A stretch of DNA of 56,154 bases from Erysipelotrichaceae bacterium. GTDB taxonomy: Bacteria; Bacillota_I; Bacilli_A; Erysipelotrichales; Erysipelotrichaceae. The stretch is taken from NCBI GenBank assembly GCA_015058955.1, contig SVBJ01000011.1, positions 1 through 56,154 on the forward strand, in the 5' to 3' direction. The notes beneath the pieces are model-generated. The model had not been told where the DNA came from, did not search any database, and worked only from the letters and a program-made list of their open reading frames with translations. Position numbers and translations under genes: made by a program. Shown here piece by piece: positions 1-56,154 of this stretch (positions within the stretch are counted from its first letter, which is position 1; each line of letters starts with the position of its first letter).

Positions 1-94
1 GTGAAAGCGTTGCGGCTGTCAGGCCTCGCTGGACGAAGGTCCTGCGCAACATCATGCCCTTACAGGGCTTTCGATACACCAATTTTATTGGTGG
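1..94. other. Window edge, non-coding, two short inverted repeats
   Basis: No convincing gene is visible. Two small inverted repeats occur: GCCCT/AGGGC at 56-68 (3-nt loop) and the perfect CACCAAT/ATTGGTG at 77-93 (3-nt loop). The second lies directly after the stop codon of the minus-strand rhomboid gene, but no T-run follows it in that direction, so it is a weak terminator at best. Either could instead be an mRNA 3'-end stabilising hairpin. Confidence 0.3.
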
Positions 95-631
95 TTATGA
101 TAACATTGCCTGAAGAACAATGGCATAGACTATGCCAACCACAAATCCACCCAGATGTCCGGTAACGGATATGTTCGGCATGAAGTTGACGATAAGGTTA
201 GGCATCATGTACTGTAAGGCATCCCGCAGGGTAAAGTAATGTGATCTTACCAGCAGCGTGACATAGAATGCCATGAATCCATAAAGCCCTCCGGAAATAC
301 CTACCGTAATGCTGTTCTGATTCTTCTTGACCATCATGGTCAGGATATTGCCTCCCATGATAGCCAGCAGCAGCAGTAATCCGTACCAGACGGAACCCAG
401 GGCTCCTTCCAGCCAGCGGTAATTGTACAAGCTGTACATGTTTACCAGCAGGTGGTATGGCCGGATGTGGACAAAACCGGCGGTTATTATGCGGTACCAT
501 TCACCGCGCTTGACACGGTTAGGTACCAGGGCACCGGCCTTGATGGCGGCACCTATGCGGTTTTTGCTGATGTTGATGTAAAGGAAGATCAGAACGCAGA
601 TGACAATGGACGAGTAGGTTACAATGTACAT
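95..631 (-). CDS. Rhomboid-family intramembrane serine protease
   Basis: A small polytopic membrane protein of 178 aa that should cleave transmembrane segments of other membrane proteins within the bilayer. The sequence shows an N-terminal hydrophobic segment (about 3-20), a GEWYR element at 43-47, the HxxxxN-type segment HLLVN at 60-64, the catalytic serine in GISGG (Ser113) and the catalytic histidine in GHLGG (His159), so both dyad residues are present. It is the minimal bacterial form without cytosolic domains. Its start codon lies 13 bp inside the end of the upstream HPr-lactate dehydrogenase gene, so the two are probably co-transcribed and translationally coupled. The natural substrate is unknown. 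Confidence 0.93.
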   Translation of the reverse strand: MYIVTYSSIVICVLIFLYINISKNRIGAAIKAGALVPNRVKRGEWYRIITAGFVHIRPYHLLVNMYSLYNYRWLEGALGSVWYGLLLLLAIMGGNILTMMVKKNQNSITVGISGGLYGFMAFYVTLLVRSHYFTLRDALQYMMPNLIVNFMPNISVTGHLGGFVVGIVYAIVLQAMLS

Positions 632-1920
632 TCAGCGTTTCCTAATGGCTTTCCTTCATTGAAGTTGCGGGCATTTTCCATGGTTGTTACGGCGATGGCC
701 TGCATTGCTTCTCTGGTGAAGAAGGCCTGGTGAGAGGTCAGTACCAGCTGAGGGAAGATCTGCAGACGGGCAGTAATTGAATGCGGCAGCGGTTCATCGG
801 ATCTGTCAGTGTAGACGTTGGCATCTTCACCTTCATATACGTCCAGTGCTACGGCATGGAACTTGCCTTCCTTTAAGGCAGCGATCAGTGCTTCAGCATC
901 GATCAAAGGTCCTCTGGCTGTATTGACCAGCATGACGGTATCCTTCATCTTGGCAATGGCAGCAGCATCGATCAGGTGATATGTGCCGTTAGGGCCCATG
1001 ATGAGCGGAGCATGCAGAGAGATCAGGTCAGCTCTTTCCAGCAGTTCATCCTTGGTGACATAGGTAAGCAGTCCTTCATCAACCAGTCTCTGGTTAGGAT
1101 ATGCATCCCAGCCGATTACGGTCATGCCGTAACCCTTGGCGATTCTGGCAAAGCATTCACCGATCTTGCCTGTTCCCATGACACCGCAGATCTTGTTGTG
1201 CAGGTCAACACCCAGCAGTCCGGATAAGGCGAAGTTGTTTTCTCTTACCTTACGGTCAGCTTTGTGCAGACGGCGGTTAGCTTCCTGTATGATGGCCATG
1301 GCATGTTCAGCAACGGCGTATGGTGAATAAGCCGGTACTCTGGCAACCTTGATTCCATATTCCTTGCAGGCAGCCAGGTCAACATTGTTGAAGCCGGCGC
1401 ATCTTAACAGAATGAGTCTGATGCCTTCTTCATGAAGAATGTCTATTACTTCCTTTGGTGCTTCGTCGTTTACGAAGATGCATACGGCATCATGGCCCTT
1501 GGCCAGGGATGCGGTTTCTTCCGTAAGTCTGGAATTCAGGAAGGTGATTTCACTGTTGTAGGTTCCCGGTCCGAAGTCCTTGGTCAGTTCCTGGAAGAAG
1601 ACACGGTCATAGTCCTTGGTTCCGAAGAAGGCGATCTTGAGAACATGTACGGAATCTTCAGCAGCGATTTCCTTGTTAAGGATCTTCTTGATGTTTTCCA
1701 GTTCTTCCTGTTCAGTTGCACCATCTATTACTATGGTCAGGATGTCACCCTTCTTGGCTCCTAAGCCCAGGATCTGCAGAACGTTATTACCGTTAGCTTC
1801 CTTTCCATTGCAGCGGATGGTAACGGAGTTGCGGCTGTTGACACATAATTGTGCCAGCAGGGCAGCAGGACGGGCGTGGATTCCCATAGGGTTTTCTACT
1901 ACGCAACGATATTCGATCAT
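619..1920 (-). CDS. HPr phosphocarrier domain fused to D-lactate dehydrogenase
   Basis: A 433-aa two-domain protein. Residues 1-85 are a complete HPr of the PTS, with the phosphorylatable histidine in GIHARPAA at exactly His15. The regulatory Ser46 position is Asn46, so HPr kinase should not modify it. Residues from about 95 to the end are a D-2-hydroxyacid dehydrogenase closest in look to fermentative LdhA (LRCAGFNNVD at 172-181): NAD motif GTGKIG at 249-254, catalytic Arg336 (NTARG), Glu365 (DVYEGE) and His397 (SHQAF). The dehydrogenase should reduce pyruvate to D-lactate with NADH. The start is supported by an AAGGAGA ribosome binding site and a TGCTATAAT promoter. The fusion suggests direct coupling of lactate production to PTS phosphorylation state; that is inference. 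No frameshift lies between the domains. Confidence 0.92.
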   Translation of the reverse strand: MIEYRCVVENPMGIHARPAALLAQLCVNSRNSVTIRCNGKEANGNNVLQILGLGAKKGDILTIVIDGATEQEELENIKKILNKEIAAEDSVHVLKIAFFGTKDYDRVFFQELTKDFGPGTYNSEITFLNSRLTEETASLAKGHDAVCIFVNDEAPKEVIDILHEEGIRLILLRCAGFNNVDLAACKEYGIKVARVPAYSPYAVAEHAMAIIQEANRRLHKADRKVRENNFALSGLLGVDLHNKICGVMGTGKIGECFARIAKGYGMTVIGWDAYPNQRLVDEGLLTYVTKDELLERADLISLHAPLIMGPNGTYHLIDAAAIAKMKDTVMLVNTARGPLIDAEALIAALKEGKFHAVALDVYEGEDANVYTDRSDEPLPHSITARLQIFPQLVLTSHQAFFTREAMQAIAVTTMENARNFNEGKPLGNAECTL

Positions 1921-1950
1921 ATTGTTATCTCCTTTTATTCTTTCAAAAAC

Positions 1951-1959
1951 ATTATAGCA
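1951..1959 (-). promoter_or_regulatory. Extended -10 promoter of the HPr-LDH gene
   Basis: Read on the minus strand the sequence is TGC followed by a consensus TATAAT, about 30 bases before the start codon. The -35 region falls inside the terminator hairpin of the preceding operon and is poor, which fits an extended -10 promoter. Confidence 0.65.
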
Positions 1960-1960
1960 T

Positions 1961-1988
1961 GAAAAAAGGAAACCAAAGCGGTTTCCTT
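1961..1988 (-). terminator. Rho-independent terminator after the SPFH gene
   Basis: On the minus strand a 7-bp stem (GGAAACC/GGTTTCC, extended by two A-T pairs, 5-nt loop) runs straight into six T residues. It ends the nfeD/stomatin operon and is immediately followed by the next promoter. Confidence 0.85.
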
Positions 1989-1993
1989 CAATA

Positions 1994-2899
1994 CTACTTA
2001 TCTTTTCCGGTAATTTCCTTGGCTGTTGTCAGCAGTGAGGCAATGCCCTGCAGTTCGCTAGGAACGACGATCTTGGTTGCCTGTCCGCTGGCCATTTTTT
2101 CATAGGTTTCGAGAGACTTTAATGACAGATATTCCTTGCTAGGATTGGAGTCATTGATCATCTGAATGCCTCTGGCTTCAGCTTCATAAACCTTGGCTAA
2201 GGCTTCAGCCTTACCTTCAGCTTCCGCAATCATGGCAGCCTTCTTGGCTTCGGCTCTTAATACTGTAGATTCCTTTTCACCTTCAGCTACCAGGATGGCA
2301 CTCTTCTTTTCACCTTCAGCCTTCAGAATGGCCTCACGTCTTTCACGTTCAGCTCTCATCTGCTTTTCCATGGCTTCCTGAATATCCTTAGGTGGAATGA
2401 TGTTCTTCAGCTCAACACGGTTAACCTTGATGCCCCAAGGGTCAGTTGCTTCGTCCAGGATGGAGCGCATCTGGGTATTGATGATGTCTCTGGAAGTCAG
2501 GGTTTCATCAAGTTCCAGGTCACCGATGATGTTACGCAGGGTAGTGGCAGTCAGGTTCTCAATTGCTGTGATAGGTCCGACAACACCGTAGGTGTACAGC
2601 TTAGGGTCGGTAATCTGGAAATATACTACGGTATCGATCTGCATTGTGACGTTATCCTTGGTGATAACCGGCTGCGGATCGAAGTCCTTGACGATTTCCT
2701 TCAGAGTAAGCTTGTTGGCAATTCTGTCAACGAACGGAACCAGGAAGTGAACTCCGGTAGTCCAGGTGGCATTGTAGGCACCCAGTCTTTCTACTACATA
2801 GGCTTCAGCCTGCGGTACGATCCTGATCATGTAGGCCAGTATCATGGCTACAATGAAGAATATTACCAGGAATATGATTATTGGTAAAAACTTTTCCAT
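1994..2899 (-). CDS. SPFH/band-7 (stomatin-like) membrane scaffold protein
   Basis: A 301-aa protein with one N-terminal membrane anchor (about 5-26), a PHB/SPFH domain (about 27-180) and an alanine/glutamate-rich coiled coil (about 180-250, full of KAEGE and AEAEG steps) used for oligomerisation. It belongs to the prokaryotic stomatin/QmcA group that forms membrane microdomain scaffolds. It follows an NfeD gene by 17 bases; stomatin-NfeD pairs are a long-known conserved operon in bacteria and archaea, and the OB-fold of NfeD is thought to act with the SPFH partner. Length and architecture are ordinary. The client proteins are not evident from the sequence. Confidence 0.92.
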   Translation of the reverse strand: MEKFLPIIIFLVIFFIVAMILAYMIRIVPQAEAYVVERLGAYNATWTTGVHFLVPFVDRIANKLTLKEIVKDFDPQPVITKDNVTMQIDTVVYFQITDPKLYTYGVVGPITAIENLTATTLRNIIGDLELDETLTSRDIINTQMRSILDEATDPWGIKVNRVELKNIIPPKDIQEAMEKQMRAERERREAILKAEGEKKSAILVAEGEKESTVLRAEAKKAAMIAEAEGKAEALAKVYEAEARGIQMINDSNPSKEYLSLKSLETYEKMASGQATKIVVPSELQGIASLLTTAKEITGKDK

Positions 2900-2916
2900 A
2901 AGAATGATCCTCCTTA

Positions 2917-3348
2917 CTAATCATCTATTGGTCTGACAATCAGCTTGACACCGTCGATTGCCATGATCCTAACAACAGTATCTTTCTTAACAGGTTGATT
3001 GTCAATAGAGATACAGCTCCAGGTCATTCCGCTGACCTGCCGTTCACCCCATGAATCGGAAGTGATGTCCTTGGTGACAATGGCGTTCATGCCGATCAGA
3101 CGGTCGCTGTTGGTGGCGACGACATTGCCGCGCAGATACTTGGCAGCTAATGGACGGACGATCAGCATTACTCCGATTGAAACCACAAAGAAAGTTATGA
3201 ACTGGAGTGCTGTTGACAGCTTGGCCCAGGCCATCAGGCCTGATGCCAGGGCACCAACCGCAAACCAGATGCAGATGAGATCGCCCAGAGTAATTATTTC
3301 AATTACTATGGAGGCTATTGCGACAAATATCCATAAAGTTATCATCAT
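2917..3348 (-). CDS. NfeD-like membrane protein with C-terminal OB-fold
   Basis: A 143-aa short-form NfeD protein. It has two to three hydrophobic segments (about 3-25, 28-45 and 48-67) followed by a soluble C-terminal part (about 80-143) with the alternating beta pattern of the NfeD OB-fold (LIGMNAIVTKDI, GERQVSGMTWSCIS, KLIVRPID). It lacks the serine-protease domain of long NfeD proteins. It sits between an unknown 123-aa gene (5-base gap) and the stomatin-like gene (17-base gap) in one operon, and is the expected partner of the latter in membrane organisation. Confidence 0.88.
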   Translation of the reverse strand: MMITLWIFVAIASIVIEIITLGDLICIWFAVGALASGLMAWAKLSTALQFITFFVVSIGVMLIVRPLAAKYLRGNVVATNSDRLIGMNAIVTKDITSDSWGERQVSGMTWSCISIDNQPVKKDTVVRIMAIDGVKLIVRPIDD

Positions 3349-3353
3349 AATTA

Positions 3354-3725
3354 CTACCCCTTGAAGATGTTATTGAGGTCAATGACCAACATCTTTTCCT
3401 TTTCATCCCAGCTGGCCAGATATTTCAGACCGTCCAACGGCAACCTGATCAGGGCTGATATGGAGGTCATCAGGGCCTTGTTGCTGACGCGTGCATATCC
3501 TGTTCCCACGGAGATCTTGTGGAGATCTTCCATAGGGTAGAGGTGCAGGTCGTATTCGTTTTTAGTTACCGGCTTAATAGCCAGCAGCTTGTTTTCTTCA
3601 TCAAGTCCTACCAGACACCACCTGATGTCGGCAAAGTAGGCAGCCGCACTGTTGTTAAGCGTTATCGCTGTGTCGTTTAAGGTGGCTATCATGGTATAAG
3701 CATTTCCTTTGATCCACTGAAACAT
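3354..3725 (-). CDS. Conserved hypothetical protein, first gene of the NfeD operon
   Basis: A 123-aa soluble protein with no signal peptide or membrane segment and no family I recognise with certainty. Hydrophobic and polar residues alternate in a largely beta pattern in the first two thirds (TMIATLND, WCLVGLDEENKLLAIKPV), a look that recalls small PH-like or barrel folds, then a segment resembling a short helix and DEKEKMLVIDLNNIF at the end. The ATG is supported by an AAAGGTG ribosome binding site and a good promoter just upstream. Its place as first gene of a three-gene operon suggests a role with the stomatin/NfeD pair. Function unknown. Confidence 0.75.
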   Translation of the reverse strand: MFQWIKGNAYTMIATLNDTAITLNNSAAAYFADIRWCLVGLDEENKLLAIKPVTKNEYDLHLYPMEDLHKISVGTGYARVSNKALMTSISALIRLPLDGLKYLASWDEKEKMLVIDLNNIFKG

Positions 3726-3750
3726 AATGCATCACACCTTTCTTGCTTTT

Positions 3751-3778
3751 ATTATAACAGCGTTTTACAAATTTGCAA
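3751..3778 (-). promoter_or_regulatory. Promoter of the hypothetical-nfeD-stomatin operon
   Basis: Minus strand: -35 TTGCAA (3773-3778), 16-bp spacer, -10 TATAAT (3751-3756). It lies about 30 bases before the ATG at 3725. Confidence 0.75.
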
Positions 3779-3831
3779 GATTTTATAAAATTGATATTTC
3801 TTCGTTGTGAAAAAAATGATAATTATAACAG

Positions 3832-3849
3832 AAAAGAACCCGTTCTTTT
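3832..3849. promoter_or_regulatory. Perfect 18-bp palindrome, candidate operator
   Basis: AAAAGAAC, CC, GTTCTTTT: two perfect 8-bp arms with a 2-base centre. It lies 10 bases upstream of a TATAAT and so covers the -35 region of the flavin-reductase operon. A 2-base loop cannot form a terminator, so a dimeric repressor or activator site is more likely. No regulator gene is adjacent. Confidence 0.55.
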
Positions 3850-3859
3850 TAGTTTATTG

Positions 3860-3865
3860 TATAAT
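3860..3865 (+). promoter_or_regulatory. -10 box of the four-gene reductase operon
   Basis: TATAAT, 30 bases before the ATG at 3895, which is preceded by an AGGGGGAT ribosome binding site. No consensus -35 is present; the 18-bp palindrome occupies that place, which suggests dependence on a regulator. Confidence 0.6.
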
Positions 3866-3894
3866 ATATTAAATATATTAAGGGGGATTATAAC

Positions 3895-4839
3895 ATGAGC
3901 AGTTATAAAGACTTGAGAATCGTTGATAACTTTTATCAGACATCTGCCTTCTTCCCAATGCCTACAGTAATAATAAGCACACTGGCTGACAACGGACAGA
4001 CCAATTGCGGCGCCTATTCGTTAGTTCAGCCTTATTATGTTGCAGGCAAGGATTTCTATGCCATGCTTCTGTCATGCCGCAACTCATCAAATACAGCACA
4101 GAATCTTATCAAGAGGAAGAAATGCGCTCTGAACTTCATATATGATGACCGTAAACTGTTCAAGCAGGCTGTCGCCCTGGGATTCCCGGGAGATACCACT
4201 GAACAGAAAATGAAGAACTGCATCTATACTCTGGAAGACGGATTAAGAAAGGAAGCTGATCCTGATGGTGAGTATCCGCAGGTTCTCCAGGATTGTTTCC
4301 AGGTATTTGAATGCACATGGATCGATTCGCTGGAAAACTGTGAAGATACCAAACCGCTGGAAGAGGGACAGGACCATTATGAAATGGAAAAGTACCACGA
4401 CTTCAACGGAATTACTTCACCATATGGTGCTCACTTCATTCTTAGGGTCGATAAGATCCTGATGAAGGAGAAATACTACAATGCCATCATTAATGGCGTG
4501 ACCAAAAATGACTTCCCACCGGTACCGGTAGACTACGGTTACCGTGATTCCAAGAACTTCTGGTATACCAGATCACCGTTCTGGAACAAGCCTATTGGAG
4601 AACTGCTTCCGATAAGAGAAACAAGTGTTTCTTCCGTCATGTATGCAGCCAAGAGAATTGATCCGGAAGTTCAGTTCACGGAGGAAGCCTGTGCCAAGCT
4701 GGTAAAGGTTCCAAGGATCTTTTTGCCAACGGTACTGAAGGGCTGTGTTGCCTGGGCCAAGGAAAACGGTGTCACGCTGGTAACGGCAGAACATATGGAC
4801 ATCATCAATGACAAGCGTGCAAAGGAGAAAGGTAAATAA
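3895..4839 (+). CDS. Flavin-reductase-like FMN protein with PCP_red-like C-terminus
   Basis: A 314-aa soluble protein. Residues 1 to about 200 have the flavin reductase-like split-barrel pattern (PMPTVIISTLADNG, TNCGAYSLVQPYYV, NTAQNLIKRKKCALNFI), which binds FMN and moves hydride or electrons to small substrates. Residues 256-314 resemble the small PCP_red module first seen at the C-terminus of protochlorophyllide reductase subunit B: an acidic start, EEACAKL, VPRIFLP, then AKENGVTLVTAEHM. This second assignment is by eye. It heads a four-gene operon with an SDR, a steroid-5-alpha-reductase-like membrane protein and a membrane protein, pointing to reduction of a lipophilic compound. The substrate is unknown. 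Confidence 0.75.
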   Translation: MSSYKDLRIVDNFYQTSAFFPMPTVIISTLADNGQTNCGAYSLVQPYYVAGKDFYAMLLSCRNSSNTAQNLIKRKKCALNFIYDDRKLFKQAVALGFPGDTTEQKMKNCIYTLEDGLRKEADPDGEYPQVLQDCFQVFECTWIDSLENCEDTKPLEEGQDHYEMEKYHDFNGITSPYGAHFILRVDKILMKEKYYNAIINGVTKNDFPPVPVDYGYRDSKNFWYTRSPFWNKPIGELLPIRETSVSSVMYAAKRIDPEVQFTEEACAKLVKVPRIFLPTVLKGCVAWAKENGVTLVTAEHMDIINDKRAKEKGK

Positions 4840-4840
4840 C

Positions 4841-5692
4841 ATGAAAGTAGTATTAGCCGGCGCATTCGGTAATTTAGGCGCCGATATCTTAAAGGAACTG
4901 ATCAAGCAGGGACATGAAGTAGTCGCTGCTGACCTCAAGGAAAGAGAAATTGAAAGCATCAAGGGCAAGTACACTTTTGTCTCAATCGATGCCCGCAATC
5001 CTGAAACGATGAAGGGAATCTGTGACGGCTGCGATGTAGCCATCACCACCATGGGCCTGACCGGTGCCAGCAAGACTGTCACTGCCTATGACATTGACTA
5101 CCAGGGCAACCTGAACCTGCTGGCTGAATGCATCAGAGCCGGTGTAAAGCATTTCAACTTTGTCTCAGTAATCAGAGCTGATGAAGCACCGGATGTACCG
5201 ATGCTGGATGCCAAGGCCAAGTTTGAGCAGAGATTAAAGGAATCAGGTCTGAAATATACCATTTACAGACCAACAGGCTATTTCTATGACATAGCCAAGG
5301 TTTTCAGGCCGATGATCGAAAAGGGCAAGGTATCACTGCTGGGTGCCGGCGATAAGGTCTGCAACGTCATCGATACACCTGATTTCGCTGAATTCATCGT
5401 TCTGCACATGTGTGATGACAATAAAACCTATAACATCGGCGGCAAGGAAACCTATACCTACAGACAGATCGCCGAACTGTGCGCTGAAGCTGCCGGCAAA
5501 CAGATCAAGATCTCCAGTGCTCCGGCCTGGCTGTTTGATGTTCTGGCCTGGGTCAATAAGGTTCAGAAAACCGGCCGTGAAGGCGTATTGAGATTCTCCA
5601 AGTTCATCATGACTCATGATCTGGATGGCGATACCGTTTACGGTAAGGCCAGCTTCAAAGAATATCTGAAGGGATATTTCGGAGGTAAGTAA
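4841..5692 (+). CDS. NAD(P)-binding atypical SDR (NmrA/epimerase-like)
   Basis: A 283-aa Rossmann protein starting with the dinucleotide motif GAFGNLG at about 7-13 and an acidic residue after beta-2 (VVAADLKE). It has NmrA/atypical SDR features: ITTMGLTG in the third strand region, FNFVSVIRADEA and YTIYRPTGYFYD. The classical YxxxK pair is not clear, so it may reduce, isomerise or only sense NAD(P). The ATG at 4841 lies one base after the previous stop; an upstream in-frame ATG at 4808 would extend it into that gene and lacks a better ribosome binding site. Second gene of the reductase operon. Confidence 0.82.
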   Translation: MKVVLAGAFGNLGADILKELIKQGHEVVAADLKEREIESIKGKYTFVSIDARNPETMKGICDGCDVAITTMGLTGASKTVTAYDIDYQGNLNLLAECIRAGVKHFNFVSVIRADEAPDVPMLDAKAKFEQRLKESGLKYTIYRPTGYFYDIAKVFRPMIEKGKVSLLGAGDKVCNVIDTPDFAEFIVLHMCDDNKTYNIGGKETYTYRQIAELCAEAAGKQIKISSAPAWLFDVLAWVNKVQKTGREGVLRFSKFIMTHDLDGDTVYGKASFKEYLKGYFGGK

Positions 5693-5693
5693 C

Positions 5694-6506
5694 ATGTATC
5701 CTGTCTTTCCGAAAATAATGCTGACCCTGCTGATCGTCTGCGCTGTGCTGACATTGGTGGGATACTATAAGTTCGTCTGGTTCATGTCTGTCGGATATGG
5801 ACTGGCAGTATGGGGCATTGGCCTGACTCTGATCATAGCTTTCCGGTCACACATTACTTCGGCAACAGTAGTTTTATGCTTCCTGTTAATGATCTATGGT
5901 CTAAGACTGGCCGGTTTTCTGCTGCTGCGTGAGTTCAGAAACAAGTCCTACAGCAAGAGAATGGACCGGATCGTAAAGGAGTCTACCGGTGAAAAGAAGA
6001 TACCGATCTTTGTAAGCATCGCCGTATGGCTCTATGTGGCCGTTGAATATGTTGCTCAGACTTCCGCCATCATCTACAGACTGGTCAATGGCGATCAGGG
6101 CGGAACAATGGCCTGGGTTGGTGCCGGCATCATGGCATTGGGAATCTTAATTGAATCTCTGGCTGACAAGCAGAAATCAGATGCCAAGGCCAAAAATCCG
6201 CATCGCTTCGTTGATACGGGATTATATAAAATAGTCAGATGCCCTAACTACTTCGGTGAACTGCTGTTCTGGACAGGCGTAACGGTTTCCGGTATCGGAG
6301 CTGTACATGGTCTGCAGTGGATCATCGTTGTCATCGGCTTCCTGCTGATTCTGTATGTAATGCTGTCAGGTGCCAAGAGACTGGAAAAGCGCCAGAACAA
6401 GAATTATGGTAATGATCCGGAATATCAGGCATATTATAAGAAAACACCGGCAATCTTCCCGCTTGTACCTCTGTACAGCCTTGAGAAGATCAACTGGATC
6501 AAATAG
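5694..6506 (+). CDS. DUF1295/steroid 5-alpha-reductase-like membrane protein
   Basis: A 270-aa polytopic membrane protein with about six to seven hydrophobic segments. The C-terminal signature DTGLYKIVRCPNYFGELLFW and the closing motif YQAYYKKTPAIFPLVP are those of the DUF1295 family, related to steroid 5-alpha-reductases and the ICMT/PEMT methyltransferases. Members bind NAD(P)H or SAM at the cytosolic C-terminal half and act on membrane-soluble substrates. ATG lies one base after the preceding stop, with GGAGG upstream. The setting beside a flavin-reductase-like protein and an SDR favours a reductase; a methyltransferase role cannot be excluded. Confidence 0.82.
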   Translation: MYPVFPKIMLTLLIVCAVLTLVGYYKFVWFMSVGYGLAVWGIGLTLIIAFRSHITSATVVLCFLLMIYGLRLAGFLLLREFRNKSYSKRMDRIVKESTGEKKIPIFVSIAVWLYVAVEYVAQTSAIIYRLVNGDQGGTMAWVGAGIMALGILIESLADKQKSDAKAKNPHRFVDTGLYKIVRCPNYFGELLFWTGVTVSGIGAVHGLQWIIVVIGFLLILYVMLSGAKRLEKRQNKNYGNDPEYQAYYKKTPAIFPLVPLYSLEKINWIK

Positions 6507-6514
6507 GAGGGGAC

Positions 6515-7117
6515 ATGAACGGAATTTCTGTTCCAATGGCTGTTGTTGATTTCATCCCGGTAGTGATGTTCTTCATTGCTGCAGTCGTTCTGCAGAGGGA
6601 CCTCTACAACAAGATGTCCAAGGGAGCCTTTGCCTTACTGGCTGCCGGAAGCATCATGGTATTTCTGGGTGGCAGCTTCAAGGCCTTATGGAAACTCCTT
6701 TATGCCCTGAACATCTGCGATTTCGATGCCCTGAACAAGGCCTTCTTCCCGATGCAGGGATGCGGGTTCCTGCTGTTCTTCATCGGACTGTTAAGAGTCA
6801 AGAACAGACGTCAGGATGCAGCTTTACTGGCAGTTCCGGCAGTATACTCCAGCAATCTGATTTTCATCATCATGCAGACAGTCGGTCTGGCTGGTTCACA
6901 GGCTGTTCTGGCTGTTAAGGCTGCAAAGATGAAGAAAGGTAATGCTGTGATCTGCTTTGCCGTATCATTTATCTTCATGCTGGGGATGGGATATCTGGGA
7001 AGCCGATTCGATTCTTCCAGCAGGATGAACTGGATTGCTCAGCTGATCAACATTGTTTCCCAGGGGGCACTGCTTCTGGGAGTGCTCATCCTGCATAAAG
7101 CCGGATTGGACAAATAG
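6515..7117 (+). CDS. Polytopic membrane protein of unknown function
   Basis: A 200-aa hydrophobic protein with about six predicted transmembrane segments separated by very short loops (for example 9-26, 36-53, 78-93, 103-130, 142-160, 172-192). No catalytic motif or family was recognised. Basic residues at the loop near 94-99 and 137-141 suggest positive-inside orientation. It is the last gene of the reductase operon, 8 bases after the DUF1295 gene, with AGGAGGGG as ribosome binding site; its stop codon lies inside the terminator hairpin. It may help move or hold the lipophilic substrate of the operon, but this is a guess from position. Confidence 0.75.
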   Translation: MNGISVPMAVVDFIPVVMFFIAAVVLQRDLYNKMSKGAFALLAAGSIMVFLGGSFKALWKLLYALNICDFDALNKAFFPMQGCGFLLFFIGLLRVKNRRQDAALLAVPAVYSSNLIFIIMQTVGLAGSQAVLAVKAAKMKKGNAVICFAVSFIFMLGMGYLGSRFDSSSRMNWIAQLINIVSQGALLLGVLILHKAGLDK

Positions 7118-7134
7118 GCGCAAGCCTATTTTTT
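7112..7134 (+). terminator. Terminator of the reductase operon
   Basis: Stem AAATAGGC/GCCTATTT with a GCAA tetraloop followed by further T residues. It overlaps the stop codon at 7115-7117. Confidence 0.85.
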
Positions 7135-7182
7135 CATTGTCAAGTGTGCTAAAATGTACTCGTCAAAAAAGAGGGCGTTGAA

Positions 7183-7830
7183 ATGAACTATTCAGCAGTA
7201 ATCGTGGCCGCAGGATCATCAACCAGATTTGGCAGAGGCATCTCCAAGATGCTGTATGTTTTCAGTGACGGTGACAGGGTAATTGACAGAACTCTGAAAG
7301 TATTTCTGGGCGATGATGAGTGCACGCAGATAATTGTGGTCTGTAATGAAGAAGTACAGCATTATCTGCAGGATGCTGTCAATGATTCCAGGATTCGGCT
7401 GTGTCCGGGAGGAGCCAGCCGCAGTGAGAGCGTGCTTAACGGATTGTCCCAATGCCGTGAAAAGATCGTGCTGGTTCATGATGGAGCCCGCTGCTTCCTG
7501 GAAAAAGATGACCTGGAAGCGGTAAAGCAAGCTGTTTCCTTCAGTAACGGAGCCATATTGGTCGGCCGAATGGTCGACACCGTTAAGGTAGTAAAGGACG
7601 GGTATGTGGTCTCTACGGTTGACCGCGATACTCTGAAAAGGGCTCAGACACCACAGCGGTTTCCAACTGAAGAACTGTTAAGGTGTTACCGGGAAGCCGG
7701 TAAGGAGCATTTTGAAACCACGGATGAATCCGGTCTGTTTGAAAGATACAGTGAAATGAAAATTGCCTGCGTTGAAAGCAGGGGACATAATACCAAGATC
7801 ACGGTCTGGGATGATGTAAGAGGAGAATAA
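7183..7830 (+). CDS. ispD: 2-C-methyl-D-erythritol 4-phosphate cytidylyltransferase
   Basis: A 215-aa IspD that transfers CMP from CTP to MEP, the third step of the MEP route to isoprenoids. The nucleotide-binding loop AAGSSTRFG lies at about 9-17; VLVHDGARCF, DTVKVV, TVDRDTLKRAQTPQRF and the final KITVWDD match the family. The usual VHDAARP reads VHDGARC, a mild change. A TGCTAAAAT extended -10 lies about 25 bases upstream and GAGGG serves as ribosome binding site. Two bases separate it from the aminopeptidase gene. The presence of ispD indicates the MEP pathway; no other pathway gene (ispE, ispF) is nearby. Confidence 0.93.
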   Translation: MNYSAVIVAAGSSTRFGRGISKMLYVFSDGDRVIDRTLKVFLGDDECTQIIVVCNEEVQHYLQDAVNDSRIRLCPGGASRSESVLNGLSQCREKIVLVHDGARCFLEKDDLEAVKQAVSFSNGAILVGRMVDTVKVVKDGYVVSTVDRDTLKRAQTPQRFPTEELLRCYREAGKEHFETTDESGLFERYSEMKIACVESRGHNTKITVWDDVRGE

Positions 7831-7832
7831 AG

Positions 7833-9068
7833 ATGTTTAAAGAGAGAAGAGAAAAACTGCAGCAGCAGCTGCCTGACTATTCAATTACGGTACTTTACTC
7901 AGGTAAGGCACCGCATTCCATAGGAGATGAGGTCTATCCTTTCAAGGTTGACCGTTCATTCTATTATTACACCGGCATTAATGAGCAGAACATGACGCTG
8001 GTGTTCTTCAAGCTTCCTAAGGCTGTGCAGGAGATCCTGTTCATTGAACCGTTTGATCCGGTAATGGCCAAGTGGGTTGGCGCCAAGATGCTGCCGGCAG
8101 AAGCAACCGAAATCAGCGGAATCAGGGATATCCGCTATGTTGAGGAAATTGAGGAAGCCATCAGCCGTCTGGTAAGCAACTATGGCAAGTTTGAAAGCAT
8201 TACCCTGTGTGGCGAACTGTCCAAGATGGAACTTAATCAGAGCTGGCCGGTAAGCGATCTGTTCAATAAGATCCGTAACAGACACCCTGACGTAGATGTC
8301 AGAAACATTGCAGCTCTGACCGCCAGAATGCGCATGGTCAAGGATGAAGAGGAAATCAGACTGATGAAGAAGGCCATTTCCGTAACCAATGAAGGCATTA
8401 AGGCCATGATGAGGGCTGCCCGTGACAACGTTACCGAAAATGAACTGGAAGCACATTTTGACTTTGTTCTGAAATGCGCCAACTGCGAACATGCCTTCTC
8501 AACGATCTGTGCATCCGGCAAGAATGCCACGGTATTGCACTATGGCGAAAATAATACGCAGTCCAAGCCAGGTGAGATGGTTCTGGTTGACCTGGGAGCT
8601 GCTTACGAATTATATAATGCTGACATCAGCCGTACCTTCCCAATCAACGGTAAATTCTCTGAAAGACAGAAAGCGGTTTATGAAACGGTTTTAAGAGCCA
8701 ACAAAATGGTGCAGGAAGTTGTCAGACCGGGAATGACGTTAAGAGAACTCAACGGCAAGGTCATTGAATTCTACCAGCAGGAACTGCCGAAGCTTGGCTT
8801 ACTGGGAAACGGTGACACCGTCAGAGACTATTACTGGCACAGCGTGTCTCATCATCTGGGACTGGAAACACATGATGTTTCTCTGCTGGATGAACCTTTA
8901 AGAGCAGGAAACGTCATAACTGACGAACCGGGTCTGTATCTGGAAAAGGAAGGAATCGGCGTCAGAATTGAGGACGACATCATGATCACCGAAGACGGCT
9001 GCATCAATCTCAGCCGGGAGATCATGAAGGAAGTGGAAGATATCGAAGCATTCATGGCTGACAGATAG
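7833..9068 (+). CDS. pepP: M24B Xaa-Pro aminopeptidase (aminopeptidase P)
   Basis: A 411-aa cytosolic metallopeptidase that removes N-terminal residues preceding proline. Residues 1-160 form the creatinase/AMP N-terminal domain (YPFKVDRSFYYYTGI) and 165-411 the pita-bread catalytic domain. All five metal ligands are visible: Asp253, Asp264, His340, Glu365 and Glu380, in VDLGA, NADISRTF, SHHLGLETHD, TDEPGLYLE and VRIEDD. Two bases downstream of ispD and three bases ahead of the PAP2 gene, so the three form one unit without obvious functional logic. Length is normal for the family. Confidence 0.93.
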   Translation: MFKERREKLQQQLPDYSITVLYSGKAPHSIGDEVYPFKVDRSFYYYTGINEQNMTLVFFKLPKAVQEILFIEPFDPVMAKWVGAKMLPAEATEISGIRDIRYVEEIEEAISRLVSNYGKFESITLCGELSKMELNQSWPVSDLFNKIRNRHPDVDVRNIAALTARMRMVKDEEEIRLMKKAISVTNEGIKAMMRAARDNVTENELEAHFDFVLKCANCEHAFSTICASGKNATVLHYGENNTQSKPGEMVLVDLGAAYELYNADISRTFPINGKFSERQKAVYETVLRANKMVQEVVRPGMTLRELNGKVIEFYQQELPKLGLLGNGDTVRDYYWHSVSHHLGLETHDVSLLDEPLRAGNVITDEPGLYLEKEGIGVRIEDDIMITEDGCINLSREIMKEVEDIEAFMADR

Positions 9069-9071
9069 GAA

Positions 9072-9854
9072 ATGAAGAAGAAGTGGTTTTTCATCGCCTG
9101 GGCAGTACTGTTTCGGGGAATGGTAGCCGGCATCTGGCTGGATCTGCCATTGTCAGTGAAACTTTATGATCCGGACAATTTCATGGGAAGATTCATGAAC
9201 GCAGCTGCAATGGTGCCGAGTTTTCTCATGCTGGAAATGTGCTGCTGCATCCGGATAAGATACAACAGGGATGATAAACTGATGCTGGCCGGCTACATTG
9301 GCCGGGGTCTGCTGGCCGGGGCACTGTGTGCAATTGAGATCAACCGCGGACTGAAGCACTCGGATTATCTGGCTGCTGGGATCGGCATAGTGGCAGCGGC
9401 AATCATCATGGGTGTGTTCATGTTACTGAAACCGGAAGTAAACCGCAGTCATTATGTTTTCTCCACCAGCATGATCATCAGTGCCATCGGAGTATTCGTG
9501 ATTACCGCGGGGTTAAAGTACCTGTGGGGCAGGTTAAGATTCTATGGCATGGAAGATCCGCTGAGTGAGTTTACCAGCTGGCTGTTTCCGACGGCATTCT
9601 CGTTCAATGATCTGCATCACAGTTTCCCCAGCGGGCATACTTCGTTTTCTTCACTGATACTGTATGCGGCCATACTGCCCGATGATTATATAAAAAGAAA
9701 AATATACATATATCCTATTATTATCTGGATAATACTGGTGATGTATGGAAGAATAGTATTCGGTGCACACTTCTTAAGTGATACCTGCGCCGGGGCAATT
9801 ATCGGTACTGCCTGCGTATTCTGGGGCTATCAGAGACTGCAGCGCCGATTGTAA
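9072..9854 (+). CDS. PAP2-superfamily membrane lipid phosphatase
   Basis: A 260-aa membrane protein with about six hydrophobic segments and the three PAP2 phosphatase motifs in order: KYLWGRLRF (about 168-176), FPSGHTS (about 204-210) and RIVFGAHFLSD (about 245-255), with catalytic His in motifs 2 and 3. Such proteins dephosphorylate phosphatidate, phosphatidylglycerophosphate or undecaprenyl pyrophosphate on the outer face of the membrane. The neighbouring ispD is compatible with undecaprenyl-PP recycling, but sequence alone does not select a substrate. Confidence 0.9.
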   Translation: MKKKWFFIAWAVLFRGMVAGIWLDLPLSVKLYDPDNFMGRFMNAAAMVPSFLMLEMCCCIRIRYNRDDKLMLAGYIGRGLLAGALCAIEINRGLKHSDYLAAGIGIVAAAIIMGVFMLLKPEVNRSHYVFSTSMIISAIGVFVITAGLKYLWGRLRFYGMEDPLSEFTSWLFPTAFSFNDLHHSFPSGHTSFSSLILYAAILPDDYIKRKIYIYPIIIWIILVMYGRIVFGAHFLSDTCAGAIIGTACVFWGYQRLQRRL

Positions 9855-9862
9855 AAGGAAAG

Positions 9863-9940
9863 AAAGATTTTACCGTCAATAAAGTAGAGAAAGGAAACAG
9901 ATTAACCTTTACAATGACGCTACTTTTTGGTAAAATCTTT
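9863..9940. repeat. Long imperfect palindrome between the PAP2 gene and rpsF
   Basis: Three nested pairing segments: AAAGATTTTACC (9863-9874) with GGTAAAATCTTT (9929-9940), perfect over 12 bp; AAAGTAG (9881-9887) with CTACTTT (9920-9926); and AAAGG (9890-9894) with CCTTT (9906-9910). In a transcript reading through from the PAP2 gene this folds into a long hairpin without a terminal T-run. The right arm contains the rpsF -10 box and the inner arm its -35. Confidence 0.7.
9908..9936 (+). promoter_or_regulatory. rpsF operon promoter
   Basis: TTTACA (9908-9913), 17-bp spacer, TAAAAT (9931-9936). A start near 9943 gives a leader of about 70 bases. No S6:S18-binding leader could be recognised with confidence in it. 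Confidence 0.75.
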
Positions 9941-10011
9941 AATACTGGATAAATGCTGATGGCATTTACTCCTTGCCTGAAAAGGCCAAAAGACCAGAAG
10001 GAGGTAAAACG

Positions 10012-10302
10012 ATGCGTAAGTATGAAATTATGTACATCCTTAATGCTTCATTAGAAGAAGCAGCTCGCACTGAACTCATGGAGACTTTACATGCAATCAT
10101 CACTAACGATGGCGGCGAAATCGTAAAGATCGACGAATGGGGAATGAAAGAGTTTGCTTACCGTATTGAGGATATGACCAAAGGTTATTATGTAGTAGTT
10201 ACATTCAACAGCAATGCTGATGCAGTTGCTGAATTGGACCGTATCTGCAGAATCAACCAGAACGTTGTACGTCATATGATTGTTAATCTTGAAGAAAAGT
10301 AA
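10012..10302 (+). CDS. rpsF: 30S ribosomal protein S6
   Basis: A 96-aa S6 that pairs with S18 on the platform of the 30S subunit. The family pattern is plain: MRKYEIMYILN at the start, GEIVKIDEWGMKEFAYRIEDMTKGYYVVVTF split by the central region, and RICRINQNVVRHMIV at the end. The ATG at 10012 follows a consensus AAGGAGGT seven bases away; the upstream in-frame ATG at 9973 lacks a ribosome binding site and would add non-conserved residues. It heads the classical rpsF-ssb-rpsR operon. Confidence 0.97.
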   Translation: MRKYEIMYILNASLEEAARTELMETLHAIITNDGGEIVKIDEWGMKEFAYRIEDMTKGYYVVVTFNSNADAVAELDRICRINQNVVRHMIVNLEEK

Positions 10303-10315
10303 GAGGTAGAATCAG

Positions 10316-10771
10316 ATGATCAATCGTGTAATTTTAGTTGGAAGACTAACAAGAGACCCTGAGTTAAGATCAACTCAGAGCGGCAGATCAGTTGTCAGTT
10401 TCACACTGGCAGTTGACCGCAGAAAGGGCAGAGATGCTGACCCTAACATGCCTACAGCCGATTTCATCAGCTGTGTAGCATGGAGTCAGACCGCTGAATT
10501 AATGGCACAGTATACACACAAGGGATCACAGATCGGTGTAGAAGGCCGTATTCAGACCAGAAATTATGAAGATCCAAACGTTCCGGGTAGAAGAGTTTAT
10601 GTTACCGAAGTCGTAGCTGACAGTGTAACATTCCTGGATTCCAGAAATTCAGGAACAGGCAGCCAGCCTGTAAATAATAACAGCGGTTATTATCCGGATC
10701 CGGTTTATGAAGATGAGAAGGCAGAAAGTATGCCTTCACTGGACATTTCCAGTGACGACCTGCCTTTCTAA
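10316..10771 (+). CDS. ssb: Single-stranded DNA-binding protein
   Basis: A 151-aa SSB. The OB-fold covers about residues 1-105 ([61 protein letters not shown]), followed by a flexible linker and the conserved acidic tip DDLPF that recruits repair and replication partners. It lies between rpsF and rpsR as in most Firmicutes. A GAGG ribosome binding site precedes the ATG. The linker is short, giving a compact SSB. Confidence 0.97.
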
Positions 10772-10784
10772 GGAAGGAGACAAA

Positions 10785-11018
10785 ATGGCTTTTAACAAGA
10801 AACAGCGTACTAGTCGTAAGAAGGTATGTTACTTCACCAAGAATAACATCAAGTACATCGACTATAAGGATACTGAATTATTAAAGAGATTTATCTCAGC
10901 AAACGGTAAGATTATTCCTCGCAGAGTAACAGGTACCAGTGCTAAGTATCAGCGTATGTTAGCTACAGCTATCAAGCGTGCTCGCCAGATGGCTTTATTA
11001 CCATACGTAATTGACTAA
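10785..11018 (+). CDS. rpsR: 30S ribosomal protein S18
   Basis: A 77-aa basic protein with the S18 core: [36 protein letters not shown] and [22 protein letters not shown]. The ATG at 10785 follows AAGGAAGGAG; a longer in-frame reading would run back into ssb and is rejected. A single Cys15 is kept, so the zinc-binding set seen in some S18 paralogues is absent. It ends the rpsF operon ahead of a strong terminator. Confidence 0.97.
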
Positions 11019-11030
11019 TCCAGTTGAAAG

Positions 11031-11060
11031 ACCTCCGTTTTAAAGCGGAGGTTTGTTTGT
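11031..11060 (+). terminator. Terminator of the rpsF-ssb-rpsR operon
   Basis: Stem ACCTCCG/CGGAGGT with an 8-base loop, followed by TTGTTTGT. Convincing although the T-run is interrupted. Confidence 0.8.
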
Positions 11061-11074
11061 AAAAGAGGACTCAG

Positions 11075-12052
11075 ATGAACAAGAGAAGAGTTAACAGCAT
11101 AACATATGGAGCATTGATCAGTGCCCTGCTGGGTGCTTTCCTGCTGCTGAACAGACAGCTGGCGGGGATGTTTGACGTCTACATGTTATGGATCATCCCG
11201 ATCCCGGTAATCGTATACTGCCTGAAATTTGACGTAAGGCAGGGTTTTGTCATGGGAATTGCGATGGTATTGCTGACATTCATTGTGGCTACTCCGATGA
11301 CTCTGTTCTATGTAGCGTCCTCAATAGCGGCAGGACTGATCTATGCTCATGGCATGAATAAGGGCTACAGTTCAATGCAGCTGATCATTTCCGTGATCAT
11401 GGTATCACTGTTCATGCTGGTGGTAACCACGGTGATATTCTCCAGCTTCTTCGGCTACAGCCTGGCAGATGACATTGAGTTCACCCGTCAGAGCACTGAG
11501 GCAATATTCAAGAGCATGGCAGCGGTAATGGGGGATTCCGTACTGGAAAACCCTCTTATCAAGCTGATGCTGAGTAACAACTTCATGCTGTACATCATCA
11601 TGCTGTCCAGTGTTCTTACTTCCGTACTGGAAGGAATACTGGTACATCTTCTGGCTGTGCTGATCCTCAAAAGGCTGAAGATGCCGATGCCGCCGATCAG
11701 GCCGCTCAGTGAAATCAGAGCTCCGCTGATCATCAGAATATTTGTGGCTTTGGTTTTCGTACTGTCGGTACTGAACATGTTCCAGATACCGTTTATCGCA
11801 AAATACAGTCAGATAATCATGGCACTTGTTCCCGTAGCCTATATTTTCTGCTGCTTTTACGGGTATTTACTGGCAGTTACGTGGATAAATTGGAAAATGC
11901 CGGGCAGAAATAGTAGAATAATGTTAGTATTCATAATGGTTGCCCTTATGATCCTTTTCCCATGGTTCATGATCGTGGTTGGATCAATGGACATGTTTAC
12001 GAATGCCAGAGATGCTATTCTGAAAGGAATACTTTATGAACAGAACAGATAA
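11075..12052 (+). CDS. DUF2232 / YybS-like membrane protein
   Basis: A 325-aa membrane protein with about eight hydrophobic segments, of the DUF2232 (YybS) family that precedes gdpP in many Firmicutes. The first helices (ITYGALISALLGAFLLLN) and the helix-rich centre resemble small-molecule uptake S-components of ECF transporters, but no substrate is established. AGAGGA is the ribosome binding site. Its 3' end overlaps the gdpP start by 17 bp, so the two are translationally coupled. Confidence 0.85.
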   Translation: MNKRRVNSITYGALISALLGAFLLLNRQLAGMFDVYMLWIIPIPVIVYCLKFDVRQGFVMGIAMVLLTFIVATPMTLFYVASSIAAGLIYAHGMNKGYSSMQLIISVIMVSLFMLVVTTVIFSSFFGYSLADDIEFTRQSTEAIFKSMAAVMGDSVLENPLIKLMLSNNFMLYIIMLSSVLTSVLEGILVHLLAVLILKRLKMPMPPIRPLSEIRAPLIIRIFVALVFVLSVLNMFQIPFIAKYSQIIMALVPVAYIFCCFYGYLLAVTWINWKMPGRNSRIMLVFIMVALMILFPWFMIVVGSMDMFTNARDAILKGILYEQNR

Positions 12053-14015
12053 ACTGAAATTCTATGCTTTAGCTGTCTTACTGGTACAGATCGCCGTGCT
12101 GATAGTGCTGCGGTTCTTTTTCGGCAAGGCTTTTTCAGTGGTAACGGTCATATTTACCCTTATTGATGCAGCTGTCATAGGCGTTATTGTCTTTGCCTAT
12201 GAAAAGGCATTGAAGTCCAGAGTCATGGATACTACCAGAGTTCTGGGCAATGATGCCAAGGACGGCATGGTCTATGCTCAGCTAGGCATCGTTTCCTACG
12301 ATGATGACTATATCGTTACCTGGGCTTCTGAACTGCTGGATGAACGAGGCATCAAGATCATCGGTGAAAAGATCACCAGAGTCATTCCTGGTATCGAAGT
12401 GCTTCTGAACGGCGAAACAGATAAGGATGTTTTCGTGATCAGGGAAAGAGAATACGAGATCACCAAGGCAACAGGGTCCAGAACACTGTTCATGAAGGAT
12501 GTCACGGAGTATAACAGTCTCAATGCCACCTATAACAACGAGAAGACAGTTCTGGGTCTGATATACCTGGATAACTATGATGAAACCGTCCAGTATGAAG
12601 ATGAACGGAAGATCGCTCTGATCAATACCAACATACGTCAGAAGATCGTGGAATGGGGAACCGGTTACGGGGCCGTGGTCAGAAGAGTCAGAAGTGACCG
12701 CTTTACCGTGGTCATCAATGAAGGTGACTTCCGCCGCATGCTTTACGATAAGTTCAGCATTCTGGAACAGATAAAGGAAGAGGCCGATAAGCTTGATGTG
12801 GCTATTTCCGCATCCATGGCTTATGCGTATGGCACCAGCAATCTTAATACGCTGGATACTGTCACCAATGAACTTTTGGAACTGGTACTCTCCAGAGGCG
12901 GTGACCAGGTTGCCGTCAGAGAGATCGGGCAGGAAGTAAGGTTCTATGGTGCCAGCTCCGATGCCAGTGAAAAGACTTCCAAGGTCAAGGCCAGAGTCAT
13001 TTCCCAGACATTAAGAGGAATCATCAAGGAGGCAGACAATGTCTTTGTGGTTCCGCATAAGGAAGCTGACTTTGACGCTGTTGGAGCCTGCCTTGGCGTC
13101 AGCCGCATTGCGCAGGCCTTAGGCAAGCGGGCCAATATTGTTCTGGAAGGCATAGCCATTGAAAACAGTGCGCGTGCTGTTCTGGAAGATAACTATGATG
13201 AGCTGGAAAGCCGTCATAACATCATCAGTGAGCGGGATGCCGTTGAGTTACTGACCAGAAAAAGCGTAGTTGTTGTAGTTGACCACCACAGCAGTGACCT
13301 GACCAGTGCTCCTGATCTGGTATCCAGAGCCAACAAGATCGTGATAATCGACCATCATCGCCGTAAGACGGAAACCAACATTTCGGCGATGCTGATATAC
13401 AATGAACCGTCATCATCATCTGCTGTTGAACTGGTAAGCGAACTTATCCAGTATCAGCCGGAAGAAGTTGATCTCGATGAATTCGAATCAACCTACATGT
13501 ATACTGGTCTGGTAGTTGATACGGACGGTTTCAAGAGCAGATGCTCAGGCAGAAGTTTCGAAGTCTGCGCCTTCCTGCGCAAGAAGGGTGCTGACATTGC
13601 CCTGTCCAATGAATGGCTCAAGGATTCAATTGAAGAATTCGAAACAAAGACCAAGATCCTGAAATACAGCAGGATCATCAATAACAACATGTTAATAGCA
13701 GCCTTACCGGAAAGCGAAGGCAGCGTAACCAGAACCATGGTGGCACAGGTTGCCAACTCAGCCCTGTCCATCAAGGGTGTGGATGCGGCATTTGTCATTG
13801 CCAGGATCGATGGCGACATCATTGCCTTATCGGGCAGATCCAACGGTACTGTCAATGTACAGCTGATCCGGGAAAAGCTGGGAGGCGGCGGACACTTTAC
13901 CGCAGCCGGTCTGCAGAGAACCGATACGACCGTTGAAGCCGTTCACAGTGAACTTCTGCAGGCAATAAATGGATTCCTGGAAGGAGATGTTACAGATGAA
14001 AATCATACTTCTTAG
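12036..14015 (+). CDS. gdpP: Cyclic-di-AMP phosphodiesterase GdpP
   Basis: A 659-aa membrane protein that hydrolyses c-di-AMP to pApA and so tunes potassium, osmotic and cell-wall homeostasis. Order of parts: two membrane helices (about 8-55), a PAS-like sensor (about 75-155, ending FMKDVTEYNSL), a degenerate GGDEF domain (about 170-300), a DHH domain (HKEADFDAVGA, VVVDHHSSD, VIIDHHRRK) and a DHHA1 domain with GGGHFTAAG near the C-terminus. The metal-binding Asp and His residues of the DHH motifs are present. Start overlaps the DUF2232 gene; the 3' end overlaps rplI by 20 bp. Confidence 0.95.
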   Translation: MNRTDKLKFYALAVLLVQIAVLIVLRFFFGKAFSVVTVIFTLIDAAVIGVIVFAYEKALKSRVMDTTRVLGNDAKDGMVYAQLGIVSYDDDYIVTWASELLDERGIKIIGEKITRVIPGIEVLLNGETDKDVFVIREREYEITKATGSRTLFMKDVTEYNSLNATYNNEKTVLGLIYLDNYDETVQYEDERKIALINTNIRQKIVEWGTGYGAVVRRVRSDRFTVVINEGDFRRMLYDKFSILEQIKEEADKLDVAISASMAYAYGTSNLNTLDTVTNELLELVLSRGGDQVAVREIGQEVRFYGASSDASEKTSKVKARVISQTLRGIIKEADNVFVVPHKEADFDAVGACLGVSRIAQALGKRANIVLEGIAIENSARAVLEDNYDELESRHNIISERDAVELLTRKSVVVVVDHHSSDLTSAPDLVSRANKIVIIDHHRRKTETNISAMLIYNEPSSSSAVELVSELIQYQPEEVDLDEFESTYMYTGLVVDTDGFKSRCSGRSFEVCAFLRKKGADIALSNEWLKDSIEEFETKTKILKYSRIINNNMLIAALPESEGSVTRTMVAQVANSALSIKGVDAAFVIARIDGDIIALSGRSNGTVNVQLIREKLGGGGHFTAAGLQRTDTTVEAVHSELLQAINGFLEGDVTDENHTS

Positions 14016-14442
14016 TGACGTAAAGAACGTAGGAAAAAAGGGTGAAGTCAAGGAAGTCGCTGACGGATATGGACGCAACTACCTGATCAGAAACCGTCTG
14101 GCTGTTGAAGCAACCAAGAAGTCAATGGAGATCCTTGATCAGCAGAAGGCTGATGAAAAGGCCCGTCAGGAAGAGCTTAAGAAACAAGCTGAGGAGCTGA
14201 AGAAGCAGATCGAAGCCGGTACCCTGATCTTCAAGGTCAGAGCCGGTAATGAAGGCAAGATCTTTGGTTCAGTATCACCTGCCAAGATTGCCGAACAGCT
14301 TACCAGCGATTTCGGCATTACCGTTGACAAGAGAAAATTCGTCGACAATGAGAATCTGACCACTCTGGGAAATCACAAGGTCAGAGTTGAATTATACAAA
14401 GGAGTAATTGCGACTGTAAAAGTTAACATTCAGGCGCAGTAA
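13996..14442 (+). CDS. rplI: 50S ribosomal protein L9
   Basis: A 148-aa L9 with the N-terminal RNA-binding domain (MKIILLSDVKNVGKKGEVKEV, GYGRNYLI), the long connecting helix (about 40-75) and the C-terminal domain (GKIFGSVSPAKIAEQL). The ATG at 13996 has AAGGAGATG upstream and lies inside the gdpP coding end; an earlier in-frame ATG at 13969 would add non-L9 residues. The gdpP-rplI-dnaB order is a classical Firmicute arrangement. Confidence 0.97.
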   Translation: MKIILLSDVKNVGKKGEVKEVADGYGRNYLIRNRLAVEATKKSMEILDQQKADEKARQEELKKQAEELKKQIEAGTLIFKVRAGNEGKIFGSVSPAKIAEQLTSDFGITVDKRKFVDNENLTTLGNHKVRVELYKGVIATVKVNIQAQ

Positions 14443-14452
14443 GGAGACTATT

Positions 14453-15823
14453 ATGGCTGAACTACCGCACAGTACAGAAACCGAGCAGGCATTGCTGGGC
14501 TCACTGATTGAATACCCTAATACCTTTGTCAGGGCTGAAGATTCAGGACTTGTTCCTGAGGACTTTTTCGTGGGTTCTCATCAGGAACTGTACAGACAGC
14601 TGCTGGACATGAATCAGTCAGGTAGACCTATCGAACTCAGAACGGTCGTTGCCTTCCTGAATGACAGAAAGGTTCTGACCAAGTGCGGCGGTGTTGATTA
14701 CATAACCGATCTGGTTGACATGGCCATAAGTGCTGAAAACAGTGATTATTACATAGGTGTCGTCAAGCAGAAATCGACACTGAGAAAGTTGATTGAAGAA
14801 GTCAGAAGAATTGAGAATGAGAGCTTTGATTCAAGCCATGAAGTCGGTGACATTCTGGACAAGGCTGAAAAGAACATTCTGGCCATTACCAGAGATGTCA
14901 AGGCCGGAGATTTCCACAGCGGATCTGAGGTCATGAGCAAGGTTCAGGACCAGATCAACATGCTGCAGAATCATCAGGAGATGACCGGGGTACGTACCGG
15001 ATACAACGAACTTGACAGGATCACCTATGGATTCCAGAAGGGCGACCTGATCATTGTTGCTGCCAGACCTTCAGTAGGTAAGACCGCTTTTGCCCTGAAC
15101 ATTGCGACCAGGGCAGCCTGTGACTATGGCGCCGGTGTGGCACTGTTCTCTCTGGAAATGCCGTACTTACGGATTGGCATGCGTATTCTTTCAGCCCGTG
15201 CCAATGTTGACAGCTACCGCATCAGAACCGGCAGAGGACTGGAGAATGAGGACTGGGCTAAAATGAAGATTGCCATGAAGACCATTTCCGAATCCAAGCT
15301 TTTCATTGATGACAGTTCAACCATTACCATCAGGGAGATCACGGCAAAGTGCCGTAAGCTGAAAGCCGAAGGCAAGTTGGATCTGATCGTCATTGACTAT
15401 CTGCAGCTGATTGCCTCTTCCGGCAATTCCCGTTATGACAACCGTCAGGTTGAAGTATCGGAGATCTCCAGAAACCTCAAGGGACTGGCCAGGGAAATGG
15501 ACGTTCCGGTAATTGCCCTGTCACAGCTGTCCCGTTCCGTTGAAACAAGAAGCGGCGACAAGAAGCCAATTCTTTCCGACCTGCGTGAATCAGGTTCCAT
15601 TGAGCAGGATGCTGATATTGTCATGTTCCTGCACAGACCTGACTACTATAACAGAGAGAAAAATGAAGAAGAAGATGACAGACCGTCAGATGCCCGCTAT
15701 GAAGCCAACATCATCATAGCCAAGCACCGTAACGGTTCCATCGGAGAAATCAGCCTGATGTTCCAGCCGAACACCAACGCCTTCCTTCCGATGGCAGTAA
15801 GAAAGGACTACAGTGAAAGCTAA
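14453..15823 (+). CDS. dnaB: Replicative DNA helicase DnaB/DnaC
   Basis: A 456-aa hexameric helicase that unwinds the replication fork. The N-terminal collar domain spans about 1-110 (HSTETEQALLGSLI), the linker helix follows, and the RecA-like motor domain carries the Walker A loop ARPSVGKTA (about 200-208), Walker B DLIVIDYLQLI, and SQLSRSVETR, DLRESGSIEQDAD and IIAKHRNG. The Walker A reads ARPSVGKT rather than the common ARPSMGKT. AAGGAGA precedes the ATG. The last 11 bp overlap the next gene. Confidence 0.96.
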   Translation: MAELPHSTETEQALLGSLIEYPNTFVRAEDSGLVPEDFFVGSHQELYRQLLDMNQSGRPIELRTVVAFLNDRKVLTKCGGVDYITDLVDMAISAENSDYYIGVVKQKSTLRKLIEEVRRIENESFDSSHEVGDILDKAEKNILAITRDVKAGDFHSGSEVMSKVQDQINMLQNHQEMTGVRTGYNELDRITYGFQKGDLIIVAARPSVGKTAFALNIATRAACDYGAGVALFSLEMPYLRIGMRILSARANVDSYRIRTGRGLENEDWAKMKIAMKTISESKLFIDDSSTITIREITAKCRKLKAEGKLDLIVIDYLQLIASSGNSRYDNRQVEVSEISRNLKGLAREMDVPVIALSQLSRSVETRSGDKKPILSDLRESGSIEQDADIVMFLHRPDYYNREKNEEEDDRPSDARYEANIIIAKHRNGSIGEISLMFQPNTNAFLPMAVRKDYSES

Positions 15824-17315
15824 GACCCCAATTCTTATATGTCTTGCCCTGATACTGTCAGTGTTACTGGCTTATTCCTTAAGAGAACAGAACATTACCA
15901 ACGCCAAGGTCACCATGAGTGATGAGACTTCGCTGGTATCGCAGAAGATCGTCGGCATGTATGATACACCGGTGGAAATTACCAGACTGTTCTATAAGGG
16001 TGAACTCATAGGAGTTGTCAAGGATGAATCCATTCTGGAAACAACCAGGGAAAGAACCTATCATGACAAGTATGAACGGGACTTTCCGGATACGGGAATA
16101 AGCTATAACCAGGACATCTATTTCTACAAGGAAAAGACATATGTAAACTACGAAGACAGAGATAAGGAAATCGGTGATTATCTGTATGATAATGACCTGT
16201 TTCTTGTTGACGTATATAAGATATCACTTGGTGACAAGGACACCATATACGTAAAGAATCTGGATGATTTCAAGAATGCACTGAGAAAGTTTGTTCTTAA
16301 CTTCATTTCCGAGGAGACTTTCATAAAACTGGAAAACAGGGAAGAGATCATCTCGCTGACCACCTATGGTGAACAGGAAATCAATGTTTCCCTGGAAGAT
16401 ACCATTACCTCAGTGAAGAGTTCGGCACCAAGCGAAGAGATCTTTACCAATGAGAACGAGATAATCATGTATCTGTGCTACGGCCGTGATCCGCAGCTGA
16501 AATACTACTCAGTTCAGGATTTCGATACCATTGAAGGTGTTGCCAAGAAGTTCGGCATGACACCTCAGCAGCTGGTTATCATTAACGATAAGCTTAATGG
16601 CGTCAATCAGTTCATCTATTCCGGCATGGAACTCAATGTCACATACTTTAACTGTGCCATCAATGTCATTGTGGAAAAGGAAAAGTTCGTATCAGAAGTC
16701 GTCTATCAGCCGGCCAAGAAATACGAGACCGATCCTACCATGGCTGCCGGACAGGTCATTGTTCTTACCAAAGGACGGGACGGTAAGAAGAACACCCTTT
16801 ATCAGGAAATATATGTAAACGGAGTTCTGACCAGTTATAAACAGAAATCAACTACCATAGTGGTTCCTCCTGTTCAGGAAGTGGTACGTATCGGTGCAGC
16901 TCCGGATTCTACATATATTGATACCGGTGAAAAGAATTTCCGTCTACCGGTAGATAATTGTTATGTAATGTGCGGATATGGATGTTATTACGGTCACAGA
17001 GGAACGGACTTTGCCAACCAGTATGAACCTTATGGAAAGATCTATGCCTGTGAATCAGGCGTGGTAACCCATAACTCCTATCAGTGGGATATGGGCTGGT
17101 TCTATTGCATTGACCATGGTGACGGTTTCTGGTTCAGATATCTGCACATGAGTCATAAAGGACCTATTCCGGTAGGAACAACAGTAATCAGATCCCAGTA
17201 TATCGGAGACATCGGCATGACAGGTTCGGCAACGGCACCGCATGTGCATATTGATATCTTTATCGGAGGATTAAACGGCAACCGTGTCAATCCGTGTACC
17301 GTTCTGCCATGTTAG
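15813..17315 (+). CDS. Membrane-anchored LysM-G5-M23 endopeptidase
   Basis: A 500-aa exported protein that should cut peptidoglycan cross-bridges. It has an N-terminal signal/anchor helix (about 5-22), a long unique region, a LysM module (about 230-272, YYSVQDFDTIEGVAKKFGM), a G5 module (about 280-355) and a C-terminal M23/LytM domain with all zinc and catalytic residues: His395, Asp399, His445, His477 and His479. The start codon is GTG, 11 bp inside dnaB, with AAAGGA upstream, so it is coupled to dnaB. A comparable M23 or YycH/I-type envelope gene is common beside walJ, but here the regulator genes walRK are absent. Confidence 0.9.
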   Translation: MKAKTPILICLALILSVLLAYSLREQNITNAKVTMSDETSLVSQKIVGMYDTPVEITRLFYKGELIGVVKDESILETTRERTYHDKYERDFPDTGISYNQDIYFYKEKTYVNYEDRDKEIGDYLYDNDLFLVDVYKISLGDKDTIYVKNLDDFKNALRKFVLNFISEETFIKLENREEIISLTTYGEQEINVSLEDTITSVKSSAPSEEIFTNENEIIMYLCYGRDPQLKYYSVQDFDTIEGVAKKFGMTPQQLVIINDKLNGVNQFIYSGMELNVTYFNCAINVIVEKEKFVSEVVYQPAKKYETDPTMAAGQVIVLTKGRDGKKNTLYQEIYVNGVLTSYKQKSTTIVVPPVQEVVRIGAAPDSTYIDTGEKNFRLPVDNCYVMCGYGCYYGHRGTDFANQYEPYGKIYACESGVVTHNSYQWDMGWFYCIDHGDGFWFRYLHMSHKGPIPVGTTVIRSQYIGDIGMTGSATAPHVHIDIFIGGLNGNRVNPCTVLPC

Positions 17316-17318
17316 CCT

Positions 17319-18065
17319 ATGAAGTTTTATGTTCTGGAGAGTGGTTCCAAGGGAAACTGTACGGTTGTAAAGGGCAGGAATACCGTATTGGTCATTGACT
17401 GCGGGGGCACTAAAAAATATATAAAGGAAAAGTTCAGCCGGATCGGGCTGGACTATCAGAAGGCTGATGCTCTGCTGATTACCCATGAGCATACAGACCA
17501 TATAAAACAGCTAAAGATGTTCAGCGAGGTTGACATCTTTTCACCGTGTAAGCTCGGTGAATACGATGTTAACATCGTCACGCCTTACCAGCAGTTTGAG
17601 GTAGGTGAATTCTGCATAACACCGCTGGCACTGTCGCATGACGTAGCCCACGTGGTTGGCTACATCATTACTGACGGGCAGGAAACCCTGGTATCGGTAA
17701 CTGATACGGGTTATGTTTCCCATCTTAATGAGCAGCACATTGCCAATGCGGATTATTACATCTTTGAAAGCAATTATGATACCGGAATGCTGATGAGTTC
17801 AGACAGACCGGTACAGCTGAAGGTCCGCATCATTTCGGACAGCGGACATCTGGGCAATGAAGACAGTGCCCGAGTTCTGTCAAAAGTAACTGGCGATAAG
17901 ACCAGAGAGATAGTACTGGCGCATCTGTCACAGGAGTGCAACAGGGAGGAAATTGCCCTGGCTACTCTTAAGAGAGTTTTTGAGGAAAACCGAAAGGATT
18001 ACAGCGGTTATAAGATCGCTGCAGCCCGACAGTTTGAAATGTATGAAGGAGGTCACAATGACTGA
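17319..18065 (+). CDS. walJ: MBL-fold hydrolase WalJ/YycJ
   Basis: A 248-aa metallo-beta-lactamase-fold protein. The metal motif HEHTDH is at 56-61; SHDVAHVVGYII, SDSGHLGNED and VLAHLSQECN carry the later ligands. The family is a 5'-3' nuclease linked to cell-wall and DNA-repair phenotypes, usually at the end of the walRK operon. Here the gene is separated from any walRK genes and lies between an M23 peptidase and mnmG. Three bases follow the M23 stop, and its own stop overlaps mnmG by 8 bp. Confidence 0.92.
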   Translation: MKFYVLESGSKGNCTVVKGRNTVLVIDCGGTKKYIKEKFSRIGLDYQKADALLITHEHTDHIKQLKMFSEVDIFSPCKLGEYDVNIVTPYQQFEVGEFCITPLALSHDVAHVVGYIITDGQETLVSVTDTGYVSHLNEQHIANADYYIFESNYDTGMLMSSDRPVQLKVRIISDSGHLGNEDSARVLSKVTGDKTREIVLAHLSQECNREEIALATLKRVFEENRKDYSGYKIAAARQFEMYEGGHND

Positions 18066-19902
18066 TGTAATTGTAGTTGGCGGAGGACACGCAGGGTGTG
18101 AAGCAGCTCTGGCTACGGCCAGAAGCGGTTTAAGCACGGTTCTGTGTTCCCTGGATACCAACTGGATCGCCTCCATGCCATGCAATCCGTCTGTTGGCGG
18201 ACCGGCCAAGGGCATTGTCGTAAGAGAAATCGATGCCCTGGGCGGTGAAATGGGCAGGAATGCCGACAAGACGGCGCTGCAGTTCAAGATGCTTAATACA
18301 GCCAAGGGTCCGGGAGTAAGAAGCTTACGAGTCCAGTCGGATAAGATAGCTTATAAAAAGGCCATGCAGGAAACTCTGCTTCACCAGGAAAATCTGGAAG
18401 TCAGGGAATGCATGGTTGAAGAAGTGCTGGTGGAAAACGGAAAGATAAAGGGAATCAGACTGTCAGACGGCAGCGTCATGGAATGCAAGGTGCTGATCCT
18501 GACCACGGGAACCTACATGGCTTCACTGGTCATGGTTTCCAGCAATGTCAGGGAAGAAGGACCTGACAGGCAGAAAACCACAAAGAATCTTTCCGAATCA
18601 TTACGAAAACTGGGAATAAGAACATTCAGACTTAAGACAGGTACCCCGGCACGCATCAAAACGAACTCCATCGACTTTTCTCAGGGAGAGCTGGAGCCGG
18701 GAACCAGTGATGACATTTTCTTCAGTTATGAAACTGAGCATGTCCGTCCTCTTGATCAGCAGATATCCTGTCATCTGATCTATACCAACAGCAGGACTCA
18801 TGAGATAATACGTGCCAACCTTAACAAGTCCAGCATGTATTCAGGAGTGGTCAAGGGTGTCGGTCCGCGCTACTGCCCAAGCATTGAAGACAAGCTGGTC
18901 AGATTTGCGGATAAGGAAAGACATCAGCTGTTTCTGGAGCCGGAAAGCTTAAGCATGGATACTACCTATGTTCAGGGCTTTTCTACCTCAATGCCATATG
19001 ATGTACAGGAAGAAATGCTGAGATCACTGCCTGGTTTCAAGGACTGTGTCATTGACAAGTATGCCTACGCCATTGAATATGACGCCATTGATCCGCTGCA
19101 GCTTAAGCCAACCCTGGAATTAAAAGCGATAGAGAATCTGTTCTGTGCCGGACAGATCAACGGTACCAGCGGCTATGAAGAAGCAGCCGGACAGGGCATC
19201 ATTGCCGGCATCAATGCCGCCAGCAAGATCAAGGGGCTGAAGCCTCTGGTATTGAGAAGGGATGAAGCCTACATTGGAGTAATGATCGATGATCTGGTTA
19301 CCAAAGGAACCCTGGAACCATACCGTCTTTTGACCTCACGTGCGGAATATCGTCTGTTAATGAGACATGATAATGCCGATCAGAGAATGACGGAATACGG
19401 ACACTATTACGGTCTGATATCCGACAAACGCTATCGGAAATACCGTGACAAGATGGACAGGCTGGCCAGGGCACACCAGCTGGTCCGGGAGACCAGGGTT
19501 GAAAACACACCGGCTTTAAGAGAATACATGGTATCTCTGGGTTATCCGGAAAACACTTCCGGTACTATCGCTGAGGTGTTAAAGAGACCACATGTGGAAA
19601 TGGAAAAACTGGCGCAGTGCCTCAACCTGGAAATGGACAGGGAGATATGTCAGCAGCTGGACATTGAAGTCAAGTATGAAGGCTACATAAACAAGGCCAG
19701 AAAGCAGGCTGCCAACCTGCAGAAGATGGAAGAAGTCAGACTTCCGGAAGACCTCGATTACGATACTCTGGAGCATCTTTCCCTGGAGGCCAGACAGAAG
19801 CTGAATAAGGTCAGACCGCTGACGATCGGACAGGCATCACGCATCTCCGGAGTCAATCCGGCAGATATTATGGTTCTGTCGATCTATCTTAAACAAAAGT
19901 AA
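18058..19902 (+). CDS. mnmG: tRNA uridine 5-carboxymethylaminomethyl modification enzyme MnmG
   Basis: A 614-aa FAD protein which, with MnmE, modifies the wobble uridine (U34) of several tRNAs. The FAD-binding motif GGGHAGCEAA starts at residue 8; CNPSVGGPAKG, GPGVRSLRVQSDK, LKTGTPARI, GYEEAAGQGI and the tail RISGVNPADIMVL match MnmG throughout. The ATG at 18058 follows GAAGGAGGTCACA; an upstream reading frame extension at 17953 lies in walJ and is rejected. mnmE is not in the window. Confidence 0.96.
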   Translation: MTDVIVVGGGHAGCEAALATARSGLSTVLCSLDTNWIASMPCNPSVGGPAKGIVVREIDALGGEMGRNADKTALQFKMLNTAKGPGVRSLRVQSDKIAYKKAMQETLLHQENLEVRECMVEEVLVENGKIKGIRLSDGSVMECKVLILTTGTYMASLVMVSSNVREEGPDRQKTTKNLSESLRKLGIRTFRLKTGTPARIKTNSIDFSQGELEPGTSDDIFFSYETEHVRPLDQQISCHLIYTNSRTHEIIRANLNKSSMYSGVVKGVGPRYCPSIEDKLVRFADKERHQLFLEPESLSMDTTYVQGFSTSMPYDVQEEMLRSLPGFKDCVIDKYAYAIEYDAIDPLQLKPTLELKAIENLFCAGQINGTSGYEEAAGQGIIAGINAASKIKGLKPLVLRRDEAYIGVMIDDLVTKGTLEPYRLLTSRAEYRLLMRHDNADQRMTEYGHYYGLISDKRYRKYRDKMDRLARAHQLVRETRVENTPALREYMVSLGYPENTSGTIAEVLKRPHVEMEKLAQCLNLEMDREICQQLDIEVKYEGYINKARKQAANLQKMEEVRLPEDLDYDTLEHLSLEARQKLNKVRPLTIGQASRISGVNPADIMVLSIYLKQK

Positions 19903-19921
19903 TGATATCTAGTAAAATGAC

Positions 19922-19934
19922 ACACATTTTGTGT
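19922..19934. promoter_or_regulatory. Inverted repeat ACACA-TTT-TGTGT in the pgk-tpi promoter
   Basis: A 13-bp perfect inverted repeat that ends directly next to the TATAAT at 19935, i.e. in the spacer of the promoter. It could be a regulator site; it may also be chance. Confidence 0.35.
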
Positions 19935-19940
19935 TATAAT
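19935..19940 (+). promoter_or_regulatory. -10 box of the PGK-TIM gene
   Basis: TATAAT 27 bases before the ATG, preceded by a weak -35 region. The GGGAGG ribosome binding site lies at 19955-19960. Confidence 0.65.
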
Positions 19941-19966
19941 CTAGACGAAATATTGGGAGGAAATTT

Positions 19967-21925
19967 ATGGCAAAAAGAACAGTTAGAGATTTAGATGTTA
20001 AGGGTAAGAAGGTCCTCGTCAGAGTAGACTTCAACGTTCCTCACAAGGGAGATGTTATCACTGATGATAACAGAATCGTTGCTGCCTTACCTACCATCAA
20101 GTATTTACTGGAAAACGGTGCAAAGGTAATCTTATTCTCACACTTAGGAAAAGTGGATCATAAGGATCCTGAAAAGACTGCAGCTGACAAGGCCAAGAAC
20201 AACATGGCTCCGGTAGCAGCTAAGTTACAGGAATATTTACCAAATGCCAAGGTTACATTCGTTGACGCAACAAGAGGCGAAGCTCTGGAAAAGGCTGTAG
20301 CTGAACTTGAAGAAGGCAACGTTGTCTTAATGCAGAACACCCGTTATGAAAAGGGCGAAAGCAAGAACAATCCTGAACTGGCAGAATACTGGGCTTCATT
20401 AGCTGATTTATATGTATCAGACGCATTCGGTTCAGTACACAGAGCACATGCTTCAACTGTAGGTGTAGCTGAGATCCTGCCTAGCGCAGTAGGTTTCCTG
20501 ATTGAAAAGGAACTGAAGTTCTTAGGTGATGCAGTTGAAAAGCCTGTAAGACCATTCGTTGGTATCTTAGGCGGTGCCAAGGTTGCTGATAAGCTGAAAG
20601 TCATCGACAACTTACTGGAAAAGTGCGATACACTGATCATCGGTGGCGGCATGGCATACACATTCCTGAAGGCTCAGGGTTATGAAGTAGGTACTTCATT
20701 AGTTGACCTGGAAAAGATCGACTACTGCAAGTCAATGCTGGAAAAGGCTGAAAAGCTCGGTAAGAAGATCCTTCTTCCAATTGATACCGTAGTTGCCAAG
20801 GCATTCCCAGATCCAATCGATGCTGAAATCGAAACATACACAGTTCCTTCAAACGCTATTCCGGCTGACGTAATGGGCCTGGATATCGGTGAAAAGACTG
20901 CTGCCTTATTCGCAGAAGAAGTCAAGAACGCCAAGACAGTTGTCTGGAACGGACCTATGGGCGTATTCGAAAACCCTGTCTTAGCCAAGGGTACAAACGC
21001 TGTTGCAGCTGCCTTAGCTGAAACAGAAGGCACAACCATCATCGGTGGCGGCGACAGTGCTGCAGCCATCAAGCAGTTAGGTTATGCTGACAGAGTAAGC
21101 CACGTTTCAACAGGCGGTGGCGCTTCTCTGGAATTTTTGGAAGGCAATGGCTTACCGGGCGTAGACGTAATTGACGAAGATCACAGAAAGCCAATCATCG
21201 TTGGTAACTGGAAGATGAATAAGACGATCGCTGAAGCAGAAGAATTCATCGCTGCAGTTGATCCGGCTGTTACTGACAAGGCTGTATTCGGTGTAGCAAC
21301 AAGCTTCATCGCCTTACAGAGCTCAATCAAGGCTGCCAAGAACCTGATCGTCGCTGCTGAAAACTGCCACTTCGCAGAAAGCGGTGCCTATACAGGTGAG
21401 GTCAGCATTCCAATGTTACAGGAAATCGGTCTGAAGTACTGCATCATCGGACACTCTGAAAGAAGACAGATGTTCGGCGAGACAGACGAAACCGTCAACA
21501 AGAAGGTTAAGGCCTTATTCGAAGCAGGCATTACTCCAATCATGTGCTGCGGCGAATCTCTGGAAACATTCGAAGCCGGCAAGACTGAAGAATGGGTAAG
21601 AGGACAGATCAAGGCTGGTCTGGAAGGCTTAACTGCCAAGCAGGTTGCTTCAATGGTAATCGCTTATGAGCCAATCTGGGCCATCGGCACAGGCAAGAGC
21701 GCAACTAAGGAAATCGCTGAAGCTACATGCGCAATCGTCAGAGACGAAGTAAGACAGCTGTTCGGTCAGAAGGCTGCAGAAAATGTCAAGATTCAGTATG
21801 GCGGAAGCGTCAAGCCGACCAACATTGCTGAATACCTGGCAGAAGAAGATATCGACGGTGCATTAATCGGCGGCGCCAGCCTGAAGATTGATTCATTCAT
21901 CGAAATCATCAACGCTGTTAAATAA
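19967..21925 (+). CDS. pgk/tpiA: Bifunctional phosphoglycerate kinase-triosephosphate isomerase
   Basis: One 652-aa frame holding two complete glycolytic enzymes. Residues 1 to about 395 are PGK: RVDFNVP (19-25), SHLGK, the Gly-rich [15 protein letters not shown] and GGGDSAAA nucleotide loops, and [11 protein letters not shown] (383-393). After a linker of roughly a dozen residues (394-407), residues 408-652 are TIM: GNWKMNK (Asn414, Lys416), IIGHSERR with the catalytic His, [11 protein letters not shown] with the catalytic Glu, and YGGSV, GGASL phosphate loops. The TIM part has no ATG at its natural start, so it can only be made as the fusion. Codon use is that of a highly expressed gene except at the junction (codons 390-391, TTT TTG). 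A covalent PGK-TIM is known from Thermotoga maritima. Confidence 0.96.
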
Positions 21926-21946
21926 TCTGAATTTACAGTAATAAAT

Positions 21947-21984
21947 ACATGCAGAGCCGGTGTTACACTGGCTCTGTATGTTTA
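21947..21984 (+). terminator. Probable terminator after PGK-TIM
   Basis: Stem CAGAGCC/GGCTCTG strengthened by ACAT/ATGT outside it, with a central GTG/CAC helix. The following T-run is poor (TTTATG), so termination may be partial and the flavoredoxin-like gene may be read through. Confidence 0.5.
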
Positions 21985-22000
21985 TGTGGAGGGACATGTT

Positions 22001-22618
22001 ATGAGCAGACAGTATTGGAAACCATCGAATTTATTGAATCCGGTACCTTGTGTGATGATCAGCTGCAGGGATACTGACGGCAGGGAAAACATCATGACAG
22101 CTGCCTGGGCAGGAACCATCTGTTCAGATCCGGTCATGGTATCCGTATCCATAAGAAAAAGCCGTTATTCCCATGATATGATCGTCAGGTCAGGGGAGTA
22201 TGTCATGAACCTGACCAGCAGAGATCTGGTAAAGGCGGCTGATTATGTCGGGATAAAATCGGGAAGAAACGTTGATAAGTACAGCCTTTTCGGCGATCTG
22301 CATCTTACCAGAATGGATTCTCAGAAGGTAAAGGCACCGAGCATTGCCGAAAGTCCGGTATGTCTGGAGTGCAAGGTCAGAGATGTCATCGAACTGGGCT
22401 CGCATGACATGTTCATAGCTGAGGTTGTCTGCACGTCCGTAGATGAAAGCATAATAGATAAAAACGGCAAGCTGGATCTGAAAAAGGCGGATCTGGTAGC
22501 CTACAGCCATGGGGAATATTATGCTCTTGGTGAAAAGCTGGGCTCATTCTCCTATTCAACGCATAAGGATGAAAGACTGAAGACCAGGCAGGCCAAAAAC
22601 AGAATGAAAACACAGTAA
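22001..22618 (+). CDS. Flavin reductase-like (flavoredoxin-type) FMN protein
   Basis: A 205-aa protein of the flavin reductase-like split-barrel family. The pattern is PVPCVMISCRDTDGRENIMTA, SDPVMVSVSIRKSRYSHDMI, GEYVMNLTS and, near the end, YSHGEYYALGEKLG, as in flavoredoxins that bind FMN and carry electrons. The ATG at 22001 follows TGGAGGGA with good spacing; a GTG at 21986 in the same frame overlaps that site and is less likely. It stands alone between PGK-TIM and a bidirectional terminator. The redox partner is unknown. Confidence 0.85.
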   Translation: MSRQYWKPSNLLNPVPCVMISCRDTDGRENIMTAAWAGTICSDPVMVSVSIRKSRYSHDMIVRSGEYVMNLTSRDLVKAADYVGIKSGRNVDKYSLFGDLHLTRMDSQKVKAPSIAESPVCLECKVRDVIELGSHDMFIAEVVCTSVDESIIDKNGKLDLKKADLVAYSHGEYYALGEKLGSFSYSTHKDERLKTRQAKNRMKTQ

Positions 22619-22630
22619 CTGGTGTTTGAG

Positions 22631-22673
22631 AAAAAAAGAAGCGAATATCTCATGAGGGACATTCGCTTTTTGT
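22631..22673. terminator. Bidirectional terminator between convergent genes
   Basis: Stem AAGCGAAT/ATTCGCTT with a 14-base loop, an A-run on the left and a T-run on the right. It serves the flavoredoxin-like gene (plus) and the GNAT gene (minus). Confidence 0.8.
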
Positions 22674-22693
22674 TTACTGAAAAAAAGAAAACC

Positions 22694-23143
22694 CTATTGG
22701 ATTTTCTTAAACAGTCTGGCTGAATGGGTACTCATTCCCACATCATTGATGTAGAAATTAAGTATTCTGGAGGTATCCTTGGTAGCCGTACTCAGGAAGA
22801 TATATTCAATTCCTTCTTCCTTCATCATGGCTTCAATGGTTTCAAACAGTTTACGCCCGATGCCCTGATTGCGGTAATGCTTCAGAACGTAGATCTCTTC
22901 TATCTCGAAGTATGCCGTATTCTCATCGATGATGGAATTTTTTCTTTCCGGCTTTTCAATCTTACCGAAAAGATATCCTACCATTTTGTTATTGTTATAG
23001 GCACCCAGAATCGTTCTGCCTTCCATGTGGGAGACTTCGTTATGGACATATCCATAGGTGATGTCTTCCTTTTCCCATAACAGGGACATTTCCAGCAGTA
23101 CAGGAATGGTTTCCTCATTCAGGGTGAGTACTCTGACTTCCAT
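22694..23143 (-). CDS. GNAT-family N-acetyltransferase
   Basis: A 149-aa acetyl-CoA-dependent acyltransferase of the GNAT fold. The acetyl-CoA pyrophosphate loop reads RNQGIGRKL (about 94-102), preceded by YFEIEEIYVLKHY (beta-4) and followed by IEYIFLSTATKDTSRILNFYINDVGM typical of beta-5/alpha-4. The start codon overlaps the stop codon of the upstream E2-like gene as TAATG, so the two are translationally coupled and probably work together or under the same signal. The acceptor is unknown. Confidence 0.88.
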   Translation of the reverse strand: MEVRVLTLNEETIPVLLEMSLLWEKEDITYGYVHNEVSHMEGRTILGAYNNNKMVGYLFGKIEKPERKNSIIDENTAYFEIEEIYVLKHYRNQGIGRKLFETIEAMMKEEGIEYIFLSTATKDTSRILNFYINDVGMSTHSARLFKKIQ

Positions 23144-24051
23144 TATTCGTACCAGTCTTCTTTTTTGATGTAGTCTTCGATTGGATCAGACAGCTTGTCA
23201 TCCAGAATTTCCGGATGAGCCAGGATGTTCTTGAACAGGGCCAGGCTCTTGGCGAAATAGAAGCCGTCCGCGATTCTTTCATCGATGGTAAAGCCGAATG
23301 ACATTCCATCCTTCATTTCATAAGTGCCGTCATCATTAAAGAAAGGCATCTTGTGCATTCTGTTGGCCAGAACGAAGATTGAGTTCAGTGACCAGTTGAT
23401 CAGGTGATGATAGCTGGCTTCCATCTTGATTGAACCCAGGTTGGAAATGAAGACAGTAGCTCTGTAAGGGTCAACTGCTCTGATGGCATCAGGCAGAATG
23501 TCATGGTATACCATCCAGTTAAGGAATCTGATGACCAGTCTCAGAATTGGACGAGGGATCTTGTTGAAGATGCTCATCATCTTGTCTGTTCCGTTAGTCT
23601 GATTGCCTTTTTCACTTTCGGTTCTGGTCTTGTATACTTCACTGCAGATCTTGTCATGAATCTGTTCGATCAGGTTGTTGCCGTCTTCGGCAACCAGATA
23701 CATGACGAATTCACCGCCGTTATCAACCATTTTGTTTCTGGCTGTAAAGCAGAAGGATATTTCATCACGCTGATAATGTCTGTGGCCGGCAATGAAGATG
23801 TTCATCTTCGGTCTGAGATAAATGGTCTTGGCCAGAGCGGCAATGACCACATGGAAAATCGTATATTTAAACTGCTGGTTCTGTTCGTTCTTTTTCTTAA
23901 GATATTCAGTGACGGCTGTCATGTCAAATGTGGCATTAAGCAGAGCTTCGTTGTCGGTTCTGCTGCCCATGATATAAGGCATGAATATGTGCATCGGGTC
24001 ATCGCTGTGAACCAGATGTCCGTCTTTTCTGTCCCCTCTCTGTTTAGTCAT
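23143..24051 (-). CDS. Stand-alone E2-like acyltransferase domain, catalytic His replaced by Glu
   Basis: A 302-aa protein resembling the catalytic domain of 2-oxoacid dehydrogenase E2 and chloramphenicol acetyltransferase (YTIFHVVIAALAKTIYLRP near the N-terminal third; TVFISNLGSIKMEASYHHL). There is no lipoyl domain or E1/E3-binding domain. The site that reads HRxxDG in active E2 reads DERIADG here (Glu258), so the general base His is missing while the Asp and Gly stay. It may be a non-catalytic or altered acyltransferase. The ATG at 24051 is chosen because it has AAGGAGA and because the promoter lies over the longer frame beginning at 24093. Confidence 0.8.
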   Translation of the reverse strand: MTKQRGDRKDGHLVHSDDPMHIFMPYIMGSRTDNEALLNATFDMTAVTEYLKKKNEQNQQFKYTIFHVVIAALAKTIYLRPKMNIFIAGHRHYQRDEISFCFTARNKMVDNGGEFVMYLVAEDGNNLIEQIHDKICSEVYKTRTESEKGNQTNGTDKMMSIFNKIPRPILRLVIRFLNWMVYHDILPDAIRAVDPYRATVFISNLGSIKMEASYHHLINWSLNSIFVLANRMHKMPFFNDDGTYEMKDGMSFGFTIDERIADGFYFAKSLALFKNILAHPEILDDKLSDPIEDYIKKEDWYE

Positions 24052-24081
24052 TGGTAAAAATTCTCCTTTTTGTACTGTTGT

Positions 24082-24110
24082 ATAATACCCCATTTTGCCA
24101 TCTTTCGCAA
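24082..24110 (-). promoter_or_regulatory. Promoter of the E2-like/GNAT operon
   Basis: Minus strand: -35 TTGCGA (24105-24110), 17-bp spacer, -10 TATTAT (24082-24087). Its position rules out translation from the ATG at 24093. Confidence 0.7.
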
Positions 24111-24141
24111 CCTGCAGACTTTTAATAATTCCTTAATCCTA

Positions 24142-24147
24142 TATAAT
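24142..24147 (+). promoter_or_regulatory. -10 box of the lipoamide-dehydrogenase-like gene
   Basis: TATAAT, 18 bases before the ATG at 24166, hence a very short leader. The -35 is not clear. It forms a divergent promoter region with the E2-like operon. Confidence 0.5.
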
Positions 24148-24165
24148 AGGGATAGAGGTGTCGTT

Positions 24166-25512
24166 ATGAGTGATTATAACTATGATGTAATAATTCTGGG
24201 AGGCGGACCGGGCGGTTATGAAACTGCTCTGAAGTGCCGTAAGAATGATCTTTCCGTGTGCCTTATCGAAAAACGGGAAGTAGGCGGTACCTGCCTGAAC
24301 CGTGGCTGCATTCCTACCAAGGCCTTATTGCATGGCAGTGAAAAACTGCATGAGCTGAAAGATCTGGAAGTACTGGGCATTAAGACAGGGGAGGCTTCCT
24401 TTGACTATGGTGCTTTGGCCCGGTATAAGGACAGTGTCGTTGCCAGATTAAGAGGCAATGTGGAAATGATGCTGAAGAAAAGCGGCGTCATCGTTAAAAA
24501 CGGTTACGGGAGACTGAAGGATAACCACAGCATTGAAGTAAATGATGAATGCATTACCGCTGAAAACATCATTCTGGCAACCGGTTCAAAGCCGTTAATG
24601 CCGCCAATTGCAGGCATTGAAAATGCCATCAGCAGTGATCAGTTTCTGGCTCTGAATTCCCTTGATGAAGAAAACTGGGCAATCATCGGCGGCGGTGTCA
24701 TAGGCATGGAAGCTGCCTTTATACTGGGGCAGCTGGGTAAAAAGGTGACTGTCATTGAAATGATGCCTTCAATTCTGCCTGGTGTTGATGCCGGGATACT
24801 GAAGTGGCTCAACCGTACAATCAAGAAACTGGGCATTAAGGTACTGACTTCAGCAAAGGTGCAGCAGATTGGTACCGACAGGATACGGTATCTTTATAAG
24901 GATAAGATGGAAGAACTGCCGTTTGACAGATGTCTGGCTGCAGTTGGCAGAAAGAACAACATTGATGACATTGGGCTGGAAGCAGCCGGTGTGATCAGGG
25001 AAAGAAACAGAATACCGGTTGATGATCATCTGCGCACTAATGTACCGAATATCTATGCCATCGGTGACATTACGGGAATTAAGCAGCTGGCCCACGTAGC
25101 CACTTACCAGGGTGATGTTGCCTTGCAGAATATCCTTGGGAAGGACATCTGTGCTGACTACAGCGTCATACCGGCCTGTATTTTTGTCGATCCGGTGATT
25201 TCCACGGTGGGCTTAAGTGAAAGAGAACTGCAGGAACAGGGAATTGAATACGGAATCGCATCATCCAACGCCGGAGCAAACGGAAAGGCTCTGCTTTCCC
25301 AGAAGGGGGAAGGGACGGTACTGATTTATTACCGTAAGGCAGACGGGGTAATTCTGGGTTCTCAGATGATCTGTGAAGGCAGCAGTGAGATGATAAATGA
25401 GATCAGTGTTCTGATGAAAAAAGGCGGAACTATAGAAGACATAGCACACACTGTTCACCCGCATCCGACAATCGGTGAGATTGTTAAAGATGCGAGCGAA
25501 AAAGCGTGTTAA
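24166..25512 (+). CDS. Dihydrolipoamide-dehydrogenase-like flavoprotein disulfide reductase
   Basis: A 448-aa class I pyridine nucleotide-disulfide oxidoreductase. FAD motif GGGPGGYET (12-20), redox-active disulfide Cys43/Cys48 in GGTCLNRGCIPTK, NAD motif GGGVIGME, second FAD motif IYAIGDITG, and the C-terminal active-site dyad His433 and Glu438 (HPHPTIGE) are all present. The ATG at 24166 follows AGAGGTG and a TATAAT; the frame open further upstream lies in the promoter. No E1 or lipoylated E2 gene adjoins it, only a divergent E2-like protein, so its partner may be GcvH or another lipoyl protein elsewhere. Confidence 0.9.
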   Translation: MSDYNYDVIILGGGPGGYETALKCRKNDLSVCLIEKREVGGTCLNRGCIPTKALLHGSEKLHELKDLEVLGIKTGEASFDYGALARYKDSVVARLRGNVEMMLKKSGVIVKNGYGRLKDNHSIEVNDECITAENIILATGSKPLMPPIAGIENAISSDQFLALNSLDEENWAIIGGGVIGMEAAFILGQLGKKVTVIEMMPSILPGVDAGILKWLNRTIKKLGIKVLTSAKVQQIGTDRIRYLYKDKMEELPFDRCLAAVGRKNNIDDIGLEAAGVIRERNRIPVDDHLRTNVPNIYAIGDITGIKQLAHVATYQGDVALQNILGKDICADYSVIPACIFVDPVISTVGLSERELQEQGIEYGIASSNAGANGKALLSQKGEGTVLIYYRKADGVILGSQMICEGSSEMINEISVLMKKGGTIEDIAHTVHPHPTIGEIVKDASEKAC

Positions 25513-25541
25513 AACAGTACCGTTATGGTATTATTATATAG

Positions 25542-26900
<1,359 letters not shown>

Positions 26901-26921
26901 TTAAAACTATTAAAGAATAAG

Positions 26922-26945
26922 GCTCCGGATATCCGGAGCTTTTTC
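26922..26945 (+). terminator. Enolase terminator
   Basis: Self-complementary stem GCTCCGG/CCGGAGC around an ATAT centre, followed by five T residues. Confidence 0.88.
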
Positions 26946-26991
26946 TGTCTTAATAATGGAAAAATAAGCAGACATACGTTAATATAAAAGT

Positions 26992-27864
26992 ATGAAGAAG
27001 AAAATAATTTTAACGGTATTACTGCTGGTAATGCCTTTCATGATCACGGTTGTTCACGCTGACATGGGCCCTAAGCCTTCGACGGAAATAACCTTTAAGG
27101 GACTGGGCGATGGAACATATTACGTTTCCATTTTTGGTACTGAGCACAGAATGGGTCCAAACGGACCGCTGATTTCAGGTATCACCAGCGGAATGGCAAC
27201 AGGTCCATATGTAGACCTTGAAGGATTCAAGAAGTATTACAGTGACTATCCTGAAGAGATCATTGATCAGTTTGTTGAGTATACCAATGGAAAATACTGC
27301 TTCTGGGGTAACCTCAATGAGGTTACAACTGAAAACAATAAAATAACCTGGAGTTACTATGCACCGGACGATTTCATCGTTGTGGTAATAACCCCGCAGG
27401 GAAAACTGATTGCCAGTGAACCGGTGCAGCGATCCGTAATTGCCGGCTACTATAAATGTACTCTGGAAGGTGATACTCTGAAGATGCAGTCCAACTATAA
27501 CTGGGGCAAGGAGCGGTTAAGGCTGCTGGCCAGAGTGGCGGCAACCATTGCCATTGAACTTGTCATAGCTCTGATTTTCGGATACCGTGATAAGGCAAGC
27601 ATTGCGACAATAGTAAAAGCCAATATCGTTACCCAGCTGATCCTTAATCTTGGGGTATCACTTATGAACATCGTGTTTGGAATACTGGGTGCCTATCTGA
27701 TAATGATCTTAATGGAAATAATTGTCTTCATCATTGAAGGCATTCATTACAGCCGTAAGCTTCCGGGAAAAAAAGGCCTGGCCTGGCTGTATGCCCTGGT
27801 GGCCAATGCTGCTTCGTGGTACATTGGTTCCCAGATACTGGTGATCATGTCAGCATACGTATAG
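26992..27864 (+). CDS. Secreted/membrane protein with DMGPKPS motif, unknown function
   Basis: A 290-aa protein with a signal peptide (about 1-23, cleavage after VHA), an extracellular part of about 150 residues that begins with the striking motif ADMGPKPS, and four membrane helices at about 183-200, 208-236, 238-255 and 265-288. The same N-terminal motif recurs in uncharacterised membrane proteins of Firmicutes, as far as I recall. No enzymatic motif is visible. It is monocistronic with terminators on both sides. The gene may have a short leader; no strong ribosome binding site is visible before the ATG. Confidence 0.8.
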   Translation: MKKKIILTVLLLVMPFMITVVHADMGPKPSTEITFKGLGDGTYYVSIFGTEHRMGPNGPLISGITSGMATGPYVDLEGFKKYYSDYPEEIIDQFVEYTNGKYCFWGNLNEVTTENNKITWSYYAPDDFIVVVITPQGKLIASEPVQRSVIAGYYKCTLEGDTLKMQSNYNWGKERLRLLARVAATIAIELVIALIFGYRDKASIATIVKANIVTQLILNLGVSLMNIVFGILGAYLIMILMEIIVFIIEGIHYSRKLPGKKGLAWLYALVANAASWYIGSQILVIMSAYV

Positions 27865-27873
27865 AAAACAAAC

Positions 27874-27897
27874 AAAAAGCCCTGACGGGCTTTTTTT
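27874..27897. terminator. Bidirectional terminator
   Basis: Stem AAAAAGCCC/GGGCTTTTT with a TGAC loop and T-runs on both strands, between the convergent DMGPKPS gene and the cyclophilin gene. Confidence 0.9.
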
Positions 27898-27901
27898 CTG
27901 A

Positions 27902-28375
27902 TTAGTCTTCAACGTAGATCGACTTGATGACCTGAGGTTCCAGAGGTCTGTCCATCCAGTTGGTAGGGACAGAAGCTATCTTATCCAGTACATCAAATCC
28001 TTCAACCAGCTGTCCGAAGGCTGCATAGCTGCCATCCAGATGCGGAGCATCCCAATGGCAGATGAAGAACTGCGATGTGGCACTGTTTGGATCGTTTGTC
28101 CTGGCCATGGAGATCGTTCCTCTTTTGTGCTGCAGTGGGTTACTGACGCCGTTGGCTGCGAATTCACCTTTGATGGTTTCCTTTGACCCGCCCCGGCCGG
28201 TTCCGGTTGGGTCACCGCCCTGGATCATGAATTTCTTGATGATGCGGTGGAAGGTAAGTCCATCGTAGAAGTGTTCATCAACAAGTTTCAGAAAATTGGC
28301 AACGGTTATCGGTGCGCTTTTCTCATCTAACTGCAGCTTCATCTTGCTGCCGTCCATCATTTCAATTACTATCAT
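27902..28375 (-). CDS. Cyclophilin-type peptidyl-prolyl cis-trans isomerase
   Basis: A 157-aa cytosolic cyclophilin with no signal peptide. Active-site landmarks are present: FHRIIKKFMIQGGDPTGTGRGG (Arg in FHR, around residues 43-64), TISMARTNDPNSATSQFFI and a DGSYAAFGQLVEG loop where many homologues have LDGKYTAFG. It catalyses proline isomerisation in folding. It lies four bases after smpB and is the last gene of the secG-smpB-cyclophilin unit. Confidence 0.94.
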   Translation of the reverse strand: MIVIEMMDGSKMKLQLDEKSAPITVANFLKLVDEHFYDGLTFHRIIKKFMIQGGDPTGTGRGGSKETIKGEFAANGVSNPLQHKRGTISMARTNDPNSATSQFFICHWDAPHLDGSYAAFGQLVEGFDVLDKIASVPTNWMDRPLEPQVIKSIYVED

Positions 28376-28379
28376 CTGA

Positions 28380-28826
28380 CTATCTCACTTTCATCTGTTT
28401 CTGGATCTCACGGAGAGCATCCTTTTCCTTTTCACTCTGACGCTTGTCATAGAGAGCTTTGCCGCGGGCCAGAGCGATTTCCATTTTGGCCAGACCGTCT
28501 TTCAGATACATCCTGGTCGGTACGACAGTGTAGCCCTTAATGGTGCAGGCTTTTCTGAGCTTGCTGATTTCTCTTTTGTGCAGCAGCAGTTTTCTCAATC
28601 TGGTTTCTTCATGGTTGAAGATGTTGCCTTCCTTGTACTGGGAGATGTGCATATCACGGATAAAAGCTTCGCTGTTGACGAAGTCGATATAGGCATCCTT
28701 GAACTGTACGGCGCCTTTTCTGACACTCTTGATTTCCGTGCCGGTCAGAACGATTCCGGCTTCATAGAATTCTTCCAGGAAATAATCGTGTCTGGCTCTC
28801 CTGTTTACGGCAATGTTCTTTTCCAT
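28380..28826 (-). CDS. smpB: SsrA-binding protein
   Basis: A 148-aa SmpB, the partner of tmRNA in rescuing stalled ribosomes. The family pattern is complete: NRRARHDYFLEEFYEAGIVLTG split over the N-terminus, GTEIKSVRKGAVQFKDAYIDF, LLLHKREI, VPTRMYLKDGLAKMEIALARGK and the C-terminal DKRQSEKEKDALREI tail that enters the mRNA channel. The tmRNA gene itself is 18.5 kb further on. The secG-smpB order is common in Firmicutes, though rnr (RNase R), often between them, is absent here. Confidence 0.96.
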   Translation of the reverse strand: MEKNIAVNRRARHDYFLEEFYEAGIVLTGTEIKSVRKGAVQFKDAYIDFVNSEAFIRDMHISQYKEGNIFNHEETRLRKLLLHKREISKLRKACTIKGYTVVPTRMYLKDGLAKMEIALARGKALYDKRQSEKEKDALREIQKQMKVR

Positions 28827-28841
28827 AAAAACTCCTGTAGT

Positions 28842-28863
28842 AAAAAAGACCTTGAGGCCTTTC
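28842..28863 (-). terminator. Terminator or attenuator between secG and smpB
   Basis: Minus strand: AAAGGCC/GGTCTTT (one G-T pair) with a TCAA loop, followed by T residues, directly after the secG stop. Since no promoter is clear before smpB, it may only attenuate. Confidence 0.6.
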
Positions 28864-29091
28864 TTATTTGATGATCAATTTCAGTATTACTAATATAAAG
28901 AACAGGAAGCCTGCAATTAATGTGGCTAATGACAGGGCTTTTTCAGGGCCTCTTTCCTTCATGTCCTTGAAAAGATTTAAGCCACCGTTACCGCCTGTGA
29001 AAGCGCTGCTGACACCGGCTGACTTGCCGCTCTGCAGAAGAGTTAACATAATGATGGCTACTGAATCAAGCATAATAAGAATATCTAACAT
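28864..29091 (-). CDS. secG: Preprotein translocase subunit SecG
   Basis: A 75-aa SecG with the usual two membrane helices (about 3-22 and 53-73) and the conserved cytoplasmic loop LLQSGKSAGVSSAFTGG. It assists SecYE in protein export. An AAGGAG site and a consensus promoter stand upstream. Confidence 0.93.
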   Translation of the reverse strand: MLDILIMLDSVAIIMLTLLQSGKSAGVSSAFTGGNGGLNLFKDMKERGPEKALSLATLIAGFLFFILVILKLIIK

Positions 29092-29121
29092 GAAAACTGC
29101 TCCTTTCTGGTGCGCTAGTTT

Positions 29122-29150
29122 ATTATAACAAACCTGTTTTTCTATTTCAA
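29122..29150 (-). promoter_or_regulatory. secG promoter
   Basis: Minus strand: TTGAAA (29145-29150), 17-bp spacer, TATAAT (29122-29127). Confidence 0.8.
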
Positions 29151-29242
29151 ACTATATTAGCAGGAAATAAGCAGGATTTTGACAGATTGCAGGCTGAAAA
29201 GAGGGTATTATTATGTACTGGTACAGAAAGAATGTTTTGTTA

Positions 29243-29248
29243 TATAAT
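29243..29248 (+). promoter_or_regulatory. -10 box of the zinc-ribbon protein gene
   Basis: TATAAT 28 bases upstream of the ATG at 29276. The -35 is weak. A consensus TTGACA at 29179-29184 is too far away to pair with it. Confidence 0.45.
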
Positions 29249-29275
29249 AAACATATAAGTTAACGGAGGTATAAT

Positions 29276-30049
29276 ATGGGTTTATTAGATAATCTTTTTG
29301 AGAGGAAAGAATGCGATATCTGCGGTGGTAAGGTCGGTATTTTAGGCGGTACCAAGGTCAAGGACGGCAGACTGTGCAAGGAATGTGTCCGCAAGCTGTC
29401 ACCTCATCTTTCCAACCTGAAGAGCTTTACTCTGGATGACATCAGAGATCATCTGGCATACCGTGAGGAGAATGATGAAAAGGTCAAGGCCTTCAATGTT
29501 ACCCATGTCATCGGTGGCAAGGGAACCAAGCTGTATCTGGACATGGAAAAGAAACAGATGATCATCACCAGTTACAATAACTGGAGAAACGATAACCCAG
29601 ACATTCTCGATTTTGCTCAGATCGTCAGCAATGACATGGAAATCAAGGAAAACAAGACTGAGATCAAGAAGAAGGGTGAAGACGGCAAGGATGTCAGCTA
29701 CAATCCTAAGAGATATGAATACAGTTATAATTTCTATGTATACCTGGATGTGAATTCACCTTGGTTCAATTCCCAGACCATTAAGGTAAACGGTTCTTCC
29801 GTAGATGGCTATGACAATGATGAATATGAACTGTGCTACATTCAGACTCAGGAGATCTGTGAGATCCTTGATTTGCTGAAGAACGGTCAGGAGGATGTCG
29901 TTGACGAAGCAGTTGAATACTACAGAGATCTGATGGCTTCACCAAAGCGAAAGTACAACAAGACATACTACAATGATACCAGAAGGTATTCACGTTCATC
30001 TGAATACTATTACGGCAAGGATCCAAGAAAGGATCACTACAAGTTCTGA
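29276..30049 (+). CDS. Zinc-ribbon (DUF4428-type) cytosolic protein
   Basis: A 257-aa soluble protein. The N-terminus carries a Cys4 zinc ribbon, CDIC at 14-17 and CKEC at 34-37, spaced as in DUF4428 proteins. The rest (about 70-200) alternates beta strands and acidic loops (GTKLYLDMEKKQMIITSYN), in the manner of a PH-like fold, and the C-terminal 30 residues are rich in Tyr, Arg and Lys and probably disordered. No enzyme motif is seen. A GGAGG ribosome binding site precedes the ATG. Function unknown. Confidence 0.8.
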   Translation: MGLLDNLFERKECDICGGKVGILGGTKVKDGRLCKECVRKLSPHLSNLKSFTLDDIRDHLAYREENDEKVKAFNVTHVIGGKGTKLYLDMEKKQMIITSYNNWRNDNPDILDFAQIVSNDMEIKENKTEIKKKGEDGKDVSYNPKRYEYSYNFYVYLDVNSPWFNSQTIKVNGSSVDGYDNDEYELCYIQTQEICEILDLLKNGQEDVVDEAVEYYRDLMASPKRKYNKTYYNDTRRYSRSSEYYYGKDPRKDHYKF

Positions 30050-30056
30050 TAACTGT

Positions 30057-30079
30057 AAGGTCTGGAAACAGACCTTTTT
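30057..30079 (+). terminator. Terminator after the zinc-ribbon gene
   Basis: AAGGTCTG/CAGACCTT with a GAAA tetraloop, followed by T residues. The ribosome binding site of the next gene begins within three bases, so it may act as an attenuator. Confidence 0.8.
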
Positions 30080-30089
30080 ATGGAGGAAA

Positions 30090-30761
30090 ATGGATAAGAA
30101 ATTACTTAAGGAAGCCATAATAAAGTATGTGGCAGGAATTCTGCTGGTAGGAGTGCTGCTGTTTCTGCCAGCCGGTACTCTGAAGTGGAGAAACGGCTGG
30201 ATCTTCATGGCTGTTCTGTTTATCCCAATGTTTCTTGCCGGAATTGTAATGTATCTGAAGGCTCCTGATCTGTTAAGAAGCCGACTGAATGCCAGGGAGA
30301 AGCAGTCGGAGCAGAAAGATGTCATTGGATTAAGCGGATTAATGTTTCTGGCGGCTTTCATTGTTGCCGGACTGAATTACCGCTTCAAATGGATCAGTTT
30401 TCCAGAGGGATCAGTTACATTTGGCTGCATCGTGTTCCTGCTGTCTTACCGGGGATTTGCCGAGGTGTTAAGAGAAAATGCCTATCTGTCCCGAACCATA
30501 GAGGTTCAGCAGGGGCAGAAAGTGGTTGATACCGGCATGTATGGAATTGTCAGACATCCGATGTACGCTGTTACCATATTCCTGTTCTTCAGCATGATGA
30601 TTATTCTGGATTCACCGTTCTCCTTTGTCATCATGATGCGGTATATCCCTTTGATCATAAAGAGGATAATGAACGAGGAAAGTGTTCTGGAAAAGGAACT
30701 GGAAGGATATCGGGACTATAAGAATAAGGTCAGATACAGACTGATTCCGATGATCTGGTAA
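30090..30761 (+). CDS. ICMT/PEMT-like membrane methyltransferase-family protein
   Basis: A 223-aa membrane protein with about five hydrophobic segments and the isoprenylcysteine carboxyl methyltransferase-like signature DTGMYGIVRHPMYAV (about 147-161) followed by the Glu-rich EESVLEKELEGYRDYKNKVRYR. In family members the RHPxY and C-terminal Glu bind S-adenosylmethionine; the methyl acceptor is normally a lipophilic molecule. The ATG at 30090 has TGGAGGA upstream; the longer frame back to 29973 lies in the preceding gene. It is distantly related in fold to the DUF1295 protein at 5.7 kb. Confidence 0.85.
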   Translation: MDKKLLKEAIIKYVAGILLVGVLLFLPAGTLKWRNGWIFMAVLFIPMFLAGIVMYLKAPDLLRSRLNAREKQSEQKDVIGLSGLMFLAAFIVAGLNYRFKWISFPEGSVTFGCIVFLLSYRGFAEVLRENAYLSRTIEVQQGQKVVDTGMYGIVRHPMYAVTIFLFFSMMIILDSPFSFVIMMRYIPLIIKRIMNEESVLEKELEGYRDYKNKVRYRLIPMIW

Positions 30762-30786
30762 TCTTAAATCAGATATTTGGCATGTA

Positions 30787-30814
30787 AAGAGGTCTTCAGG
30801 GAAGACTTCTTTTT
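30787..30814 (+). terminator. Terminator after the ICMT-like gene
   Basis: AAGAGGTCTTC/GAAGACTTCTT, 11 pairs including one G-T, a 3-base loop and T residues after it. Confidence 0.85.
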
Positions 30815-30843
30815 AATTTGTTGCAAAAATCAGAGTAAAATGA

Positions 30844-30871
30844 TTGCGTTTTCAGAAATGTGTGCTAGAAT
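30844..30871 (+). promoter_or_regulatory. Promoter of the T-box leader
   Basis: TTGCGT (30844-30849), 16-bp spacer, TAGAAT (30866-30871) with TGC before it (extended -10). Transcription would start near 30878, giving a leader of about 257 bases. Confidence 0.6.
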
Positions 30872-30877
30872 TTTCAT

Positions 30878-31114
30878 AACACAACGAAAAGGAATAGTAG
30901 TTTTTCACGATTTCCACAGAGAGCCATGGCTGGTGAGAGATGGCGATATACGGAAAGATGAACGCGCCTTGGAGTGGTGCCGGGGAACTAAAGTATCCGG
31001 CTCCGGGAAGTCCCGTTACAGACAGTTGAGTGCCCAGGACATTGTCTTGGGAATCAAGGTGGCACCACGGTTTTGATCGTCCTTGTTGAATTGTTCAACA
31101 AGGACGTTTTATTT
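30878..31114 (+). promoter_or_regulatory. T-box riboswitch, probable arginine specifier
   Basis: A full T-box leader that senses uncharged tRNA. Stem I: base helix CCAC/GTGG, then CCATGGC/GCCTTGG with a GA-rich bulge (AGAGAG, GGAG), as in classical leaders. The T-box proper is AATCAAGGTGGCACCACGG at 31052-31070, with the TGGC bulge for the tRNA 3' end. The terminator is a perfect 13-bp stem (31078-31106) and TTTTATTT. The codon in the specifier position after GAA and before a purine is CGC (Arg); AAC (Asn), shifted by one to two bases, is the alternative. It controls an MBL-fold hydrolase and an amino-acid ABC transporter, so uptake rises when the charged tRNA falls. Confidence 0.88.
31078..31114 (+). 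terminator. Regulated terminator of the T-box leader
   Basis: Perfect 13-bp stem CGTCCTTGTTGAA/TTCAACAAGGACG with a TTG loop and TTTTATTT. Disrupted by the antiterminator when uncharged tRNA binds. Confidence 0.92.
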
Positions 31115-31134
31115 GGAAAAAGGAGGTAGACAAC

Positions 31135-32031
31135 ATGGAAAAGAAGACTGCAGATGTAATCATGCCAGGTAACTGGTTCGATGCCTTACCGCGAAAACAG
31201 TATGAATCTTTTATCAAAGTTGAATCAGCTGATCCATGGTTTTCGGTTTACCAGATCAGAAACAACATATTTGCCATATATGAAGACAAACACTTCCAGG
31301 AGGTAATTTCGTACCTGATCACCGGTGAAAAGAAAGCTTTGTTAATAGACACCGGATTGGGTATCGGGGATATCAGAGCGGTCGTTAATGCTCTGTATGA
31401 CGGTGAGATCATCGTTACTCATACGCATACTCACTTTGACCATATCGGCGGCGACTGGCAGTTTGATGAGGTTAACATACCGGATAATCCGGTAGCCATT
31501 ACCAGAGCGCGACGAGGCTTAAGTAAACAGGAGGTTGAAGATAACATGGCTGATGGATGCAACTGTCAGCCATACCCACGAGGCTTCAACAGAGAAGAAT
31601 ATTGTATTAAGCCGGCTAACAGCTACAGACTTGTCAGAAACGGTGATGTGTTTGATCTGGGAGACATCCAGCTTGAAGTCATTGAGACCCCAGGACATTC
31701 ACCGGACAGCGTGATGTATCTGGACAGCAGAAATCAGCTGCTGTTTACGGGAGACACATTCTATCCCGCAACATTGTATGCGCATATCACTCATGAGGAT
31801 GGGTCAAATTCGGATTTTGAAGTTTACCGACAGACCATGCACATGGTAGCGGAAAAATACAGTAACTGCACACTGATCACCTCTCACAACGAACCGTTAA
31901 GACCGGGGATTGAACTGATAAAGGTTGCCCGCGGCTTTGATGATATCGCTGCCGGGGGTCTTGAATATATCGAAGATGACAGAAATCTCAGGAAATACGT
32001 ATTTGAAGACTTCTGCATAGTTACAGGTTAA
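31135..32031 (+). CDS. MBL-fold metallo-hydrolase, first gene of the T-box operon
   Basis: A 298-aa metallo-beta-lactamase-fold enzyme with the di-zinc motif THTHFDHIGG (about 96-105), ETPGHSPDSVMYL, LLFTGDTFYPATLY and TSHNEPL carrying the remaining ligands. This pattern fits glyoxalase-II-like or quorum-lactonase-like hydrolases. AAAGGAGG precedes the ATG. It stands between the T-box and the transporter genes, so it responds to the same amino acid. The substrate may be an amino-acid derivative or peptide-like ester/lactone taken up by the transporter; that is inference. The presence of THTHFDH is complete, so it should be active. Confidence 0.88.
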   Translation: MEKKTADVIMPGNWFDALPRKQYESFIKVESADPWFSVYQIRNNIFAIYEDKHFQEVISYLITGEKKALLIDTGLGIGDIRAVVNALYDGEIIVTHTHTHFDHIGGDWQFDEVNIPDNPVAITRARRGLSKQEVEDNMADGCNCQPYPRGFNREEYCIKPANSYRLVRNGDVFDLGDIQLEVIETPGHSPDSVMYLDSRNQLLFTGDTFYPATLYAHITHEDGSNSDFEVYRQTMHMVAEKYSNCTLITSHNEPLRPGIELIKVARGFDDIAAGGLEYIEDDRNLRKYVFEDFCIVTG

Positions 32032-32053
32032 AAAACCAAGAGAAAGGGAAAAA

Positions 32054-32827
32054 ATGAAAAAGTTTATTATCACATTATTAGCATGTTTATTCATATTAGC
32101 CGGCTGTTCAGGTCAGAAAGACAAGACAGTCGACAGCATTGATGACGAGGTTCTTACTGCCGGTACACTGGTAGTAGGCATCTCCGCAGACTATCCGCCT
32201 TTTGAATCACTGGATACCAGTAATAACCTGATAGGATACGATGTTGACATGGCCAACATCCTGGCAGCCAAGATCAAGAGTGAATCAGGACAGTCATACA
32301 AGGTTGATTTCGTTCAGATGGATTTCTCAACCATCATTTCTGCTCTGCAGACCGGACAGGTGGATGTCGGAATTGCAGCATTCTCATATGATCCTGAAAG
32401 ACAGTGTCTGTTCACTGATCCGTATTATCTGTCAGCTCAGGTCATCGTGGTACTGAAGGATTCAGGTATTAATTCCCTGAAGGATCTTAACGGCAAGACG
32501 GTCGCTGCCGGTGACGGTACGGTTGGCTATGCAGCTGCCAGTGAAATTGAAGGAGTCAAGATGACTTCGCCTGGTGATTACCTGCAGCAGTTTGAAATGC
32601 TGAAGAACAATCAGATCGATGCCGTTGTATGTGATGAAAAGGTTGCTCAGGGATTTGTTGACACATCCAACAAACTGGTTATCCTGAGTGAAAAGCTGGC
32701 TGAGGATAATCTGTGCATAACGGTAAAGACAGGGCACACCTTCATTCTGCAGGCACTTAACCGGGCCATCAGTGAATTCGTATCTTCCGGTGAATCCGAT
32801 AATCTTAAGAGCAAGTGGGGTCTGTAA
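32054..32827 (+). CDS. Polar amino-acid ABC transporter substrate-binding lipoprotein
   Basis: A 257-aa lipoprotein. Signal peptide with lipobox LAGCS (Cys about 18), then the family 3 solute-binding pattern: LVVGISADYPPFESLD, LIGYDVDMANILAAK, VDFVQMDFSTIISALQTGQVDVGIAAFSYDPERQ (read in parts) and DAVVCDEKVA. It binds an amino acid outside the membrane and delivers it to the permease. The ligand cannot be read from sequence; the probable Arg T-box and family fold suggest arginine or another cationic amino acid. 23 bases after the MBL gene. Confidence 0.93.
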   Translation: MKKFIITLLACLFILAGCSGQKDKTVDSIDDEVLTAGTLVVGISADYPPFESLDTSNNLIGYDVDMANILAAKIKSESGQSYKVDFVQMDFSTIISALQTGQVDVGIAAFSYDPERQCLFTDPYYLSAQVIVVLKDSGINSLKDLNGKTVAAGDGTVGYAAASEIEGVKMTSPGDYLQQFEMLKNNQIDAVVCDEKVAQGFVDTSNKLVILSEKLAEDNLCITVKTGHTFILQALNRAISEFVSSGESDNLKSKWGL

Positions 32828-32830
32828 ATA

Positions 32831-33505
32831 ATGGACTTTACGATAATCACCCCGGAGATCTTCTTTTATCTTCTTAAAGGGGCAGGGATGTCATTATTGA
32901 TCGCCATAATTGCGACGACTGTAGGTCTGGTATTGGGGACATTGGGGGCAGCCGCCAAGCTGTCACGCAGCAAGGTGCTGAATCTGCTGGCATCAGTCTA
33001 CGTGGAAGTGTTCCGCGGAACTCCAATGATGATGCAGATAACCTTCGCCTTCCTGGCTCTGCCTGCCCTGGTAACGCTTATATTGGGCAAGCCGGTCAGA
33101 TTCAACCCGCTGATTACCGGCATAGCAGCCATCGCAATAAACAGCGGTGCCTATACCACCGAACTGATCAGAAGCGGCATTAACGGTGTTGACAGAGGAC
33201 AGTTTGAAGCGGCTGATACCCTGGGACTGACATACCGGCAGAAAATGAAGCTGGTCATCCTGCCTCAGGCTTTCAAGCAGATCCTGCCTCCGCTGGTCAG
33301 CGAACTGATCACCCTGATCAAGGATTCCTCACTTCTCTCGACAATAGGAGTGGTGGAACTGATGAAATCAGCCACAACGGTTGGGGCAAACTACTATGCC
33401 TATCTGCCGCCGTTAACAGTGGCGAGCGGCATTTATCTGACTTTGACGCTGATAATATCAGCCATATCAAAGGTGATTGAAAGGAGGCTGGCAGTAAGTG
33501 ATTGA
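32831..33505 (+). CDS. Amino-acid ABC transporter permease (HisM/GlnP family)
   Basis: A 224-aa integral membrane subunit with five hydrophobic segments. N-terminal LLKGAGMSLLIAI and EVFRGTPMMMQ are typical of polar amino-acid permeases, and the coupling (EAA) loop reads EAADTLGLTYRQKMKLVILPQA at about 116-137. It starts four bases after the binding-protein stop and overlaps the ATPase gene by 8 bp. A single permease gene implies a homodimeric channel. Confidence 0.94.
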   Translation: MDFTIITPEIFFYLLKGAGMSLLIAIIATTVGLVLGTLGAAAKLSRSKVLNLLASVYVEVFRGTPMMMQITFAFLALPALVTLILGKPVRFNPLITGIAAIAINSGAYTTELIRSGINGVDRGQFEAADTLGLTYRQKMKLVILPQAFKQILPPLVSELITLIKDSSLLSTIGVVELMKSATTVGANYYAYLPPLTVASGIYLTLTLIISAISKVIERRLAVSD

Positions 33506-34226
33506 AATAACGGGACTCAGCAAGACTTTCAATAACAAGGTTAATGCCGTTGTCGATTTTTCTCTTAAGGTTGAAAAGGGAGAAGTAATAAGTCTGATCG
33601 GACCATCCGGTTCCGGAAAATCCACGGTGCTACGCTGTGTAGCGGGACTGGAAACTCCTGATGGCGGCAGTATACTGATCAATGGGAAGCGGATCAATTA
33701 CCGCAATGAAAAGGAAGCACGGAAGCAGCGTACGATAATGGGATTCGTATTCCAGCACTTCAATCTGTTTGCCAACATGACCGTCCTGCAGAATCTGACG
33801 GTGGCCCCTGTTAACGTACAGGGTAAAAGTGAAGCTGAAGCAGCAGAACTGGCAATGAAATATCTGAAGAGAGTCGGCCTTGAGGACAAGGCGGATGAAT
33901 ATCCCAGTAAGCTCTCCGGCGGCCAGCAGCAGCGTGTGGCGATTGCCCGTGCCCTGTGCATGAATCCTCAGATCATGCTGTTTGACGAACCGACCAGTGC
34001 TCTTGACCCAGAAATGATCAAGGAAGTACTGAATGTCATCAGAGATCTGGCCAATGACGGCATGACGATGATCATCGTGACGCATGAAATTAATTTTGCC
34101 CGTGAAATATCTGACAGGATCGTTTTCCTGGAAAACGGGAAAAAACTGGAATCCGGCACTCCTGATTACATCTTCAATAAAACGGATAATCAGCGTGTCA
34201 AGGATTTCCTCAATAAGGTATTGTAA
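33498..34226 (+). CDS. Amino-acid ABC transporter ATP-binding protein
   Basis: A 242-aa ABC ATPase. Walker A GPSGSGKST (34-42), Q-loop FQHFNLF, signature LSGGQQQR, Walker B IMLFDEPTSALDP and the H-loop VTHE are intact, as in GlnQ/HisP. The start codon is GTG at 33498, inside the end of the permease gene with AAGGAGG upstream. It powers uptake by the preceding permease. Confidence 0.95.
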   Translation: MIEITGLSKTFNNKVNAVVDFSLKVEKGEVISLIGPSGSGKSTVLRCVAGLETPDGGSILINGKRINYRNEKEARKQRTIMGFVFQHFNLFANMTVLQNLTVAPVNVQGKSEAEAAELAMKYLKRVGLEDKADEYPSKLSGGQQQRVAIARALCMNPQIMLFDEPTSALDPEMIKEVLNVIRDLANDGMTMIIVTHEINFAREISDRIVFLENGKKLESGTPDYIFNKTDNQRVKDFLNKVL

Positions 34227-34233
34227 ACAAGTA

Positions 34234-34259
34234 AAAGACCGGTTTTGCAACCGGTCTTT
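34234..34259. terminator. Bidirectional terminator between convergent genes
   Basis: Perfect 11-bp stem AAAGACCGGTT/AACCGGTCTTT with a TTGC loop, between the transporter operon and the minus-strand SDR gene. T-runs are short on both strands. Confidence 0.75.
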
Positions 34260-34275
34260 AAACGTTTAGTGGAGC

Positions 34276-35277
34276 TTATGCCCTGTTTTCCGTGCGGAGG
34301 AACTCAATGGTGTCCTTAAGGGATTCCTCCAGAGGTCTGGTCTTATAATTCAGGAAACTGTCAGCTTTCAGGTGTGAATAGCGGGCATTGCTGTTGAGCA
34401 TGAAAATCGAATACGGTGTAGCCAGTGATCTCTGCTTTCTGATGCGGTTTAAGGCATCCATGACAGGGGAGGAAGCTTTCAGCATCCAGCCGGGCATGGA
34501 TAATCTGACTTCTCTGACACCTGCCAGATCATGCAGGGCAGTAAAGATTTCCTTAACGGAGTGATACTGTCCTGACAGTATGTAACTTTCACCTTTTTCA
34601 CAGTTTTCCAGGCAGGTAATGGTTGCTTCAGCGACATCTCTGACATCGGTGAAGTCAAAACCGCCGTCTGTGTTGATGGCTATTCTGCCGTTGAGATAGT
34701 CTTCAATCAGCTGGGTGACAGGGGTCATTCCGTAGTCATACGGTCCAATCAGCAGTGAAGGAAGCACCATTGAAATGTTGAGTCCCTGTTCGACGGCTCC
34801 CATGACCAGTGAACTTGCTGCTGCCTTGGTCTTGCCGTAGATACCGGCGACCTTATCGGTGCGGTAATCGGTTATTTCGGTGAGTTCCCGTACTTCCGGA
34901 TCCAGTGGTATGGCACTTACTCCGGATACGTAGACCCGCTTCTTCACATGATAGGAAATGGCCAGATCCAGAATATTCTTGGTTCCAATGACATTGACAT
35001 CCCAGACATCCTGATTGAACTTGTAGTCAAGAGTCAGCAGACCGCCGCAATGGATCAGATAGATGTCATCCGTGCTAGGACAGTCAAAAAAGTCATCCAG
35101 AGTTGTTCTGTCGGTAACGTCCCCGGTGAATATTTCCGCCATGTTTTCCAGACGGAAAAGATTTGGATCACCAGGGGTAACCAAAGCTCTTATCTTGCAG
35201 TTTTTCCGGTGCAGCTGTCTGACGATGTTGAATCCCAGATGGCCTGTGGCACCGGTTACCAGGTATGATACGCTCAT
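34276..35277 (-). CDS. Extended SDR, NAD-dependent epimerase/dehydratase-like
   Basis: A 333-aa extended short-chain dehydrogenase. The dinucleotide motif is VTGATGHLG (5-13); the catalytic pair appears as YGKTK (Tyr, Lys) after a serine-containing strand VYVSGVSAIP; the substrate half has LPSLLIGPYDYGM and the FTDVRDVAEA motif. The pattern resembles dihydroflavonol reductase/3-beta-HSD and sugar epimerases. The ATG at 35277 has GGTGAGGAAA upstream. The frame open to 35319 covers the TATAAT and is rejected. It stands alone; the substrate is unknown. Confidence 0.85.
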   Translation of the reverse strand: MSVSYLVTGATGHLGFNIVRQLHRKNCKIRALVTPGDPNLFRLENMAEIFTGDVTDRTTLDDFFDCPSTDDIYLIHCGGLLTLDYKFNQDVWDVNVIGTKNILDLAISYHVKKRVYVSGVSAIPLDPEVRELTEITDYRTDKVAGIYGKTKAAASSLVMGAVEQGLNISMVLPSLLIGPYDYGMTPVTQLIEDYLNGRIAINTDGGFDFTDVRDVAEATITCLENCEKGESYILSGQYHSVKEIFTALHDLAGVREVRLSMPGWMLKASSPVMDALNRIRKQRSLATPYSIFMLNSNARYSHLKADSFLNYKTRPLEESLKDTIEFLRTENRA

Positions 35278-35296
35278 GTGATTTTCCTCACCTACT

Positions 35297-35302
35297 ATTA
35301 TA
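35297..35302 (-). promoter_or_regulatory. -10 box of the SDR gene
   Basis: TATAAT on the minus strand, 20 bases before the ATG at 35277; its -35 is weak. It forms a divergent promoter pair with lemA. Confidence 0.6.
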
Positions 35303-35320
35303 TAACAACTTTCCGTCAAG

Positions 35321-35349
35321 TTGATATATTAAGGTAAATGGAGTATAAT
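35321..35349 (+). promoter_or_regulatory. lemA promoter
   Basis: TTGATA (35321-35326), 17-bp spacer, TATAAT (35344-35349). It shows that the in-frame ATG at 35338 is not the start; 35377 is. Confidence 0.75.
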
Positions 35350-35376
35350 TTCCTTGAAATTCAGGAGGACATAAAT

Positions 35377-35916
35377 ATGATTTGGGTTATTTTAGGAGTG
35401 GTTATTTTAGCCGCAATATATTATGTTACAACCTATAACGGTTTCATCCGTTTACAGAACATGATTGAGGAAGCATTCTCAACCATGGATGTCTATCTGG
35501 TAAAAAGAGCAGAGCTGATCCCTAATCTGGTAAATACAGTAAAGGGATATGCCAAGCATGAAAGCGAAACTCTGGAAAAGGTCATCCTGGCCAGAAATGC
35601 CGCTACCAGCAATGCTGAAAAGATGGCTGCAGACAATCAGCTGACTGATGCCATCAAGAGCGTATTTGCTCTGGCAGAAAGCTATCCTGAGCTGAAGTCC
35701 AACAGTAACTTCATGTTACTGCAGCAGCAGCTTACTGATATTGAAAACGACATTGCCAAGTCACGCAAGTATTACAATGGCATTGTCAGACAGTACAACA
35801 CCAAGATTCAGACTTTCCCTAGCAGCTTCATTGCTCAGAGCAAGAATTTTGTCAGACAGCCTTTATTTGAGGTAAGTGATGACAGACAGAGAGAAAATGT
35901 AAAAGTAGAGTTCTGA
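35377..35916 (+). CDS. lemA: LemA-family membrane-anchored coiled-coil protein
   Basis: A 179-aa protein with one N-terminal helix (about 2-20) in the membrane and a four-helix cytosolic or extracellular bundle. LemA marks: YNGFIRLQNMIEEAFSTMDVYLVKRAELIPNLV, the KHESETLEKVILARN helix and RKYYNGIVRQYNTKIQTFPS. AGGAGGA precedes the ATG. LemA is regularly adjacent to TPM or DUF2207 proteins, as here (2-base gap). Its molecular function is not established. Confidence 0.92.
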   Translation: MIWVILGVVILAAIYYVTTYNGFIRLQNMIEEAFSTMDVYLVKRAELIPNLVNTVKGYAKHESETLEKVILARNAATSNAEKMAADNQLTDAIKSVFALAESYPELKSNSNFMLLQQQLTDIENDIAKSRKYYNGIVRQYNTKIQTFPSSFIAQSKNFVRQPLFEVSDDRQRENVKVEF

Positions 35917-35918
35917 AA

Positions 35919-37829
35919 ATGCGCAAGTTACTGAATGTTATTCTGGCATTGTTGATCTCAATCGGCATTCTGATGCCTGCTGCCACAACGGTAGAGGCCA
36001 AGGAAGGCTTTGACATCAACAAACATGTTGTAGAAATGGAAGTCCACGAAGATGGATCTGTTTTGGTTACGGAAACGCTGACTGTTGAATTCAGCAGTAA
36101 GCTTCACGGAATCTATTTTGACATTCCCAAGAAATACAACATGCGCTGGGAACTTAATGGGGAAACAATTAACAAGAGTTACACTTTCCCGGTTCATCAC
36201 GTAAAAGTGCTGTCCAATCAGGAAAAGGACATTTCCAATTATTCCAATTATGTCCGCATCAGACTGGGAAGCAGCAGCGTCTACAAGAATCCGGGAGATG
36301 TTGAAACCTATAAGGTTCAGTATGAGATCATTACCCGTGATCTGGAGCTTAACGGCATCCAGATGCTGTTCATGAACATAATTTCCGGCAAGTGGAATAC
36401 CGACATTCACAATGTTGAATTCACCATCCAGATGCCTAAGGCCTTTGACAGAGAACGACTGCTGTTTGATTCACCTGCCGGCATCACCGGCACATCAACC
36501 GGACCGTTCAATGTAGTGGTATCGGGGAATACCATTACCGGTTCCTATACGGAGACCCTGCATCCGGGAGATGCCCTTACTGTTCAGCTGACTCTGGGAA
36601 ACGATTATTTCAAGTTCGTTGATTCTGATCATTATCGGCTCATCAGTGTACTGGTATCCGGAGCAGTGACGATCTTAATGACCATATTATTCTATGTCTT
36701 CGGCAAGGATGATCCATTGGTTGAAACCGTGGAATTCCATGCACCGGCCGGTACTACCAGTGCTGAAGTCGGCGTCATAATCGACGGTGTGGCCAATGAC
36801 GGTGATGTCATATCACTGATACTTGACTGGGGCAGACGCGGACTTATCACGATTACCGATGATAAGGAAGAAGGCCTGATCCTGGAAAAGAAGAACGAAC
36901 TGGAAAGCAATCACCGCAGTTATGAAAGCATCATGTTCAACAAGCTTTTTGAAAAGGACGATAAAGTCAAAGTCGATTCCCTGAAGAACAAGTTCTACAG
37001 AACGGTTCAGAGAACAGAGGAACGGCTGGACAAGTACTTCAGATCCAAGGATAAGAAGCTTTATACGGAAAGTTCAGAAGCAATGCAGGTGCTCTTTGCC
37101 CTGTTATCTGCTCTGCCTATAGTAATCGTTACGGCAATGGTACACGGTCATTATTACTATGACTGGTTCCTGACCATTCTCCTCTGTGCCTTTGAGGCAG
37201 TATCGATCATCATGCTGGCAGCGTTGCTGATCCACATGGAAAACAAGAAGTATGTTCATAAGTGGTATACCAAGACCCTACTGTTCATTGTCTGCGGCAT
37301 CCTGTTTGCGATCCCTTGCATCATGATGATCTACATCGTCCGGGCTCTTAAGACCAGCCCGCTGTATGCAGTGATTGCCATCCTGCTCAACATTCTGGTA
37401 CTGGTGGAAACCGTGTACATGAAGAAGAGAACGGATTACTGCAATGAAGTCCTCGGACAGGTTGTCGGTCTGCGCAATTTCATCATCGTTGCTGAAGAAG
37501 ACAGACTGAAGGAACTGGTTAAGGAAAATCCATATTACTTCTATGACATTCTGCCATTTGCCTATGCGCTTGGCCTGACCAATGTCTGGAATGAGCATTT
37601 CAAGAATCTGACTATACAACCTTGTGAGTGGTACCACACATACGAAGTCAATTCTCCATACTACATGCATAACTCTTTACAGAGCCACATGCATGCCATG
37701 GAAAGAACAATGACCACACCTCCACCTTCAGAAACTTCATCCGGTGGATACAGTTTCTCATCAGGAGGTTCATCCGGCGGAGGATTCTCCGGAGGAGGCT
37801 TCGGCGGATCTTCAGGAGGAGGCTGGTAA
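35919..37829 (+). CDS. DUF2207 membrane protein with glycine-rich C-terminus
   Basis: A 636-aa protein. Signal peptide (about 1-27, AKA-like end VEAKEG), an extracellular beta-rich DUF2207 domain (about 30-235, DGSVLVTETLTVEF), one membrane helix (about 240-262), a cytosolic region, then a cluster of three to four helices (about 388-490) and a C-terminal tail ending SGGSSGGGFSGGGFGG and GGW. Such Gly/Ser tails close many DUF2207 and TPM proteins that sit beside lemA. ATG is at 35919, two bases after lemA. No enzymatic residue was recognised. Confidence 0.9.
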   Translation: MRKLLNVILALLISIGILMPAATTVEAKEGFDINKHVVEMEVHEDGSVLVTETLTVEFSSKLHGIYFDIPKKYNMRWELNGETINKSYTFPVHHVKVLSNQEKDISNYSNYVRIRLGSSSVYKNPGDVETYKVQYEIITRDLELNGIQMLFMNIISGKWNTDIHNVEFTIQMPKAFDRERLLFDSPAGITGTSTGPFNVVVSGNTITGSYTETLHPGDALTVQLTLGNDYFKFVDSDHYRLISVLVSGAVTILMTILFYVFGKDDPLVETVEFHAPAGTTSAEVGVIIDGVANDGDVISLILDWGRRGLITITDDKEEGLILEKKNELESNHRSYESIMFNKLFEKDDKVKVDSLKNKFYRTVQRTEERLDKYFRSKDKKLYTESSEAMQVLFALLSALPIVIVTAMVHGHYYYDWFLTILLCAFEAVSIIMLAALLIHMENKKYVHKWYTKTLLFIVCGILFAIPCIMMIYIVRALKTSPLYAVIAILLNILVLVETVYMKKRTDYCNEVLGQVVGLRNFIIVAEEDRLKELVKENPYYFYDILPFAYALGLTNVWNEHFKNLTIQPCEWYHTYEVNSPYYMHNSLQSHMHAMERTMTTPPPSETSSGGYSFSSGGSSGGGFSGGGFGGSSGGGW

Positions 37830-37830
37830 G

Positions 37831-37956
37831 ATGAAGAAAGTGATCGCCCTGATCATGGCGTTGACCCTGTTATTGACAGGCTGCAAGCGGTCCGGTACCT
37901 ATGAGGCATCATATGGAGCAGGCCGCAGACTGAGTACGCCTTGGAATTCGTGGTAA
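37831..37956 (+). CDS. Tiny lipoprotein (41 aa) after the DUF2207 gene
   Basis: A gene of only 41 codons. ATG lies one base after the DUF2207 stop, inside an AGGAGGAGG-rich stretch that provides the ribosome binding site. The product has a lysine start, a hydrophobic core and a perfect lipobox LLTGC (Cys18), leaving a mature lipopeptide of about 24 residues that ends in STPWNSW. A strong terminator follows directly. It is likely a real secreted lipopeptide of the lemA-DUF2207 operon; function unknown. Confidence 0.75.
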   Translation: MKKVIALIMALTLLLTGCKRSGTYEASYGAGRRLSTPWNSW

Positions 37957-37980
37957 AAAAGGAACTTGTGTTCCTTTTTT
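37955..37980 (+). terminator. Terminator of the lemA operon
   Basis: AAAAAAGGAAC/GTTCCTTTTTT with a TTGT loop, overlapping the stop codon of the tiny lipoprotein. Confidence 0.9.
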
Positions 37981-38030
37981 CATACCAATGAGACGTTATT
38001 TTTGTTATGATACAAAATGGAGGGATGTAA

Positions 38031-38876
38031 ATGAAAAACAAGATTCTGGATATCATTGGAATACTGTTCGGTAATTTCCTGCTGGCTGTATCCGTTGCCT
38101 ATTTTGTTCTGCCGTTTGATATCCTTTCCGGTGGGGTAGCTGGCATTTCAATCATCACCAAAGGTTTATGGGGATGGAGTCCAACCATTACCATCGATGT
38201 TCTGGTTATCGGACTGTTCATTGTCGGAGCTATTGTACTGGGAAAGGAATTTGCACTTAAGACTGCCTTAAGCAGTTTGGTGTATCCGTTCTTTCTGGAG
38301 TTTCTGGTCCGCTTGCCGGTCAAACTGGAAATCGATGCTCTGATGGCTGTCATCTTCGGCGGACTGATTGCCGGGTTAGGCGTCGGAATCGCTTTCCGTC
38401 ATGACGCTTCAACAGGGGGAACTGACATCATTTCCCTTATCGCCAACAAGTATCTGGGCGTTCCGGTATCAACGGCGGTAATGGTGACTGACGGGATCAT
38501 AACCCTGCGGGGACTGGTTACCTATGGAATGCAGGATGTACTGATGGGAATCATCTACATCTATGCTTCCGGTGCTGCCATCAATAAGATCATGGTACCT
38601 AAGACCAATGAAGCAGTTGCCCTGTATATCATCACGGATAAGAAGTCGGAAGTCTGTGAGTACATTCATTCTGTTCTGGCCCGCGGTACTACTCTGCTGC
38701 ATGGCAAGGGTGGCTATACCGAAAAGGATAAGGACATCATCCTGACAGTTGTATCCAAGAATCAGTACATGCACCTCTCAAATTTCATCGACAAGACCGA
38801 TCCGTATGCCTTTGTCATAGTCTCTGATGCCAAGGAGATCAAGGGTGAAGGATTTACATACGAATACAGAGTATAG
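38031..38876 (+). CDS. YitT-family membrane protein (DUF161/DUF2179)
   Basis: A 281-aa protein. Five to six membrane helices (about 5-175) with the family motifs FDILSGGVAGISII and AFRHDASTGGTDIISLIANKY, followed by a soluble DUF2179 domain (about 200-281) containing RGTTLLHGKGGYTEKDKDIILTVV. YitT proteins are widespread in Firmicutes; their transported compound is not known. GGAGGG precedes the ATG. No terminator is evident before ftsE. Confidence 0.92.
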   Translation: MKNKILDIIGILFGNFLLAVSVAYFVLPFDILSGGVAGISIITKGLWGWSPTITIDVLVIGLFIVGAIVLGKEFALKTALSSLVYPFFLEFLVRLPVKLEIDALMAVIFGGLIAGLGVGIAFRHDASTGGTDIISLIANKYLGVPVSTAVMVTDGIITLRGLVTYGMQDVLMGIIYIYASGAAINKIMVPKTNEAVALYIITDKKSEVCEYIHSVLARGTTLLHGKGGYTEKDKDIILTVVSKNQYMHLSNFIDKTDPYAFVIVSDAKEIKGEGFTYEYRV

Positions 38877-38894
38877 TTTTTATCATATTAATGT

Positions 38895-38900
38895 TATAAT
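38895..38900 (+). promoter_or_regulatory. -10 box of the ftsEX operon
   Basis: TATAAT 33 bases before the ftsE start; the -35 is not a good match. Confidence 0.5.
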
Positions 38901-38933
38901 ATATATTAGTCCCTTACAGTGATGGAGGTATGC

Positions 38934-39620
38934 ATGGTAAGTTTACAGAATGTATCTAAATCCTATAAGAATGGTGTAAATGCTTTAAACGATATAACCA
39001 TTGATATCAATGATGGGGAATTTGTATATATCATTGGCGAAACAGGTTCCGGTAAAAGTACCTTCATAAAACTGCTCGACGGTGAGGAAATACCTACCAA
39101 GGGCCGTGTTGAGGTAAACGGAATCAACGTTGGAAAACTCAGATTTTCCAAAGTACCATTATATAGAAGAAATATCGGAGTAGTATTCCAGGACTACCGT
39201 CTTATTGAATCAAAGACGGTTTTTGAGAATATTGCTTTTGCTATGGAAGTAATCAATAAACCGAGAAAGGAGATCCGTCAGAGAGTCAGAGAAGTTCTGG
39301 AGATCATTGACCTGTCAGATAAGGCCAAGAGTTTCCCAAGTGAACTGTCAGGCGGTCAGCAGCAGCGTGTCACGATCGGACGTGCGATTGCCAACAATCC
39401 AAAGCTCTTAATTGCGGATGAGCCTACCGGTAACCTTGACCCTGAACGCTCCAACGAAATCGTTGAGCTTCTGGAAAAGATCAATGAATCAGGTACAACC
39501 GTCATCATGGTTACTCATGACATCAACCTGGTCAATAAATACCGCAAGCGTACCATTAAGTTTGAATATGGTCACGTAGTATCTGACAGTAAAGAGGGAG
39601 GATATATCGCCCATGTTTAG
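38934..39620 (+). CDS. ftsE: Cell-division ATP-binding protein FtsE
   Basis: A 228-aa ABC ATPase with Walker A GETGSGKST, YRRNIGVVFQDYRL (Q-loop, typical of FtsE), signature LSGGQQQR, Walker B LLIADEPTGNLDP and H-loop VTHD. With FtsX it uses ATP to switch on a peptidoglycan hydrolase at the septum rather than to move solutes. The ATG at 38934 follows GGAGG; an earlier ATG at 38919 in the same frame lies upstream of that site. The last 8 bp overlap ftsX. Confidence 0.96.
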   Translation: MVSLQNVSKSYKNGVNALNDITIDINDGEFVYIIGETGSGKSTFIKLLDGEEIPTKGRVEVNGINVGKLRFSKVPLYRRNIGVVFQDYRLIESKTVFENIAFAMEVINKPRKEIRQRVREVLEIIDLSDKAKSFPSELSGGQQQRVTIGRAIANNPKLLIADEPTGNLDPERSNEIVELLEKINESGTTVIMVTHDINLVNKYRKRTIKFEYGHVVSDSKEGGYIAHV

Positions 39621-40509
39621 ACTTATCGGAAGACATTTCAAGGAAGCCTTCCAGGGCATCTTCAGACATTTCTCCAGTTCTCTTAACAGCATTACCGCAG
39701 TAACGGTAACTCTTTTGCTTGTCAGTCTGTTAACGCTGATCATCGGTAACGTTTCACAGATAACCAGAGTACTGGAAGATGAAGTCAAGATCTGGGTCAA
39801 GATTGAAGATGAAATTGAAGAAGGCGAGATTCCTTCACTGACCAGAAAAGTGGAAAACGTTGAAGGTGTTGCTCAGGTCGAATTCTCTGACAAGGACAGT
39901 GAATTAGACAGATTTATCAGCGGGTTCGGTGAAGAAGGAAAGCTGTTTGAGATCTACAGAGAAGATAATCCGCTAAGCAGAGCATTCATCGTTTCACTGC
40001 GTGAAGGCTTCAGCATTTCTGATGTGGCCAGCCGCATTGAAAAGGTCAACGGTATCAGTGAAATCGACTTCGGTGGTGTAAATACCGAAGAATTCCTGAA
40101 ACTGCTCAATGGAATCAGACAGGGCGGTTACGTCATTGTTCTCGCTCTGACTTTGGTCGCCATTTTCCTGATTCAGAATACGATCAACCAGACAATTTTC
40201 AACAGAAGACTGGAAATAAGCATCATGAGACAGGTAGGTGCTTCCAACTCCTATATCCGTCAGCCATTCGTAATTGAAGGTATTTTCATCGGATTAATGG
40301 GATCAATCCTGCCGGTCCTGGCAACGATTTTCGGTTATAAGTATATTTATGAAGCATTCCAGGGAAAACTGGTTTCCGGAATGCTTACTCTGCAGCCGGT
40401 TTATCCGTTTGCCTTCTTTGTATCAGGATTCCTGATCATCGTAGGTATCGTTGTTGGTCTGATAGGTTCATTCCTGTCTGTCAACAAGCACTTAAGATGG
40501 AGGAGATAA
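39613..40509 (+). CDS. ftsX: Cell-division permease-like protein FtsX
   Basis: A 298-aa membrane protein of the type FtsX: N-terminal helix (about 24-46), a periplasm-side loop domain (about 47-170) that contacts the hydrolase, then three helices (about 172-196, 218-240 and 265-290). RRLEISIMRQVGASNSYIRQPFVIEGIFIG, read across the second half, is the family pattern. Stop is followed two bases later by the M23 hydrolase gene, its likely effector. Confidence 0.95.
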   Translation: MFRLIGRHFKEAFQGIFRHFSSSLNSITAVTVTLLLVSLLTLIIGNVSQITRVLEDEVKIWVKIEDEIEEGEIPSLTRKVENVEGVAQVEFSDKDSELDRFISGFGEEGKLFEIYREDNPLSRAFIVSLREGFSISDVASRIEKVNGISEIDFGGVNTEEFLKLLNGIRQGGYVIVLALTLVAIFLIQNTINQTIFNRRLEISIMRQVGASNSYIRQPFVIEGIFIGLMGSILPVLATIFGYKYIYEAFQGKLVSGMLTLQPVYPFAFFVSGFLIIVGIVVGLIGSFLSVNKHLRWRR

Positions 40510-40510
40510 C

Positions 40511-41926
40511 ATGAAGAAACTGTTAGCGGTCATCCTTTCATTAAGCTGTATTCTTGGCTGTTTTTGTGGTGCTAAAAACGGTGACAAGTTTGTTTACCAT
40601 GCCGACGAAAACGATGAGTTTGAGGCTAATGAAGATTACTACTGGCAGTTATGCACAACCAGGGGACTGGATGAGGCTACGACCCGGATGTGTGCCCGTT
40701 TCAGAGCTTATGAGGACAGCAAGAGGCAGTCCATTGAAGGCAACATCAGAGATCTGAACAATCAGATCGCTGACATCAAGGCCAACATCATGAGCCAGGG
40801 ACAGCGTTTAAATGACATCAACAATACCATTGCGTCTGTGGAAAAGCAGATCAAGGGCATTGAAATTGAAATAAAGACCATTGAAGAGAACATTGATGAC
40901 ATCACCAATCAGATCATCGAAAGAGAACAGAAGATCGAAGAACTGAATGACGGAATCAAGACCAGAATGGTGGCTCTGCAGTCAACCATGTCTCTGAATA
41001 CCTACATCAGTTTCATCATGGGAGCCAACAGCTTCGTTGACCTTTTAAGAAGAGTCAATGCGATCAACCAGTTCACCAGCTATGACGTTTCCAAGATCAG
41101 GCAGATGGAAGAAGAAAAGGTACTGCTGCAGAAGGACAAGGAAGAACTCCAGGCTCAGAAAGACGAACAGGTCAAGAAGAGAGCTGAACTGGAAGCTTAT
41201 AAACAGGACCTCAATGTACTGCGTCAGCAGGCTGAGGAACTGATTGCTGAATATCACCGTCAGGTACGGTTGCTGGATGAAGCCAAGATGGCTCAGCAGC
41301 TGGACATGAGTGCTCTGGAAGATAAGATCGCCGAGATCGACGATGCCTTAAGCGGATATTATCCTAGCCCGGGATTTGCCCGTCCGCTCTCTGGCGGATA
41401 CTGGATCTCTTCGGGTTGCTACTATTATGTTCCGGGAGTACCTAGCAGCGGATTCCATCCGGCAGCTGACATGGCAGTCGGTGTCGGAACTCCACTGTAT
41501 GCCGTAGCCAACGGCTATGTTGTCGCAACCAGAGGCGGCTGCGGCTATGGCTGGATGGGCAACAGCTGTAACGGCGGTTTCGGTAACTACGTTGTTTACA
41601 TGATTGAAGTTAACGGCATAAGTTACTTTGTCATCAATGCACACTTAAGTGCAATATATGTTTCTGTCGGTGATGTCGTTCACCAGGGACAGGAAGCACT
41701 TGGCCTGACCGGAAGCTCAGGCAGTTCCAGCGGACCGCACCTGCATGTGGAAATCATCAGATTCGGTACGATGGGCATCAAGGCCGCTGTCAGAGAATAC
41801 AGCAGCGTCGGACAGATCTACTATACAATGGGACGTAATATCAACTGGGCCTGTGCATACCGCGGCGCACCGTGCTATGAGAATGCGCTGGAAATGCTGG
41901 GACTGGTATATCAGGGTGGCTACTAA
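40511..41926 (+). CDS. Coiled-coil M23 peptidoglycan hydrolase, likely FtsEX effector
   Basis: A 471-aa exported protein: signal peptide (about 1-20, with a Cys at the lipobox-like ILGCF site), a long coiled coil (about 70-280) interrupted by a hydrophobic hairpin (LQSTMSLNTYISFIMGANSFVDLLRRV), and a LytM/M23 domain. The domain keeps all ligands: His316, Asp320, His378, His410 and His412, so unlike EnvC of E. coli it should itself cut peptidoglycan. The coiled-coil layout is shared with PcsB and CwlO-type FtsEX partners. Stop/start overlap with the S41 gene is one base. Confidence 0.92.
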   Translation: MKKLLAVILSLSCILGCFCGAKNGDKFVYHADENDEFEANEDYYWQLCTTRGLDEATTRMCARFRAYEDSKRQSIEGNIRDLNNQIADIKANIMSQGQRLNDINNTIASVEKQIKGIEIEIKTIEENIDDITNQIIEREQKIEELNDGIKTRMVALQSTMSLNTYISFIMGANSFVDLLRRVNAINQFTSYDVSKIRQMEEEKVLLQKDKEELQAQKDEQVKKRAELEAYKQDLNVLRQQAEELIAEYHRQVRLLDEAKMAQQLDMSALEDKIAEIDDALSGYYPSPGFARPLSGGYWISSGCYYYVPGVPSSGFHPAADMAVGVGTPLYAVANGYVVATRGGCGYGWMGNSCNGGFGNYVVYMIEVNGISYFVINAHLSAIYVSVGDVVHQGQEALGLTGSSGSSSGPHLHVEIIRFGTMGIKAAVREYSSVGQIYYTMGRNINWACAYRGAPCYENALEMLGLVYQGGY

Positions 41927-43368
41927 TGGATTATAAACCAACTAAAAGGAATTCTACTTTGAATATGATAATGGTAATCGTTTTCGCGGCTTTGGCCATA
42001 ACGATTACTTTTGTCATTGGCTATCGGGTGGGGCATTTCTCCCAGCCTGAAAATGAGGTAGTCGATGATGGAAGATTCACCGGCCTGGAAGCCGTTTACG
42101 ATATCATGGTAAAGGACTTCTATTACGGTGATGATTCTGAAGATTACAAGGACAAGCTTATCTATGATGCCATTAACGGCATGGTTGATGCTCAGGGTGA
42201 CATTCACACGGATTACATGACCCCGGAAGAAGTCCGGCAGTTTACCGGTTCCCTTGAAAGCAATATCGTCGGCATCGGCATCAGATATACCGAACTTGAC
42301 GGTGAGATCCTGGTAAGGGAAGTCTTAAGAGATTCACCGGCACAGAAAGCCGGAATTCAGGAAGGTGACATCATCACCGCAGTTGACGGTGTTTCCTGCA
42401 AGGAAAACTCTCTTGATGACGTGGTGAAACTGGTCAGCGGCAAAGTCGGAACCAAGGTTACCCTGACAATAAACAGATTGGGTCAGACCATTGAGGTTAC
42501 AGCTACGAGAGATGTTATTGGAACGACAGTATCATCGTCAATCAAGGATGGGATCGGCATTCTGACCATCAACTCCTTCGGTGACGCTACGGCTGAGGAA
42601 ATGGCCGGACATCTGAAGTATCTGGCTGACAATAAAGTGACCAGATATATCATTGACCTGCGCAATAACGGCGGCGGATATGCCATGACCCTTGATGAAA
42701 TGTGTACATATTTCATGGATAACGGACAGATCGTCATGATCGAGGAAGACCGTGAAGGTCATCAGATCATTGACAAGGTCAAGAAATCCAGAAAGATCAA
42801 GTACGATAAGATAGTGATCCTGGTTAACGATAATTCTGCCAGCTGTTCTGAAGTATTCACCATGGCGCTTAAGGAAAACTGCAATGCCATCGTGGTTGGA
42901 ACGACTACCTATGGAAAAGGTGTGGCTCAGCTGCAGAAGATCTTCCCTGACGGCAGTGCCATCAAATATACTGATGTCATCTGGAAGTCAGGCAACGGTG
43001 TATTCATTAACGGGGAAGGAATTACCCCGGATTATACAGTCAGACTGCATGATGCTCTTTATGCCAATATTCTGACTCTGGATGATGAGGAAACCTATCA
43101 GTTTGATCAGGTCAGCAACAAGATTGGCGTTGTTCAGACCATGCTGGATTTCCTGGGATACCAGCCGGACAGACAGGATGGCTATTTCTCCCGGGCTACC
43201 AAAACCGCCCTGGAAGCTTTCCAGAGAGATAATTCACTGGAAGTTACGGGAATACTGGATAAGACAACTGCTTCAGTTATGGATGCCAGAGTCATCAATG
43301 AATGGAGCATTAACAGAGATCAGCACGATACACAGATGCAGAAAGCCCTCCAGCTTGCGAAAGAGTAA
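41926..43368 (+). CDS. S41 C-terminal-processing protease with peptidoglycan-binding domain
   Basis: A 480-aa CtpA/CtpB-type protease anchored by one helix (about 13-33). A PDZ domain covers about 108-190 ([19 protein letters not shown]), the S41 core about 200-375 with the Ser-Lys pair Ser306 (SASCSE) and Lys331 (TTYGKG), and a PG_binding_1 domain about 398-455 ([15 protein letters not shown]). It is coupled to the FtsEX effector by a one-base overlap. It may process that hydrolase or another envelope protein; this is inferred from context. Confidence 0.93.
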
Positions 43369-43370
43369 TT

Positions 43371-45344
43371 ATGGATGAAAGATTCAAGCTTGTTTCGGGA
43401 TTCAGTCCAAAGGGTGATCAGCCTCAGGCTATTGAAGCTCTGACCGAAGGAATTCTTAATAACGAGAAATGCCAGGTTTTACTTGGTGCTACCGGCACGG
43501 GTAAAACCTTTACTATCGCGAATGTCATTGCCAAAGTAAACAAACCTACTTTGGTTTTTGTTCATAATAAGACCCTGGCGGGTCAGCTTTACAGTGAATT
43601 CAAGGAACTTTTCCCGGAAAATCATGTGGAATATTTCGTTTCCAACTTCGATTACTATCAGCCGGAAGCCTATATTCCGAAATCTGATACCTACATTGAA
43701 AAGAATGCCATGATCAATGACGAACTGGACATGTTAAGACTGGCGGCCTGTAATGCGGTTCTGGAACACCGCGATACCATCATTGTGGCATCGGTTGCCT
43801 GCATCTATGCTGCCAGTGACCCTGTACAGTACAAGGACATGTTCTTTACGATCAAAGCAGGGCAGAAGATCCAGCGTAATGAACTGTTAAGACTGCTGGT
43901 AAACCGTCAGTACAGTCGTAATGACCTGGACCTTAAGAGAGGAACTTTCCGTGTCAGAGGCGATGTCATTGACATTTCACTGGGCTATACTGACCAGTTC
44001 ATTCTGAGAGTTGAGCTGTTTGACGATGAGATCGACCGCATCAGTGAGATCGATACCGTCACCGGAAACACGCTGCACTCATATACCGTATATAACATCT
44101 TCCCGGCTACCGGATATGCCCGTAATCAGTCAGACATCAATAAGGCCTGTGACAACATTGAAGCTGAACTCAAGGACAGACTTCAGTATTTCAATGAACA
44201 CAATAAACCTCTGGAACGGGAAAGACTGGAACAGAGGTGTACCTATGACCTGGAAGCATTAAGAGAATTCGGCAGCTGTCCGGGTATTGAAAACTATTCC
44301 CGTCATCTGGAATTCCGTGAACCGGGAACCCGTTCATTTACGTTGTTTGACTACTTCCCTGATGATTACCTGCTGGTAATTGATGAATCACATGTTACGG
44401 TACCGCAGGTAAGGGGAATGTACAATGGTGACAGAAGCCGTAAGGAAACTCTTGTGGAATACGGATTCAGACTGCCAAGTGCTCTGGATAACAGACCTTT
44501 GCGATTCAATGAATTTGAAAGTCTGATCAATCAGGTGATTTTTGTATCGGCTACTCCTGGTAACTATGAACTGGAGAGAGTTGACAATCACGTCATTGAA
44601 CAGATTATCCGTCCTACAGGTCTGCTGGATCCGCGCATTGAAGTCAGAAAGACCAAGGGCCAGATCGATGATCTGATCTATGAGATAAGCGAAAGAGTTA
44701 AGAAGAACGAAAGAACTCTGGTTACTACCCTTACCGTCAGAATGGCAGAGGAACTGACCAGATATCTGTCAGCTCAGGGATTTAAGGTGGCTTATCTGCA
44801 TCATGAAACCCAGACTCTGGAAAGAACGGAAATCATCCGTGACTTAAGAAAGGGCAAGTATGATGTACTGGTGGGCATTAACCTGTTAAGAGAAGGTCTG
44901 GATATTCCGGAGGTTTCTCTTATCGCAATACTTGATGCTGACAAGGAAGGATTCTTAAGAAGTGAAAGAAGCCTGATTCAGACCATCGGCCGTGCTGCCC
45001 GTAACGTTGACGGAACGGTAATCATGTATGGAGATACCATTACGGAATCGATGCAGAAGGCCATTGATGAAACCAACAGAAGAAGAGCCATCCAGGAAGC
45101 ATTCAACCAGGAACACGGCATAACTCCGACAACCATCAGAAAGGAAATCAGAGAAGCCATTCACTCCAGGGAAACTCATGAAATGGCCATGAAGTACATG
45201 AGCAAGAAGATGAAGAAGAATGCCAGAGAGCAGGAGGAACTGCTGAAGAGACTGGAGAAGGAAATGAGAGAAGCCGCCCGTATTCTGGACTTTGAAAGGG
45301 CTGCTGAATTACGTGACATGATACTGGAACTGAAGGCAAACTGA
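43371..45344 (+). CDS. uvrB: Excinuclease ABC subunit B
   Basis: A 657-aa UvrB, the damage-verifying helicase of nucleotide excision repair. Walker [12 protein letters not shown] (about 38-48), the beta-hairpin [21 protein letters not shown] box, [28 protein letters not shown] and the final UvrC-binding motif [22 protein letters not shown] are present. It lies two bases after the S41 protease; the usual neighbour uvrA is missing from the window. Confidence 0.97.
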
Positions 45345-45345
45345 G

Positions 45346-45912
45346 ATGAAAAAACTGATACTGGCGTCTGCTTCCCCACGCCGCAGGGAAATAATGGAGA
45401 AGCTTAATCTGGATTTTGAGGTAATCGTATCTGATTCAGAGGAAACAATGGATCCCAACCTCTCTATTGAAGAGAGGGTTATGAGCGTGGCCAGAATGAA
45501 AGCCCTGAATGTTTATAAGAACAATCCGGACTGTGTTGTTGTCGGCAGCGATACAATAGTGGAAGTAGACGGTAGAATACTGGGAAAACCTCATAATAAA
45601 ATGGAGGCGGAAGAGATGATCAGCCTGATTTCCGGACGCCGGCATCGTGTGGTAACCGCTCTGGCCATTATCTCGTCAGAGGGTGAGTATCTTGATTATG
45701 ATGCTGCTGAGGTTCACTTTGATGAAATCAGACCGGAGGCCATCAAGCGTTATGTTGAGACGCCTGAACCTTATGACAAGGCGGGAGCTTATGCGATTCA
45801 GGGCTGGGCATCAGTCTACATATCCCGAATTGAGGGAAGTTTCTATACGGTAATGGGGCTTCCTCTGCATCTTGTTTTCCGACAGCTGCAGAAAATGGGG
45901 TATAATATTTAA
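45346..45912 (+). CDS. maf: Maf-family nucleoside triphosphate pyrophosphatase
   Basis: A 188-aa Maf protein that hydrolyses canonical or modified NTPs (for example dTTP, UTP). The substrate loop SASPRRREIM is at 8-17, VVGSDTIVEVDGRILGKP lies mid-chain and the metal/catalytic part is DKAGAYAIQGWASVYISRIEGS. It follows uvrB by one base. In Bacillus subtilis the maf gene lies by the septum genes mreB and radC; here it closes an ftsEX-uvrB unit. Confidence 0.95.
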   Translation: MKKLILASASPRRREIMEKLNLDFEVIVSDSEETMDPNLSIEERVMSVARMKALNVYKNNPDCVVVGSDTIVEVDGRILGKPHNKMEAEEMISLISGRRHRVVTALAIISSEGEYLDYDAAEVHFDEIRPEAIKRYVETPEPYDKAGAYAIQGWASVYISRIEGSFYTVMGLPLHLVFRQLQKMGYNI

Positions 45913-45928
45913 TGGGGGAAGGTAGTTT

Positions 45929-47281
45929 ATGCGGAGTAAAAGCAATGTTGATTTAACCAAGGGAGTTATCTGGAAACAGCTTTTACTTTTTGTTTGGCCG
46001 ATTATCCTGGCCAGCGTTTTTGAGCAGCTCTACAATATTACCAACTCAATGATCGCTGGTAATCTGATCAGCACCAATGCCTTAAGTGCCATCAGTGCTA
46101 CCAGCCAGATCACCATCATTTCCCACTATTTCCTGTATGGAATATCAACTGCCTGCGGAATACTGGTATCCAACTATTATGGCGCCAGGGACATGGAAAA
46201 TGTTCAGAAAGCGGTGGATACGGGACTGGTTGTAGCCATTGTGGGTGGTCTCATCTTCGCATTGGGCGGCCAGGTGCTGGCTCCATTCTTACTGAAAATA
46301 AGTAATATCAACCGGGTTCTGTACTCTGATGCGGAGAAGTACCTGCGCGTATACATGATTGGTTCCATTGCGGTATTCATCTATAATATGTCATTCTTTG
46401 TCATGCGCTCCTTAGGAGATTCCAGGCATCCGCTGTATTTCCTGATGGTTTCCTGTGTTCTGAACATCATTTTGGGCGTAGTTCTGGTAAAGGTCTTTGA
46501 TCTAGGCGTCATCGGCATTGCCCTGGCAACAGTCATTTCTGAGCTAATAACGGATGTCTTGGCTCTGCACAGCCTGACGACTCTGGATGAAAACCTGACG
46601 GTCAACATTCTTAAACTTCATCCGGATAAGAAGATGATAGGAAAAATGATGGCCCTGGGCATTCCGGCTTCATTCCAGAATATTCTGATTGCCTTATCCG
46701 AAATGATGATCCAGTCTCATGTCAACCTTTTCCCTAATGAAGTAATAGCCGGTATCGGGGTTGCCAATAAGGTGGCGATCTGGGTACGTCTGCCGATGCA
46801 GAGCATCACGGTAATCCTGACCAACTATGTGGGACAGAACCTGGGTGCCAAGGAATACGAAAGAGTTCAGAAGGGCATAGAAATATGCAACATGATTGGC
46901 GTAGCCATAACACTGGTATGCTGCATCGTGGTATTCATTGCCGCCGAGCCATTCGTCAGCATGTTTGACAAGGATGCAACAGTAATAGAAGTTGGCGTGG
47001 CTATGACCAGATACACCATCTTCTCATCCATTCCGCTGGTATATTCACACATGTATAACGGTGCCTGTCGTGCTTCCGGCAACGTCAGAATACCGATGTT
47101 ACTGTCCGTATTATCACAGTGCATCTGCCGTTATCTGTTTGTCTACATCGGCATGAAGCTGACCTTTGACATCAGAGTTATTTACCTGTCAAGTCTGTTT
47201 GGCTATACGCTTTCCGGCATATTTGCTACTCTGTATTTCAGATTAAGCAGCTATACCAAGGAGGCTCATCTGAGACCTTGA
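45929..47281 (+). CDS. MATE-family multidrug efflux transporter (copy 1)
   Basis: A 450-aa twelve-helix membrane protein of the NorM/DinF-like MATE group. The N-terminal helix KQLLLFVWPIILASVFEQLYNITNSM and NYYGARD in helix 2, and the matching seventh-to-eighth helix region NQNLGAKEYERVQ-type GQNLGAKEY are typical. It is coupled to Na+ or H+ for drug export. It is a clear paralogue of the MATE gene at 50.3 kb. Its stop codon TGA forms part of the -35 box of the tmRNA promoter, so transcripts can pass close to it. Confidence 0.93.
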   Translation: MRSKSNVDLTKGVIWKQLLLFVWPIILASVFEQLYNITNSMIAGNLISTNALSAISATSQITIISHYFLYGISTACGILVSNYYGARDMENVQKAVDTGLVVAIVGGLIFALGGQVLAPFLLKISNINRVLYSDAEKYLRVYMIGSIAVFIYNMSFFVMRSLGDSRHPLYFLMVSCVLNIILGVVLVKVFDLGVIGIALATVISELITDVLALHSLTTLDENLTVNILKLHPDKKMIGKMMALGIPASFQNILIALSEMMIQSHVNLFPNEVIAGIGVANKVAIWVRLPMQSITVILTNYVGQNLGAKEYERVQKGIEICNMIGVAITLVCCIVVFIAAEPFVSMFDKDATVIEVGVAMTRYTIFSSIPLVYSHMYNGACRASGNVRIPMLLSVLSQCICRYLFVYIGMKLTFDIRVIYLSSLFGYTLSGIFATLYFRLSSYTKEAHLRP

Positions 47282-47307
47282 CACAATTAAGTTCAAGGTA
47301 TTATAAT
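47278..47307 (+). promoter_or_regulatory. tmRNA (ssrA) promoter overlapping a stop codon
   Basis: Consensus TTGACA (47278-47283), 18-bp spacer, TATAAT (47302-47307). The -35 contains the MATE stop codon TGA (47279-47281). Confidence 0.85.
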
Positions 47308-47318
47308 TAAAGCCCAAT

Positions 47319-47670
47319 GGGGATGTCTTGGTTTCGACAGGGCGTTGTTGGATTCGGACTGCAGTGGCGTTATTCACCTCAAGAATAGAACCTAAAAATA
47401 AACGACAATCGTCAGTTTGCATTTGCTGCTTAGTAGCCGCTTATAGGCTCGCAGCCGTCACCCTATATTGCTCCTCTGGGTATAGGTGTGGTGTCAAAGC
47501 CAGAGGATCAGTTCCGGCGATGCTGATAAACCGGGATGAAGTTCATCAGCAAAACAGGTATTATTCACTGTCTGCCAGATAGATACCTGTTAACCTTGGC
47601 GGACTAAACTGTAGGCGTCTGAATGTGGGACACGTTTTGGACAGGGGTTCGATTCCCCTCATCTCCACCA
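47319..47670 (+). ncRNA. ssrA: Transfer-messenger RNA
   Basis: A 352-nt one-piece tmRNA. The 5' GGGGATG pairs with the 3' CATCTCC ahead of ACCA, forming the acceptor stem; GGGGTTCGATTCCCC forms the T arm. The tag reading frame ends in FAFAA followed by two TAG stops (47431-47436); read back in frame it is about KINDNRQFAFAA, with the resume codon probably AAA at 47395 but not certain. With SmpB (28.4 kb) it frees stalled ribosomes and marks the nascent chain for proteolysis. Confidence 0.97.
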
Positions 47671-47682
47671 ATAACAAAATCG

Positions 47683-47714
47683 GCTACTTTTATCCACAAA
47701 AAGTAGCTTTTTTA
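47683..47714 (+). terminator. tmRNA terminator
   Basis: GCTACTTTT/AAAAGTAGC with a short loop, followed by six T residues. Confidence 0.9.
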
Positions 47715-47834
47715 ATGCCTTTTTGTGTTTTATAACTGCTGTTTAGCTGTTTTTAGGCACGATACCGTGCTTGATATACGGGCCTAAGTTATTATACTAT
47801 GATATTGTAAATCGGGACTAAAATGGCTTAAAAG
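47715..47834. other. Non-coding start of the tmRNA-adjacent accessory patch
   Basis: An AT-rich stretch with a small perfect hairpin GCACG/CGTGC at 47757-47770 set within AGGC/GCCT flanks, and possible -10 boxes near 47795. No repeat of the tmRNA 3' end was found, so an attachment site cannot be shown. Confidence 0.4.
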
Positions 47835-48161
47835 ATGGTTGTATGGCAATTTTACAGAGAGTTAGCCCCAAAACAAATAATATTGAGTTCAAAGTTTGCT
47901 ATACCGTACCTCAGATTTAATTGTGTAGGATATTGTAAAACTTGTAACAGTACAAATCCAACCCTGACAAAGTATTCAGCATTTTTGAATTACCAGGTAA
48001 TAACAAACGGAACCCAAATGATCTATGGGGCATATTCTTATAAAACGATTGGAATAAACAATATAACTGTGAGTATATCCACAAGCGGAGCTGTTACATT
48101 TGGTGGCACATTAGTTAGTCATACTGATTATCAGGCTCGGGGAGTCACATTGATCCCGTAA
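47835..48161 (+). pseudogene. Possible remnant of a secreted or phage-type protein
   Basis: A 108-codon frame with no convincing ribosome binding site, preceded in frame by TAA at 47829-47831. The last 50 residues (AYSYKTIGINNITVSISTSGAVTFGGTLVSHTDY, read in parts) look like a natural beta-rich protein end, whereas the first 40 do not. In another frame the 25-codon MAILQRVSPKTNNIEFKVCY segment (from 47843) looks equally natural, so the gene may be frameshifted or truncated. Twelve bases after its stop a small membrane gene begins. Family not recognised. Confidence 0.4.
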
Positions 48162-48173
48162 GGAGAATAAGAA

Positions 48174-48347
48174 ATGGCATGGATGATAGTTAAAAGCATA
48201 CTTATTATGCTGGTTGTATTCTGGATACCTCAGTTTTTATGTCTTATTATTCCGGAAACGATTGGTGAAGGAATATATGAGGTAATAGCGATTGGTGTTG
48301 CTACGGTGATAATTGTTTACCATATTGATAAACTAAGAACCAAATAG
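48174..48347 (+). CDS. Small two-helix membrane protein (57 aa)
   Basis: A 57-aa protein with an excellent AGGAGAATAAGAA ribosome binding site. Two hydrophobic helices (about 4-26 and 34-50) are separated by a short PETIGEG linker and followed by the basic tail KLRTK. It is a plausible small protein of the accessory patch, perhaps an immunity or holin-like protein by size only; no family was recognised. Confidence 0.6.
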   Translation: MAWMIVKSILIMLVVFWIPQFLCLIIPETIGEGIYEVIAIGVATVIIVYHIDKLRTK

Positions 48348-48392
48348 AGCCATTTTACTGATGGGGTTAATGGTTTTGAATAGTGGAGAAGA

Positions 48393-48764
48393 ATGAATAT
48401 CATGAAAACAAAAACTTTTAGAATATTTATTTCGATTACCTGCTTAAGTATGGTTGTAGCATATTTGATCTTTTTCCTGTTCTTCGACATCTCACATTTT
48501 ACAGGACATGATCTAATTAAGATTGTTGATTCACCTGATGGTAAATATGAGATTGTTGTTTACAGGAATAATGGCGGTGCTACTGTTGACTATGCCTTGC
48601 TGTGTTCAGTAAGGTCAACTGCAAATGGGAAAGAGAAAAACATATACTGGGATTACCCGTATCAGGAACCTGTGATTCAATGGGAGAATAATAGCGTTGT
48701 AGTTATAAATGGACACAGTCTGGACGTAAAGAAAGATACATATGATTATAGAAGACAAAAATGA
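48393..48764 (+). CDS. DUF5412-like membrane-anchored protein
   Basis: A 123-aa protein with one N-terminal membrane helix (about 8-32) and an extracytoplasmic domain of about 90 residues. SPDGKYEIVVYRNNGGATVDYA, KNIYWDYPYQEPVIQW and VVVINGHSLDV (in parts) follow the DUF5412 pattern as I recall it, small proteins found near mobile or phage-like regions in Bacilli. GGAGAAGA precedes the ATG. Function unknown. Confidence 0.7.
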   Translation: MNIMKTKTFRIFISITCLSMVVAYLIFFLFFDISHFTGHDLIKIVDSPDGKYEIVVYRNNGGATVDYALLCSVRSTANGKEKNIYWDYPYQEPVIQWENNSVVVINGHSLDVKKDTYDYRRQK

Positions 48765-48824
48765 AGCCTCCCGGTAATTGGCGAATGAATTTACTTTAAA
48801 AGTTATAGAATGGGGTTTGTATTT

Positions 48825-49172
48825 ATGAAGAAGTCAATTTTTATAATCATACTGATTGTTTCCTTCATATCAGTACGATTTGGTTTGATTGAATTATATA
48901 AATCCCATGACGCTCCTATAATAGCGTTGTTGCCAGCAATATTGGGAATAATACTGACTGTTATGTTTAACTGCCAAATAACAATGACTGGAACATCTTT
49001 TGGATATATTGTGTCGTTTATACTGGCGCAGTTATTTAAAACTGAATACATTAATCCTAAAAGAGGTAATGCTCTCTATAGCAATTGGTTTGTATTATGG
49101 CTGGTAATATATTCTGGTATTATTGTCGTATGTTTTATCATGGATTGTTATAGAAACAAAAAGAAAAAGTGA
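48825..49172 (+). CDS. Small polytopic membrane protein, unknown function
   Basis: A 115-aa hydrophobic protein with about four helices (about 4-22, 30-48, 54-72 and 84-107) and a lysine-rich tail (NKKKK). Two starts are possible: ATG at 48825 (MKKSIF) and ATG at 48810 (five residues longer); neither has a strong ribosome binding site. The MKKSIF start gives a standard basic N-terminus and is preferred. No family recognised. AT-rich codon use like its neighbours in the accessory patch. Confidence 0.6.
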   Translation: MKKSIFIIILIVSFISVRFGLIELYKSHDAPIIALLPAILGIILTVMFNCQITMTGTSFGYIVSFILAQLFKTEYINPKRGNALYSNWFVLWLVIYSGIIVVCFIMDCYRNKKKK

Positions 49173-49206
49173 AAAAAATAATTAGCAGGAATAAGGAGAA
49201 AAGATT

Positions 49207-50157
49207 ATGCCAGACAAAGATGTCAGAGTTATTTGTGAAAAAGGGGATATAGAAGCCTTTTTTGCCAGCATACCCATTACTGGCAAAACCATTAAGGACA
49301 TAAAATGCATTGGTATGCCTGAAGAACTTAAGAGAAGCGGTCAGAAAGAACATTATTTTCTCGATTTATATAACAGCCTTATCGCAAATGGGTATAGTAA
49401 GCCTGCAAAAAGGTCTGTGGTTTTGGAAGATTTTCCGGATGAGTTAAGTTATGAAGAATATGACGTTCTGTTTCTCCGTCAAACTGTATATGATGTTATT
49501 CATATCCTGTTTGAAGATGACAGTGCATTGGTAATTCAGAATAAGGAATTTACCCCAAGCCATTTAGGTGTTGGTTATTACGAAAAAGAACCGGAATACA
49601 GTGATAAAGAGGAAAAGGATGGGACAATTCTTTTTAAAGAGCGGATTGATTCAAAAGTTCAAAAGATTGTAATTAATGAATTAACCAATGAAGCAGATAT
49701 GGACACTATAAAAAGCCAGATAATGCATCCTTATGATAGCATTCAGGTGATTCTCGATAATGGCTTCAGGCTTAAAATCGACTATTGGACGATAGCCTTT
49801 TATAATGGTCAGGATAACATCCCAATCAGAATGACATTTGATGAAGAAAAGAAGAGTTATACAAATCTTGATGAATGGTTCTCAGATGAATCCGTTGACA
49901 GAGAACCGATCGCAGATATAAATTCAGAAATTGACAGCGATCTGATAAAGCTGCTGGAACAGTATAACAAGCCAAGGCTGCATATATTTTATATTCTGCT
50001 TTTCATCAGAAGACCTGAAGCGCGAAAAGAACTTGCTGATTATATCAGGAATAATAATCCTGATGTTAAGTCATTCTATAGATTCCACCATGCATTATAT
50101 GAAAAGGAACGTGAAAGGGCAAACAGACTGTATAATCAGGAAAACGAAACAGAATAA
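49207..50157 (+). CDS. Hypothetical soluble acidic protein of the accessory patch
   Basis: A 316-aa soluble protein, strongly acidic, with no signal peptide or membrane segment. It has a central region (about 85-120) YDVLFLRQTVYDVIHILFEDDSALVIQ in parts, then a beta-rich region and a Lys/Glu-rich C-terminal helix. An AAGGAGAAAAG site precedes the ATG, so it is probably translated. No family is recognised. Position beside tmRNA and small membrane proteins makes an accessory role such as a stress, immunity or defence-related function possible, but nothing in the sequence fixes it. Confidence 0.65.
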   Translation: MPDKDVRVICEKGDIEAFFASIPITGKTIKDIKCIGMPEELKRSGQKEHYFLDLYNSLIANGYSKPAKRSVVLEDFPDELSYEEYDVLFLRQTVYDVIHILFEDDSALVIQNKEFTPSHLGVGYYEKEPEYSDKEEKDGTILFKERIDSKVQKIVINELTNEADMDTIKSQIMHPYDSIQVILDNGFRLKIDYWTIAFYNGQDNIPIRMTFDEEKKSYTNLDEWFSDESVDREPIADINSEIDSDLIKLLEQYNKPRLHIFYILLFIRRPEARKELADYIRNNNPDVKSFYRFHHALYEKERERANRLYNQENETE

Positions 50158-50191
50158 TGGAATCCATATCCTGAAAGGCGAGGAAGAATGG

Positions 50192-50236
50192 AAAAACACC
50201 GGAAACAAAGGTAAAACATATGAATCCGGTGTTTTT
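50192..50236 (+). terminator. Terminator ending the accessory patch
   Basis: AAAAACACCGGA/TCCGGTGTTTTT, 12 pairs with a 21-base loop, then GAATG. The loop is large but the arms are perfect. Confidence 0.75.
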
Positions 50237-50270
50237 GAATGATAAAATATGAGTGAAAGGCATGGTATAT

Positions 50271-51626
50271 ATGGCAGCTGATAACAAAAAGGAGCTGGAT
50301 CTGACTGAAGGTACGGTAGGAGAACGGATAATGCATTTCATCTGGCCGGTATTGCTGGCAAGCATTTTTCAGCAGTTCTATTCTCTGACCAATCAGCTGA
50401 TTGTCGGCAACTACGTTTCCAAGGAAGCACTGAGCGCTGTCAGCGCCTGCAGTGTCATAACCAATATTTTTACTTTCTTCTTTGGTGGTATTGGTTTAGG
50501 ATCCGGCATTGTGGTATCACATGCCTACGGGGCCAGAAAACAGGACAGACTGAAAGAAGCGGTTGATACTTCTCTGCTGCTGTCATTTTTCGGTGGAATT
50601 CTGCTTACCATCATGTCAGAAGCAACTGTTGGCTTAATGATGAGATTGATTAACATCAATGAAACACTCTATCCGATTGCTTATAGTTATTTAAGAGTCT
50701 ATCTGATTGGCAACATGGCAGTGTTCATGTACAACATGTGTTTCTATATCTTCCGTTCAATCGGTGATTCCAAGCACCCGCTTTATTATCTGATTCTTTC
50801 CAGCATCATAAATCTGATACTTGGTGTTATTTTCGTCAGGGTATTCCATATGAACGTTATTGGTACTGCTCTGGCTACCATTATCAGTCAGTTCATAGTT
50901 GATATTCTGTGTGTCAGACTGATGGTAGTTAATCCGATATTGAAAGTGAAACTGAATCAGCTGAAGATGAACTGGAAGCTTGTTGGAGAAATATGCCGCT
51001 TAGGTGTACCAGCAGGTATTCAGAATACCCTTATCGCAATGGCCGGTGCCACGGTGCAGTCATATACCAATCTCTTCAGTAATGAGATAATCGCCGGTCT
51101 TGGAGTAGCGCAGCGTGTCACCGGCTATGCTCAGGTTCCGCTTCATGCCTTTACAACCGTCACTACCAGTTATGTGGGGCAGAACTATGGAGCAGGTAAG
51201 TATGACCGTGTCAGAGACGGTCTGAAATACTGCCTCAGGCTGTCCAATATTGTTTCGCTGTCGTTATCCCGGCTGACCTTCATCTTTGCTCCTCAGTTGG
51301 TGGCAATGTTCAATAAGGACCCGGAAGTCATCCGCTATGGCGTGGAAATGGTCAGATTTACCGTATTCAGTACAGTATTCATCGGATGGTCACATATCTA
51401 TAATGGTGTATGCCGCGGGGCAGGTAACGTCCGCTTCCCGTTAATCATTGCGGTAGTTACTCAGGTAATAATCCGCTATCTGTATGTGACGATTGCCTTT
51501 AAGATCAGATTCAATGTGCTAGACATCTATGTGGCAAACTGCATTGGCTATGTATTTGCGGGTGTTACGGCATTCCTGTACTTCCGCTTCTCTAAGTGGA
51601 CTTTGAATAATCATCTGCGTGTTTAA
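50271..51626 (+). CDS. MATE-family multidrug efflux transporter (copy 2)
   Basis: A 451-aa twelve-helix transporter. IMHFIWPVLLASIFQQFYSLTNQLIVGNY, SHAYGARKQDRLKEAVDTSLLLSF and GQNYGAGKYDRVRDGLKY (in parts) match the NorM/DinF-like MATE pattern and align over the full length with the MATE gene at 45.9 kb. The ATG at 50271 has AAAGG ten bases upstream; the alternative GTG at 50253 and ATG at 50262 have worse spacing. The paralogues flank the tmRNA and the accessory patch, both on the plus strand. Confidence 0.92.
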   Translation: MAADNKKELDLTEGTVGERIMHFIWPVLLASIFQQFYSLTNQLIVGNYVSKEALSAVSACSVITNIFTFFFGGIGLGSGIVVSHAYGARKQDRLKEAVDTSLLLSFFGGILLTIMSEATVGLMMRLININETLYPIAYSYLRVYLIGNMAVFMYNMCFYIFRSIGDSKHPLYYLILSSIINLILGVIFVRVFHMNVIGTALATIISQFIVDILCVRLMVVNPILKVKLNQLKMNWKLVGEICRLGVPAGIQNTLIAMAGATVQSYTNLFSNEIIAGLGVAQRVTGYAQVPLHAFTTVTTSYVGQNYGAGKYDRVRDGLKYCLRLSNIVSLSLSRLTFIFAPQLVAMFNKDPEVIRYGVEMVRFTVFSTVFIGWSHIYNGVCRGAGNVRFPLIIAVVTQVIIRYLYVTIAFKIRFNVLDIYVANCIGYVFAGVTAFLYFRFSKWTLNNHLRV

Positions 51627-51639
51627 TGCTTATTAAATA

Positions 51640-51672
51640 AAAAAGCTGTCAGCTTGAATCTGACAGCATTTT
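51640..51672. terminator. Bidirectional terminator between MATE copy 2 and the CotH gene
   Basis: Stem GCTGTCAG/CTGACAGC with a 7-base loop and A- and T-runs on either side. Confidence 0.88.
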
Positions 51673-51679
51673 TGTCTGT

Positions 51680-54577
51680 TTATTTGTTGACCTTAATGGT
51701 TGGCTTTATGATCGTATCAAACAGTTTAAGTACACTGTTGTTGTCAATCAGCCGTTCACCGCCAAGTACGGTTGTTTTTATGATTGCATTCTCTGTGAAG
51801 AATGGTTTGACCAGAACGGTATCATTGGTTCTTCCTAACAGTACAGGTGAGCCTAAGGCATTGGCTAAGGTTCCACCGCATAAGCCATCAGGGAAGTTAT
51901 GTGAATATGATACTACGGCATTGTCAGCATCTTCGAAGAACTCTCTGGCAACATTCAGCGATGTCTCAAAGCGGTTGGCTCCGAATACTCTGGTAACCTT
52001 GCCGTATTTCCGTAGCCGTTTTTCAACGTTAGAATTTACCGCCCGGGTTCCGCCGATGATGTAGATGTTTTCCAGATTGGCTTTTTCCAGATATTCTGTC
52101 TGCTGTTGGGTAAGTGTATCCTTGACCAGCAGGATAGGGATATCTACGGCAGATGCACTCAGGGAATCTGCATAGCTGTTGCCGGTACATACCAGCAGAT
52201 CTGTTATTTCACCTTCGATTGCGTCAAGGATCTGCATGTTGGTTTCATAACGGGTAGCGCCGCTGATTCTGGTGGTTTCGGCTTTGATAGGTTTTAACAG
52301 ATCTTCACTGACAGCGTTCACTCCGCCAAGTACCAGAACCTTGCCGTTTTCGGTTATGTTGGCATTGATATATTCGGTTACTTTGGCAGCATTCTTATCA
52401 TTGATCAGCATGATTGGAGCATTCAAACTGTTGGCCAGATATGCTGAACATAAAGCATCAGGGAAGTTCTGACCGTCTGCCAGAATGAAGGTGTCAAATG
52501 ATGTTACATCGCGTAATGTCTTCAGTTTTTCTGCGATCTTAATGGCAGTGTCGTATCTGTTATTGCCATATAATCTGTTGATATCCGGAGTCAGCAGTGC
52601 TCTGTCAAGCCAGTCAACTCTTTCCTTGATCCAGTTGAACATGTAAGTGATGTTCTGCCAGTAACAGTCCCTGGTCAGCATGATGCCGGTAGCAGTGTTG
52701 AATTCGTGCAGGGTGTAGTTCATGTCTACAGACTGTTCGATCCACTTGGCTTTCTGATACCAGGTATCAGCTGTATCTTTGCTGAAGATTATTTCATCTA
52801 TGAGACTGCGCATTTCATTATTGTAGTACTCGTAAATTGCTTTCTGGAAGTCTGCGTTTTCCAACAGTTTCTTTCCAAGTCCTCTGACCAGCCATCCTTC
52901 TGGTGAATAGCTGTCATCTTCCGGATTAATACGGTCGGTTTCAGTCTCGACTCTTACTCCAAGTGAGGTATCACAGTCCCAGACAGGACCGGCATACAGC
53001 TTGTCTTCGTTTTCCGGTTTATATACGAAGGTAGAAGAAGTATATGTATCATTGTTTTTGTTCAACTGCATTAACATGAAATATCTGACAAATGAATCAC
53101 GGTCAATTACGTCAAAGATATTCTTAACATTCTTGAGATTTGTTTTGCCGTCATACACATATGACATGACATTTTCCATGAAATCACTGATGTATTCCAT
53201 GGCGGTTTTGGAGAGGTATTCCGGCTGCTTGGACACAAAGCGAGGGCTTCTGGCTATAAACCAGCTCTTTTCGGATTCATAGAACACATGGTCAATTTCC
53301 AGCAGATACCCGCCGGTAATGTTTTCAGGATCGGTAATGCCTTCGACATACTGAACATCACGGCCGTATTTGTTTTTAGTCATAACGACCGGAAGTTCAT
53401 CAAAGTCAACATCCGGATTGGCATCTTCAATGTCTTTTTCCAGATCATTGATTTCAACGCGTCCTTCACCTATTTCATTCTTTTCACACAGATAATAGGA
53501 ACCGCGGTATTCACCGTCATAATATAAATCAACCGTTTTACCTTCCGGAGTATTCGTTAAACCCATCTCATATGCAAAATCATATGATACTGAATTATGA
53601 AGCTGCGTGGAATCAAACGGCTCTGACAGTAACAGCCATTTTTTGGCTTTCTGCTTGCCGTCTTTTGGATCAAGCAGGTCAGCTTTCTTATCAAGCTTTA
53701 TCTGATACGGCTTCTTCGGATTAAAGCCACCCCAGGTCGTATTGCCTCTGCCCTTAATGGCTGAGACAGCACCTGAATATACTTCCTTCAGTTCAGAGTT
53801 GAACATCTGGAGAGAACCGGCTGCTTTCCGGTTATGATCAGGGTCGGATTCAATGTAGGCACGGCCTTTGTTTACCGGATCCTTACTGGTGAAGAATGCG
53901 GATTCCACGTTTTTGGAAACCATGATGCCTACGATGGCTTTTTCTGCATTTCCTGAAACCTTATAGTTGAATTCTACGAAATCAGCACCGCAGCTGACTG
54001 CACCCAGAAGGGGAGTCAGATCAGCAGGGGTGTCAGATGTCAGGGCAATGGCTTCGGTATCATTAAACGGACTTTTTACCGTGACATCAGTTACAGTTTC
54101 TTCATAACGGAAAATGATATTGGACAGGTCAGTACCGGCTGGGAAGAAGTAGTACAGTCTGGTTCTTCCCTGCTGAGGATGGAAAACCAGCTCTGTTTCT
54201 TCTGAAACAGCGATCACTGCTTCAATAGGCGGGGTAGGTTTTGTAACTGGCAAAGCCGGCAGATTTGCGGTTGTTTCGGCAACTTTCTCATCACTGACAT
54301 AAAGCTCAATGGTAAGATCCTTGTCAAACCACTCGTCAGGCATTTCTATGTAAGCCTGCCAGGCATCATCATAACTATACTCAGCTTCGATCTTCTCTCC
54401 GTTGACGGTATAGTAAGCTTCCTTGGTTTCTTCGGCTTCTGTTCTGAGATTAAGATGCTTATAATCAGAAGCCATCTTCCGCTCAATTGCAGGCTGTTCA
54501 TCAGCTTTAAAAACTGTTGCAGACAGACTGCAGAACCGTAAAAGAACAGACAGGATGATTATTATTTTCTTTTTCAT
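51680..54577 (-). CDS. Secreted CotH-kinase-family protein with three CWB2 repeats
   Basis: A 965-aa exported protein. Signal peptide (about 1-25), an N-terminal beta region (about 30-240), a CotH-type domain (about 240-660) with KGRGNTTWGGFNPKKPYQIKLD, WLLLSEPFDSTQLHN, GGYLLEIDH and WDCDTSLG (metal-binding Asp), then three putative cell-wall-binding type 2 repeats beginning near residues 670, 770 and 861 (LYGNNRYDTAIKIA, ISGATRYETNMQI, VFGANRFETSLNVA). CotH proteins are atypical protein kinases known from spore coats and Legionella-like effectors; here the protein should sit on the cell wall. GGAGG precedes the ATG. Confidence 0.92.
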   Translation of the reverse strand: MKKKIIIILSVLLRFCSLSATVFKADEQPAIERKMASDYKHLNLRTEAEETKEAYYTVNGEKIEAEYSYDDAWQAYIEMPDEWFDKDLTIELYVSDEKVAETTANLPALPVTKPTPPIEAVIAVSEETELVFHPQQGRTRLYYFFPAGTDLSNIIFRYEETVTDVTVKSPFNDTEAIALTSDTPADLTPLLGAVSCGADFVEFNYKVSGNAEKAIVGIMVSKNVESAFFTSKDPVNKGRAYIESDPDHNRKAAGSLQMFNSELKEVYSGAVSAIKGRGNTTWGGFNPKKPYQIKLDKKADLLDPKDGKQKAKKWLLLSEPFDSTQLHNSVSYDFAYEMGLTNTPEGKTVDLYYDGEYRGSYYLCEKNEIGEGRVEINDLEKDIEDANPDVDFDELPVVMTKNKYGRDVQYVEGITDPENITGGYLLEIDHVFYESEKSWFIARSPRFVSKQPEYLSKTAMEYISDFMENVMSYVYDGKTNLKNVKNIFDVIDRDSFVRYFMLMQLNKNNDTYTSSTFVYKPENEDKLYAGPVWDCDTSLGVRVETETDRINPEDDSYSPEGWLVRGLGKKLLENADFQKAIYEYYNNEMRSLIDEIIFSKDTADTWYQKAKWIEQSVDMNYTLHEFNTATGIMLTRDCYWQNITYMFNWIKERVDWLDRALLTPDINRLYGNNRYDTAIKIAEKLKTLRDVTSFDTFILADGQNFPDALCSAYLANSLNAPIMLINDKNAAKVTEYINANITENGKVLVLGGVNAVSEDLLKPIKAETTRISGATRYETNMQILDAIEGEITDLLVCTGNSYADSLSASAVDIPILLVKDTLTQQQTEYLEKANLENIYIIGGTRAVNSNVEKRLRKYGKVTRVFGANRFETSLNVAREFFEDADNAVVSYSHNFPDGLCGGTLANALGSPVLLGRTNDTVLVKPFFTENAIIKTTVLGGERLIDNNSVLKLFDTIIKPTIKVNK

Positions 54578-54611
54578 AAGTTAGACCTCCGGTCATATAA
54601 TCTACACATCA

Positions 54612-54620
54612 ATTATAGCA
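54612..54620 (-). promoter_or_regulatory. Extended -10 promoter of the CotH gene
   Basis: Minus strand TGC followed by TATAAT, about 35 bases before the ATG at 54577. No clear -35. Confidence 0.65.
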
Positions 54621-54644
54621 CATGTCATAGTGGCCAACACATTG

Positions 54645-54671
54645 TAAACAAAACCTTTCCGCTAGGAAAGG
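54645..54671 (-). terminator. Terminator of the M28 peptidase gene
   Basis: Minus strand stem CCTTTCC/GGAAAGG with a TAGC loop, followed by TTTTGTTT. Confidence 0.85.
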
Positions 54672-54680
54672 TCTGTCTGT

Positions 54681-55979
54681 TTATTTCTTTTCTTCTTTTT
54701 CTTTCTTTTTGCCTTTTTCAGGTTTTCCTTCGTTTCTGTCAGCCATGAATTTCTTCATTTCTTCCATGCGTTTGGTGACCTTATCAGCGAAGCGGCGAGG
54801 GATAGGGTTAACAGCGGCGTTGGCAATCTGATCAGCGAACTTTGCCACGAAGTTAAGGGTAATCATGAATGAATCAGGATCCAGATGATCCATGTTGTCA
54901 TGATGGTTGTGGATCTGAGCACCGCCGCGAGGATTCAGTCTGGCAAATGTGCAAGCCGGAACACCTGCATTGGCGAAGCTGCTTGAGTCTGATGAATACA
55001 TGCCAAGTTCTGCTTGGACCGGATAGTTTTCCAGATTTGCGAGATATTCAATGGCATGGAGAGTGTCCTCGCTGCAGGAGCAGCAGACATGTTCATAGCC
55101 AAGGGTGACACCTGTCATGTCGAAGTTGATGTTGAAAATGTATTTTCCCAGTTCATCCTTATGGGTTTCGCAGAACTTGCGGGAACCTACCAGTCCGATT
55201 TCCTCAGAACCGCACCAGATGAATTTCATGGTTCTTCTAGGTCTGTTTTCGTTGAAGTAATGCATAAGCTCCATGATGGTTATGGAGCCGGTACCGTTAT
55301 CCCAGCTTCCCTTTGAATAAGGAACTGAATCGTAGTGGGCACTGAAGGCGATGATCTCGTCTTTCAGATCTGTTCCTTCAATGGTTGCGATGACATTGTG
55401 AGAAGTACCTTTTTTCTTGCGGGTCTTTAATACCATTTTTACTTTGGTTGGATGGCATTTGACCAGTTTCTCTGCATCGTCAATGTGGATCTTCAGACCA
55501 GGAATAGGGCAGTCCTTGCCAAAGGCGTTAGCCGGTCTTAATTCGTGCTTGATGCTGTCTTCTTCATAGAAGTCACCGCCGATCATGATATAGCCTACGG
55601 CACCTTTTTCGGTGAGTTTCTTGATCTGGGCAGGGGTAACACGACCCTGGGTCAGAACGATGCAGTCCTTTATGTCGGTTAGATTGGCATCCAGACCGTC
55701 TTCAATGTACTTGAAGCCGGCAACCAGTCCGTCCTTTTTGGTGGCAGCTGTTCTGCCGATTCCGATTACCGGGAAACTGCAGTATTCAGGTTCAAGAACT
55801 TCCAGTGTAGCCTCACTGATGGCAGCTCCTTCGATTTCAAAGTCTTCAATTACGGCCTCAACACCTGCTTTAACAGCGGTATCCTTTAAGATATTGGCAG
55901 CCTTGAGTTCTTCCTTTGTACCGGCAACGCGGACAAAGCTGATTTCTTCCAGTAGATTCCATGCGCGATTTTTATCCAT
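54681..55979 (-). CDS. M28-family metallopeptidase
   Basis: A 432-aa zinc aminopeptidase without a signal peptide. A PA-like insert (about 50-190) is followed by the M28 core with all ligands: SAHYDS (His), WDNGTGS (Asp), GSEEIGLVGS (catalytic Glu and ligand Glu), NFDMTG (Asp) and HNHHDNMDHLD (His). The C-terminal 35 residues are a Lys/Glu-rich, disordered tail (EKGKKKEKEEKK), unusual for the family. A promoter and GAGGTG ribosome binding site stand upstream. The natural peptides are unknown; cytosolic location is inferred from the missing signal. Confidence 0.92.
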   Translation of the reverse strand: MDKNRAWNLLEEISFVRVAGTKEELKAANILKDTAVKAGVEAVIEDFEIEGAAISEATLEVLEPEYCSFPVIGIGRTAATKKDGLVAGFKYIEDGLDANLTDIKDCIVLTQGRVTPAQIKKLTEKGAVGYIMIGGDFYEEDSIKHELRPANAFGKDCPIPGLKIHIDDAEKLVKCHPTKVKMVLKTRKKKGTSHNVIATIEGTDLKDEIIAFSAHYDSVPYSKGSWDNGTGSITIMELMHYFNENRPRRTMKFIWCGSEEIGLVGSRKFCETHKDELGKYIFNINFDMTGVTLGYEHVCCSCSEDTLHAIEYLANLENYPVQAELGMYSSDSSSFANAGVPACTFARLNPRGGAQIHNHHDNMDHLDPDSFMITLNFVAKFADQIANAAVNPIPRRFADKVTKRMEEMKKFMADRNEGKPEKGKKKEKEEKK

Positions 55980-56004
55980 AAATACACCTCATTTATTGTC
56001 AATA

Positions 56005-56033
56005 ATTATAACACCGCTAAGTAAACAAGACAA
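56005..56033 (-). promoter_or_regulatory. M28 peptidase promoter
   Basis: Minus strand: TTGTCT (56028-56033), 17-bp spacer, TATAAT (56005-56010). Confidence 0.75.
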
Positions 56034-56059
56034 AGAATAAGCATTCAGTCATAAGAAAA

Positions 56060-56079
56060 CGCAGATTCAGATCTGCGTC
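56060..56079 (-). terminator. Hairpin with minus-strand T-run near the window edge
   Basis: ACGCAGAT/ATCTGCGT with a 4-base loop, followed on the minus strand by TTTTC. It probably ends a gene or RNA outside the window. Beyond it, 56088-56141 holds another imperfect inverted repeat (AAAG, CGAT, TATG pairing with CATA, ATCG, CTTT). No coding frame continues through to the window end. Confidence 0.5.
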
Positions 56080-56154
56080 AGATTGTTGACAAAGTCGATT
56101 TTTATGGACGATCTGGTTCATAAAGATCGGCTTTTCATTATGGATTACAGATCA

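Follow-up and report, generated by a model that had tools for sequence, protein, structure and literature searches.

HPr joined in one reading frame to an LdhA-type D-lactate dehydrogenase: a possible PTS-linked control of lactate formation in gut Firmicutes

Introduction

In the PTS, phosphorylation of HPr on His15 by EI tracks the PEP:pyruvate ratio, and pyruvate is at once the product of EI and the substrate of lactate dehydrogenase (LDH). A single face of HPr serves EI as well as regulatory partners. A second site, Ser46, phosphorylated by HPr kinase, is typical of Gram-positive HPr without being defining for all HPrs. Several enzymes and regulators are known to be under the control of HPr, which binds them reversibly; the extent of direct PTS control over central metabolism is an open question. 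In Vibrio vulnificus, dephospho-HPr stimulates pyruvate kinase A (PykA) and lowers its Km for PEP (PMC5987630). In Escherichia coli, dephospho-HPr binds MtlR less well when it carries R17A, K27E, S46D or L47A/F48A (PMC5320558). HPr also occurs as part of longer proteins: a survey published in 2008 on the phosphoryl-transfer proteins of the PTS lists its fusions to EI and IIA, and the word "dehydrogenase" is absent from that survey (PMC2405797).

The gene described here lies in a window of 56,154 nucleotides, namely positions 1-56,154 of the forward strand of contig SVBJ01000011.1 (assembly GCA_015058955.1, Erysipelotrichaceae bacterium). The source genome is a draft in 37 contigs, estimated to be 95% complete. 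The gene encodes HPr and a D-lactate dehydrogenase in a single chain. A first-pass annotation of the window knew of no described protein of this layout, and none was found in full-text literature searches, most subscription journals lying outside their coverage.

Results

Reading frame and HPr domain

The fusion is encoded on the minus strand (positions 619-1920) by a frame that starts with ATG, preceded 8 bases upstream by an AAAGGAG ribosome site, and remains open for 433 codons, as the first-pass annotation had claimed (Table 1). The plus-strand reading of the same positions was rejected, being interrupted by stops throughout. The only Pfam domains of the protein are HPr and 2-hydroxyacid dehydrogenase.

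Table 1. Features of the fusion gene, in window coordinates
Feature	Position	Strand	Basis
Whole fusion open reading frame, stop codon included	619..1920	-	minus-strand frame and AAAGGAG site
HPr domain, residues 1-83	1672..1920	-	Pfam PTS-HPr 5-82, TIGR01003 1-82, predicted HPr-order secondary structure
His15 codon, HPr phosphorylation site	1876..1878	-	invariant in 81/81 fusions
Codon for residue 46, Asn in place of the Ser required by HPr kinase	1783..1785	-	alignment of 81 fusions
Linker, residues 84-93	1642..1671	-	variable sequence, near-constant length, low pLDDT
LdhA-type D-lactate dehydrogenase, residues 94-433	622..1641	-	phmmer and Foldseek matches
Catalytic Arg336, NTARG motif	913..915	-	invariant in 81/81
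Catalytic Glu365	826..828	-	invariant in 81/81
Catalytic His397, TSHQAF motif	730..732	-	invariant in 81/81

The N-terminal part belongs to the HPr family. The Pfam match to PTS-HPr has an E-value of 4.9e-20, and the profiles PF00381 (71.8 bits against a cut-off of 23) and TIGR01003 (69.7 against 47.9) are covered over their whole length. The predicted secondary structure (E2-7, H16-27, E32-37, E40-43, H47-51, E60-66, H70-82) follows the strand and helix order of HPr. In an alignment of 81 full-length fusions, made up of the window copy and the best 80 further loci, Gly13, His15, Ala16, Arg17, Val47 and Leu48 of this domain are invariant, and the complete, His15-bearing HPr of the first-pass annotation is thereby borne out. 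The face by which HPr meets EI and its partners, around His15, has a mean entropy of 0.75 bits compared with 2.19 bits for the other exposed HPr positions (Mann-Whitney P 2e-5), both sets having been picked from general knowledge of HPr structures and complexes. Median dN/dS is 0.20 for the HPr part and 0.14 for the LDH part in fusion pairs with an LDH dS of 0.1-1.2; by this measure, purifying selection is acting on both halves. That the fused HPr is apparently competent for phosphorylation is well supported by these sequence comparisons.

Residue 46, rightly read as Asn in the window copy by the first-pass annotation, is Asn in 65 of the 81 fusions, Asp in the remaining 16 and Ser in none, so that the fused HPr lacks the residue that makes HPr a substrate of its kinase. 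The Asp46 carriers are one group of Erysipelotrichaceae and one clostridial sequence, L073 (loci L009-L016, L018-L021, L024, L025, L033 and L073). Asp at this position (S46D) is the laboratory mimic of phospho-Ser in ordinary HPr, and by analogy Asp46 would slow phosphorylation by EI in these 16 proteins.

Dehydrogenase domain, linker and predicted model

The remainder of the protein carries the Pfam domains 2-Hacid_dh (residues 104-428) and 2-Hacid_dh_C (209-399). Its nearest solved structures are D-LDH or LdhA enzymes of Fusobacterium, Pseudomonas, E. coli and Salmonella, with 334 bits in phmmer to the Fusobacterium D-LDH 5z21, and the best Foldseek matches include LdhA of Salmonella and E. 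coli and D-LDH of Fusobacterium. The closest class is thus LdhA rather than the VanH, PGDH or GhrA types, and in a tree the domain groups among LdhA-like stand-alone enzymes, none of the NCBIfam equivalog cut-offs being reached by the LDH part. The three catalytic residues are accompanied by equally invariant glycines of the NAD-binding GxGxxG motif (G249-G254; 81/81), which agrees with the full LdhA-type enzyme with all catalytic residues proposed initially. An NADH-dependent conversion of pyruvate to D-lactate is predicted, on the basis of homology and of the lactate permease gene found beside the fusion in eight loci (see below).

The linker sequence is variable, with a mean entropy of 2.6 bits compared with 0.6 bits for LDH, and its length is nearly constant: 73 of the 81 fusions have 11 residues between positions 82 and 94. 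The HPr part evolves faster than the LDH part, with mean entropies of 1.40 and 0.60 bits, respectively. The predicted model of the whole protein has a mean pLDDT of 82, with good domains, low pLDDT at residues 86-89 of the linker and low confidence at 219-236 and 363-372. Judged from confidence and secondary structure, no fixed docking of HPr onto LDH is evident in it. Reasoning from the fold, HPr would join the catalytic domain along an edge that is remote from the active site, an arrangement from which control in cis is not obvious. Short insertions found only in fusions occur in the LDH part at 117-120, 282-283 and 308-310; the topology of the fold places the first of them on the edge that carries HPr, which makes it a candidate HPr contact.

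Distribution

The first-pass annotation had proposed to find out how widespread the order PTS-HPr plus 2-Hacid_dh is. When 84,980 species genomes were scanned, at least 80 further fusion loci were found, in Erysipelotrichia and Clostridia, in which essentially the whole query is matched at 68-98% identity. Each of these 80 loci is one stop-free frame, cultured isolates included, which excludes the stop codon or frameshift between the domains that had been named beforehand as a refutation. The 433-codon fusion is therefore confirmed as a real feature, far beyond chance. The carriers include the cultured Sharpea azabuensis (DSM 18934), Eggerthia catenaformis, two Faecalibacillus and Floccifex porci, as well as S. 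porci.

Among the matches listed, a full-length fusion is present in 61 of 273 Erysipelotrichaceae genomes, and a second family of Erysipelotrichales has it in 9 of 16 sampled genomes. No fusion was seen in the sample of other families of the class, which contain at best a stand-alone LDH near 50% identity. In a sample of 398 clostridial genomes, built around one fusion carrier, 3 have it, that carrier included. The best matches in a plasmid search were below 60% identity, with no HPr part among the matches listed. Fifteen Erysipelotrichaceae genomes possess a stand-alone LdhA-type enzyme, and none of them is among the 61 fusion carriers (own count, kinship ignored), as if the fusion replaced the stand-alone enzyme in this family.

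Partners in the cell and gene context

The source genome encodes EI (747 bits), HPr kinase/phosphorylase (318 bits), a separate HPr with Ser46 and five EIIC domains or permeases. The EI input that the first-pass annotation had taken to be kept is thus represented by a gene whose product could in principle phosphorylate the fused HPr, and the count of other HPr genes that it had advised yields the Ser46 protein. All 18 fusion-bearing genomes checked contain, in addition to the fusion, one or more other genes of the HPr family. In the source genome, at about 95% completeness, the fusion is the only LdhA-type enzyme and the only recognisable fermentative LDH found; no L-LDH was found, and one other clear 2-hydroxyacid dehydrogenase, GhrA-like by eye, lies at C12.

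Gene context varies widely among related loci, and no PTS gene is recurrent beside the fusion. An explanation by operon logic was consequently rejected, the only functionally telling neighbour being a divergent lactate permease gene (PF02652), adjacent to the fusion in eight loci of the Faecalibacillus/spiroforme kind (L036, L037, L039, L043, L048, L050, L052 and L053).

In the window, the last 13 bases of the fusion gene (619-631) also belong to a rhomboid-family gene (PF01694; 95-631, minus strand). A rhomboid gene also lies 3' of the fusion in L003-L008. The arrangement suggests that the two genes may be translationally coupled in this genus. Just 5' of the fusion are SPFH/Band 7 and NfeD genes (1994-3348, minus strand). 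Between these and the fusion, a TATAAT sequence and a stem-loop that leads into a run of T can be seen by eye, and a promoter/terminator scan of the locus returned none by its rules; the fusion may have its own promoter.

Origin and transfer

Compared with 30 stand-alone enzymes, the fused LDHs form one clade (support 100), and compared with 20 stand-alone HPrs, the fused HPrs form one group with full support. Since the fused proteins form one group in the tree of each half, a single fusion event would suffice. The fused HPrs group with clostridial-type HPr paralogs, apart from the canonical Erysipelotrichales HPrs, that of the source genome included (support 100/99). In these neighbouring paralogs, residue 46 is mostly Lys, Gln or Arg, and Ser in one (L185). 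Therefore, the loss of Ser46 probably predates the fusion and was inherited from clostridial HPrs. The first-pass annotation had stated that the HPr-kinase input is removed in this copy. Ser46 is indeed absent from it, but it is equally absent from all 81 fusions and from most clostridial relatives, so the removal is probably inherited rather than particular to this copy. The idea that Ser46 was shed to insulate the fusion from HPr kinase is weakened in the same way, most of the nearest stand-alone clostridial HPrs already being without it, and is set aside here for the reading by inheritance.

The fusion-bearing Clostridia carry several HPr paralogs among which functions seem to be divided. 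In one kind, the EI site His15 is retained and Ser46 mostly lost (L168, L178-L184, L188, L189). Another, Crh-like, has lost His15 and keeps the Ser46 of a KSIMG motif (L195-L199, L200-L203), and there is also a shorter His-less kind. In some HPr homologues of these genomes, the His15 motif has given way to DTRP or ETRP, or is missing altogether.

Where long sequences were compared, rpoB of the fusion-bearing Clostridia (L040, L041, L044, L051, L054, L057, L066, L067, L074 and L082) is about 51-54% identical to that of the source genome, whereas the fusion itself is about 68-74% identical. Labels of metagenome-assembled genomes such as "Lachnospiraceae" were not relied on alone, and rpoB identities were used for grouping; the groups into which they divide the fusion carriers fit Erysipelotrichaceae, Coprobacillaceae and Clostridia. 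Because the fusion is far more alike than rpoB, and because the fusion tree intermixes Clostridia and Erysipelotrichia groups, these sequences point to horizontal transfer of the fusion gene among gut bacteria, between Erysipelotrichia and Clostridia, perhaps in the direction from Clostridia to Erysipelotrichia.

Discussion

A sensor attached to the enzyme, and other readings

The reading put forward, with chances only just short of even, is that the fusion is a D-LDH with a built-in PTS sensor, in which the unphosphorylated state of His15 favours lactate formation. PEP-charged EI would phosphorylate His15 of the tethered HPr. During rapid uptake of PTS sugars, the PEP:pyruvate ratio would fall and the HPr domain would be mostly unphosphorylated; its face (His15, Arg17, Val47, Leu48) would then favour active LDH, which would convert pyruvate to D-lactate and regenerate NAD+. 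Phosphorylation of His15 would relieve this effect. The dephospho form is proposed as the lactate-favouring one because it is dephospho-HPr that stimulates PykA of V. vulnificus. We infer in this way that EI phosphorylates the fused HPr, that LDH activity responds, and the sign of the response. The first-pass annotation had likewise proposed that phosphorylation of His15 reports the PEP/pyruvate ratio and gates lactate output. The reading is favoured by the conserved His15 face, the low dN/dS of the HPr part, the PTS proteins encoded in the source genome, the position of the fusion as its only LdhA-type enzyme and the lactate permease beside eight fusions. Counting against it are the variable linker, a predicted model in which no fixed docking is evident, Asp46 in 16 fusions, the site at which HPr would be attached and a gene context in which no PTS neighbour recurs. 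Lactate output would probably be tied directly to sugar supply through the fusion. The wider proposal, in which HPr reads PEP:pyruvate via EI, switches D-lactate formation without HPr kinase or transcription, and has been spread horizontally as such a switch among gut Firmicutes, is possible, if somewhat more doubtful.

The conserved EI-binding face would also suit a tether, by which HPr docks LDH on EI. Pyruvate would be removed on the spot, EI autophosphorylation pulled forward and sugar uptake coupled to NAD+ regeneration, while LDH kinetics may stay the same. A flexible linker of near-constant length fits such a tether, as does the established enzymology that makes pyruvate a metabolite common to both enzymes. 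However, HPr-EI complexes are transient and pyruvate diffuses fast, so that the gain from channelling is uncertain, and this reading is considered unlikely.

Less likely again is a role of the HPr domain as a functional phosphocarrier for EII permeases, with control running from LDH to the PTS as the binding of NADH or pyruvate by LDH modulates sugar uptake. The phosphotransfer residues are conserved, and a carrier without Ser46, immune to HPr kinase at that site, could feed permeases while ordinary HPr is Ser-phosphorylated. Against this, a further HPr gene in every fusion-bearing genome checked makes a second carrier unnecessary, and PTS genes are not recurrent neighbours.

Marginally behind it in probability is the view of HPr as a structural add-on for stability, oligomer assembly or localisation, without any His15 signalling. 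The faster evolution of the HPr part and the widely varying gene context agree with it, but the constancy of His15, Arg17 and the interaction face in all 81 fusions is unexpected under a purely structural role. This retention is informative because His15 has been lost in some HPr homologues of the same clostridial genomes: the site can be lost, and its invariance in the fusions disfavours such a role.

Finally, an assembly chimera or a misread frame that fuses two adjacent genes has next to no chance of being the explanation and was rejected, since, although the window belongs to a fragmented draft genome, the identical junction recurs in 81 sequences, which stem from independent assemblies and include cultured isolates, and each half is a single clade.

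Because HPr and LDH are covalently joined in nature, the partner enzyme is identified, and the question of PTS control can be put to a single purified protein together with EI and PEP. The fusion is also relevant to the way in which rumen and gut bacteria form D-lactate. In low-methane sheep, D-lactate dehydrogenase transcripts of S. azabuensis are raised 12-fold in the rumen and PTS genes are highly expressed (PMC5069950). The raised transcript is probably that of the fusion gene, because the fusion is the only LdhA-type match in the genome taken as S. azabuensis, the strain of the sheep study, DSM 20406, being another one.

Comparison with known systems

The individual domains of the fusion are ordinary; their joining is apparently undescribed. 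LdhA of E. coli, Salmonella, Pseudomonas and Fusobacterium resembles residues 94-433 from end to end, with about 43-50% identity, the catalytic Arg, Glu and His and the GxGxxG motif. The fusion differs from these enzymes by its N-terminal HPr, its separate LDH clade and its own insertions. With HPr (PtsH) of the PTS, it shares the full domain, His15, Arg17 and the face for EI and partners, whereas the fused copy is covalently joined to an enzyme and, with Asn or Asp at position 46, is no substrate of HPr kinase at that site.

Crh of Bacillus is alike in its HPr fold and in being a paralog that has lost one of the two phosphorylation sites. The fused HPr is nevertheless not a Crh but its opposite, since Crh keeps Ser46 and has lost His15. 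FPr, DhaM and related multiphosphoryl transfer proteins also use HPr as a module of a multidomain protein (PMC2405797). They join it to EI or IIA, whereas the partner in the fusion is a fermentation enzyme, which places the fusion outside their class.

The HPr-PykA pair of V. vulnificus, in which an enzyme acting at the PEP/pyruvate node is governed by the phosphorylation state of HPr (PMC5987630), is the system to which the fusion would be analogous under the sensor reading. There, two separate proteins act on the formation of pyruvate; here, a single protein would act on its reduction.
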